A stretch of DNA of 42,904 nt, taken from contig JAPPFC010000049.1 in assembly GCA_028824015.1 (NCBI GenBank), positions 1-42,904 on the forward strand. Direction: 5' to 3'. Positions 1 to 42,904 of the stretch are shown in pieces. Numbering within the stretch: the stretch's first letter is position 1; each line of letters starts with the position of its first letter. Under the pieces are notes generated by a model. The model did no database searches and had not been told where the DNA came from. It saw only the letters and a list, made by a program, of their open reading frames with translations. A program made the translations under genes and the position numbers. Source of the stretch: a bacterium (GTDB lineage Bacteria; Actinomycetota; Acidimicrobiia; Spongiisociales; ZC4RG35).

Positions 1-1885
1 TCACCATGTCTTCGCGGGATACAACGCCCTGGGTGAGTGCCACTACGACGCGGAGGCGTTCGATAACGCCGAGGTGACGGTACGCGGGCGGCTCAAGATC
101 GGCCGGCACTCGGGGATTCCACTCGAGACCCGAGGCATAGTGGCCGACTGGGACGAGGTCCACGGACGGCTCACCGTCCATTCCGAGTCGCAGGTGGCAA
201 GCCTGTACCGGACCGAACTGGCCGCGTCGCTGGGCCTTCCCGAGACCGCGGTCCGGGTGCTCACTCCCAACATGGGCGGTGGTTTCGGCAACAAGTGGGA
301 CCGCTACCCGGAAGACCTGCTGGTGAGCATTGCCAGCATGGAACTGGGCAAGCCTGTCAAATGGATCGGCGACCGGCGCGAGGGCTTGATGTCCACCGTG
401 CACGGCCGGGCGCAGGTCCAGGATTGGGAGATGGCGCTGCAGAGCGACGGGACCATCCTGGGCTTGAGGGGCAAGGTCATCAACGACCTGGGCGCCCATC
501 TGCACAGCGTGGGGATCGGCCCGGCCTGGGTGACCGGGGCCGCGACGCCCAACCAGTACAAGATCGCCAACTACTACTGCGATGTGATCGCCGCGGCCAC
601 CAATAAGACCCCTTCCAGCACTTTCCGAGGCTTCGGAGGCCCCGAAGGGATCTTCGGCTCCGAGCGGATGATGGACAAGGCCGCCAAGCAACTGGGCATG
701 GACCCGGCCGAGATCCGTCGCAAGAACATGATCCAACCCGACCAGTTCCCCTGGTTCAACGCAGCCGGGGCGGTGTACGACTCCGGCAACTTCCCGGCCT
801 GTCTGGAGAAAGCGTTGGAGGCGGCCGATTACGACCGGCTCCGGGCGGAGCAGGCGGAACTGCGAGAGCAGGGGATCTGTCGGGGCATAGGCATCTCGAG
901 CTACATCCACGTCTCGGGATTCGGTCCCTCGCCCATCCTCGGGTACCTCAGCTACTACACGGGTGGTTACGAAGGCTCCACGGTCAAGGTCGATCCCAAC
1001 GGCAAGGCCACGGTCTACACCGGGATGATTCCCATGGGACAGGGCACCGAGACCACCCTGGCGCAGGTGGCCGCCCATCATCTGGGAATCGACATGGACG
1101 ATGTCCGGGTGGTGTGGGGCGACACCGATCAGACTCCCTACACCGGGTTCGGATCGGCAGGCAGTCGCTCCAACGTTGCCGCGGTGGCGGTTATCCGGGC
1201 GATCGAGGAGATCAAGGCCAAGGCGATCCGCATCGGCGCCGGCATGCTGGAGGCCGATGCCGAAGACCTCGAGTACGCAGAAGGGGCCGTCTCGGTGAAG
1301 GGCGCCGAGGAGATGCGCTCGGTCACCCTGGCGCAAGTCGCCCAGCAGGCCTACTGGGCTCATGCCCTCCCCGAAGGCGACCAGCCTTTCCTGGAAGCCA
1401 CCTACGTGTACGACCCGCCCAACTTCACCACCGCCTCCGGCTGCCATGTCGTGGTGCTGGACGTTGACACCAACACCGGCAAGATCACCTTCCAGAACTA
1501 CGTGGTCGTGGACGACTGCGGGCCGGTGATCAACCCCCTGCTGGTGGAAGGACAGATCCACGGTGGAGTCGCCCAGGCACTGGGCGGCGCGCTCCTGGAG
1601 GAGTTCGTCTACGACGAGGAAGGCCAGTTGCTAACCACGTCGTTCATGGACTACCTGCTGCCTTCCTTCACCGACGTTCCCGACATGGAGATCCACCACG
1701 TGGTGACCCCCTCTCCTCACACCGACGGAGGGTTCAAGGGAATGGGCGAGGCCGGGACCTTCCCGCCGGGTGCGGCAGTGGCCAACGCGGTCACCGACGC
1801 GCTCAGCCACCTGGGGGTGGAGGCCGATGAGCTTCCCATCACTCCCAGCCGGCTGTGGGGCCTGATCCAGGAGGCCACCGGGTAG
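1..1885 (+). CDS. Xanthine dehydrogenase/aldehyde oxidase-family molybdopterin-binding subunit (5' truncated by window)
   Basis: The open frame runs in from the left edge (first whole codon at base 2, HHVFAGYNALGE), so the N-terminus lies outside. The protein is the large subunit of a molybdenum hydroxylase, which oxidises an aldehyde, purine or heteroaromatic ring using water and passes electrons to FAD and [2Fe-2S] partner subunits. Visible family motifs are NMGGGFGNKW, the STFRGFGGPEG segment, MGQGTETTLAQVAAHHLGI for molybdopterin contact, and GFKGMGEAGT near the C-terminus, whose Glu is the expected catalytic base. The CO-dehydrogenase signature AYRCSFR was not seen, so CoxL is unlikely. 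The partner subunits may lie upstream, outside the window. The SDR gene starts 5 bases after the stop, so they are probably co-transcribed. The substrate cannot be deduced. Confidence 0.9.
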   Translation, partial: HHVFAGYNALGECHYDAEAFDNAEVTVRGRLKIGRHSGIPLETRGIVADWDEVHGRLTVHSESQVASLYRTELAASLGLPETAVRVLTPNMGGGFGNKWDRYPEDLLVSIASMELGKPVKWIGDRREGLMSTVHGRAQVQDWEMALQSDGTILGLRGKVINDLGAHLHSVGIGPAWVTGAATPNQYKIANYYCDVIAAATNKTPSSTFRGFGGPEGIFGSERMMDKAAKQLGMDPAEIRRKNMIQPDQFPWFNAAGAVYDSGNFPACLEKALEAADYDRLRAEQAELREQGICRGIGISSYIHVSGFGPSPILGYLSYYTGGYEGSTVKVDPNGKATVYTGMIPMGQGTETTLAQVAAHHLGIDMDDVRVVWGDTDQTPYTGFGSAGSRSNVAAVAVIRAIEEIKAKAIRIGAGMLEADAEDLEYAEGAVSVKGAEEMRSVTLAQVAQQAYWAHALPEGDQPFLEATYVYDPPNFTTASGCHVVVLDVDTNTGKITFQNYVVVDDCGPVINPLLVEGQIHGGVAQALGGALLEEFVYDEEGQLLTTSFMDYLLPSFTDVPDMEIHHVVTPSPHTDGGFKGMGEAGTFPPGAAVANAVTDALSHLGVEADELPITPSRLWGLIQEATG

Positions 1886-1890
1886 GAGCC

Positions 1891-2649
1891 ATGGACACCC
1901 AACTGGCCGGAAAGGTCGCGCTGGTCACCGGCGCCAGCCAGGGCATAGGACGGGCCATCGCCGTGGCCTTCGCCGAGGAGGGGGCGAAGGTCGGGCTGTT
2001 GGCCCGCAGCCGCCGGGGCCTCTCGGAGACCCTGGAGATGATCGGTGGGTCGGGCGTCGCGGTCCCCTGTGACGTCACCGACCCCTCCGCCGTCGAGGCG
2101 GCGGTCGAAGATGTGGTCTCGGCGCTCGGAAGACTCGATGTAGTGGTGAACAACGCCGGCACCAGACAGAACTTCCGGCGCCTGGACGAACTCTCGGTCG
2201 AGGAGTGGGACAAGGTGATCGCCACCAATCTCTCCTCGGTGTTCTATGTGACCCGAGCCGCCTCCCAGCATCTGATCCGTCAGCGCTCCGGGTCGGTGGT
2301 GAACGTCTCCTCCATCGCCGGACCGCTGGGTTTTCCGACCATCGGTTCCTACAGCGCGGCCAAGGCGGGAGTGATCGGCGTCACCAAGACCATGGCTGCG
2401 GAGTGGAGCGAGTTCGGGGTGAGGGTCAACTCGGTGGCGCCGGGGTGGACGTCTTCGCCGATGAACGTCGAGTTGCGCACCGACCCCGCCAACGCCGAGA
2501 TCCTGGAGACCATCACGTCCAAGATCCCCATGGGCCGCTTCGCAGCCGGATCGGAGATTGCCAGAGCGGTGGTGTTCCTGGCGGGAGCAACCGGCAGCTA
2601 CATCACCGGAGAGACACTGACGGTGGACGGCGGCTGGAGTATGGTCTAG
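1891..2649 (+). CDS. SDR-family NAD(P)-dependent oxidoreductase (FabG-like), copy 1
   Basis: A classical short-chain dehydrogenase of 252 residues starting at the ATG at 1891, preceded by GGTAGGAG. It has the Rossmann motif TGASQGIG near residue 12, NNAG near residue 88, the catalytic Ser in VSSIAG, Tyr and Lys in YSAAK, and the common C-terminal VDGGW. It should reduce or oxidise a keto/hydroxy group with NAD(P)H in the cytoplasm. It lies between the molybdenum hydroxylase and an aminotransferase in one tight operon, which suggests a step in the same catabolic route. The second SDR at 4024 is a clear paralogue, matching across the whole length (for example MDT-L--VALVTGASQGIGRA at the N-terminus). 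Exact substrate unknown. Confidence 0.93.
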   Translation: MDTQLAGKVALVTGASQGIGRAIAVAFAEEGAKVGLLARSRRGLSETLEMIGGSGVAVPCDVTDPSAVEAAVEDVVSALGRLDVVVNNAGTRQNFRRLDELSVEEWDKVIATNLSSVFYVTRAASQHLIRQRSGSVVNVSSIAGPLGFPTIGSYSAAKAGVIGVTKTMAAEWSEFGVRVNSVAPGWTSSPMNVELRTDPANAEILETITSKIPMGRFAAGSEIARAVVFLAGATGSYITGETLTVDGGWSMV

Positions 2650-2666
2650 GAGGAGGTCGACCGAGA

Positions 2667-3956
2667 ATGGACAAGGCACAGATTGCGACCGCACTCCGCC
2701 GGGAGTTGGATCGGTATCGGGGGGAGAACCCCCTCTCGGTCGAGATGTCCCATCGGGCGCGGAAGGTGCTGCCGGGCGGGACCACCCGCACCACCACCTA
2801 CTTCCCGCCTTTCCCGCCCTTTTTGGTGCTGGGGGAGGGGTGCCACATCGTGGACGTGGACGGCAACCGCCGGGTCGACTTTCTCAACAACTACACCTCC
2901 CTGATCTGCGGACATGCCCATCCCGACATCCTCAAGGCCGCCCAGGGGGCCCAGGAGGGGGGAACGGCATTCTCGGCGCCCACCGAATACGAGGTGGTGT
3001 TGGCCGAGATGTTGTGTGAACGGGTCGATTCCCTGGATCTGGTGAGGTTCACCAACTCCGGCACCGAGGCCACCATGGCCGCGCTGCGGGTGGCGCGGGC
3101 CTACACCGGCCGGTCCAAGGTAGCCAGATTCGAGGGGAGTTACCACGGGACCCACGACTATGCCAACGTCCCGGCGCCGGGGGTTCCCCCCGAACTCTCG
3201 GGGTTGGTGGTGGATCTGCCCTTCAACGATGAAGAAGGGTGCCGGAAGGTGCTGGAAGAGGTGGGGCACGAACTGGCCGCCATAATCATCGAGCCCGTGC
3301 TGGGCGCCGCGGGATACATCCCGGCCCGGCCCGACTTCCTGCGCTTCCTCCGGGAGGCCACCACTGCGGATGGCTCCGTTCTGATCTTCGATGAGGTACA
3401 GACCCTCCGCCTCCACCGGGGAGGCGCCCAGGCCATCTACGGCGTCAGCCCCGATCTGAGCGCCTTCGCCAAGATCATCGGGGGAGGTTTCCCGGTTGGG
3501 GCCTTCGGTGGAGCGGGCGAGATCATGGAGACCATGAACCCGGTCTCCGGAGACATCTCCTGGGGAGGCACCTTCAACGGGAACCCGGTGACCGCCGCCG
3601 CCGGGGTCGCCTGCCTGGAGATGCTCACCGAAGCGGCGATCAACCGACTCAACCAACTTGGAGAGCGCGCCATGGAGGGAATCAACCGGGTGTTCGCCGA
3701 GAAGGAGTTCCCCGGCCAGGTCACCGGCATGGGGTCCCTCTTCAATGTGCATCCCACCGCTGAGCCGGTCGAAGACGTCCATGCGGTCAAACGGATCGAT
3801 CCCGACCTGAAGCGTGTTATCCACTTCGGACTCCTCAACCGCGGCTATTTCCTCTCTTCCCGCGTTTCCGCCTGCATCTCCACTCCCATGACCAACGCCG
3901 AGGTGGACGGTCTGGTCTCGGCCACCGCCGACATCATCGAGAACCTACCCGGTTGA
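2667..3956 (+). CDS. Class III aminotransferase / glutamate-1-semialdehyde aminomutase-like PLP enzyme
   Basis: A 429-residue fold-type I PLP enzyme starting at the ATG at 2667, with AGGAGG at 2650-2655 as Shine-Dalgarno. Motifs run in family order: SGTEATMAALRVARA near residue 131 (phosphate binding), EGSYHGTHD near 156, IIEPV near 207, FDEVQ with the PLP-N1 Asp near 242, and the Schiff-base lysine in FAKIIGGGFPVG near residue 269. The N-terminal PGGTTRTTTYFPPFPPF resembles GSA-aminomutase-like members that act on amino acids or amines, not true HemL. In the operon it sits 17 bases after SDR 1, with SDR 2 following. Its job is probably transamination of an intermediate of the same degradative pathway; the substrate is not visible. 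Confidence 0.9.
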   Translation: MDKAQIATALRRELDRYRGENPLSVEMSHRARKVLPGGTTRTTTYFPPFPPFLVLGEGCHIVDVDGNRRVDFLNNYTSLICGHAHPDILKAAQGAQEGGTAFSAPTEYEVVLAEMLCERVDSLDLVRFTNSGTEATMAALRVARAYTGRSKVARFEGSYHGTHDYANVPAPGVPPELSGLVVDLPFNDEEGCRKVLEEVGHELAAIIIEPVLGAAGYIPARPDFLRFLREATTADGSVLIFDEVQTLRLHRGGAQAIYGVSPDLSAFAKIIGGGFPVGAFGGAGEIMETMNPVSGDISWGGTFNGNPVTAAAGVACLEMLTEAAINRLNQLGERAMEGINRVFAEKEFPGQVTGMGSLFNVHPTAEPVEDVHAVKRIDPDLKRVIHFGLLNRGYFLSSRVSACISTPMTNAEVDGLVSATADIIENLPG

Positions 3957-4023
3957 ATCCGGTGAGGTCCTGCGCTCCGGGGAGCGGTCTGTTCGCCACC
4001 CTCTGCTGAGCGAGTAAGCGGCT

Positions 4024-4785
4024 TTGGACACCCGACTGGTCGACAGGGTGGCCCTGGTGACGGGTGCCAGCCAGGGCATAGGCCGGGCGGTGGCAGTGGC
4101 TCTCTCCGCCGAAGGCGCCCGGGTCGGGTTACTGGCCCGCGGCCGTCGGGGTCTGGAGGAGACGCTGGAAAGGATCGGGCCATCAAGAGGCATGGTGTTG
4201 CCTTGTGACGTGACCGATCGAGCGGCCATCGCCGGCGCGGTGCAATCCGTCATCGCCGGGTGGGGCAGATTGGACGTGTTGGTGAACAACGCCGGCCAGC
4301 GCCAGGACCGCGCCCGGATCGACGAGTTGGAGGTCCACGAATGGGATCGGATGGTCGAGGTCAATCTCTCTTCGGTGTTCCATGTCACCCGCGCTGCCGC
4401 TCCGCACCTCATTGAGCAAGGCAGTGGATCGGTTGTGAACATCGCTTCCATCTCCGGGCCGTTCGGCATCCCCCGCATCGGTGCCTACGCCGCCGCGAAG
4501 GCCGGGATTATCGGTCTGACCAGGACCATGGCCGCAGAGTGGTGCGAGTTCGGGGTGAGGGTGAACACGGTGGCTCCGGGGTTCATCGAGACGCCCATGA
4601 ACGCCTGGTTCCGGGAGGACCCCGCCAACGCCGAGCAGGTGGCGGCCATTGAAGCCGGAATCCCCCTGGGAAGGCATGGCTACGCAGAAGAGGTGGCGCA
4701 GGCTGTGGTGTTCCTGGCGGGGGACACCGGCAGCTACATAACCGGCCAGACCCTGTTCGTGGACGGCGGCTGGAGTGTGGTTTAG
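4024..4785 (+). CDS. SDR-family oxidoreductase, copy 2 (paralogue of the gene at 1891)
   Basis: A short-chain dehydrogenase of 253 residues. The best start is the TTG at 4024, giving MDTRLVDRVALVTGASQGIG, which aligns with the N-terminus of copy 1; no ATG fits better and the Shine-Dalgarno is weak. Motifs are TGASQGIG, NNAG, IASISG (catalytic Ser), YAAAK (Tyr and Lys) and VDGGWSVV. The two copies appear well over half identical and share insertions and both ends, so they arose by duplication and flank the aminotransferase. A likely reading is two related dehydrogenase steps, or opposite stereochemistry, in the same pathway. The 67-base gap to the aminotransferase is compatible with one operon. 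Confidence 0.88.
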   Translation: MDTRLVDRVALVTGASQGIGRAVAVALSAEGARVGLLARGRRGLEETLERIGPSRGMVLPCDVTDRAAIAGAVQSVIAGWGRLDVLVNNAGQRQDRARIDELEVHEWDRMVEVNLSSVFHVTRAAAPHLIEQGSGSVVNIASISGPFGIPRIGAYAAAKAGIIGLTRTMAAEWCEFGVRVNTVAPGFIETPMNAWFREDPANAEQVAAIEAGIPLGRHGYAEEVAQAVVFLAGDTGSYITGQTLFVDGGWSVV

Positions 4786-4816
4786 GTAGGAAGCCAGCCT
4801 GTGGGGGCGCTCAGCA

Positions 4817-5405
4817 CTATTCCCGATGGTGTAAGGACAGGATCGGGCAGTCGGCTGGAACGAATTGCCCTCTTCGAGATCGTAAGGCCGCGTGAGCGAC
4901 CCTCCCGAGTTCATGCGAATTGCGCCGAGGAGGGAAGGCAACAAGCAAACGCTTATAGGGGAAACGGGCTCGGACTGACTCGACCGGCGGCGCGAGGTCG
5001 CTGTCGCCTGAGACGATGATCGCCGTATCGAAGAGATTGTCGTAAGCATCATTAAGGAGCCGCACGGCGATGTTGACGTCTGTCTTCTTTTCTTCACTCT
5101 GGCGCCAGGAATTCCCACAACGGTGGCACCGCATGGGCTTTGACAGAAAGTGGCCATAATCGATAGCAATCCCTCCACGGGTTTCTAATGCATCTATGAA
5201 GGTGCCTTGCCGCCGTGCAGCTGCTGGATCGTTTTTTGACTCTGGTGGTGAAATAGCGAACCAGGGCAAGCCGCTGGTTGGGCTTCAATAGCGACTCACA
5301 CATCGCATGTAGATCAAGCCAACGGGAGGTGCGAAGTCCACCATGACACAATTCGTAGTACAGGTTGTATCCATCAATGTAACTGACAACCCGCTCCCCA
5401 TTCAT
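4817..5405 (-). pseudogene. NYN-domain (PIN-like) ribonuclease gene, frameshifted in an A6/T6 run
   Basis: Two minus-strand frames join into one NYN protein. The first starts at the ATG at 5405 (MNGERVVSYIDGYNLYYEL, with the acidic metal-binding YIDGYN motif) and runs to LALVRYFTTRV. The second supplies NDPAAARRQGTFIDAL, a CHRCG knuckle, EEKKTDVNIAVRLLNDAYD and the VSGDSDL motif. They meet at the run of six T (plus strand) at 5232-5237; with five, the frame would be continuous. NYN proteins are Mg-dependent RNases related to PIN domains. All catalytic acidic positions survive across the two pieces, so the break is recent, a sequencing or assembly error, or slippage-corrected. No operon partner; the plus-strand SDR converges from the left. 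Confidence 0.75.
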
Positions 5406-5470
5406 CACAAGAATTACCACGATACCTGGGATTTGTCACAGTACCGTGTTATTGTCTTGGACGTACCCCC

Positions 5471-5524
5471 CTTGGGTGAGTAGCCCAAGGCCGACGGCCC
5501 CGACCTGAGGTCGGGGCCGTTTCT
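5471..5524. terminator. Tandem hairpins; the second looks like an intrinsic terminator
   Basis: Bases 5471-5489 can form a CTTGGG/CCCAAG hairpin. Bases 5494-5505 and 5509-5520 form a perfect 12-bp stem with a TGA loop, followed on the plus strand by TTTCT. This is strong as a structure. Its role is puzzling: the gene to its left (NYN) is transcribed away from it and the previous plus-strand gene ends about 700 bases earlier. It may end an unrecognised RNA or shield the acyl-CoA synthetase promoter from read-through. Confidence 0.65.
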
Positions 5525-5588
5525 AAATTGTGTTGATGTGCCTTTCATTGCCTTTGGCCATCACCCGCATTCCGGGCGGGGAGTGCCT

Positions 5589-5594
5589 TAAAAT
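5589..5594 (+). promoter_or_regulatory. Putative -10 element TAAAAT giving a leaderless transcript
   Basis: TAAAAT ends 6 bases before the ATG at 5601, which would place the transcription start at or next to the start codon. No Shine-Dalgarno sequence precedes this ATG, consistent with a leaderless mRNA. No clear -35 hexamer is visible. Confidence 0.4.
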
Positions 5595-5600
5595 GGGCAC

Positions 5601-7136
5601 ATGAAGGTTCCTCTCACAATCCGAGATCATCTTGACCGGGCTTTGGCCGTGTACCCGGACCGGGTGGCTTTCGTCGATGAGCCCGACCAGCCTGCACCGT
5701 CGATGGGGGAGGTGACTTTCTCCCGTGTTGGAGAGTTGGCTGACGCGATGGGAGCCGGCCTGGATGCACTGGGTGTGCCCATGGGCGGGCGCGTCGCCAT
5801 GGTGTCGCACAACGCCGGCCGCCTGCTCACCTCCTTCTGGGGAGTGAGCGGCAACGGCCGTGTCTTCGTGCCCGTCAACTTCCGGCTCAGCACCGACGAG
5901 GTGGCGTACATCGTCGAACACTGCGGTGCAGACGTGCTGCTGGTCGATCCTGAGTTGGCCGACCAGTTGGCGCCCATTGAATGTCGTCACAAGTTCGTCC
6001 TCGGATCCGAGTCCGACGATGCAATGTTCCGCTCCGGCACGACTCCCCAGCCATGGACGCCGGACGAGGACGAGACGGCGGTCATCAACTACACCTCCGG
6101 CACGACCGCTCGGCCCAAGGGCGTCCAGCAGACCCACCGAAGCCTCTGGCTCAACGCGGCGGTCTTCGGCTGGCAGGCGACCGTGACCGACCGCGACAAC
6201 TACCTGCACACCCTGCCCATGTTCCACTGCAACGGTTGGGGGATGCCCTATGCACTGGTCGGCATGGGCGCCAGGCAGGTGGTGCTGCGCAGGGTGGACG
6301 GCGCCGAGATCCTGCGCCGGGTGGACGAATACGGCATAACGATCATGTGCGGCGCCCCGGCCGTGGTTGCGGCCATCCTGGACGCCGCCGCCGAATGGGA
6401 CGGTGCCATCCCCGGCGCGGGCCGAACCCGAATCGTGGTGGCCGGCGCCCCGCCGCCCACCCGGACCATCGAGCGGGTGGAGACGGAACTGGGCTGGGAG
6501 TTCATCCAGATCTACGGCCTCACCGAGACCGCGCCGCTCCTCACCATGAACCGTCGCCGGGCCGAGTGGGACCACCTTTCCCCGGCGGAGAGGGCCCGTA
6601 AGCTGGCCCGCCAGGGTGCTCCCGGTCTGGGAGTGCGCATGGCCGTGAGCCCGAGCGGTGAGTTCCTGGCCCGCACCAACCATGTGCTCGAGGGTTACTG
6701 GGAGCAGCCCGACGCCACCGCCGAGGCCATCGTGGACGGCTGGTTCTACACGGGAGACGGTGGCTACGCCGACGAGGATGGCTACTACACCATCACCGAC
6801 CGCAAGAAAGACGTCATCATCTCGGGCGGCGAGAACGTGTCGTCCATCGAGGTCGAGGACGCCCTGTTCTCCCATCCGTCCGTGGCCGAAGTGGCCGTCA
6901 TCGGCGTTCCGGACGACAAGTGGGGCGAGACGGTCAAGGCACTGGTCGTGCTGGCCCCCGGCACCGAGGTGACTCCCCAGGATCTCATCAGCCACTGCCG
7001 GGACCTCATCGCCCACTACAAGTGCCCCACCTCGGTGGAGTTCCGCACGGAACTGGCCCGCACAGCCACCGGCAAACTTCAGAAGTTCAAGCTGCGTGCT
7101 CCCTACTGGGAGGGCATGGAAAAGGCCGTCAACTAG
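5601..7136 (+). CDS. AMP-binding acyl-CoA synthetase (fatty-acyl-CoA ligase family)
   Basis: A 511-residue adenylate-forming enzyme that activates a carboxylic acid with ATP and CoA. Visible motifs are the P-loop NYTSGTTARPKGV near residue 158, IYGLTETAP near 308, YTGDGGY near 382, the hinge DRKKDVIISGGENVSS near 397 and the C-terminal catalytic lysine in TATGKLQKFKLR. Length and motif order fit the medium/long-chain fatty-acid or aryl-CoA ligase group. The start is the ATG at 5601 (MKVPLTIRDHLDRAL). It appears to be a single-gene unit: a hairpin lies upstream and the vapBC promoter starts about 20 bases downstream. The substrate cannot be fixed from sequence. Confidence 0.93.
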   Translation: MKVPLTIRDHLDRALAVYPDRVAFVDEPDQPAPSMGEVTFSRVGELADAMGAGLDALGVPMGGRVAMVSHNAGRLLTSFWGVSGNGRVFVPVNFRLSTDEVAYIVEHCGADVLLVDPELADQLAPIECRHKFVLGSESDDAMFRSGTTPQPWTPDEDETAVINYTSGTTARPKGVQQTHRSLWLNAAVFGWQATVTDRDNYLHTLPMFHCNGWGMPYALVGMGARQVVLRRVDGAEILRRVDEYGITIMCGAPAVVAAILDAAAEWDGAIPGAGRTRIVVAGAPPPTRTIERVETELGWEFIQIYGLTETAPLLTMNRRRAEWDHLSPAERARKLARQGAPGLGVRMAVSPSGEFLARTNHVLEGYWEQPDATAEAIVDGWFYTGDGGYADEDGYYTITDRKKDVIISGGENVSSIEVEDALFSHPSVAEVAVIGVPDDKWGETVKALVVLAPGTEVTPQDLISHCRDLIAHYKCPTSVEFRTELARTATGKLQKFKLRAPYWEGMEKAVN

Positions 7137-7152
7137 CTCCACTCGCTTATTG

Positions 7153-7170
7153 ATGCCATCATGATGGCAT
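7153..7170. promoter_or_regulatory. Palindromic operator of the vapBC pair
   Basis: ATGCCATCATGATGGCAT is a perfect 18-bp palindrome. A further half-site, GTGCCATGA, lies at 7187-7195 across the vapB start, so TGGCA (7165-7169) and TGCCA (7188-7192) form a second inverted pair. A candidate -10, TATCAT, lies at 7178-7183 between them and would give a transcript starting almost at the ATG at 7191. Ribbon-helix-helix antitoxins normally bind such repeated palindromes to repress their own operon. Confidence 0.7.
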
Positions 7171-7190
7171 TTATTGTTATCATTAGTGCC

Positions 7191-7430
7191 ATGATTCGAA
7201 CCCAGATTTCCATCACAGAGGAACAGGCAGAGCGCCTGCGTATTCTCGCCACAGCACGGAACGTCTCTCAGGCTTCCCTCATGCGCCAAGCGCTGGAAGT
7301 TCTGTTAGCCGAGGATGATCTCTCCGAGCGGGTGCGAAGGGCGCGGCGTCCGGTCGGTGTCTACCAGTCAGGACACTCCAGAACCGCGGTCCATCATGAT
7401 GAGGCTCTGGACGACGCTTTCTCTGCATGA
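7191..7430 (+). CDS. vapB: Ribbon-helix-helix antitoxin, VapB-like
   Basis: A 79-residue protein beginning MIRTQISITEEQAERLR. The N-terminal beta strand (RTQISI) followed by two helices with VSQASLMRQALEVLL is the CopG/MetJ ribbon-helix-helix DNA-binding fold. The C-terminal half is polar and would be the toxin-binding tail. An upstream in-frame ATG at 7161 exists but lies inside the operator palindrome, so the start at 7191 is preferred. The stop overlaps the next start in ATGA (7427-7430), the usual translational coupling of a toxin-antitoxin pair. It should neutralise the PIN toxin and repress the operon with it. Confidence 0.88.
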   Translation: MIRTQISITEEQAERLRILATARNVSQASLMRQALEVLLAEDDLSERVRRARRPVGVYQSGHSRTAVHHDEALDDAFSA

Positions 7431-7843
7431 GCGCCGCCGTATTGATCGACACCTCTGCCCTGTACGCCTTGTTGGACCGCGATGACACCGTCCACGAAGA
7501 CGCCGCCGCGGGTTGGGATCGATTGCTGGGAGGGATTGCGGATGGGACCCTTGGGGCTCTGACCCATCACGGAGTGATTGTGGAGAGCAGCGCACTTGTG
7601 CAGCGGCGGCTGGGAATGTCGGCGCTCCGGGATCTTCATTACGATCTTCTGGAGGTGATCCAGGTGGTCCGGCCTGATGAGGCATTGCACAACAGGGCGG
7701 TCAGCGCGATGCTCGCAGCCGGTCGCCGAAGTGTTTCACTGGTGGATTGGACTTCTTTCGAGCTGATGCGCGAGCGTTCCGTGGAGTTGGCCTTGGCATT
7801 CGACAGGGACTTCGTCGACCAAGGCTTCACTATGTTCCGTTGA
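7427..7843 (+). CDS. vapC: PIN-domain toxin, VapC-like ribonuclease
   Basis: A 138-residue PIN-domain protein. It opens with the first acidic motif VLIDTSALYALLDRDD, has a Glu in VESSALVQRRLG near residue 46, the third acidic motif in VSLVDWTSFELMR near residue 105, and a final Asp in LAFDRDFVDQGF. These four acidic positions form the Mg-binding centre of VapC RNases, which cut tRNA or rRNA when freed from antitoxin. Length is typical. It overlaps vapB by four bases, which with the upstream palindrome makes a complete type II toxin-antitoxin locus. No sign of damage. Confidence 0.9.
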   Translation: MSAAVLIDTSALYALLDRDDTVHEDAAAGWDRLLGGIADGTLGALTHHGVIVESSALVQRRLGMSALRDLHYDLLEVIQVVRPDEALHNRAVSAMLAAGRRSVSLVDWTSFELMRERSVELALAFDRDFVDQGFTMFR

Positions 7844-7876
7844 CAGTCACCGCTCAGGAAGAAGAGATATCGCTAC

Positions 7877-8608
7877 CTAGTCGTAAAACTGCGGGAGACC
7901 GCCGGCGGTGGCGAATCCTCCGTCGGCCACCAGGGTGGACCCGGTGACGTGGGAGAAGTCGTCGGAGCAGTAGGCGAGGATCAACCGGGCCAGCTCGTCG
8001 GGTCCGAACAGACGTCCCAGGGGAGTCATCCCGATGATGGCCTTCTCCCGGTCCGAGCCGGGGGCCATGTTCTTTCGGACGATGGGAGTGTTCACCACCC
8101 CCGGGCTGACTGCTATCACGCGGATCTTGTCCTCGGCCCACTCGAGCGCCAGCACCTGGGTTAGGGACTCCACCCCCGCCTTTGCGGCGCAGTAGTTGGC
8201 GTGCAGGGCGCAGGACCGCTGCGCGGCCAAAGAGGCGATGTTCATCACCACTGCTCCCTGCGCTTGACACAGATTGGGATAGAAGGCCTGGGACGTCATG
8301 AAGGTCCCCGTCAGGCACACGTCCAGCACGCTCTGCCACTGGTGCACGGTCATCTCGGCCGCCGGGGCGCGGTCGCCGAAGCCGGCGCCGTTTATCAGCA
8401 GTTTGACCGGTCCGGTCTGCTCTGCCACCTTGCCCAGGGCTTCCCGGTCCCGCACGTCGGCCATGTGCCAGGAGGCGTATTCGAGCCCGGGGGGTGGATC
8501 GACCACATCGAGTCCGGTTATCTCCCACCCTCGTTCGTGGAGGAGGCGCACGCACGCCGATCCGATCGCGCCCGAGGCGCCGGTCACCACCGCATGAGAG
8601 GTCGACAT
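7877..8608 (-). CDS. SDR-family oxidoreductase
   Basis: A 243-residue short-chain dehydrogenase. It has the cofactor motif TGASGAIG near residue 9, NGAG near 73, the catalytic Ser in NIASLAAQ, Tyr and Lys in YCAAK near 138, SPGVV, and VADGGFATAGG near the C-terminus. It begins 46 bases after the LysR gene on the same strand, so regulator and enzyme may be co-transcribed. It is clearly less similar to the two operon SDRs at 1891 and 4024 than they are to each other. Substrate unknown. Confidence 0.9.
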   Translation of the reverse strand: MSTSHAVVTGASGAIGSACVRLLHERGWEITGLDVVDPPPGLEYASWHMADVRDREALGKVAEQTGPVKLLINGAGFGDRAPAAEMTVHQWQSVLDVCLTGTFMTSQAFYPNLCQAQGAVVMNIASLAAQRSCALHANYCAAKAGVESLTQVLALEWAEDKIRVIAVSPGVVNTPIVRKNMAPGSDREKAIIGMTPLGRLFGPDELARLILAYCSDDFSHVTGSTLVADGGFATAGGLPQFYD

Positions 8609-8654
8609 CAGGGCCGAGGGTAATGGCCGATCCGGCTGGAGGCTCTCCCGGTCG

Positions 8655-9599
8655 CTATGAACTCTCGACGATCTCGGAGATGTCGCATCCGTAGATCTCC
8701 CGGAGCAATGTCAGGAAGTCGAGTAGGGGAGGGCTGTAGTGCTGGGCGCGGCGGACCAGCACATGGGTGGGCAGGTGGACATGTTGGTCGCCCTTCAACT
8801 CGATGTGTCGAAGAGATCCCTGCTCGATTTCGGTGAGAATGGCGCTGTGCGGCAGGAAGGAGATGCCCAGCCCCAGGGCCACCATGCGCTTGGTCGCTTC
8901 GATGTTGTCGAGCATCGTCTCGATCTGGGGCACGATCCCCGCCTCACGGCATGCTTGGTTGATGAGTAGGAAATACGTGGAACTGGGGTCGTAGAGGATG
9001 AGTGGTTGGCGGGCCACCTCGGATATGTAGGCATGTCCCCGTATCGCAAACGGATGGTCGGGGTAGGTGGCGAGCACGATCGGCTCGTCGTAGAGGTGTA
9101 TGGACAGCACGTCTGGGTGGTGCAACCCTCTCGACAGGCCGATGTCCACCACTCCGTTCGCCACCATCTCGATCACATCTGAGGACCGGCCGGTGCGTAT
9201 GCGAGCCGAGACCCCTGGAAAGCGTTGCTGGAAGCGCTCGAGAGTCGGGGGGAGTATGTAGGTGCCGATTATCCGGGCCGAGCCGATCGTGATGGTCCGT
9301 CTCTGCGCCTCCTGGGAGTTGCGGACAGCTTCGGCTCCCAACTCGAGCGTCTCCAGCGCCTGCTCAACAAAGGGTCGGAATGCCTCACCTGCTTCGGTCA
9401 TCCTCACGCCCCTGCCCAGGCGATGGAAGAGCGGAGCCCGCAACTCCCGCTCGAGGGATCTGATCCGCCCGCTCAGCGAGGGCTGGCTGAGGTACAGGGC
9501 CTTGGCGGCGCTGCGGAAGCTTCCGGTTCTGGCCGCTTCGAGAAACGATCGCAGTTGCGCTAGTTCCACTTGGACTCCTTCGGATGGACTGATAGTCAT
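8655..9599 (-). CDS. LysR-family transcriptional regulator
   Basis: A 314-residue LTTR. The N-terminal winged helix is clear: LAQLRSFLEAARTGSFRSAA, followed by LYLSQPSLSGRIRSLERELR and LFHRLGRGVRMTEAG. The rest is the periplasmic-binding-protein-like effector domain. The ATG at 9599 is used as start; a shorter start near the VELAQL segment is possible. It is divergent from isocitrate lyase with about 170 bases between, the classical geometry for a regulator acting on its neighbour, so it may control the glyoxylate-shunt gene and/or the SDR that follows it. The inducer is not deducible. Confidence 0.92.
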   Translation of the reverse strand: MTISPSEGVQVELAQLRSFLEAARTGSFRSAAKALYLSQPSLSGRIRSLERELRAPLFHRLGRGVRMTEAGEAFRPFVEQALETLELGAEAVRNSQEAQRRTITIGSARIIGTYILPPTLERFQQRFPGVSARIRTGRSSDVIEMVANGVVDIGLSRGLHHPDVLSIHLYDEPIVLATYPDHPFAIRGHAYISEVARQPLILYDPSSTYFLLINQACREAGIVPQIETMLDNIEATKRMVALGLGISFLPHSAILTEIEQGSLRHIELKGDQHVHLPTHVLVRRAQHYSPPLLDFLTLLREIYGCDISEIVESS

Positions 9600-9608
9600 A
9601 GCCTATCA
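9590..9608. promoter_or_regulatory. Inverted repeat TGATAG-N7-CTATCA, candidate LysR site
   Basis: A 19-bp inverted repeat with T at the left end and A at the right overlaps the LysR start codon (9597-9599). LTTR recognition sites are interrupted palindromes of about this size, and autoregulatory ones often overlap the regulator's start. The assignment is inference from shape and position. Confidence 0.45.
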
Positions 9609-9768
9609 CTCCAATATGAAATAAGGGTCTAGTCCTATCGCTCGGTTCGGTACACACTGGTATTTGTGTTGACCGTCTGTACCTGTAATAGCTCTCCGGG
9701 CGACGCAGGCAATGGCCGGCGCGCACTCCAACACAGCTAACCCGCTACGCCAAAGGAGGACGATGACT

Positions 9769-11064
9769 ATGTCGATCAATGGCCACAACGGGTATTCGGC
9801 TGTAGTAGGAGACCTCCAAATCCGTTGGGATCTCGACGAGCGCTGGAAAGGCATAGAGCGTCCCTACTCCGGCGCCGATGTGCTGGCGCTACGCGGTTCG
9901 CTCAAGATCGAACACACCCTCGCTCAGGCCGGAGCGGAGCGGCTGTGGAGCCTGCTCCGCGACGAACCTTTCATCCGCACCTTCGGCGCCCTGACCGGTT
10001 CGCAGGCGGTGCAGATGGTCAAGGCGGGACTCAAAGCAATCTACCTGAGTGGCTGGCAGGTGGCCGCCGACGCCAACCTGGCGGGACAGACCTACCCGGA
10101 CCAGAGCCTCTATCCCTCGGACAGCGCTCCCAGGCTGGTCAAGCGGATCAACAACGCCTTGATGCGCGCCGATCAGATCGCACACATGAACGGTGAGCAC
10201 GACATCCATTGGCCGGCGCCGATCGTGGCCGATGCCGAGGCCGGTTTCGGCGGTCCCATCCACAGCTTCGAGTTGATGAAATCCATGATCGAAGCCGGCG
10301 CGGCGGGAGTCCACTTCGAGGACCAACTGGCGTCGGAGAAGAAGTGCGGACACATGGGAGGCAAGGTCCTGGTGCCGACCTCCCAGTTCATCCGCACCCT
10401 GACCGCCGCCCGGTTGGCGGCCGACGTGCTGGATGTCCCGACCGTCCTGATAGCCAGGACCGACGCCAGGGATGCGACACTGCTGGTGAGCGATGTCGAC
10501 GAAGCCGATCACGGGTTCCTTACCGGGGAACGAACCGCAGAGGGATACTACGTGGTGCGAGGAGGGATGGAAGCAGCCACCGCCCGCGCCCTGGCATACG
10601 CGCCCTACGCCGACATGCTGTGGTGCGAGACCTCCGAACCGGACCTCGAGGAAGCGGCGCGATTCGCCGAAGCCATCCATGCCCGGTTTCCCGGCAAGCT
10701 ACTGGCCTACAACTGCTCGCCTTCGTTCAACTGGAAACAGCATCTGAGCGACCGCGACGTCGCCCGATTCCAGGACGAACTCGCTGGGATGGGGTACCGG
10801 TTCCAGTTCATCACGCTGGCCGGATGGCATGTGGTCAATCACCACACTTTCGAGTTGGCACGAGCATACGGCGCGGAAGGCATGGCTGCCTACAGCCGGC
10901 TTCAAAACCGGGAGTTTGCCTCCGAGGTTCACGGGTACACCGCTACCAGGCACCAGGCGGAAGTCGGGGCGGGCTACTTCGACCGGGTCCTGCAGGTGGT
11001 AACCGGCGGGGCGGCGTCCACCCTCGCCCTGGCGGGATCCACGGAAGTGACGCAGTTCGTCTGA
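9769..11064 (+). CDS. aceA: Isocitrate lyase
   Basis: About 431 residues; cleaves isocitrate to glyoxylate and succinate, the first committed step of the glyoxylate shunt. The signature KKCGHMGGK with catalytic Cys is present, as are [26 protein letters not shown] and the C-terminal [10 protein letters not shown], as in the short, bacterial-type enzyme. The Shine-Dalgarno AGGAGG at 9754-9759 is 9 bases from the ATG at 9769 and only 3 from the one at 9763, so 9769 is preferred; both give nearly the same protein. It is divergent from a LysR regulator and followed after 49 bases by an acyl-CoA dehydrogenase homologue, consistent with growth on C2 units or fatty acids. Malate synthase is not in the window. 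Aconitase, which makes its substrate, is at 16764. Confidence 0.95.
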
Positions 11065-11113
11065 AAACGGCCATCGGCTCCGGCAACTGGGTCCTCCGCT
11101 AATCTCTGACTGG

Positions 11114-12364
11114 ATGAGTATGACCGGTAGCCCGTCAGTGATTGATCACGACTATGTAAAACTTGTAGAGAAGGTGGTGGCCGAAGAGGATTTCTTCGGC
11201 AGAGCCGCCCGGAACGACCGGGAGTCCCGCTATCCGTTCGAGAACATGGCGGCTCTCAAGTCGGTGGGGGTGCCTTCGATGGCGATCCATCCGCAGTTCG
11301 GGGGACCCGGGCACAACATCGCCACCCGCACCAAGGTGGCCGAGGCCATCGCCTACGGCGACCCGGTCTCCGCCGCCTGCACCAACATGCACTGGGGGGC
11401 GCTCGACCTGATCGGCCCGTACGCCTTCGGAGACGAGAACATGGCCGCTCTCCTTCGGGACTGCGCCGAGAACCAGTCCATGCTCTGCTCGGCGGCTTCG
11501 GCGCCTCCCGACGAGTTGGACGTGACCAAGGTGGGCGCCCGGTTCCGGCGGGTGGACGGGGGATGGCTGGGCGGCGGCCGGGTGGGGTTCGCCACCAACT
11601 CCGACGGCGCCACCTATGTGGGGACCATCGCCTCGGTGGTCGACGAGGAGGGGGAGTTGGTGGGTCGGAAGCTCCTGGTGATGTTCGTTCCGGTGGGGAC
11701 GCCCGGCATGATCATCCACGACGACTGGAACGCCATGGGCCTGCGCGGCACCGCCACCAACTCGGTGACCATCGAGAACGCCTTCGTGCCCGACAAGTAT
11801 GCGATGGTGCGGGATCTCGATCAGCCCCAGGCCACGTTCACCGATGAAGAGGGGGAGGTCCAGCACATGGCGTTCGGTCTCCTGAATCTCTCCGGTGGTG
11901 GGATGCAGGTGGGCCACTGCCGGCGGATCCTCGACTACATGGCCGGGTACCTCCGCAAGCGCAAGGGCGGGATCGCGGTCGCGATCAAGGGACAGGTGGC
12001 CCTGACCCGCGCCGACGTGGGATGGGCGCAGTCCACCTACGGGCGGATGAGCTTTTGGGTGCGTTCGGCGTCCACGGTGCTGTACGACACCGCCGCCAAG
12101 CTGTCGGATCCCCACTTCCCGCAGGACAAGCGGGCCTGGATCAGCCTGATGGCCCTCTACCACGTCCGGAGGATGACCGAGGAAGTGGCCCGGGAGTCCT
12201 TCCGGCTGGCCGGGGCACACGGGATCGTGGCGGCCAGCCCGTATGAGAGGATGTACCGGGACCTCCTGGCGCAGACCGCCATCATCTTCAAGGCCCCGGA
12301 GATGGAAGAACACCTCGGCAAGGCCGAGTTGGGCATGGACTTCGATCCCATGCCCGGCGGCTGA
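11114..12364 (+). CDS. Acyl-CoA dehydrogenase-like flavoprotein (possible group D flavin monooxygenase)
   Basis: A 416-residue protein of the acyl-CoA dehydrogenase superfamily. The N-terminal helical domain has HPQFGGPG, the middle beta domain has GGRVGFATNSDGA and WNAMGLRGTATNSV followed by FVPDKYAM, and the C-terminal four-helix domain contains ESFRLAGAHGI. The MGLRGTATN segment is shared by true dehydrogenases and by DszC/HpaB-like monooxygenases. The Glu-containing segment that marks dehydrogenase activity is not obvious, so a reduced-flavin monooxygenase is a real alternative. It follows isocitrate lyase by 49 bases and probably shares its transcript. Its stop converges on the carboxylate-amine ligase gene at 12408. 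Confidence 0.82.
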   Translation: MSMTGSPSVIDHDYVKLVEKVVAEEDFFGRAARNDRESRYPFENMAALKSVGVPSMAIHPQFGGPGHNIATRTKVAEAIAYGDPVSAACTNMHWGALDLIGPYAFGDENMAALLRDCAENQSMLCSAASAPPDELDVTKVGARFRRVDGGWLGGGRVGFATNSDGATYVGTIASVVDEEGELVGRKLLVMFVPVGTPGMIIHDDWNAMGLRGTATNSVTIENAFVPDKYAMVRDLDQPQATFTDEEGEVQHMAFGLLNLSGGGMQVGHCRRILDYMAGYLRKRKGGIAVAIKGQVALTRADVGWAQSTYGRMSFWVRSASTVLYDTAAKLSDPHFPQDKRAWISLMALYHVRRMTEEVARESFRLAGAHGIVAASPYERMYRDLLAQTAIIFKAPEMEEHLGKAELGMDFDPMPGG

Positions 12365-12407
12365 TCACACCCCGAACCACCGAAGCCCCGGCGGTCGGGG
12401 GAGCGGA

Positions 12408-13544
12408 TCAATCCTGGGGAGGCATCAAGGTGTCGGAGATCAGGGCGTCCACCACGGCCTTGATCGCCTCGTCGCCGGTTGCCCCGCCGGCCAGCGCCTG
12501 GTTGTAGACGGCCAGTTGGCGATCGGCGGACGTGCCCCGCCGGCAAATCACCCGGATGTGGTCGATTTCCTCCGTGCATCCCAGGGCTTCGGCATCGGGC
12601 CGTACCAACTCGATGATCTCCTCGACCAGATCGGGGAACGGCACCAAGGCGGCCTTGCCAAGGTCGATCATCTCACCATGGACCCCGTAGCGTTGGGCGC
12701 GCCAGAGATTCTCTGCCACCAGAAAGTTGGCGTACCCCCGCCACCGCAGGTTCTCCGTCTTGTACCTCCACAGCATGCGGAGAAGGCACACGTACAGAGC
12801 GGCGATGGCGATCGTGTCCTCCATCCTGGTGGGTAGATCGGTGACTCGCATCTCCAGCGTGGGATAGCGTTCCGAGGGTCGGATGTGCCACCAGATCTTG
12901 GTGGAGTCTTCGATGACTCCTGCTCTCACCAGTACATCGACGTGCTGTTCGAAATCAGCCCATGAGTCGAAATTCTCGGGCAACCCGGTGCGGGGTACCG
13001 AGCTGAACACAGAGATGCGATAACTCTTGAGACCGGTGTCCGTCCCCTCCCAGAAGGGCGAGGAGGTGGAGAGGGCCAGCAGGTGAGGCAGGAAATAGGT
13101 GGCCTGGCCCATCAGGTCGATTCGCAACTCGGGGTCTTCGATCCCCACGTGCACGTGCATTCCCGAGATGATCATCCGGCGCGTCACACCCTGGAGGTCC
13201 TGGGCGAGAGCTTGATAACGCTCGCCCTCGGTGATGTGTTGGCTCCTCCATCTCGCCAGGGGATGGGTGGAGGCGGCTATCGGGGCAAGTCCGTACTCCT
13301 CGGCGGCCTCGTTGACCGCCCAGCGCAGCAGACCGACGTCGGCTCGGAGCTGCTTGACGTCCTGACAGATCCCCGTGCCGATCTCGATCTGGGAGTCGAA
13401 GAGTTCGTGGCTCACCTGCCCGTACCGGAGTTCTGTGACCCTGTCCATCAGGTCCGGGGGCTGTGTGGAGATGAGTTCTCCCGTCTCACGTTCCACCAAG
13501 AGGTACTCTTCCTCGATTCCCATCGTCCAGGACGGTTCGTTCAT
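12408..13544 (-). CDS. GCS2-family carboxylate-amine ligase (glutamate-cysteine ligase type 2, YbdK-like)
   Basis: A 378-residue enzyme with the GCS2 landmarks: the N-terminal MGIEEEYLLVERETGEL (metal-binding acidic cluster), QIEIGTG, GMHVHVG near residue 129, and PTLEMRVTDLPTR near 249. Family members join an amino group to a glutamate-like carboxylate at the cost of ATP. In actinobacteria, homologues make gamma-glutamylcysteine for ergothioneine (EgtA), while others are YbdK-type ligases of uncertain substrate; no ergothioneine genes are nearby. It is the last of three minus-strand genes and lies 40 bases after the CoA-transferase. Family assignment is firm, substrate is not. Confidence 0.88.
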   Translation of the reverse strand: MNEPSWTMGIEEEYLLVERETGELISTQPPDLMDRVTELRYGQVSHELFDSQIEIGTGICQDVKQLRADVGLLRWAVNEAAEEYGLAPIAASTHPLARWRSQHITEGERYQALAQDLQGVTRRMIISGMHVHVGIEDPELRIDLMGQATYFLPHLLALSTSSPFWEGTDTGLKSYRISVFSSVPRTGLPENFDSWADFEQHVDVLVRAGVIEDSTKIWWHIRPSERYPTLEMRVTDLPTRMEDTIAIAALYVCLLRMLWRYKTENLRWRGYANFLVAENLWRAQRYGVHGEMIDLGKAALVPFPDLVEEIIELVRPDAEALGCTEEIDHIRVICRRGTSADRQLAVYNQALAGGATGDEAIKAVVDALISDTLMPPQD

Positions 13545-13584
13545 AAGGCTCGTTCCCTACGGTTGCTTCCAGGCGCCGCCAAGT

Positions 13585-14781
13585 TCATACCACTCCTATT
13601 CTCGCCAATTCAGCCAGTTCTTCCTCGCTGAGACCCAGTTCTTCACAATATATTCTCCGGTTGTCCGCTCCCCGGGGACGCCCGCTCCAACGAACCTGGC
13701 CGGGGGTCTCCGACATCCGGAACAGCATGTTCTGCATCTTGATCCTCCCCAACTCGGGGTCGTCCACCTCGGTGATGGAGGCGAGTGCCCGGTACTGAGG
13801 GTCCTCCATGATCTGGGAAATGTCGTAGATGGGCGCCACGGCTGCCTGGGCGGCGGTGAATTGCTCCACGACCTCCTCCAGATCTCGCTGGGCGATCCAG
13901 TCGCCTACGCATTTGTCAAGCAGGTCTGCTCGCTTGGCGCGTTCATGCCCCGAGGCAAACCACGGCTCCTCGATCAGTTCGGGAAAACCAACCAGGCGTA
14001 TTACCCGTTCGGCGATGCTCTGGGCGCTGGTGGAGACCGCCACCCACCGGTTGTCGCGGGTCAGATAGGTGTTGCGGGGGGCGTTCTCAACCGACCGGTT
14101 GCCGGTGCGCGGCTGGATGACTCCCAGTTGGTCGTAAACCAGGGCATGGGGGCCCAGCATGTGCATGATCGGTTCGATGATGGCGCAGTCGACCACCTGC
14201 CCTCGACCCTCGTCGCTCCGGTCCCGGTGCAGGATGGCCATCAGCACCGCGGACGCAACGCTGAGGCCGGCTACGCTGTCGGCCAGTCCGAAGGGAGGAA
14301 GGGTGGGGGGACCGTCCGGGTGGCCGGTGAGAGAGGCGAAGCCGCTCATCGCTTCGGCCAGGGTTCCGAACCCGGGGCGGCCGGAGTAAGGACCGAACTG
14401 GCCGAACCCGCTCACCCGGGCTATCACCAGACCCGGATTCCTTTCCATCAGAAGGTCCGGAGCCAGATTCCAACGCTCGAGTGTTCCCGGCCGGAAGTTC
14501 TCGATGAGCACATCTGCATCCGAGGTCAGGCGCCGCAGCAGGTCTTGGCCCTGAGGGGTGGAGAGGCTCAGGGTGATGGCGTGCTTGTTGCGATTGAGTG
14601 TCTTCCACCACAGGGCAACCCCGTCCTTGGAGCTTCCGTGATCGCGAACCGGGTCACCACGGGGATGCTCCACTTTGACCACCGACGCCCCATAGTCGGC
14701 CAGGACGGTGGCCGCCGTGGGTCCTGCGAACAGGGTGGCGATGTCGATTACGCGGATTCCTTCCAGCGGCCCGGATTTCAT
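13585..14781 (-). CDS. Family III CoA-transferase (CaiB/BaiF type)
   Basis: 398 residues from the ATG at 14781 (MKSGPLEGIRVIDIATLFAGP); an 11-residue longer reading from a GTG at 14814 is less likely because the conserved N-terminus begins at MKSGPLEG. Motifs are the GIRVIDIATLFAGP start, VVKVEHPRGDPVR, NRNKHAITLSL, NFRPGTLERWNL, and FGLADSVAG, where the Asp should be the residue that carries the CoA thioester. The family moves CoA from an acyl-CoA donor to a free carboxylic acid. It sits between the cyclase-family hydrolase upstream and the GCS2 ligase downstream on the same strand, so it probably works in a carboxylic-acid catabolic path with the hydrolase. Confidence 0.92.
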   Translation of the reverse strand: MKSGPLEGIRVIDIATLFAGPTAATVLADYGASVVKVEHPRGDPVRDHGSSKDGVALWWKTLNRNKHAITLSLSTPQGQDLLRRLTSDADVLIENFRPGTLERWNLAPDLLMERNPGLVIARVSGFGQFGPYSGRPGFGTLAEAMSGFASLTGHPDGPPTLPPFGLADSVAGLSVASAVLMAILHRDRSDEGRGQVVDCAIIEPIMHMLGPHALVYDQLGVIQPRTGNRSVENAPRNTYLTRDNRWVAVSTSAQSIAERVIRLVGFPELIEEPWFASGHERAKRADLLDKCVGDWIAQRDLEEVVEQFTAAQAAVAPIYDISQIMEDPQYRALASITEVDDPELGRIKMQNMLFRMSETPGQVRWSGRPRGADNRRIYCEELGLSEEELAELARIGVV

Positions 14782-14864
14782 AACAGCCGTCCGGTTGTTT
14801 TCCTTGATTCGCACCGATCAGGCCGGGCTAGACAGGAGGGCTCAAAAACCATGGCGGGTGTCGT

Positions 14865-15674
14865 TCAGTCGAAGAGGACCGCGATCGGCCTGACGGGTGA
14901 CCCGGTGGCTCCCACCAGCTTGAGGGGGAGGGCCACAAACAGGAACTCTCCCACCCCGCGGGCCGCCAGCGGTCCCAGGTTCATCACCTCGAAGAGAAAG
15001 ACACCCGCCTCCACCAGCAGACGCCTGTGAATGGGCAGAGAACTCAGGCCGACCTCCGGGCTGATCACCTCGAAACCGATCGTCTCGGCGCCTACCGCTC
15101 GCACACCCCGCCGGGCGAGCCAGTCGGCTGCCTCCAACCCGGGTCCGGGCGTGCCGTGGTGGTCACCTCTGAATGCCACCGGATCGTCCCACAGGGTGTT
15201 CCATCCGCTGTGGAGGAGCGCCACGTCGCCGGCTTGGACAGTTGTTCCGGCCGCCTCCTCCGCGGCGGCGAGGTCCGCAGCGGTGATCTCGTAGGCGGGA
15301 GGCAGGTGCTTCACGGCGTGGACGCGGGCTACGTCCAGGAACACTCCGCGGCAGAAGAAGGGTTTCACCGTCTCCATCCCCAACTCCGTGTATCCCTGTC
15401 CGGTTGAGGCCACGACGGGCTCCACCCCTCCATGCATCAAGCCGTCCTGGGAGACGTGGCAAATGCCGTCGATGTGGGTGCCCACATGCCCGCTCAACGT
15501 GTATATCTCGCTGGCCGACGACTGACCGTCCGGCTTGACGTCGTCACCGTGGCGTTTGACCATGGCCAGTTGAAAGGGGGGTTGGTTGGGGGAGACCGGC
15601 ATGCCTCGGAACCACGAGTGGGCCAGATCGACGACCGTACTCCCCACGAGAGTTCTCAAATCCATTTCCGTCAT
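14865..15674 (-). CDS. Cyclase-family metal hydrolase (kynurenine formamidase-like)
   Basis: A 269-residue protein with the cyclase/KynB-type motif HVGTHIDGICH near residue 64, the metal-binding HxGTHxDxxxH pattern. VALLHSGWNTLW, HHGTPGPGLEAADWL and AETIGFE follow as in the family. Members hydrolyse amide or lactone bonds using Zn or Mn. The ATG at 15674 has AAGGAG at good distance, so it is preferred to the GTG one codon upstream. It is first in a three-gene minus-strand run with the CoA-transferase (84 bases on) and the GCS2 ligase. The natural substrate is unknown; no tryptophan-degradation genes are present. Confidence 0.88.
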   Translation of the reverse strand: MTEMDLRTLVGSTVVDLAHSWFRGMPVSPNQPPFQLAMVKRHGDDVKPDGQSSASEIYTLSGHVGTHIDGICHVSQDGLMHGGVEPVVASTGQGYTELGMETVKPFFCRGVFLDVARVHAVKHLPPAYEITAADLAAAEEAAGTTVQAGDVALLHSGWNTLWDDPVAFRGDHHGTPGPGLEAADWLARRGVRAVGAETIGFEVISPEVGLSSLPIHRRLLVEAGVFLFEVMNLGPLAARGVGEFLFVALPLKLVGATGSPVRPIAVLFD

Positions 15675-15928
15675 CACCTCACTCCTTCGCTACTCAGCAT
15701 CGACGGGTTTACCGGGCCGAGGTTTAGCTCCCCACAATAGGCTAGGTCCTGCCCGCGACAAGGGCCTTGGTACCACTGTGCGTTTTCTGAACACTCTCAC
15801 AATGCCGGTGGTCGGATGCCCGCGGGGAACGCTGTTCCGGTGTAGCATTCATTGAAGGCTGCGGCTGGGTTCGGCCGCCGAAATGCGCCGTCAGGCACGG
15901 AGAGCGGACAAGGAAAGAGGTTCATAAA

Positions 15929-16651
15929 GTGAGTACCGCAAAAACAGCCAAAATCGCCGGGTTGCTCCTGCTGATCGGCCCGCTGATTGATCTGCTGGTG
16001 AGCGTAAGCCGGCCAGGAAGCTTCCCGAGTGACCACGCGGACGGCGCTCAGGCTGCGATGCAGGCGGGAGTCCACGCGGCTGCGTCCAACGGCACGTTCG
16101 TACAACTGTTGGTCGACTTGGGGTTCATCGCCTCCTTCGGCCTCTTGTTCGGCTTTTGGTGTGTCGATCGCTTCATGTCGTCAGACGATGGTCGAGCACA
16201 CCTGCGAAAAGCCGGGTTGATGGTCCTTGGGGTTGCCCTGGCGGTCCGCACCGCTTCCTTTGCCATGGGTCTCCTGCTGGCCACCACCATCAATTTTGCC
16301 CCGGCTGGCGCCCTGGAAGCCGGCCCTGGCCTGGACACCGCCGTGATGTTCCTGGTGATGGAAGGGTCCTTCTCGGTCTTTGCCACCATTCTCAACCTGG
16401 CCGGGGTGGCTCTCTTCGCCACTTCCGTGATGAATGCCAATCTGATGGGTTCGAAGAATCTGACCGGCATCCTGGTGATAGGCCCGGCGGTAGTGGGGTC
16501 ATTCCTCCTGCTTCTGGCGCCGCTCCTGGGCGACGGCGTCTTCGCTGTCTTCCTCATAGGCAACATCGTTGCGCTGGTCCAGGTGGTCTGGATCATCGTG
16601 TTTGGGGCAGTTCTGATCAAGAAGAGCGACACCCTGGCAATCGCCTCCTGA
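15929..16651 (+). CDS. Integral membrane protein of unknown function (about six helices)
   Basis: 240 residues starting at a GTG at 15929 after GGAAAGAGG. Hydrophobic segments are visible at about residues 9-26, 57-78, 92-116, 133-160, 171-200 and 203-230, with short polar loops and KKSDTLAIAS at the C-terminus, so about six transmembrane helices. The layout resembles DUF4386-type membrane proteins, but no specific motif allows a firm family name and no function is proposed. It stands alone between divergent and convergent neighbours and is followed by a stem-loop at 16704. Third-position GC matches the surrounding genes, so it is probably native. Confidence 0.8.
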   Translation: MSTAKTAKIAGLLLLIGPLIDLLVSVSRPGSFPSDHADGAQAAMQAGVHAAASNGTFVQLLVDLGFIASFGLLFGFWCVDRFMSSDDGRAHLRKAGLMVLGVALAVRTASFAMGLLLATTINFAPAGALEAGPGLDTAVMFLVMEGSFSVFATILNLAGVALFATSVMNANLMGSKNLTGILVIGPAVVGSFLLLLAPLLGDGVFAVFLIGNIVALVQVVWIIVFGAVLIKKSDTLAIAS

Positions 16652-16703
16652 CAGACCGGATCGCCGCTAGAAGCGGACCTCAACCGACGACTTCAGTCTT
16701 CGG

Positions 16704-16735
16704 GGGGACAGGACACGAGTCGATGTGCTGTCCCC
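16704..16735. terminator. Stem-loop between convergent genes, possible bidirectional terminator
   Basis: GGGGACAG (16704-16711) pairs with CTGTCCCC (16728-16735), with extra CAC/GTG pairing inside. It lies between the membrane-protein stop (16651) and the convergent aconitase stop (16764). There is no real T-tract on either side, so termination would be inefficient or Rho-assisted. Confidence 0.4.
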
Positions 16736-16763
16736 TCCGAGGGCTTGTTCGGGCAGGATGTTC

Positions 16764-19430
<2,667 letters not shown>

Positions 19431-19440
19431 GCCGACCGAA

Positions 19441-20154
19441 TCAGGAGCGGGCGGTGATCTCGACCGGTATTTCCGTCACGCAGTCCTCATGGCGAACGCG
19501 GTGGGGATGCAGGACTGTCTCCGAACATCGCTCTATGGCCTCGAAAAGCCCGGAAATGATTCCCCTGTCCAGAGAGCAGACCACTTCGGGGTTGCTGAGG
19601 GCTGCTTCGCCAAAGGGGCAGTGATAGGTGAGGAGCCGGCCGCCGTCCCAGTCGGGGTTCATGGCAAATCCCATCCCGCTCATCGCTCCCATGACTCCCC
19701 GCACCGCCTCCTTGTATCCGGCGTCCTCGGGCGTGCCGATCTCGTCGGCCAACTCCTGGCCGTACTCGCGTCCCACCTGCTCTGCGACCTGGGAGAGGTG
19801 GTCTGGAGAGATACGACTCACGATCTTGGTCAGGAGTTCCACCAACAGGTCGTATCTGAGGGTCGGATAGGTGATCTCGATGTGGCGGAGCGTTGATTCA
19901 TAGTGCTTGGGGGGTCTTCCCGCTCTTCTTGCCAGCGGCGGGGGAGGGTCCCCCACCTGCAAGTAGCCCTCTTGGGTCAGCTTCTCCAGATGGTGCCGAG
20001 CCAGGTTGCGGTGAATGCCGAACAACTCGGCCACCTTGCCCACCGTGAGCGATTCGGACGACTCCCGGGCGGCGATGTAGATCGCCCGCCGGGTGGGGTC
20101 TCCCAGCACCGAGGTCAGGTCGGCGATCTGCTGCTCGACTACCGACTGGGACAT
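19441..20154 (-). CDS. Iron-sulfur-type HTH regulator (SufR-like)
   Basis: 237 residues from the ATG at 20154 ([13 protein letters not shown]). The N-terminal winged helix has [34 protein letters not shown] and [10 protein letters not shown], as in ArsR/SufR-like repressors. The C-terminal domain carries four cysteines near residues 179, 193, 210 and 225 (C-x13-C-x16-C-x14-C), close to the SufR arrangement for a [4Fe-4S] cluster. In cyanobacteria and mycobacteria SufR represses suf genes when holding its cluster. Here it is divergent from the Mrp/ApbC iron-sulfur carrier by 49 bases and upstream of aconitase, which supports a role in iron-sulfur homeostasis. A longer reading upstream to 20334 would overlap Mrp and is rejected. 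No suf operon is in the window. Confidence 0.85.
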
Positions 20155-20187
20155 CACAACACCTTGGCTGACTGGGCGATGACCAGG

Positions 20188-20204
20188 AGTATAGTTATCG
20201 ATAA
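20188..20204. promoter_or_regulatory. Overlapping divergent -10 elements and palindrome TTATCGATAA
   Basis: In the 49-base gap between the SufR-like gene and mrp, a plus-strand -10 TATAGT (20190-20195) overlaps a minus-strand -10 TATACT (20193-20188). The perfect palindrome TTATCGATAA (20195-20204) abuts both. The plus promoter would start mrp transcription at about 20202, essentially at its ATG. A repressor on the palindrome would block both genes, fitting autoregulation plus control of mrp. Confidence 0.6.
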
Positions 20205-21289
20205 TGGTCTCCCAGGGTGCGTTGGGGTCCGCTCTCTCGGCGGTCCAAGACCCGCTTCTGCAGCGTTCTCTCCATTCGTTGGGCATGATCCGCTCGGTTA
20301 AGGCTCGCAGATTCGGGTCGCCGACGGTCACCATTGCCCTTCCGGTCCCGAACTATCCGGAACTCTCCGAGTTGGCGAGGAGGATGCGGGAGGCTGCGGC
20401 CAACCTGGTCTCGGACCTGGAGATTCGGACCGAGGAGATGAGCGACGCCGAGCGGGCGGAGATGATGGCCCGGGTCCGCGGGGGGGCCGGCCCCGGACCG
20501 GGGGAGACGGGCTCGCGCACCAGGGTGGTGGCGGTGGCGTCGGGCAAGGGCGGGGTGGGAAAGTCCTCGGTCACCACCAACCTGGCCATCGCTCTCGGGG
20601 AACTGGGGAGGAGAGTGGGTGTGATCGACGCCGACATCTGGGGATTCTCCATTCCCCAGATGCTGGGGATAGACCAGGCGCCGGTGGTCATCGAGCAATC
20701 CATCGTCCCGCCCCGGGCCCATGGGGTGAGCGTGATGTCCATGGACTACTTCGTGCCCGACGACCGGGCGGTGATCTGGCGCGGCCCGATGCTCCACAAG
20801 GCGTTGGAGCAGTTCCTCAAGGACGTCTTCTGGGACTCTCCCGACTACCTCCTGATCGACATGCCCCCGGGAACCGGAGACATCGCCATCTCCATCCAGA
20901 ATTTCCTGCCTCGCTCCCAGGTGCTGTTGGTGACCACGCCCCAGCCCACCGCCCAGCGGGTGGCGCGCCGGGCAGCCCTCATGGCGGCCCAGGTCAGCCA
21001 GGAAGTTATCGGCGTGGTCGAGAACATGTCGTGGTTCACCGGTGACGGCGGGACCCGCTACGAACTGTTCGGATCAGGCGGCGGGGAGGCCCTCGCCACC
21101 GAGGTGGGAGTCCCGCTCATGGCCCGGATACCGCTTTTGCCTCTCATGCGAGAGGGCGCCGACCGGGGAGATCCGGTCACCGTGGCGGCTCCCCGGAGCG
21201 AGGCGGCCGAGGCTTTCTCCCGGCTGGCCGGAGCGGTGGAGAAGGCCCGTCCCCGCATCCGTTCCCATCCCGAGTTGGTGATCCGCTGA
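20204..21289 (+). CDS. mrp: Mrp/NBP35-family ATPase, iron-sulfur cluster carrier (ApbC)
   Basis: 361 residues. An N-terminal MIP18/DUF59-like domain (LSAVQDPLLQRSLHSLGM, about residues 8-80) is followed by a SIMIBI ATPase with deviant Walker A GKGGVGKSSVTTNLA near 112, DADIWGFSIP near 140, LLIDMPPGTGD and ENMSWF. Mrp proteins bind and hand over [4Fe-4S] clusters. The CxxC usually found after the ENMS segment is absent: here it reads ENMSWFTGDGGTRYELFG. So either this is a cysteine-less lineage or the cluster site differs. Start at the ATG at 20204 keeps the complete DUF59 domain. Divergent from the SufR-like regulator and followed by nuoEFG, whose products are iron-sulfur proteins. Confidence 0.92.
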   Translation: MVSQGALGSALSAVQDPLLQRSLHSLGMIRSVKARRFGSPTVTIALPVPNYPELSELARRMREAAANLVSDLEIRTEEMSDAERAEMMARVRGGAGPGPGETGSRTRVVAVASGKGGVGKSSVTTNLAIALGELGRRVGVIDADIWGFSIPQMLGIDQAPVVIEQSIVPPRAHGVSVMSMDYFVPDDRAVIWRGPMLHKALEQFLKDVFWDSPDYLLIDMPPGTGDIAISIQNFLPRSQVLLVTTPQPTAQRVARRAALMAAQVSQEVIGVVENMSWFTGDGGTRYELFGSGGGEALATEVGVPLMARIPLLPLMREGADRGDPVTVAAPRSEAAEAFSRLAGAVEKARPRIRSHPELVIR

Positions 21290-21352
21290 GTAGCTTCGGG
21301 CGTTCCCGACGGCGGGGCCGGCATCGGTAGGCGGCGCCCCGACGGGCTAGGT

Positions 21353-21380
21353 TTGAGAAGGGTGTCTCGCTAACTAATCT
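21353..21380 (+). promoter_or_regulatory. Promoter of nuoEFG (TTGAGA-N16-TAATCT)
   Basis: A -35 TTGAGA at 21353-21358 and a -10 TAATCT at 21375-21380 are separated by 16 bases. The predicted start, about 7 bases downstream, is at the ATG at 21389. No Shine-Dalgarno precedes that ATG, so a leaderless nuoE message is likely. It also means the complex I block has its own promoter and is not only a read-through of mrp. Confidence 0.55.
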
Positions 21381-21388
21381 CCGTTTCG

Positions 21389-22048
21389 ATGGTGGAGATT
21401 CGCTCCCCGAGCGTAAGGAGAGGATGGTCCGAGTCCGTCCGCGCCCGGGCCTCTGAGATCGTAAAGCAGTATCCGGATCCCCGATCGGCGGTGATGCCGC
21501 TTCTTTATCTGGCCATGGCTGAGGAGGGATACCTCACCGACAACGGCATGAGGGAGGTGGCGGGAGCCGTCGGCCTGACCCCCGCTCAGGTCAGGGCGGT
21601 GGCCTCCTTCTACACCATGTACAAGCGGGAGAATCCCGGCCGCTACCTCATCTCCTGCTGCACCTCCATCAGTTGCATGCTGCTCGGTTCCGACGAGGTG
21701 CTGGGCGCCATAGAGGACGAATCGGATGTGGCGGCGGGGGAGACCGATCCGGAGGGGCTGATCTCGGTGGAGCACGTGGAGTGCATAGGGGCATGCGGGG
21801 GAGCGCCGGCCGTCACCGTGAACTATGAGTTGATCGAGGGGATGACCACCGAGAAAGCCCGGGAACTGGTCAGATGGCTTCGCGCCGCCCGGCCCGAAGC
21901 GATCGTCGGCGCCGAGTGCCAGGAGTTGTTCGGCGGCAGGCGGAGCTTTGACTGGGGACCCTTCGACCGGGATTCCGCACTCGGTCCCTATCCGGCATTC
22001 GGCCCGCTGGGCACCGTCTCGGGTCCCGCGGGGGAACAGGACGGATAG
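21389..22048 (+). CDS. nuoE: NADH-quinone oxidoreductase subunit E
   Basis: 219 residues, the 24-kDa thioredoxin-fold subunit of complex I. The helical N-terminus (AVMPLLYLAMAEEGYL, VGLTPAQVRAVASFY) is followed by the [2Fe-2S] ligands in CCTSISC and, about 40 residues later, CIGACGGAP. The cluster is N1a, next to FMN of NuoF. A tail of about 50 residues after the core (RSFDWGPFDRD onward) is longer than usual. It is followed after four bases by nuoF. The [2Fe-2S] motif is intact. Confidence 0.93.
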   Translation: MVEIRSPSVRRGWSESVRARASEIVKQYPDPRSAVMPLLYLAMAEEGYLTDNGMREVAGAVGLTPAQVRAVASFYTMYKRENPGRYLISCCTSISCMLLGSDEVLGAIEDESDVAAGETDPEGLISVEHVECIGACGGAPAVTVNYELIEGMTTEKARELVRWLRAARPEAIVGAECQELFGGRRSFDWGPFDRDSALGPYPAFGPLGTVSGPAGEQDG

Positions 22049-22052
22049 GGCT

Positions 22053-23348
22053 GTGAGCGCTCCGAGCATCGTTACCGACCGGATGACCCGGCATCCCTCG
22101 GACAGCCACACCCTGGAGCGTTACCTGGAGACCGGCGGGTATCAGGCGCTGGCCAGAGCCCTGCAGATGCCGCCCGAGGAGGTGACCGGGGAGGTGAAGG
22201 CCGCCAACCTGCGGGGCCGGGGAGGAGCGGGTTTTCCGTGCGGCGTCAAGTGGAGTTTCCTGGCGCCTGCCAAACCTGCCTACGTGGTGGTGAACGGGGA
22301 CGAGTCGGAACCCGGCACCTTCAAGGACCGCCAGTTGATGGAACGCGATCCCCACCAGATGCTGGAGGGCACGATCATCACCTCCTACGCCAACGGCGCC
22401 AACCATGCCTTCATCTACATCCGGGGTGAGTACCCGCGCTCGGCCCGGCGGGTGCAGCAGGCTGTCGAGGACGCCTACGCGGCCGGTTACCTGGGATCCG
22501 ACATCCTGGGGAGCGGGTTCGACCTGGAAGTCACCGTTCATCTGGGAGCGGGCGCCTACATATGCGGGGAGGAGACGGGCCTTCTGAACAGCCTGGAGGG
22601 ACGACGGGGCGAGCCCCGGCTGAAGCCCCCCTACTATCCGGCCGCCAAGGGTCTGTACATGAAGCCCACCATCGTCAACAACGTGGAGACCCTGGCCAAC
22701 GTCCCCTGGATCATCCAGAACGGCGGAGAGGCGTTCGCCGCCATCGGGCCCGAAGGGTCGCAGGGCACCAGGCTCTTTTCCATCTCCGGCCATGTGCGTC
22801 GGCCCGGCAACTACGAGTTGGTGATGGGGCTCACCTGGAGGGAGTTGATCTACGAGGTGGCGGGAGGCATCCCCGGGGACCGGGCGCTCAAGTGCTGGAT
22901 CCCCGGAGGAGCCTCGGCGCCATGGTTCGTCCCCGACGATCACCTCGACCTGCCGGTGACCCTCGACGACACCGCCAAGGCGGGATCGATGCTCGGGTCG
23001 GGAGCGGTGGTGATCATGGACGAGACCACCTGCACCGTGCGAGCCACCGAGCGCCTGGTGCGCTTCTTCGCCCACGAGTCCTGCGGTCAGTGCACTCCCT
23101 GCCGGGAGGGGTGCTCGTGGCTGGAGCGGATCCTGCGCCGCATAGAGGAAGGAGCAGGGCGGGAGGTGGACGTGGACATGCTGCTCGACATCTCCGACAA
23201 CATCTCGCCGGGCCTGGCCTGGCCTCCCCGGATGACCACCATCTGCCCGCTGGGCCCCTCGGCCGTCTCCCCGATTCTCGCCATCACCTCCTATTTCAAG
23301 GACGAACTGATGGCCCACATCCATCAGGGGGGCTGTCCCCTTGGCTGA
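22053..23348 (+). CDS. nuoF: NADH-quinone oxidoreductase subunit F
   Basis: 431 residues from the GTG at 22053, four bases after the nuoE stop. It is the NADH- and FMN-binding subunit of complex I. Motifs are GRGGAGFPCGVKW (FMN/NADH), NGDESEPGTFKDR, GAGAYICGEETGLLNSLEG (NADH loop) and SCGQCTPCREG with the further C-terminal Cys in TTICPLG for the [4Fe-4S] cluster N3. An upstream extension in the same frame would overlap nuoE heavily and is not used. Its stop overlaps the nuoG start by 8 bases, so translation of E, F and G is coupled. Confidence 0.95.
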   Translation: MSAPSIVTDRMTRHPSDSHTLERYLETGGYQALARALQMPPEEVTGEVKAANLRGRGGAGFPCGVKWSFLAPAKPAYVVVNGDESEPGTFKDRQLMERDPHQMLEGTIITSYANGANHAFIYIRGEYPRSARRVQQAVEDAYAAGYLGSDILGSGFDLEVTVHLGAGAYICGEETGLLNSLEGRRGEPRLKPPYYPAAKGLYMKPTIVNNVETLANVPWIIQNGGEAFAAIGPEGSQGTRLFSISGHVRRPGNYELVMGLTWRELIYEVAGGIPGDRALKCWIPGGASAPWFVPDDHLDLPVTLDDTAKAGSMLGSGAVVIMDETTCTVRATERLVRFFAHESCGQCTPCREGCSWLERILRRIEEGAGREVDVDMLLDISDNISPGLAWPPRMTTICPLGPSAVSPILAITSYFKDELMAHIHQGGCPLG

Positions 23349-25758
23349 GCCGGTCACAGTAACCATCAACCGCCGGGCGGTGAGCGCCCAGCCGGGGGAG
23401 ATGCTCATCAAGACCGCCCAGGACAACGGGGTGTACATCCCCCGCTTCTGCTGGCACCCCCGCATGAACCCGGTGGGGATGTGCCGGATGTGCCTGGTGG
23501 AGATCGAGACGCCCCGCGGCCCGCTCATGGTCACCTCCTGCACCACCCCGGTGTCGGACGGCATGACGGTGGACACCACCAACCCCACGGTGAAGAAGGC
23601 CCAGGAGGGAGTGTTGGAGTTCCTGCTGATCAACCACCCCCTGGACTGCCCGGTTTGCGATCGCGCCGGCGAGTGTCCTCTCCAGGACCAGACCATGGCC
23701 TACGGTCCCGGAGAGAGCCGGTTCGTGGAGGAAAAGCGCCACTTCGAAAAGCCCATCCCCATCTCGGAGTTGGTGATGCTGGACCGGGAACGCTGCATTC
23801 TCTGCGCCCGCTGCACCCGGTTCTCCGAGGAGATCTCCGGCGATCCGCTCATCGAGTTCCAGGAGAGGGGCAACTACACCGAGGTCAACACCTTCCCCGA
23901 CGAGCCCTTCCGTTCCTACTTCTCGGGCAACACGGTTCAGATCTGTCCGGTGGGAGCGCTAACCGCCACTCCCTACCGGTTCCGCGCCCGGCCGTGGGAC
24001 CTCACCTTCGTCGAGTCAACCTGCCAGCATTGTTCGAGCGGGGACCGGATCAACCTGCAGTCGAGCCAGAACCGGCTCCTGCGCATCCTGGGGGTGGACT
24101 CCGAGCCCACCAACCAGGGATGGCTCTCCGACAAGTGCCGTTTCGGGTTCGAGTACGTTGCCTCCCCGGCCCGCCTCACATCTCCGTTGGTGCGCGATTC
24201 CGAAGGTGAACTGCGGGAGGCATCCTGGGGTGAGGCGCTGGACTACGCCGCCAGGGCCCTGGGGGAAGTGATCTCTAGCTCGGGCGGGCGAGCCGTGGCG
24301 GGATTGGGGGGCGCGCGGGGGACCAACGAGGACGCCTACGCCTTCTCCAAGTTCCTCCGGGCGGCGGTGGGCACCAACAGCGTGGACTGCCAGATGGACG
24401 ACGGTCTCGATCCCCGGTTGCTGTCGGGCGTGGTCGACCGGGCTCGCATCGCCGATCTGGAGAGCGCCGGTTCCATCCTGGTTTGGGGACCCGACCTGAA
24501 GGAGGAGCACCCCACCCTGTATCTGCGGGTGCGCCGGGCGGCTCAGGAACTGGGAGCCGGCCTGGTGGTGGTCCATCCCCGCGCCACGGGGTTGGACGAC
24601 CGGGCCTCGGTGAAGGTCACCTACCGGCCCGGGCAGGGCGGGCAGGTGCTTTCGGAGTTGATGGATGGCGCAGGGAGGATGGCCGAGGCGCGAGAGGTCC
24701 TCTCCAAGGGGCCGGTGGTGGCGCTCCTGGGCAGGCCCGGGTACGGGGAGAGCCCCGACCTGGCCGAGGCGACCGCAGCTTTCGTCCGCTCTCTTCCCGA
24801 CGCCAGAGTCATGCCGCTCGCCCGGCGGGGCAACGTCTTCGGCGCCCTGGACATGGGCCTCAGCCCGGCCCTCCTGCCCGGGAGGGCGCAGCGGGGCACC
24901 CTGGCCGCGCAGATGCTGGCCGACCGGTGGGGTGAGCTCCCCGCCTCCTCGGGGAGGGACTGCCGGGGGATTCTCGAGGGGCTCGAGTCGGGAGGCATCG
25001 AGGCGCTGGTGCTGATGGGCGCCGACCCGGTGCGCGACGTCCCCGACGGGGAGTTGGCCAGGCGCGCGCTCGGGAACGCCGGCGTGGTGGTGGCGATCGA
25101 CCAGTTCCTAACCGACAGTTCCCGCATGGCGGACGTGGTCTTCCCGGCCATGGGGTTCTCGGAGGTGGAGGGAACCGTGACCAACATCGAAGGCCGGGTG
25201 CTCAAGGTGAATCGCCTGACTCCCGGACCGGGCCAGAGCCGGCCGGACTGGGCGATCCTCTCCGACCTGGCCGGGCGGATGGGAGTGGACCTGGGCTTGG
25301 TCTCTGCCCAACAGATCAGTGGTGAGATAGAGGAGTTGGCCGATATCTACCGGGGCGTGAACTGGGAACGGCTGGACTGGGAGGACCGCGACGGAATAGT
25401 CGTGAGCGGCGACCTGGGTTATGTGCCGGTGTTCTCCCACGTGGCCTCGGTGGATCCCCGGCCCGGCGAGATGGCCCTGCACTATGCCCGCACCATGTAC
25501 GACGACGGGGTGATGATGAGAGAGAGCCCCTCCCTGAGCCCCCTGGCGCCGGGATGTGCCGCTCATCTGCACCCCTCCGACGCCGCCCGCCTGGGCGTGG
25601 GTGAGGGAGACCCGGTCGATGTGAAATCCGCCTCGGGATCCCTGCGGGCCGGCGTGGTGATCGATCCCAGCGTGGAACCCGGCGTGGTGTACGTTCCCTT
25701 CAACCAGCCCGACACTCCCTCCCTCGGCTCGGTCCTGGGCGTCGTGGTCGAGAGCTAG
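23341..25758 (+). CDS. nuoG: NADH-quinone oxidoreductase subunit G
   Basis: 805 residues from a TTG at 23341, overlapping nuoF. The N-terminal [2Fe-2S] domain has CWHPRMNPVGMCRMC; then come HPLDCPVCDRAGECPLQD (His/Cys cluster), CILCARC with CPVGAL ([4Fe-4S] domain), and the molybdopterin-oxidoreductase-like body with CQHCSSGDR, which could hold cluster N7, and LMGADPVRDVPDGE. The C-terminus has the aspartate-decarboxylase-like beta domain. The other complex I genes (nuoA-D, H-N) are not adjacent, so the NADH module is encoded apart from the membrane arm. The stop overlaps the stop of the convergent dehydrogenase gene by three bases. Confidence 0.95.
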   Translation: MAEPVTVTINRRAVSAQPGEMLIKTAQDNGVYIPRFCWHPRMNPVGMCRMCLVEIETPRGPLMVTSCTTPVSDGMTVDTTNPTVKKAQEGVLEFLLINHPLDCPVCDRAGECPLQDQTMAYGPGESRFVEEKRHFEKPIPISELVMLDRERCILCARCTRFSEEISGDPLIEFQERGNYTEVNTFPDEPFRSYFSGNTVQICPVGALTATPYRFRARPWDLTFVESTCQHCSSGDRINLQSSQNRLLRILGVDSEPTNQGWLSDKCRFGFEYVASPARLTSPLVRDSEGELREASWGEALDYAARALGEVISSSGGRAVAGLGGARGTNEDAYAFSKFLRAAVGTNSVDCQMDDGLDPRLLSGVVDRARIADLESAGSILVWGPDLKEEHPTLYLRVRRAAQELGAGLVVVHPRATGLDDRASVKVTYRPGQGGQVLSELMDGAGRMAEAREVLSKGPVVALLGRPGYGESPDLAEATAAFVRSLPDARVMPLARRGNVFGALDMGLSPALLPGRAQRGTLAAQMLADRWGELPASSGRDCRGILEGLESGGIEALVLMGADPVRDVPDGELARRALGNAGVVVAIDQFLTDSSRMADVVFPAMGFSEVEGTVTNIEGRVLKVNRLTPGPGQSRPDWAILSDLAGRMGVDLGLVSAQQISGEIEELADIYRGVNWERLDWEDRDGIVVSGDLGYVPVFSHVASVDPRPGEMALHYARTMYDDGVMMRESPSLSPLAPGCAAHLHPSDAARLGVGEGDPVDVKSASGSLRAGVVIDPSVEPGVVYVPFNQPDTPSLGSVLGVVVES

Positions 25759-26639
25759 GCGCCGGTCGTCTCCCTACCGGTCACCAGGTTGTAGATGGCG
25801 GTCCAGTCCCGTCGGCCCAGACCCTGGAGTTGGGCTGCGTCGTAGACCGGCGCGGCGGCGGCCCCCATCACGGTGGGGGAGTCGTTTTCGGCGCCCATCT
25901 CCAGGGCAAGGCCCAGATCTTTTCGGGCCAGGTCCACCATGAACCCGGGATCCAGGTTCCCGGCCAGGACCTGCACCGGGTAGGTGGTGCCCAGGTGGCC
26001 CCGCCCGGCGGTGGTGCCCAGCAGCACTTCGATGGCCGTGTCACGGTCGAGACCGGCCCCTTCCGCCAGGGCCAACGCCTCGGCCACCACCACGTTGGAG
26101 ACGATCGAGAGGTAGTTGTTGACCAGCTTGGTGCGGATCCCCGCTCCGGCCGGTCCGCAGTGGATGATGGTGTCGCCCATGCAATCCAGCACCGGGCGGG
26201 CCCGGTCCACGTCCTCTGTGTCCCCACCCACCATGATCAGCAGGGTTCCCTCCTCGGCTTCCTTGGAGGTCCGTCCCACCGGTGCGTCGATCGCCCTCTT
26301 CCCCCGGGACCTCAACCGGTCCGCCAGCGCATCGAAGTGGCTGGGCAGGCCGGTGCTCATGTCGATCAGGAGCGAGTCGTCCCCCAGGGCCTCCGCAGCG
26401 CCATCCGGTCCGAACACCGCGTACCCCACGACTTTTCCGGTGGGGAGCATGGTGATGACGAAGTCGGCGCCCTCGGCGGCCTCTCTCGGTGAGGCGGCCG
26501 TCTCGGCGCCCTTCCGGCCGATGGCCGCCACTGCCTCCGGCACGATGTCGAAGGCCCTGACGCGGTGCCCTCCCTTGATCAGGTTGAGGGCCATGGGCAT
26601 GCCCATCACTCCCACGCCGATGAAACCGACCTTGCTCAT
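25755..26639 (-). CDS. Beta-hydroxyacid dehydrogenase, sulfolactaldehyde reductase (YihU)-like
   Basis: 294 residues from the ATG at 26639 (MSKVGFIGVGVMGMPMALNL), with GAGGAGGG at good distance. The NAD-binding GxGxxG, LIDMSTGLPSHF, and the catalytic-Lys segment GAGIRTKLVNNYLSI identify the 3-hydroxyisobutyrate dehydrogenase family. In place of the usual DAPVSGG it has DAPVGRTSKEAEEGTL, and later AGRGHLGTTYPVQVLAGNL, DLARKDLGLALEMG and LGRRDWTAI. As far as I recall, these are the segments seen in E. coli YihU, which reduces sulfolactaldehyde to dihydroxypropanesulfonate in sulfoquinovose breakdown. Other small-aldehyde reductases of the family remain possible. Convergent with nuoG (overlapping stops) and divergent from the formylglycine-generating enzyme, 66 bases apart. 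Confidence 0.85.
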   Translation of the reverse strand: MSKVGFIGVGVMGMPMALNLIKGGHRVRAFDIVPEAVAAIGRKGAETAASPREAAEGADFVITMLPTGKVVGYAVFGPDGAAEALGDDSLLIDMSTGLPSHFDALADRLRSRGKRAIDAPVGRTSKEAEEGTLLIMVGGDTEDVDRARPVLDCMGDTIIHCGPAGAGIRTKLVNNYLSIVSNVVVAEALALAEGAGLDRDTAIEVLLGTTAGRGHLGTTYPVQVLAGNLDPGFMVDLARKDLGLALEMGAENDSPTVMGAAAAPVYDAAQLQGLGRRDWTAIYNLVTGRETTGA

Positions 26640-26705
26640 CTTGTTCCCTCCTCGGGGATCGGAGGTGTCCCGGCGGTCACCGGCCACCGGTAATTTGCCT
26701 GTTGG

Positions 26706-27608
26706 ATGATAACTTCAGCCGACCATCGGCAGGTGTGGCTCCCCGGAGGCGAGTTCTCGATGGGGTCGGACCACCACTACCCCGAGGAGAGCCCCGCTCG
26801 AACCGTCGGGGTCGAGCCGTTCCGGATGGATGTTCACCCGGTGACCAACCGCCAGTTCCGCCGGTTCGTGGAAGCCACCGGTCATGTAACCCTGGCGGAG
26901 CGCCCTCCCGACCCGGCGGTCTACCCGGACGCGCAGCCCGAGGACCTGGTACCGGGGTCTCTCGTCTTCCGGATGACACCCGGTCCGGTGAGCCTGGGGG
27001 AGTACTGGCGCTGGTGGGTGTGGACCCCCGGCGCCGACTGGCGCCATCCCCGGGGACCGCGATCATCCCTTGACGGTCTCTGGGACCATCCCGTGGTCCA
27101 TGTCGCCTACCAGGACGCGGCTGCCTACGCGCGCTGGGCCGGGATGGAGTTGCCCACCGAGGCCGAGTGGGAGTACGCCGCCCGGGGAGCGCTGGACGGC
27201 GCCGAGTTCACCTGGGGTGATGACGACCCGCAGGAGACAGCGCCCCTCGCCAACACCTGGCAGGGCCGGTTCCCCTATGAGAACACCGAACTGGACGGAT
27301 GGGTTCACACAAGTCCGGTCGGTTCCTACCCCCCCAACGCCTACGGTCTCCACGACATGGCCGGGAACGTGTGGGAATGGACCTTTGACCCCTACCGGGT
27401 TGCATCGAACGGCGCCCCGGCATCGCCCTGCTGCGCACCCCAGCCCACTTCCCGCGATTCCCTGCCGACCCGCGTGATCAAGGGGGGATCCCACCTCTGC
27501 ACCATCCAGTACTGCTTCAGATACCGGCCCGCCGCCCGCCAACCCCAGACCATCGACACCTCCACCACCCACATCGGGTTCCGCTGCATCTCCCGCCTCG
27601 GACTCTGA
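26706..27608 (+). CDS. Formylglycine-generating enzyme (sulfatase-modifying factor) family protein
   Basis: 300 residues with the FGE-sulfatase fold: VWLPGGEFSMGSD at the start, FRMDVHPVTNRQFRRFVEATG, the central WDHPVVHVAYQDAAAYARWAG and LPTEAEWEYAARG, GLHDMAGNVWEWT, and the C-terminal VIKGGSHLCTIQYCFRY with Cys265 and Cys270. This matches the Cys pair of true FGEs, which bind copper and convert a sulfatase Cys to formylglycine. GFRC is at the end. Many FGE-domain proteins (EgtB type and others) lack this pair, so real FGE activity is plausible. No sulfatase gene with a CxPxR motif was found in the window. No Shine-Dalgarno; TAATTT at 26692 could be a -10 for a leaderless message. Confidence 0.88.
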   Translation: MITSADHRQVWLPGGEFSMGSDHHYPEESPARTVGVEPFRMDVHPVTNRQFRRFVEATGHVTLAERPPDPAVYPDAQPEDLVPGSLVFRMTPGPVSLGEYWRWWVWTPGADWRHPRGPRSSLDGLWDHPVVHVAYQDAAAYARWAGMELPTEAEWEYAARGALDGAEFTWGDDDPQETAPLANTWQGRFPYENTELDGWVHTSPVGSYPPNAYGLHDMAGNVWEWTFDPYRVASNGAPASPCCAPQPTSRDSLPTRVIKGGSHLCTIQYCFRYRPAARQPQTIDTSTTHIGFRCISRLGL

Positions 27609-27932
27609 TCCGACGCGCCTCCTTCCGAAACGCGAAAAGAACTTGCGGTCAGAGGTTGACTTTGTCCCAGGCCCGGTGCACACTGATCCAGTCGAACACC
27701 TCCCGGTCCGCACCGACGTCGCGCGGACCGAGCAGAGCACCTGCAAGAGGTCATATTCCCTCGGGAACACGCCCCCGGGCACCAAAGCCCAAGCGCGTCC
27801 CGAACACTGGTGGTGGCGGCGGGGGGTGGGCCCAACGGCTAGGAGTCGAGGGAAGATTTTCGCGATTTAGGGACAGGTTTTCGCGAATTCGGCCCGGCCG
27901 ACTCCACCCGCCGACTCTCTAATATCGCTCCC
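27609..27932. other. Gene-free 324-base interval before the second acyl-CoA synthetase
   Basis: No convincing coding frame. It holds an 8-bp stem (CGGTCCGC at 27704-27711, GCGGACCG at 27723-27730), a TTGACT hexamer at 27656 without a clear -10 partner, and two copies of TTTTCGCGA near its right end, which are listed separately. Confidence 0.6.
27857..27886. repeat. Two direct copies of TTTTCGCGA upstream of the acyl-CoA synthetase
   Basis: TTTTCGCGA occurs at 27857-27865 and again within GGTTTTCGCGA at 27876-27886, 21 bases apart, about two helical turns. The core TTTTCGCGAAAA is palindromic. A reversed copy, TCGCGAAAACC, lies after the gene at 29599-29609. They could be regulator sites or parts of an intergenic repeat. 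Confidence 0.55.
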
Positions 27933-29567
27933 ATGCGTTTAGCGGATCAAGACCTCCTGAGCTACGGCAGTTACCGCCAACTGGTGGAAGAGTTCGAGTG
28001 GGACATCCCCGAACGGATGAACATGGCTTCGGAGGTCTTTGATCGGTGGAGCGATGATCGGGGCCGGGTCGCCATATTCGTTGAGCACGCCGATGGGCGG
28101 AGGGACACCTGGTCTTACTGGCGCTTGATCAGGCTGGCCAAGCGTTACGCCAACTTCCTGGTGTCGTTGGGAGTCCAGCCCGGAGACCGTGTTTCGCTGG
28201 TGATGCACCAGGGCGCAGAGTTGGCCGCCCTCCACCTGGCGGTGTATTCGGTGGGCGCGGTTGCCCTCCCGATGTCGATCCTTTACGGTCCCGATTCCTA
28301 CCGCCACATCCTGTCGGACTCTGCCACCAGCGTGATCGTCGTGGGCGAACCTTACGCCGAACCCATCCGGTCGGTTCGCGATGATCTGGCGGATCTGACC
28401 ACGGTGGTCATCTCGGGCCGGCCCGGTGAGGGGGAGAGGTCGTTGTCGGAAGCGGACAGTTACCCCGCTGACTTCGACCCGGTCGATACGGCATCGGAGG
28501 ATCCGGCACTGTTGCTCTACACCTCGGGAAGCACCGGCCACCCCAAGGGCGCCCTCCATGCCCATCGCATCCTCGAGGGGTATCTGCTCACCTTCAAGCT
28601 CTTCTTCAACGTGGAATTCGACGAGTCCACCGTGTTCTACACACCGTCTGACTGGGCATGGGTGGGGGGCCTGCTCGACATTCTGCTTCCCGCCCTGGTC
28701 TTCGGCCGCCCGGTGGTTGCCGACGAGGAGCGCTTCTCCGCCGAACGCGCCTTCGAGGTGATCGGTAGAAACGGCGTCACCCATGCCTTCTTGACGCCCA
28801 CCGCCCTCAAGGTGATGGCGCAGGTGCCCGACCCCGGTCCCCGATTCGATCTCGATCTCCGGGTGATAGCCAGCGGGGGAGAGTCGGTGGCCGATGAGTT
28901 GCACCGCTGGAGCGAGCGGGACCTGGGAGCCGTGATCAACGAGTTCTACGGTCTCACCGAAGTGAACCACCTGGTGGGTGGCTGCGAGGCGCTGTGGCCC
29001 GGCCAGCCCGGCTGGATGGGACTGCCCTACCCTGGCCGGGAAGTTGCCCTGCTCGCCGAGAGTGGACAGGAGATTCGCCCCGGCGAGATCGGCGAGATCG
29101 CGGTGCGTCCCGGAGATCCCACCCAGATGCTCGAGTACTGGGGCAACCCGGAGGCAACCGCGGGCATGCGCCGAGACGGCTGGATCATGACCGGCGACCA
29201 GGCCACCCTGGACCCCAGCGGCTATATCCGCTTCCTCGGCCGCGACGACGACATGATCGCCAGCGCCGGCTACCGTATCGGACCCGCCGAGGTCGAGGAG
29301 TCCCTGGTCCGCCATCCCGCGGTCGCAGAAGTGGCCGTCATCCCCGCACCCGATGAGATCAGGGGCCACGTAGTCAAGGCGATGGTGGTCCTTGCCGACG
29401 GGTACCTCCCAGGCGACGACCTGACCCGGGAACTCCAAGCCCAGGTCAAGACCCAGCTGGCCGCCTACAAGTACCCGCGGAAGGTTGAGTACGTGGACAA
29501 TCTGCCCAAGACCTCAACCGGCAAGCTCAACCGCAAACTCCTTGCTGCCCAAGCCCGGATGGTCTGA
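27933..29567 (+). CDS. AMP-binding acyl-CoA synthetase (medium-chain/acetyl-CoA synthetase-like)
   Basis: 544 residues from the ATG at 27933. Motifs are the P-loop LLYTSGSTGHPKGALHAH near residue 189, the TPSDWAWVGG segment typical of the acetyl-CoA/medium-chain acyl-CoA synthetase branch, NEFYGLTEVNHLVGG near 333, MTGDQATLDPSGY near 423, the hinge GRDDDMIASAGYRIGPAEVE and the catalytic lysine in TSTGKLNRKLL. It makes an acyl-CoA from a carboxylic acid, ATP and CoA in the cytoplasm. It is the last metabolic gene before the composition changes, stands as a single-gene unit and is bracketed by TCGCGAAAA-type repeats. It is only distantly similar to the synthetase at 5601. Confidence 0.94.
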   Translation: MRLADQDLLSYGSYRQLVEEFEWDIPERMNMASEVFDRWSDDRGRVAIFVEHADGRRDTWSYWRLIRLAKRYANFLVSLGVQPGDRVSLVMHQGAELAALHLAVYSVGAVALPMSILYGPDSYRHILSDSATSVIVVGEPYAEPIRSVRDDLADLTTVVISGRPGEGERSLSEADSYPADFDPVDTASEDPALLLYTSGSTGHPKGALHAHRILEGYLLTFKLFFNVEFDESTVFYTPSDWAWVGGLLDILLPALVFGRPVVADEERFSAERAFEVIGRNGVTHAFLTPTALKVMAQVPDPGPRFDLDLRVIASGGESVADELHRWSERDLGAVINEFYGLTEVNHLVGGCEALWPGQPGWMGLPYPGREVALLAESGQEIRPGEIGEIAVRPGDPTQMLEYWGNPEATAGMRRDGWIMTGDQATLDPSGYIRFLGRDDDMIASAGYRIGPAEVEESLVRHPAVAEVAVIPAPDEIRGHVVKAMVVLADGYLPGDDLTRELQAQVKTQLAAYKYPRKVEYVDNLPKTSTGKLNRKLLAAQARMV

Positions 29568-29598
29568 GAGCCGAGTAGGGGGAGGGTGGTTTCCTTTC

Positions 29599-29609
29599 TC
29601 GCGAAAACC
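29599..29609. repeat. Reversed copy of GGTTTTCGCGA downstream of the acyl-CoA synthetase
   Basis: TCGCGAAAACC at 29599-29609 is the exact reverse complement of 27876-27886. Neighbouring sequence is also related: AGGGGAC read on the minus strand about 15 bases before the core, compared with AGGGACA before the core upstream. The same element therefore brackets the gene in opposite orientations. Confidence 0.55.
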
Positions 29610-29836
29610 GCTTGGTTTCGTCCCCTATTCGGGATCCCTCCCCCAACACCCTATCGATCTATAACACCCCAGGTCAACGCAGTATCGGGGTTTGTCAGTA
29701 CCATTTCTAGTATCAGGGTGCCCCGCGTTGAATGAGGTTGGGCCGCAATCAGAGGGGGCACCAATGGCGGCTCTCGGACATGGGGCGAACGGCCGTCGGT
29801 GCAGCCGCTCGTCCATCTCCGCTAAAGATAGGGATG

Positions 29837-30159
29837 TTATCCCAGTTCAACGTACAGTAGGCACATACAGGTGTCACCTCTACTACGGCTCGGGTGGTGA
29901 GTGTACCGGCCGGCCGGTGCTTCCTGATCGAGCATGCTCAGGATTTCATCGGGATTGTATTTCCGTCTGACTTTGTTGGGCATGTGTTGCCCATTGGCAA
30001 CCAGGCAGGCGTAGGCAATGTTCTCTAGTATTTTGCGGATCTGAAGGTAGATCAGCCACCCGATGTGGCGTGGCAGGGATGTGTCAAGCTGCTCGATGAA
30101 CTAGGAGCGAGTCTTGATGTTGATCATCAGCTTCCGACATTCGTTCAATACGTGGCTGC
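29837..30159 (-). pseudogene. Remnant of an unrecognised gene with an in-frame TAG
   Basis: One minus-strand frame reads HVLNECRKLMINIKTRS, then TAG at 30103-30101, then FIEQLDTSLPRHIGWLIYL, QIRKILENIAYACLVANGQH, KYNPDEILSMLD and a stop at 29839-29837. The amino-acid composition and helix pattern look like real protein, and the part after the TAG alone is 87 codons without a good start codon. The upstream end is lost to stops near 30190. I cannot name the family; the KYNPDEILSMLD tail reminds me of helical hypothetical proteins seen near restriction genes. It is probably a decayed gene at the edge of the acquired region. Confidence 0.4.
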
Positions 30160-30720
30160 TTAGCTTAGCTGGACAGGTTCCGGAATCGTATCAAGACCGT
30201 TGAGTAGATAACCGCATCGGGCTCTCCTTGAGCTAGGGAACAGAGACCGGGACGACCGCCTATGGGCACCCACAACCGATGTCCAGACATTGTAGGGAGC
30301 GTCGGGGAGCGTACCGGAGTCGGGCCATAGATTCGCTCGAGACACCCTGTCGCCAACCGGCTTGACCTGTCTTCGTCGAGTGAAACGGGTCCCACCGATC
30401 GAGACGGCCTGATCGTAAGTCAGGTGCTCTGTCTGCCCCAAGCCTTCGTCAGAGTCCGGTCTACCCAGGAGGCAGGTCGAGGCTTATGGGTCCTTACAAC
30501 GACCAACTAGTTCTACTATTCAAGCTCCTCTGCCCCACAAGTTACGACCAGTTGTCTGGGTTTCTTCCGGCGTCAGGCCGTTGTGACAAGATTATGGGGC
30601 CTTTGGTGGTTGGTTAGTGATATCCCGGCTTGCCACCGTGTGTCTCGGAGCCCGATTCCTTGAGTCAAGTAAATGATGTCTCGGCAGCTCGGTTGAGCGA
30701 ACCCTTTTGCTCGGGTACGC
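30160..30720. other. Gene-free, lower-GC interval at the left edge of the defence island
   Basis: No open frame here has convincing protein-like character. A 93-codon minus-strand frame (30160-30441) exists but shows mixed, low-complexity composition and no recognisable domain. The interval is AT-richer than the metabolic region to its left. No tRNA or attachment-site repeat was seen. Confidence 0.5.
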
Positions 30721-32667
30721 TTACGTGCTTTCCTCCGTCTTCGCGCGGCGGGTAGACACCGCAAGCCAGCCCTTGTGGAGTCGCTCGGTCTCCATCAACA
30801 CACGGTCCCATGTGGTGAAGTTGAGGCGGGGAGTTGGAAGTGTTTGAAGGTTCTTTCGCGACAGGTCGGCCCGAGATGTGTAGCGTTGAGCGATCATAAC
30901 ACCCACCACCCTGAGAGGGTCAGATGATATTGACTGACTCTGCTCAGCGGCAAGCGCGTACTCGTGGAATCGTGAGACTTCGTCGCTGTTCACGGATCGC
31001 TTCCGGCCGTCCGGATGGGTGCCTCGCTTGATTTCGACCACCAAAAGCTCATCGTGCGTGTACGGGGCACCGGGGCCGAGTGCAAACAAGAAGTCCAACC
31101 GGCCATCGGTTTCGTCCGGTTCGGGTTCTATCCCCAGGTCGGAGAGGCGGACTTCGTCATCCAGGAGGTACCACCGCGGATCCAGGAGCCACGGATGTTT
31201 CTTGACATGATCGTGGATGGTCGGGACCTCGGTAGCTCCGCCGGCAACGAATCTACGCAGTTCAGCGATTGTTTTAAGGCGGGCCTCGATAATCGTTTGG
31301 TTACGGCGCGCGTCAATGAGGCCAAAGCGCTGAACGACCTCCCAGATTTCCGATTGGAAGTCCGGCGTACTGCTGTCGATACGTTCGAGGAGTTCTCTAA
31401 CAATTGTGTCCTCGTGGGCATCAACGATGGAGCTGACGAGCTCTCGTGCTTCGTCGACATCGATGGCGGGGATTTTCGAGACAGCGCTGGTCACTCTCAT
31501 CATGCGTTTCCGCTCATCCGGCGTCAGTCGTTCCATCAAGTCAGTGAAGTTGCCGAGGTCCAGCCCTTTGGCTACCCGCTGTCGCCTGAGCCTGCTCCAT
31601 TCCTTGAGCGCGCGGCGTATCAGACTCTGCCCCCAATCGACGAATTCGTCCAGTCGCTCGTCCTCAAGCTGCAGCTGATCTCGGTTAGCCTGGATCAGGT
31701 CGGTGTCGATGTCGCGGCCCTCGTCTAACCAGTCTGCCTGTACTTCACCCATCAAGTACTCCTGGCCAAGCTGTCCCTCCGCACCAGCCGTGCGATGGAA
31801 AAAGAACGGCCTTTGCACCATCTTTCCGCGGGCGAGCACGGACACGCCCTGGAGTTGTTTCTCGTGCAGCGGCTTCTCAGTGAATCCGATCCACCAGCGG
31901 ACCCCGCCAGCCCGTGACTCCATTTCGGCCCAGCCATCTGCAGTCTCTTCTACGCCGGTGTCGAACAGTTGGCCGTCGCGTGGGAAGCGGACGTCTAGGT
32001 TGTAATCAAAGCGGCTGATCTCTTCTCCGTTGACAACGGTTTTCATCTTGTCCGCGTCGAGCGCGAAACGGCGCGCCAGCGAGCGTCGAAACTGATCCTC
32101 GTTCATCGCTCTCCGCGGCCGGAGCATCGATAGGGTTATACGCGTACCCTGGGTAAGAAGGTTTCCTTCAGGGTCGCACAGCAACCTGTCACCTTGTGCT
32201 GGTTCGACTTCGTAGTCCTCAGTCGGATCGAGATTGCGAATGTGGTCATAGTCGAGGCGGAAGCTTGTGACCTGCCCTTTGGTGTCGACTGTCAGACATT
32301 CCAGTATCTTTGCCGTGCCGAAGGCTGCGAGCTTGCCGATGCCCTTCCGCCCGTGCAACGGCCTTCCGCCCTCCGTACGATCCTGGTGGAGCTCAACTCG
32401 CCGCTTTCGTCCCACCAACAGATAGCGCGTTTCCGCATCCTCGTACGACATCCCGACGCCATCATCGGTCACTACGATTCGATCATCATCCCCCCAAGGC
32501 TGGCCAAGCGGGATCTCGATCCACACGTTGCGGGCGTCAGCATCCCAAGCGTTCGAGATGAGTTCAGCCATTGTTGCGGTTGCGCCTGGGTACAACTGAG
32601 CGCCGAGTTGCTCAATCAACGATCCCAGAAACCGCAACCTGAGTGGCCTGGATTCACTGCCCGTCAT
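30721..32667 (-). CDS. GHKL ATPase fused to a PD-(D/E)XK nuclease domain, copy A
   Basis: 648 residues from the ATG at 32667 (MTGSESRPLRLRFLGS); a GTG 7 codons upstream is possible, but the ATG aligns with the start of copy B. The N-terminal GHKL (Hsp90/MutL/MORC-type) ATPase has the N box AELISNAWDAD (Glu35, Asn39), DDGVGM near 68 and the lid GRKGIGKLAAFG near 106. GEVQADWLDE near 308 lies in the transducer region and is shared with copy B. The C-terminal domain has HPWLLDPRW, then RLDFLFAL (Asp525) and LLVVEIKRG (Glu545, Lys547), a PD-(D/E)XK active site of Shedu-like look. Expected role: ATP-gated DNA cleavage in restriction or phage defence. Neighbours on the strand are the GIY-YIG gene and methyltransferase A upstream. 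GC is lower than in the metabolic genes. Confidence 0.85.
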   Translation of the reverse strand: MTGSESRPLRLRFLGSLIEQLGAQLYPGATATMAELISNAWDADARNVWIEIPLGQPWGDDDRIVVTDDGVGMSYEDAETRYLLVGRKRRVELHQDRTEGGRPLHGRKGIGKLAAFGTAKILECLTVDTKGQVTSFRLDYDHIRNLDPTEDYEVEPAQGDRLLCDPEGNLLTQGTRITLSMLRPRRAMNEDQFRRSLARRFALDADKMKTVVNGEEISRFDYNLDVRFPRDGQLFDTGVEETADGWAEMESRAGGVRWWIGFTEKPLHEKQLQGVSVLARGKMVQRPFFFHRTAGAEGQLGQEYLMGEVQADWLDEGRDIDTDLIQANRDQLQLEDERLDEFVDWGQSLIRRALKEWSRLRRQRVAKGLDLGNFTDLMERLTPDERKRMMRVTSAVSKIPAIDVDEARELVSSIVDAHEDTIVRELLERIDSSTPDFQSEIWEVVQRFGLIDARRNQTIIEARLKTIAELRRFVAGGATEVPTIHDHVKKHPWLLDPRWYLLDDEVRLSDLGIEPEPDETDGRLDFLFALGPGAPYTHDELLVVEIKRGTHPDGRKRSVNSDEVSRFHEYALAAEQSQSISSDPLRVVGVMIAQRYTSRADLSRKNLQTLPTPRLNFTTWDRVLMETERLHKGWLAVSTRRAKTEEST

Positions 32668-32694
32668 TAGAGTATTAGGCACCTGCACATCATC

Positions 32695-32716
32695 GACATT
32701 CCAACATTCTAATGTC
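32695..32716. promoter_or_regulatory. Inverted repeat GACATT-N10-AATGTC upstream of ATPase-nuclease A
   Basis: The 22-bp interrupted palindrome lies 28-49 bases before the ATG at 32667. On the minus strand a possible -10, TAGAAT, sits inside it. Two TGATCA sites follow at 32732-32737 and 32755-32760. This suggests that ATPase-nuclease A has its own regulated promoter in the 130-base gap after the GIY-YIG gene. Confidence 0.4.
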
Positions 32717-32817
32717 AGGGGATGTTGTTGATGATCAGCGACAGTGACCAGACCTGATCACTGAAAGTTCTCACCTCGGAGGTTAATGCCCCTCGGGAGG
32801 GTTCACTTCCCCGGATC

Positions 32818-33477
32818 CTACCGCTCTTGTCCGGTGAGAGACGTGTAGCGTTTCCGGGCGAGCCACTCCAGGCGTTGGGCTTGCACGATGAGAGTTCGTC
32901 GCAGTCCCGGGCTGGGTGATCGCTCGCTGATGATGCGCGCTAAGTTGGCGATGGTGCTGGCCCTGCGGGCGATGCGTATATCCGGGTGGCTGCGAAGCCT
33001 GCGGATCTCTTTGGGAATGATTGATATCCGGTACGATTCCGGCAGTTGGATGGTGCGAGCGGGTGGGACGTCTTTTTCGTTGAGGAGCGCACCGAACACC
33101 GATTCTCGTAGGGCTCTTTGGTACACGCTGTATTCAAGGTTGATGAGCTGCGAGAGTACCTCCTGGCGTGACGCGTTTTCCAGTTCCCATAGTGGCCACA
33201 TCTCGATTTCGGCAACTTCGAAGGGGTCCAGCACGCTCATCGCGGCGGCATCTGTTCGCTGGTTGGTCAAATGCCGACGTATCCGCGTGCGGAGCTTTTC
33301 GTAGGTTCGCCCGACATATATGGGTTCGCAGTCATAGTCGTAAAAGAGGTAGACGCCGTGTTTAGCGTCCCCCACCCGACGTCCCTGGCCATCTAAGGTG
33401 TCCAGTGCTTGGGTGATCCGAGCGCGGATGGCTCTGACTTCGTGCGGGGGATCAGACCTAGATCGCCTGGCGGACAC
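32818..33477 (-). CDS. GIY-YIG nuclease family protein
   Basis: 219 residues. The GIY-YIG core is clear: HGVYLFYDYDCEPIYVGRT at residues 40-58 supplies both tripeptides (GVY, YVG), followed by basic KLRTRIRRHL with the catalytic Arg, and Glu115 in INLEYSVYQRAL as probable metal ligand. The C-terminal 100 residues are helical and basic (LRRTLIVQAQRLEWLARKRY) and may bind DNA. Its start overlaps the end of methyltransferase A by 20 bases, so they are translated together. Type II restriction enzymes with GIY-YIG domains exist (Eco29kI), so this may be the cleavage partner of methyltransferase A. It is not UvrC-like in length or domains. Confidence 0.82.
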   Translation of the reverse strand: MSARRSRSDPPHEVRAIRARITQALDTLDGQGRRVGDAKHGVYLFYDYDCEPIYVGRTYEKLRTRIRRHLTNQRTDAAAMSVLDPFEVAEIEMWPLWELENASRQEVLSQLINLEYSVYQRALRESVFGALLNEKDVPPARTIQLPESYRISIIPKEIRRLRSHPDIRIARRASTIANLARIISERSPSPGLRRTLIVQAQRLEWLARKRYTSLTGQER

Positions 33478-34585
33478 TGCTAGCAGCCCCTGTGGACGAT
33501 CGCAACGCTGGCATTAGGTAGTGGCGGGCAACCCAAGAAACCACCGGAACGCAGACCGCGTCGCCCAATCCGTTGAGAGCCTGGTTAACGGTGACGGTGT
33601 CCAAGACAACATCGTCGGCACCCTGGAGCCGGGCATATTCCCTGGGCGTAAGCCACCTTACCCGCAATTCGCCGCGGCCCGCTTCCACCAACGCCTGTTT
33701 GCTTGATCCTCCGCTGGCGGTGCGCAGACAACCGGCGATCTTGTCCCGTCGCACTTCCCACACCGTCCCTCCCCGCCTCGTGCGCCGATAGGCCGTCCGC
33801 AACTGGATCCTGTCGTCTTTGATTAGTTTGTTGACCCGCCTCGACTGAATTGGCGAGAGGGACCCTTCGAAATCTCTCATCCTCTCCTCTGGCCACCATC
33901 GCCGGTCCGTGTCAGGTAGTTGTTCAACCACGGTTCGAAGCTCCGGTACCGCTTTGGCCGGAGATGGAAGCGGAAAGAAGTGCATCCGGGACTGGGGGTG
34001 TTCTTCACGGTACTTCAAGACCCATCGAGGCCTAAACGGCGTCGGCCGCCCGCGGTCTTCAATCTTCGGAGGATCCGCCAGCCCTATAAGGAACAACCGC
34101 GGGCGGCTCTGGGGAACGAACCACTTGGCATCTCCCACGATCAGATCACAAGAGTACCCGAGACGGTTCAACTCCTCGACAGCGGCCTCTAGATCCCGTC
34201 CCCCATGGGACGTGGCGAAGCCCATCACATTCTCAAGGAGCACACCCTGCGGTTTGCGCTCTCCCATCTCTTCCAACACCCTCGTGAACTGCCAGAACAA
34301 ACCAGACTCCGTACCCGCCAGCCCGGCCCGACCCCCCGCCACCGACAAGTCGGTACATGGAAACGAAGCCGTAGCCAACTCCACTGTAGGAATATCGTCA
34401 CCCCACAGATCCCGGATGTCCCCCAAATGGAAGTCGTCATCCCCGAAGTTGGCCGCGTAAATAGCAAACTTGATCGCACTTATATCATTCGCGAACACCA
34501 CTCCGAAACCAGACTGTTCCAGCGCTGCTCTCACAAGACCCATTCCCGCAAAGAACTCAGCAGCACGAAGAGGCGAATCCCACAT
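33458..34585 (-). CDS. C5-cytosine DNA methyltransferase A
   Basis: 375 residues with all main m5C methyltransferase motifs in order: I AAEFFAGMGLVR near residue 9, IV ASFPCTDLS with catalytic Cys77, VI LLENV near 116, VIII QSRPRLFLIG near 179, a variable target-recognition region, IX VRWLTPREYARLQG near 309 and X NQALNGLGDAVCVPVV near 334. It transfers methyl from SAM to C5 of cytosine in a target site that cannot be predicted from sequence. It is first in the minus-strand module, with the GIY-YIG gene overlapping its end. The ATG at 34585 is only about 11 bases from a TATAGT -10, so the message is nearly leaderless. No motif is damaged. Confidence 0.93.
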   Translation of the reverse strand: MWDSPLRAAEFFAGMGLVRAALEQSGFGVVFANDISAIKFAIYAANFGDDDFHLGDIRDLWGDDIPTVELATASFPCTDLSVAGGRAGLAGTESGLFWQFTRVLEEMGERKPQGVLLENVMGFATSHGGRDLEAAVEELNRLGYSCDLIVGDAKWFVPQSRPRLFLIGLADPPKIEDRGRPTPFRPRWVLKYREEHPQSRMHFFPLPSPAKAVPELRTVVEQLPDTDRRWWPEERMRDFEGSLSPIQSRRVNKLIKDDRIQLRTAYRRTRRGGTVWEVRRDKIAGCLRTASGGSSKQALVEAGRGELRVRWLTPREYARLQGADDVVLDTVTVNQALNGLGDAVCVPVVSWVARHYLMPALRSSTGAASSVRQAI

Positions 34586-34619
34586 TTGTCATTTCCACTA
34601 TACAGTAAAGCTGTGACAA
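34586..34619 (-). promoter_or_regulatory. Promoter of methyltransferase A framed by TTGTCA/TGACAA inverted repeat
   Basis: TTGTCA (34586-34591) and TGACAA (34614-34619) form an inverted repeat around the minus-strand -10 TATAGT (34602-34597). The transcription start would fall at about 34590, next to the ATG at 34585. A protein bound to the two arms would cover the promoter. Restriction-modification loci are often autoregulated in this way, here perhaps by the broken XRE-like gene or by the methyltransferase itself. Confidence 0.5.
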
Positions 34620-34655
34620 CCAATTAGCACACCCCGAGGACGGAAAGGGCCGGTT

Positions 34656-34956
34656 ATGATGGCGGACATCAAAATCGCTCAATTATTGACTGGGGCCCGA
34701 AAGCGGGACGCGGATGGCGGGTTTGGCCCACACCGTCTTCCGCCAGGCCGAGCGTTCCCCTTGGCACCTTCCCAGTCACCGCGCCGGACTCTGCAGCCTC
34801 GCCCACATCCTCGAAATCTGTCTCTCTCTGGGCATAGCGCCAGTCGACTCCTGCGAAGTTTCTGGCGAGAGAAACAGGGAGGCTGGATCGGCGCCAGCCA
34901 CCACTTGGTTCGTGACGACCGCCAACTTGGCCCGCGCCTGTAGGCTTCTCGAATGA
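34656..34956 (+). pseudogene. Frameshifted XRE-type helix-turn-helix regulator gene
   Basis: One frame from the ATG at 34656 reads MMADIKIAQLLTGARKR, the usual first helix of an XRE domain. After a shift of frame, from the ATG at 34714, it continues MAGLAHTVFRQA, RSPWHLPSHRAG and SLAHILEICLSLGI, which matches the rest of an XRE domain (compare SLATLERILEALGL), with about two residues missing after the RAG. The second frame ends at 34956, where TGA overlaps the ATG of ATPase-nuclease B in ATGA. So the reading frame still couples to the downstream gene although the protein is broken. It could have regulated both divergent modules. Homology is judged by eye and is moderate. Confidence 0.4.
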
Positions 34957-37007
34957 CCGGCAACACGGGCTCGGATCGCTACGTCATGCGGATATCACGC
35001 ATGACGGTAGATAAGCTCGGGGTCCGCCTGTATGACCGCGTCAGCGCAGTTGTCGCCGAGCTCATCTCTAACGCGTACGATGCCGACGCTGAGAATGTGG
35101 TGGTTCGAGTCCCGCTCGCAACTCTTCTCGCACGAAAGGACCGGGCAACGGGGGAGGTGGAAGACTACGGCCACACCATCGAGGTGCAGGACGACGGGCA
35201 TGGCATGACCCGAGAAGAAGCTAACAAGCACTTTCTCCGGGTTGGGAAGGACCGACGGGCCGATGCGAGTCAGGGAAGTCGTTCCCGCCTAAAACGGCGC
35301 CCGGTCATGGGACGGAAGGGCATCGGCAAACTTGCCCCCTTCGGCATATGCAAAAGCATCGAGATCCTGTCCGCCGGAGGCGAAAAGACGGACGACGGCT
35401 ACCCCGTTTCCCACTTCGTCATGGACTTCGACAAGATCCTAACCGACGAAGATACACCGGTTCCAATGGATGTAGGTGATCATGACCAAACATACCGACC
35501 AGTGTCGGGGACTACGGTCCGGCTCATTGATTTCCTGCCGAAGAGAGTCCCGAATCAAGAAACATTCCACCGGCAAATGGCACGACGATTCGGGTTGAGC
35601 CAGAGCGATTTCAAGGTCATTGTCCAAGACACGCGAAACCCCGAAGCGAACCCCCCTCGGGAGATTGGCACGTTTGAGATTCCATTGATGGAGGGCACGC
35701 GCGTCGATGTCTCCGAACAACCAGTGGAGCTCCCGGAAGGACAAGGTGTCCTACCTGTAGGGGGATGGATGGGACTGGCCAAAGGTGCCTACAAGAATGA
35801 AGAGATGGCTGGCGTTCGCATCTACGCCCGCGGAAAGATCGTGGCGACAACTCGGGCTTTCGGACAGTCGGCGGGATTCACTGGGGAGTTCACGGTGCGC
35901 TCCTACCTCGTGGGTGAAGTCCATGCCGATTGGCTCGACGAGGATGATGGTGACGACCTCGTTACGACCGACCGGCAAGACATTCTGTGGGAGTCCGACT
36001 ACGGGCGAGCGTTTCGGGAGTGGGGTGCGGAGTGGATCAGGAGGATTGCCGCGGCTTCCCGTGCGCCTCGACGCAAGAGGGTTGAGCAGCTCTTCTTGGA
36101 AGCGTCTGGACTGGAAGCTAAGGCCAGACACCGCTTTGCCGACAATGAAATCGTTTCCACGGCCTTGGAGTTGGGAAGACAGATCGGCCGCTTCGCCGCC
36201 GAAGACGAACTCGGTGACCAAGAGTATGTGGATGGCCTAGTTCAAGTCGTCCTATCCGTAGCCCCACATAAGGCCCTGATGGACGCCTTCGGAACCTTCA
36301 ACCAGGAGCTGTTCGGCGAGAATGCCGGGATAGATTCCCTTTTGGATCTGTTCTCAAAAGCAAGGATCGCAGAGATGGCTTCGTATGCCCAGATCGCATA
36401 TGAACGGGTGAGGGCGATCCGGCAGCTTGAGAAGGTAATAGACGAGGGAGGGGATGAGGATGTACTCCAGCGGATCGTCACCGAGGCTCCGTGGCTGATT
36501 GACGCGACTTGGACTCCCATTACGACGAATCAAGGCTTGAAGCTGTTCCAAAAGCAATTCGCTGCCTACTACAAGCAACGATACGACGAGGAGTTGACCT
36601 TCTCAATTAGCCATCCGAAAAAGAAGCCAGACTTCACGCTGGTGAGCCTCAGGCACAGAGTTCATATTGTTGAGATCAAGGCCCCGGGGCGCAAATTCGG
36701 GGCTGCAGACTGGGACCGACTCCACAACTACATCGAGGCGTTCCAGGATTTCTTTGAAAAGCACCACCAATTGACGGCAAACTTCTCCGGCGGGTGGGTT
36801 GTTGACTTAGTTTGCAATGGCGTAGGTATAGCTGATCGAGACAAGAGGGCCGCGTACGAATATTGGTCCGGGCAGGGACGCATTGAACGAATCTCCTGGA
36901 CCGACTTCCTAGCGCGCGCTGTACATGCGAATGAGACATTCCTTGACGCGGAGGATCGAGTCCGGAAGGAGGCGGGAGACCATAAACCAGACACGATCTT
37001 GTCGTGA
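34953..37007 (+). CDS. GHKL ATPase fused to a PD-(D/E)XK nuclease domain, copy B
   Basis: 684 residues from the ATG at 34953. The GHKL ATPase half has the N box AELISNAYDAD (Glu36, Asn40), QDDGHGM near 79 and the lid GRKGIGKLAPFG near 120. GEVHADWLDE near 321 is shared with copy A. The C-terminal domain has EAPWLIDATW near 511 and the complete nuclease motif KKPDFTLVS (Asp560) with VHIVEIKAPG (Glu574, Lys576). The two copies share the architecture and key motifs but are otherwise far diverged, so they are not a recent duplication. The gene heads the plus-strand module with methyltransferase B and Vsr. Such GHKL ATPases beside cytosine methylases and Vsr nucleases were described in the comparative work on MutL/MORC-like ATPases in restriction systems; action here is inferred. 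Confidence 0.87.
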   Translation: MTGNTGSDRYVMRISRMTVDKLGVRLYDRVSAVVAELISNAYDADAENVVVRVPLATLLARKDRATGEVEDYGHTIEVQDDGHGMTREEANKHFLRVGKDRRADASQGSRSRLKRRPVMGRKGIGKLAPFGICKSIEILSAGGEKTDDGYPVSHFVMDFDKILTDEDTPVPMDVGDHDQTYRPVSGTTVRLIDFLPKRVPNQETFHRQMARRFGLSQSDFKVIVQDTRNPEANPPREIGTFEIPLMEGTRVDVSEQPVELPEGQGVLPVGGWMGLAKGAYKNEEMAGVRIYARGKIVATTRAFGQSAGFTGEFTVRSYLVGEVHADWLDEDDGDDLVTTDRQDILWESDYGRAFREWGAEWIRRIAAASRAPRRKRVEQLFLEASGLEAKARHRFADNEIVSTALELGRQIGRFAAEDELGDQEYVDGLVQVVLSVAPHKALMDAFGTFNQELFGENAGIDSLLDLFSKARIAEMASYAQIAYERVRAIRQLEKVIDEGGDEDVLQRIVTEAPWLIDATWTPITTNQGLKLFQKQFAAYYKQRYDEELTFSISHPKKKPDFTLVSLRHRVHIVEIKAPGRKFGAADWDRLHNYIEAFQDFFEKHHQLTANFSGGWVVDLVCNGVGIADRDKRAAYEYWSGQGRIERISWTDFLARAVHANETFLDAEDRVRKEAGDHKPDTILS

Positions 37008-37127
37008 GAACCCGTCAGCCTCTAGTCGAATTGCGGTACCGAAGACAGCAGGTTCTCCGGCTGCGGGAGTTCGCTTCGTGTGATCCAAGCTCGTTGTCAC
37101 AGCGTGTGTGAAGCAAGGAGACGAGAT

Positions 37128-37220
37128 ATGTCGGATCGAGTCTTTCCACCCGATACCGGGGGGCACGGGGTCTTCGTATTGCGCTCGGTGATGTGTGATA
37201 CGCTAAAGGGCTTTGGCTAG
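37128..37220 (+). CDS. Short ORF with strong ribosome binding site, 30 codons
   Basis: In the 233-base gap between ATPase-nuclease B and methyltransferase B, the ATG at 37128 is preceded by AAGGAG at 7 bases. It encodes MSDRVFPPDTGGHGVFVL, then RSVMCDTLKGFG and a stop at 37220, 20 bases before the methyltransferase start. I recognise no family. It may be a leader peptide affecting translation of the methyltransferase, or the site may have occurred by chance. A possible promoter (TTGCGC with TACGCT) lies inside it and would serve the methyltransferase. Confidence 0.3.
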   Translation: MSDRVFPPDTGGHGVFVLRSVMCDTLKGFG

Positions 37221-37240
37221 CATCCGCGAAGGAAGACCCA

Positions 37241-38755
37241 GTGGCCAGTCTGGATTCGATAAGTCTCTTCTCCAATTGTGGAGCAGGCGATATCGGTTTC
37301 GCGCGGGCGGGTTTCCGGTTCAAGGTTCTGGCTGAGATTGACGAGCGTCGCCTCGAAGTAGCGCTTCTCAACCACGGTGACGCCTCGGGTGTCGCTGGTG
37401 ATCTGAGACAGACTTGGCGCAAGGTGGTAGCCACCTACCGGGAACAATGTGGATCGGTGCGGCCGACTCTGCTATCGGCTTGCCCTCCGTGCCAGGGAAT
37501 GAGTTCGGCGCGCAGTAGCCGAGGTCTTGAGAGCGATGCCGCCGCCGGGAGCCGCGACACTCGGAACCTGCTCGTGGAAGTGGTCGCCGAGGTCGCACGC
37601 GAGGTCCGGCCGAGGGTCGTGGTGGTTGAGAACGTGCCGGCGTTTCTATCTCGTTTGGTGATTGACCCAGCGTCGCGCCAAGCGGTTTCCGCAGCCGCCT
37701 TACTCATTCGTCTACTTCAAACTGACTATCGCGTGTTTCCGTTCCTGACAGATCTAGCCGACTACGGTATTCCACAGCGCCGAGTCCGCTCCTTCCTCAC
37801 GTTCATCAGGCGCGATGAGCCCGCTATCAAAGTCTTGGAACGTGCTGATGTGGTCCCCTACCCGCTTCCTCCCGCCCAGGATGCAGCCTCAAACAGGAAA
37901 ACGCTCCGAGAGGCTCTAGCCGACCTAGGTGCGAAGCCGCTGGATGCCATGACTCCCGCCACAGCGCGAGATGAAACCAACCCAATGCATGCTGTACCGG
38001 TTTGGGGCAATAGTCGTCAATATCGGATGGTTGCCGCAATTCCGTCCGGTTCTGGTGGCCGAGCATGGGAGAGTTCGCAGTGCGAGAAGTGTGGGCAAGT
38101 CGACGTAGGACCTGAAGACGCTGTTTGCCCTATGTGCGCGGCACCCCTTCTTCGGCCGGTGGTCAAAGAGGAAGACGGCTCATACCGGCTGGTTAAGGGT
38201 TTCCGGACCTCCAGCTACACTCGCATGTCGCCTGATACCCCCGCGGCAACTATCACAACTGCCAGTGGTCATGTTGGTTCCGATCTAACCATCCATCCCT
38301 TCGAAAACCGACTGCTTAGCCCGTTCGAATGCGCGTACCTTCAGACATTCCCAGACGACTTCGACTGGGGGGAAGCTCTAGAACAATGGGGAACAACCTT
38401 CGTACGCGCCATCATTGGAGAAGCAGTACCACCCAAGTTCACAGAACTCCATGGACGAACTCTCATCAACCTATTGGAGGGCAAGATCTCGGAACTCGCC
38501 CACGAAACGGACGCTCGTGTCCTGAAGGCAGAGAAGCGGCTCAATCGACTTGCGGGAAACTACTCCACTTCTGTCGTAGGAGCGATCCAATGTTCACAGT
38601 CCACCCCTCCCCTTGACGACATGGACAGGGTGCTGATGGAGACTGAGAGGCTTTCTCAAGGGCTGCCTTGCAGTGTCCAAGCACCACGCGGGAATACAGG
38701 GCAACGACTACCGGGACCGGGTGTGACGCCGCAAACTAGGACCATCTTGGGTTGA
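37241..38755 (+). CDS. C5-cytosine DNA methyltransferase B, with zinc-ribbon insertion and chimeric C-terminus
   Basis: 504 residues from a GTG at 37241. Motifs are I SLFSNCGAGDIGFARAGF, IV SACPPCQGMSS with catalytic Cys84, VI VVVENVPAF near 127, VIII YGIPQRRVRSFLTF near 175, IX LLSPFECAYLQTFPDDF and X IIGEAVPPKFTELHG. A four-Cys zinc ribbon (CEKCG at 281 and CPMC at 296) lies in the target-recognition region. The native enzyme appears to end near HGRTLINLLEG or shortly after. From about 38600 the frame runs through a remnant of another gene (STPPLDDMDRVLMETERL), so the last 50 or so residues are probably acquired. It lies between ATPase-nuclease B and vsr, whose ATG follows the stop by 9 bases. 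Confidence 0.9.
   Translation: MASLDSISLFSNCGAGDIGFARAGFRFKVLAEIDERRLEVALLNHGDASGVAGDLRQTWRKVVATYREQCGSVRPTLLSACPPCQGMSSARSSRGLESDAAAGSRDTRNLLVEVVAEVAREVRPRVVVVENVPAFLSRLVIDPASRQAVSAAALLIRLLQTDYRVFPFLTDLADYGIPQRRVRSFLTFIRRDEPAIKVLERADVVPYPLPPAQDAASNRKTLREALADLGAKPLDAMTPATARDETNPMHAVPVWGNSRQYRMVAAIPSGSGGRAWESSQCEKCGQVDVGPEDAVCPMCAAPLLRPVVKEEDGSYRLVKGFRTSSYTRMSPDTPAATITTASGHVGSDLTIHPFENRLLSPFECAYLQTFPDDFDWGEALEQWGTTFVRAIIGEAVPPKFTELHGRTLINLLEGKISELAHETDARVLKAEKRLNRLAGNYSTSVVGAIQCSQSTPPLDDMDRVLMETERLSQGLPCSVQAPRGNTGQRLPGPGVTPQTRTILG
38600..38726 (+). pseudogene. Remnant of the 3' end of an ATPase-nuclease A homologue, inside the methyltransferase B frame
   Basis: The frame reads TPPLDDMDRVLMETERLSQG, which matches TPRLNFTTWDRVLMETERL and HKG at the end of ATPase-nuclease A (about 30755-30830 on the minus strand). 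A one-base shift in the CTTTCTCAAGG stretch then continues the match in another frame: GCLAVSKHHAGIQGNDYRD compared with GWLAVSTRR. Eight residues, DRVLMETE, are identical but use different codons, so the relation is old and not a recent local copy. The piece shows that a third ATPase-nuclease gene once ended here. Confidence 0.7.
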
Positions 38756-38764
38756 ACAACAAGG

Positions 38765-39190
38765 ATGAAAGCAAGCAGTCTCGATACATTGACGGCCAGC
38801 GAACGGAGCCAGCGCATGGCCAAAGTTCGGTCCAAGAATACGAAACCGGAGATGCGTGTGCGACGGCTCGTGCATGGGATGGGGTATCGTTACCGCCTCC
38901 ACGCGACGGATCTTCCAGGCCGCCCAGACCTGGTTTTTCGGCCTCGGCGCAAAGTGATCTTTGTTCATGGCTGTTTTTGGCATCAGCACGCCGGATGCGC
39001 ACGGAGTCGAATGCCGAAGTCCCCGGAGCGTCGAGACTATTGGAGGGCCAAGCTAAACGGCAACGCACATCGGGATTACAGGAATGAAACGGCTCTACAG
39101 AAGATGGGCTGGTGCTTTCTTGTGATCTGGGAGTGCCAAACGAGAGACCTAGGCGACATGGCAAAAAGGATTAGAACGTTTTTAGGGTAG
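38765..39190 (+). CDS. vsr: Very short patch repair endonuclease (Vsr)
   Basis: 141 residues from the ATG at 38765. The family core is intact: SQRMAKVRSKNTKPEMRVR near residue 15, catalytic Asp55 in GRPDLVF, VIFVHGCFWHQHAGC with His68 and His73 and zinc ligands Cys70, His75 and Cys78, and the last Cys in VIWEC near 122. Vsr nicks DNA 5' of T in T:G mismatches made by deamination of 5-methylcytosine, and so protects hosts of cytosine methylases from C-to-T mutation. It follows methyltransferase B by 9 bases, in one operon. In GHKL-containing restriction loci, Vsr-fold proteins may also be the cleaving nuclease. Confidence 0.93.
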   Translation: MKASSLDTLTASERSQRMAKVRSKNTKPEMRVRRLVHGMGYRYRLHATDLPGRPDLVFRPRRKVIFVHGCFWHQHAGCARSRMPKSPERRDYWRAKLNGNAHRDYRNETALQKMGWCFLVIWECQTRDLGDMAKRIRTFLG

Positions 39191-39279
39191 GACTGAGGAG
39201 ACTACAAACCTTCCCTTCGTTTGATCTTCACCCTTGGGGCCAATTCCCATTCACTTTTCATCAAGGGATAGACCCGGGT

Positions 39280-39558
39280 TCAACCATCCTCCCACTTGTT
39301 GGTGAAATAGTCCTCCAGTTCACCGCTGTCTAGTTTGCGATCATAAGATTCGCTCCCTTCCTCCCTTAACACTTCCATTCGTCTCTGGTGTTGAACAACA
39401 TTCTCTAGAGCGGCGAAGAACATGGTCACGATCTCCAGCACCTCGGTACCAGCTTCGGTTTTCGGATAACCTTCGTTTTGCCAGCGCCGCACTTTTTCTC
39501 TGAACCGACCTGAGGTGCTGAGAAGTAGGGCTTTGGCCCAAGGAGGGAGGGCTTCCAT
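39280..39558 (-). CDS. Hypothetical protein, 92 residues
   Basis: From the ATG at 39558 the frame reads MEALPPWAKALLLSTSGRFR and ends YFTNKWEDG. The composition is protein-like, mostly helical and strongly charged (REKVRRWQNEGY, QHQRRMEVLREEGSESYDRK), with no membrane segment or known motif. The frame extends further upstream without stops, but that part overlaps other genes and has poor composition, so the start at 39558 is preferred. It converges on vsr from the right. I do not recognise a family; in this position it may be an accessory protein of the defence island. Confidence 0.55.
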   Translation of the reverse strand: MEALPPWAKALLLSTSGRFREKVRRWQNEGYPKTEAGTEVLEIVTMFFAALENVVQHQRRMEVLREEGSESYDRKLDSGELEDYFTNKWEDG

Positions 39559-39626
39559 AACGGCTATGCTATCATAGTTCGTGATGTCTACTACACCATC
39601 CGCTATCTCACGGGAGGAGCCTGCAT

Positions 39627-39752
39627 GTGCCTGATGGGAATGAAGAACGTCGCGTGGAGGACGCACAGGACGACCTAATTGTCCGAGCGGAACCGCATTT
39701 CGGTATGACTGATCCCCCAGAACCACCCCCCTCGGAGGAGGAATCAGGCTAG
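39627..39752 (+). CDS. Small acidic ORF, 41 codons
   Basis: A GTG at 39627 with GGGAGGAG 7 bases upstream opens a frame reading VPDGNEERRVEDAQDDLIV and ending DPPEPPPSEEESG at 39752. The product would be acidic and disordered. The next gene starts 10 bases later without its own well-placed ribosome binding site, so translational coupling is plausible. No family recognised; it could also be a non-coding leader with chance features. Confidence 0.35.
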   Translation: MPDGNEERRVEDAQDDLIVRAEPHFGMTDPPEPPPSEEESG

Positions 39753-39762
39753 CCTGGACAAC

Positions 39763-40212
39763 ATGGACATCGCATCGCAGTACCGATGGGAAGCCTACAA
39801 ATCGGTCGAGTACTACAACACGATGCACCGACGCTATAAGCGATGGCACTTCATGATGAACATGGCGATCGGAGGGTTGGGACTGGGAATCGGGATACTG
39901 ACCACCGCTGAAGAACCCGACCAACAGGTGATTGTCATTGTTGCCGTGATGATCGTCAGCTTGACCGGATGGAATGCGGCAGCTGGGTTCACTGAGAAGG
40001 CAGCCATCCTCTCGGGAATCGCCGACAGCTTCTGGTCAGTGTGGATGCTCTGCATGCAACCAGACATCACCGACGAGGCACTCACGCAAGCCTTCCAGGC
40101 CGCTCTCGCCCGAACATCCAACTCACCAGTTCCAATTCACCCGAAGATCCTTGACAAGGTTGACAAAGAAGCTCGGGAGAAGTACCCCCGTCAACTCAAA
40201 GCAGTTGGATAG
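39763..40212 (+). CDS. Two-helix membrane protein, SLATT-like in layout
   Basis: 149 residues from the ATG at 39763. After an amphipathic, aromatic N-terminus (YRWEAYKSVEYYNTMHRRYK) come two hydrophobic helices at about 30-48 (FMMNMAIGGLGLGIGILT) and 56-78 (VIVIVAVMIVSLTGWNAAAG), then a long cytoplasmic helical part ending KEAREKYPRQLKAVG. A pair of membrane helices followed by a helical tail is the pattern of SLATT-domain proteins, pore-forming effectors in several defence systems. This is suggested by shape and location only. Followed 13 bases later by a small membrane protein. Confidence 0.6.
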   Translation: MDIASQYRWEAYKSVEYYNTMHRRYKRWHFMMNMAIGGLGLGIGILTTAEEPDQQVIVIVAVMIVSLTGWNAAAGFTEKAAILSGIADSFWSVWMLCMQPDITDEALTQAFQAALARTSNSPVPIHPKILDKVDKEAREKYPRQLKAVG

Positions 40213-40225
40213 TCCTCCCGACCAG

Positions 40226-40381
40226 ATGAGGTCCCTCGGCCGCCGTGTCGGCAAGGCCAGGCAAAACAGGGCTGACGTGATCGTAGGTGGGATCGTCGCT
40301 TTCATGGTCCTGGTCGGGATATGTGCGTCTATGACCGGTCAGCAGAGATTGCCTAACCCCAACTACTCAGAGAACCCCTGA
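40226..40381 (+). CDS. Small single-helix membrane protein, 51 residues
   Basis: From the ATG at 40226 the product has a basic N-terminus (MRSLGRRVGKARQNR), one hydrophobic helix at about residues 17-36 (DVIVGGIVAFMVLVGICASM) and a short polar tail. It begins 13 bases after the two-helix protein, so they probably form an operon. There is no clear Shine-Dalgarno sequence. No family recognised. Confidence 0.45.
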   Translation: MRSLGRRVGKARQNRADVIVGGIVAFMVLVGICASMTGQQRLPNPNYSENP

Positions 40382-40430
40382 CACCGTGGTCGAGAGATGA
40401 TTGTCGGCGTGAGACGGCAACCATGACGGC

Positions 40431-40646
40431 ATGGAACGCCAAATCCGGGACCAACTCAACGACCCCAGCAGCATGGAAACCCACGGCACTTATTACAACC
40501 CGAACGATGAACTCTCGGACGAGACAATGCTGATCCGCATGAACTACGGAGCCCGGAACCAGCTTGGGGGAATGGTCCGCAAGGACGCTTTCGGCGAGAT
40601 AAACATTCACACCTTCCAGGTCACCATTATCGACTCCGGCTTCTGA
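40431..40646 (+). CDS. Small hypothetical protein, 71 residues
   Basis: From the ATG at 40431 it reads MERQIRDQLNDPSSMETHGT, with YGARNQLGGMVRKDAFGE further on. The order of a VRxxLxDPxS-like start and an ARNxFGG-like centre is seen in many small bacterial proteins of unknown function, often with a signal or membrane partner, which makes real coding likely. It is the third small plus-strand gene in a row after 39763. No Shine-Dalgarno is apparent. Function unknown. Confidence 0.5.
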   Translation: MERQIRDQLNDPSSMETHGTYYNPNDELSDETMLIRMNYGARNQLGGMVRKDAFGEINIHTFQVTIIDSGF

Positions 40647-40766
40647 CGAAACACGTGACCGATTCTCCTAATGGGGGGTGCGGACCCACCACCAATTCAA
40701 ATGTCCTGACTCCGCAAAAGTTTGGGGGCACACCACCACTCCGGTAAAGCCACTTGGTGCGGTTCA

Positions 40767-40800
40767 TGGGCGATCTCGACCACACGTTTGCATTAAGGCC
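40767..40800. repeat. Left arm of a 34-bp inverted repeat
   Basis: This arm matches the reverse complement of 41628-41661 at 31 of 34 bases, including a block GACCACACGTTTGCA. The arms lie about 830 bases apart and bracket the micropeptide unit and the GTTCG array. Read outward from each arm, both encode DLDHTFAL- or ELDHTFAL-like peptides, so they may be fragments of a repeated gene or ends of a small mobile unit. Confidence 0.7.
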
Positions 40801-41114
40801 TGGCCGACGCCAGATTTCGGGGTGGGCCGCCACCAGCCTTTCGGAGCGTCGCAGGCTGATAGCCGGGGTGTTTCCAACTCACGCGTTCGTTGCATCCTCG
40901 GGGTCTTAAGGCGGTGACCGCTTACATGCTGCTAGCCCTTTTTTCGAAGGGCGACCGAGGCGCTGTTACGCCGGCTGCGAACCATTGCTCACGATGAGTT
41001 CGGGATGCGACCATGTCACCATCCAGGTAGAGGAAGCCGTGGAAAGGCTGCGAAATACCATCACATCGGCCACCTCTTGGCCCGCTCCCGGCCTCTCGGA
41101 TAGAAACGCAAGCG

Positions 41115-41157
41115 TCTCAAAACACAAGGGCTCCGCCGCCGAGAAAGCAGCGGAGCC
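41115..41157 (-). terminator. Intrinsic terminator of the micropeptide unit
   Basis: On the minus strand an 11-bp stem (one G-U pair) is formed between 41157-41147 and 41139-41129 with a loop of seven bases, followed by CTTGTGTTTTG. It begins 19 bases after the stop codon of the 17-codon ORF, exactly where its terminator would be expected. Confidence 0.7.
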
Positions 41158-41176
41158 TCGTTGCGTTCAGAGGGAG

Positions 41177-41230
41177 TTAGTGCCCGTGGTGCTCGTGGGT
41201 GTCGCACTCGTGCTGATCGTGGACATTCAT
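41177..41230 (-). CDS. Histidine-rich 17-residue micropeptide
   Basis: The ORF encodes MNVHDQHECDTHEHHGH, with six His, one Cys and five acidic residues of 17. It has an excellent Shine-Dalgarno, AGAAGGAG, six bases before its ATG at 41230 and a strong intrinsic terminator just after its stop, so it looks like a complete minimal transcription unit. The composition suggests binding of Zn, Cu or Ni. It could be a metal-buffering peptide or a leader whose translation senses metal or histidine, although no biosynthetic gene follows the terminator. A TAGAGG -10 near 41325 is only a weak promoter guess. No homologue is known to me. Confidence 0.5.
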   Translation of the reverse strand: MNVHDQHECDTHEHHGH

Positions 41231-41370
41231 CCGGTACTCCTTCTGGGGGGGCTCTCTGATTTGCGGCCCGGGGGCCATCGACACTCCGATTCGCTCGACG
41301 GTGGCGTCGCTCCGAACCGATCTCCCTCTACCTTATCAGTCTCTAATGCAAACCCACCCTTATCCGAAGC

Positions 41371-41492
41371 GTTCGCAAACCGTTCGCTGCAACCGTTCGC
41401 TGCAACCGTTCGCAGCGTTCGTGAAGCGTTCGTTTGGGGTGTGACCTGGGGAAACACCGCCTCGGAAAGGGCGAGCGTTCGCTGACCGTTCG
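41371..41492. repeat. Array of eight direct GTTCG repeats
   Basis: GTTCG, mostly within CCGTTCGC or GCGTTCGT, occurs at 41371, 41382, 41395, 41408, 41417, 41428, 41477 and 41488, all on the same strand. Spacings are 11, 13, 13, 9, 11, 49 and 11 bases, so many copies are about one helical turn apart. It lies upstream of the micropeptide gene on the minus strand. A 13-base unit (AACCGTTCGCTGC) is repeated exactly. Possible multi-site regulator binding; unproven. Confidence 0.6.
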
Positions 41493-41627
41493 CCGGGAAC
41501 TTTCCTGTGAGGGGTCCGGGTGAGAGTGCAGCGAGCCTTTCGGTTGAAGATGTCCGAATCCGCCTCCCGATCCCGGTCGGCGGCTTCGGGCGGTTGGTGG
41601 TTGCCCACGGGTTTTTGGGTGTGGGCA

Positions 41628-41661
41628 GGCTTTAGTGCAAACGTGTGGTCGAGTTCGCCCA
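41628..41661. repeat. Right arm of a 34-bp inverted repeat
   Basis: Reverse-complement partner of 40767-40800, with three mismatches. Similarity outside the 34 bases is weak on the outer side (CCAAG and CCGG blocks recur), so the original repeat unit may have been longer and has decayed. Confidence 0.7.
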
Positions 41662-41942
41662 CATCCAAGAACGTTTTCGCTGCCGGGATCGGGCAGGCCA
41701 TGCTGGCCCTCGGAGTGGCAGAGTTGGAGGATTCTCGGTGTTTGCCTCGGTTAGACCCGTTTTTGCCTTCGCAGCTGCGTTCTGTCCTCTTCCCCGGTTT
41801 CGCTTGCAGCCTTTCTGTCCGAACGGTTTAGGACGGATCGGCCTCCCGGTTTTGGAGGGTGGCAAGGTGCACAGCCGGTCAGGTCCATCAGGAGCGGGGT
41901 CGTTGCCTACAATCGGGAGTGGGCCATTCGAGTAGGAGAGAA

Positions 41943-42035
41943 ATGATGCGCGCTGATACCGGGCCACCCGCCAAAAGCCCTGCCGCCCCGGTGGCGATCC
42001 TTGCAACGCCGTCGAAGGAGGCGGTGCGGTCGTGA
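41943..42035 (+). CDS. Short ORF, 30 codons, upstream of the 88-residue gene
   Basis: ATG ATG at 41943 and 41946 follow GGAG at 41935-41938. The frame encodes MMRADTGPPAKSPAAPVAIL and ends SKEAVRS at 42035, 45 bases before the next gene. Composition is Ala/Pro-rich and uninformative. It may be a leader peptide or chance. The preceding 300 bases (to about 41,660) show no gene. Confidence 0.25.
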   Translation: MMRADTGPPAKSPAAPVAILATPSKEAVRS

Positions 42036-42080
42036 GCGGTAGACCAGTGCCTTTGTCGGCGTCGGAAAGGAAGATTCAGT

Positions 42081-42347
42081 ATGCATCACACTGACCTGGC
42101 TGTGTACCGCAATCTCCAGGGCCGGTTGTACCGGACCGCTGAAATCATCGACGGTGTTGCCATTGCTTTCCGTTTGTTCGACGCTGACGAGCCGATGGCG
42201 AAGCGTGTCAATGGGACTATCTTTGTGCTGGTCGATGGTTCGTGGCAGAGCCTGGACAACATCCATCACGTTCTGACGGCTGCCGGGCAGACGTTGGCGA
42301 AGCTGCTTCACATGGTCGAAGCGTCAGATCGACACCTCGAAACCTGA
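42081..42347 (+). CDS. Hypothetical protein, 88 residues
   Basis: From the ATG at 42081, with AAGGAAG seven bases upstream, the product reads MHHTDLAVYRNLQGRLYRTA and includes IDGVAIAFRLFDADEP, GTIFVLVDGSWQSLDNIHHV and LTAAGQTLAKLLHMVEA. Composition is protein-like, soluble, alpha/beta, with no known motif. A good ribosome binding site and sensible composition support a real gene. No family recognised and no operon partner is certain; about 260 bases without a clear gene follow. Confidence 0.6.
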   Translation: MHHTDLAVYRNLQGRLYRTAEIIDGVAIAFRLFDADEPMAKRVNGTIFVLVDGSWQSLDNIHHVLTAAGQTLAKLLHMVEASDRHLET

Positions 42348-42608
42348 CCACCGTCCGCGATCCTATTGAGGCCCCGGGTGTTCCGAGCGGGGCAGCGGCA
42401 TCCGATGCGAGGTTCGCAGGCAGGCCCGATTTTGATGGGACCGTGCATCGTCGCGCTTTTCATCATCACGGGCTGCGATGCCCAGGAGCGGTCTGCGCGG
42501 AGGGTTACGGGCCGGTCTCCAACTTGGGGGAGATCACGGTTCAGGCACCGGGGGGTTGTCCTGCCTCCGTGTCCTTTACCGTAGCTTGAGGGACGAACGG
42601 TTCAACTA

Positions 42609-42904
42609 CTAACCACGTCGCTCGACAGTCTGCCGGGCTGTTTGGAGGGCGGCTCCGTAACGGCTGAGGCTTTCGATGACGCCGGTGAGGACCTGTGGGT
42701 ATTCGGTGTCTCTTCTGACGTCGATCGGGAACCAGTGCCTGCCGTGCCTGCGGTACCAGTCTTGGTTCTCTTCGCCGAGTTCTTGGCTCGCGTCGGGTTC
42801 GTCGGCGTAGCTGTGATGTCTGGAGACCCAAAGAGGGGTCTCGGCGGTTTCCTCGAACAGTTCTAGGTTGATACCGAACCACACCACGGTGCCGCGCAGG
42901 CGGA
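42609..42904 (-). CDS. Hypothetical protein, C-terminal part (N-terminus beyond the window)
   Basis: The minus-strand frame is open to the right edge (RLRGTVVWFGINLELFEETA) and ends QTARQTVERRG at 42609, giving 98 visible codons. A GTG at 42887 could be a start, but the strong strand pattern GTVVWFGINLEL continues through it, so the gene most likely begins outside. The fragment contains TPLWVSRHH, WYRRHGRHWFPIDV and a final helix. Strand-rich segments ending in an LW-type element are seen in several PD-(D/E)XK-related hypothetical proteins, but this is only an impression. Function unknown. Confidence 0.55.
   Translation of the reverse strand, partial: RLRGTVVWFGINLELFEETAETPLWVSRHHSYADEPDASQELGEENQDWYRRHGRHWFPIDVRRDTEYPQVLTGVIESLSRYGAALQTARQTVERRG

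Follow-up and report, generated by a model that had tools for sequence, protein, structure and literature searches.

A one-unit His-rich open reading frame between inverted repeats is probably a relic of a putative zinc-buffer gene in a member of the Acidimicrobiia

Bacterial metallothioneins (BmtA/SmtA) are small cytosolic proteins rich in metal ligands. Capture of gene fragments by repeat-bounded non-autonomous elements is known from Pack-MULEs and from MITE cargo. CDF zinc transporters of the ZitB/CzcD/ZnT type have His-rich N-terminal regions or loops, and polyhistidine triad (Pht) proteins figure, together with AdcAII, in one account of His-rich zinc-uptake partners (PMC3842936). The window analysed here, i.e. 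the whole stretch of 42,904 nucleotides of contig JAPPFC010000049.1 (assembly GCA_028824015.1), has points in common with each of these. The original prediction, made from the letters of the window, had placed on its minus strand a minimal gene for a His-rich micropeptide of 17 residues, consisting of an SD, an ORF and a terminator in a region free of genes. This anatomy is exact, and all parts are present at the positions listed below. The region is free of intact genes, but it contains the frameshifted remnant of a CDF C-terminus (40895-41112, plus strand), and inverted repeats flank the piece.

41237 to 41244, minus strand: SD AGAAGGAG, with a 6-nt spacer before the ATG
41177 to 41230, minus strand: 17-codon ORF MNVHDQHECDTHEHHGH, ATG at 41230 and TAA ending at 41177, a one-unit contraction of a 72-aa HECDxHEHH repeat protein
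41129 to 41157, minus strand: terminator stem-loop of 12 pairs (9 GC), with U-rich tail CTTGTGTTTT to about 41119
41324 to 41353, minus strand: promoter-like remnant GTTTGCATTAGAGACTGATAAGGTAGAGG, TAGAGG where relatives have TACAAT/TACTAT
40895 to 41112, plus strand: remnant of a CDF (ZT_dimer-type) cation exporter gene, C-terminal ~70 codons, frameshifted
40767 to 40892, plus strand: left inverted-repeat arm with its tip at 40767, not as long as the arms in other copies
about 41378 to 41661, minus strand: right inverted-repeat arm with its tip at 41661 and, at the inner end, GTTCGC-type tandem repeats

The arms of the terminator stem-loop, GGCTCCGCTGC and GGCGGAGCC, lie 3' of the ORF on the minus strand, where the region 41105-41172 folds as RNA with -37.6 kcal/mol (z -5.5 versus shuffles). 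The window has no match in Rfam and no tRNA or tmRNA was found in it; a search of the plasmid collection also gave no match.

The window copy shares ancestry with a second locus in its own genome (G000), on contig C47, as seen from 85–88% DNA identity through ORF, SD and terminator. In the search of that genome the identity was 85% over 41000-41224 and 78% upstream, and homology to C47 covers a 465-bp fragment from 40895 to about 41359. The parent gene on this contig is the following.

G000:C47:7458-7673 (L028): gene for a 72-aa protein with four HxHECDxHEHH units; a gene for a CDF zinc-type exporter faces it in convergent orientation

The 72-residue protein, MSVHDPHECDGHEHHGDEPGHVHDSHECDDHEHHAGEHEHDAHECDTHEHHGDEPGHVHDPHECDDHEHHGH, is enclosed by the same SD, start, stop and terminator as the window ORF, and in intact loci the terminator separates the His-rich gene from the CDF gene that converges on it. 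In the window ORF the beginning of unit 1 continues, in the same frame, into the last part of unit 4, which leaves one intact unit and no tandem array, versus four units at the parent locus. From SD and start through the final unit, stop and terminator, the aligned identity with four congeners is 81–87%; the SD itself reads GGAAGGAG in the five functional loci of the genus that were compared, versus AGAAGGAG in the window. Four units are encoded in congeners G003, G004 and G005 and two in G001, while G002 encodes a four-unit protein and, in addition, a CDF transporter that itself carries two units. Two-unit forms also occur in some Chloroflexota. The SD-ORF-terminator unit sought in relatives is found in congeners, but not with a single repeat: the motif is present in 17 of the 138 genomes of the order, and the single-unit ORF only in the window.

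The 72-aa parent family is under strong purifying selection. Among 13 full-length members most of the 72 positions are invariant, including nearly all HECD and HEHH cores, and codon comparison gave medians of 0.09 for pN and 0.76 for pS (pN/pS about 0.13). No match was obtained with Pfam, NCBIfam or PDB chains (E up to 1; phmmer for PDB). The motif HECDTHEHH was not found in the literature, nor was a description of a 72-aa HECDxHEHH family with the terms tried. Named relatives, with two to ten units, belong to Acidimicrobiia and Chloroflexota (Dehalococcoidia/SAR202; loci L028-L078). The family is patchy, since no member outside G000 was found among 396 genomes of a broad phylum sample. The bacteria concerned are at least partly sponge-associated. 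The source bins bin22, bin76 and bin127 derive from the sponge Aplysina aerophoba (PMC5649159), and bin76 is the window's congener G002, via contig MPNA01000028. For other MAGs a sponge origin is presumed from their names.

Neighbouring genes were identified by Pfam assignments. Of the 40 named family loci, 34 have a gene for a CDF exporter or a ZnuA/ZnuB importer in their flanks. The CDF gene, found at 27 of them, is mostly convergent and about 100–200 bp downstream; ZnuA and/or ZnuB are encoded at 7 further loci, directly upstream in several. In the window's genus, five of the six loci have a FUR-family gene at a distance of about 2–5 kb. In the window no intact CDF or Znu gene lies alongside, only the frameshifted CDF remnant. 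The free His-rich protein also appears linked to the exporter by natural fusion, in CDF genes with two or three HECDxHEHH units at the N-terminus.

G002:C25:2307-3533 (L033): CDF gene with N-terminal units
G093:C97 (L017 457-1881): CDF gene with N-terminal units
L072 2064-4205: CDF gene with N-terminal units

At L078 5494-8121, from Dehalococcoidia, two repeat units were seen by eye in frame with a RecQ-type helicase-like sequence, either a fusion or a chance overlap. The parent protein begins directly with the repeats, and disorder is expected for such a His-rich, low-complexity repeat. A role as cytosolic zinc buffer or donor would be the most economical, because no hydrophobic signal precedes the repeats. 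Most likely, then, the parent is a cytosolic, disordered protein whose units would bind Zn2+ and either pass it on to the CDF exporter or keep it in store for that transporter; in other lineages it most likely serves as a buffer for zinc imported by ZnuAB. The metal binding proposed for the 17-residue peptide gains from this ancestry (His/Cys/Asp-rich composition, purifying selection, zinc transporter neighbours), with the proviso that the zinc role of the parent is itself read only from neighbours and composition.

The resemblance to CDF transporters with His-rich regions is twofold: in G002 and G093 the CDF N-terminus carries such units, and the gene for the free His-rich protein adjoins that for the CDF transporter. 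The parent differs as a free 72-aa protein of four units, and the window copy as a one-unit remnant. As with Pht and other His-rich zinc-uptake partners, a His-rich protein is encoded beside zinc ABC transporter genes; however, Pht proteins are surface proteins, whereas the parent has neither a signal sequence nor a phmmer match to PDB chains. With BmtA/SmtA it shares small size, richness in metal ligands and a presumed cytosolic location, but it is dominated by His, with one Cys per unit, and matches no Pfam family.

The inverted-repeat arms lie directly outside the CDF/His fragment, and their tips (39 nt) are 90% complementary. They belong to a dispersed element (further loci L122-L135) with arms of about 290 bp and tip TGGGCGATCTCGACCACACGTTTGCACTAAAG, nearly confined to the window's genus among 99 relatives. 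Other genomes of the genus contain many arms, often as inverted pairs with about 1.5–4.4 kb between tips and with unrelated cargo; about nine further inverted pairs were found in congeners. Cargo elsewhere includes DUF4268 proteins (PADLOC PDC-S11 candidates), a HEPN/RES protein and an S-layer-domain protein, so that conserved inverted ends surround variable cargo. The CDF/His fragment fits between the arms as captured cargo would, because the arms abut it here and bound unrelated cargo elsewhere. This is reminiscent of Pack-MULEs and MITE cargo, with a host gene piece between inverted repeats and no transposase seen in the window element, but the arms of the window family are, at about 290 bp, a point of difference. 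No transposase was found by Pfam among ten cargo or near-cargo proteins, and inspection by eye of the window arm tips revealed no obvious target-site duplication. The GTTCGC-type tandem repeats (CGTTCGCTGCAACCGTTCGCTGCAACCGTTCG) extend over 41368-41504, and similar short repeats are present in C21 and C54 of the genome. By eye, 30721-39190 of the window contains two long HATPase-type-like proteins, two DNA cytosine methyltransferase-like ORFs and a Vsr-like endonuclease, which suggests that a restriction/defence island adjoins the element.

The window ORF is likely a captured, repeat-contracted and probably silent relic of a putative zinc-buffer gene. The homology, the unit number, the frameshifts, the promoter change and the abutting inverted repeats can be read directly from the sequences, and the order of events and the mechanism of capture that we infer would be as follows. 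The last ~70 CDF codons, the shared terminator and the His-rich gene with its SD would have been captured as cargo between element arms, the promoter being cut at its -35-like region. The four-unit gene would have shrunk to a single unit without loss of frame, an outcome to be expected if unit 1 recombined with unit 4. Frameshifts have broken up the CDF part, where several indels are seen, and the -10 box is gone: TACAAT of relatives (TACTAT in C47) is TAGAGG in the window. Because of this loss, the copy probably yields no functional micropeptide. The TGCAAAT..TGGTTTGCA inverted repeat has likewise lost its upstream half. A regulon search with this upstream repeat gave an exact site only at C47 and three sites with 3 mismatches, two of which were inspected and showed no evident metal-homeostasis gene.

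A functional one-unit micropeptide, its ORF read from a weak or newly arisen promoter in the arm of the element and its product acting as a small zinc chelator beside the 72-aa paralogue, seems unlikely. SD, frame, ligand residues and terminator are intact, and two-unit versions in other species imply that the unit number is flexible. However, the ancestral -10 box is lost, and a consensus scan of 40850-41600 found no sigma-70-like promoter. Constraint was assessed at sites invariant in five functional loci: 5 of 49 were changed in the ORF, 10 of 77 in the region upstream and 30 of ~121 elsewhere in the CDF remnant (raw 43/134, including 13 alignment-end gaps, so that the printed p-values against flanks are inflated). 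The terminator had 1 change in 42 and the last CDF codons 0 in 30 (combined 1/72). The 11 His, Glu, Cys and Asp residues of the unit are all kept, as are SD and terminator, where other parts of the fragment drifted by 13–25%, and some selection or gene conversion may be acting there. Yet conservation of the ORF does not exceed that of the adjoining terminator and dead CDF end. Its changes relative to the functional loci, the replacements S2N and P6Q plus one silent change, affect no ligand residue. The block of CDF end and terminator is closest to the genome's own C47 locus and the CDF remnant is not, which points to a mosaic history and suggests gene conversion around the terminator block. 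Survival of the ORF is thus no good evidence for function, as the adjoining block changed even less and gene conversion is suggested. With a one-unit ORF in a single one of the 138 genomes of the order, truncated cargo, a decayed neighbour, no -10 box and no extra constraint, the notion of a complete minimal gene lacks support and is probably wrong. A regulatory leader is not supported either, as the minus strand beyond the terminator carries nothing but sequence antisense to the dead CDF end.

It is very improbable that only the hairpin was kept for function, for instance as a transcription block between the element and its neighbours, with the ORF as bystander. The strong fold and the minimal change in terminator plus CDF end (p 5e-7 versus the rest, in a test that counts alignment-end gaps) would agree with this, but gene conversion explains a block closest to the C47 copy equally well, and no intact convergent genes remain to be separated. 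Finally, although 17-codon ORFs are frequent by chance, it is hardly conceivable that this one arose without descent from a gene, next to a sequence that merely resembles an SD and a hairpin unrelated to it: every part is clearly homologous to a conserved locus that encodes a protein, which refutes this reading.

The relic nevertheless leads to two interesting parts, the parent family and the cargo element, for which the suspected micropeptide provided the leads. The 72-aa His/Cys repeat protein is highly conserved, uncatalogued in curated families and tied to zinc export or import in two phyla. Micropeptide calling needs caution, since even a perfect unit of SD, ORF and terminator can be a fossil. 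The inverted-repeat element family carries candidate defence genes and fragments of host genes. Such cargo elements in sponge-associated Acidimicrobiia could capture and remodel pieces of host genes and might, though this is quite unlikely, have made here a one-unit zinc-binding micropeptide gene that is still used.
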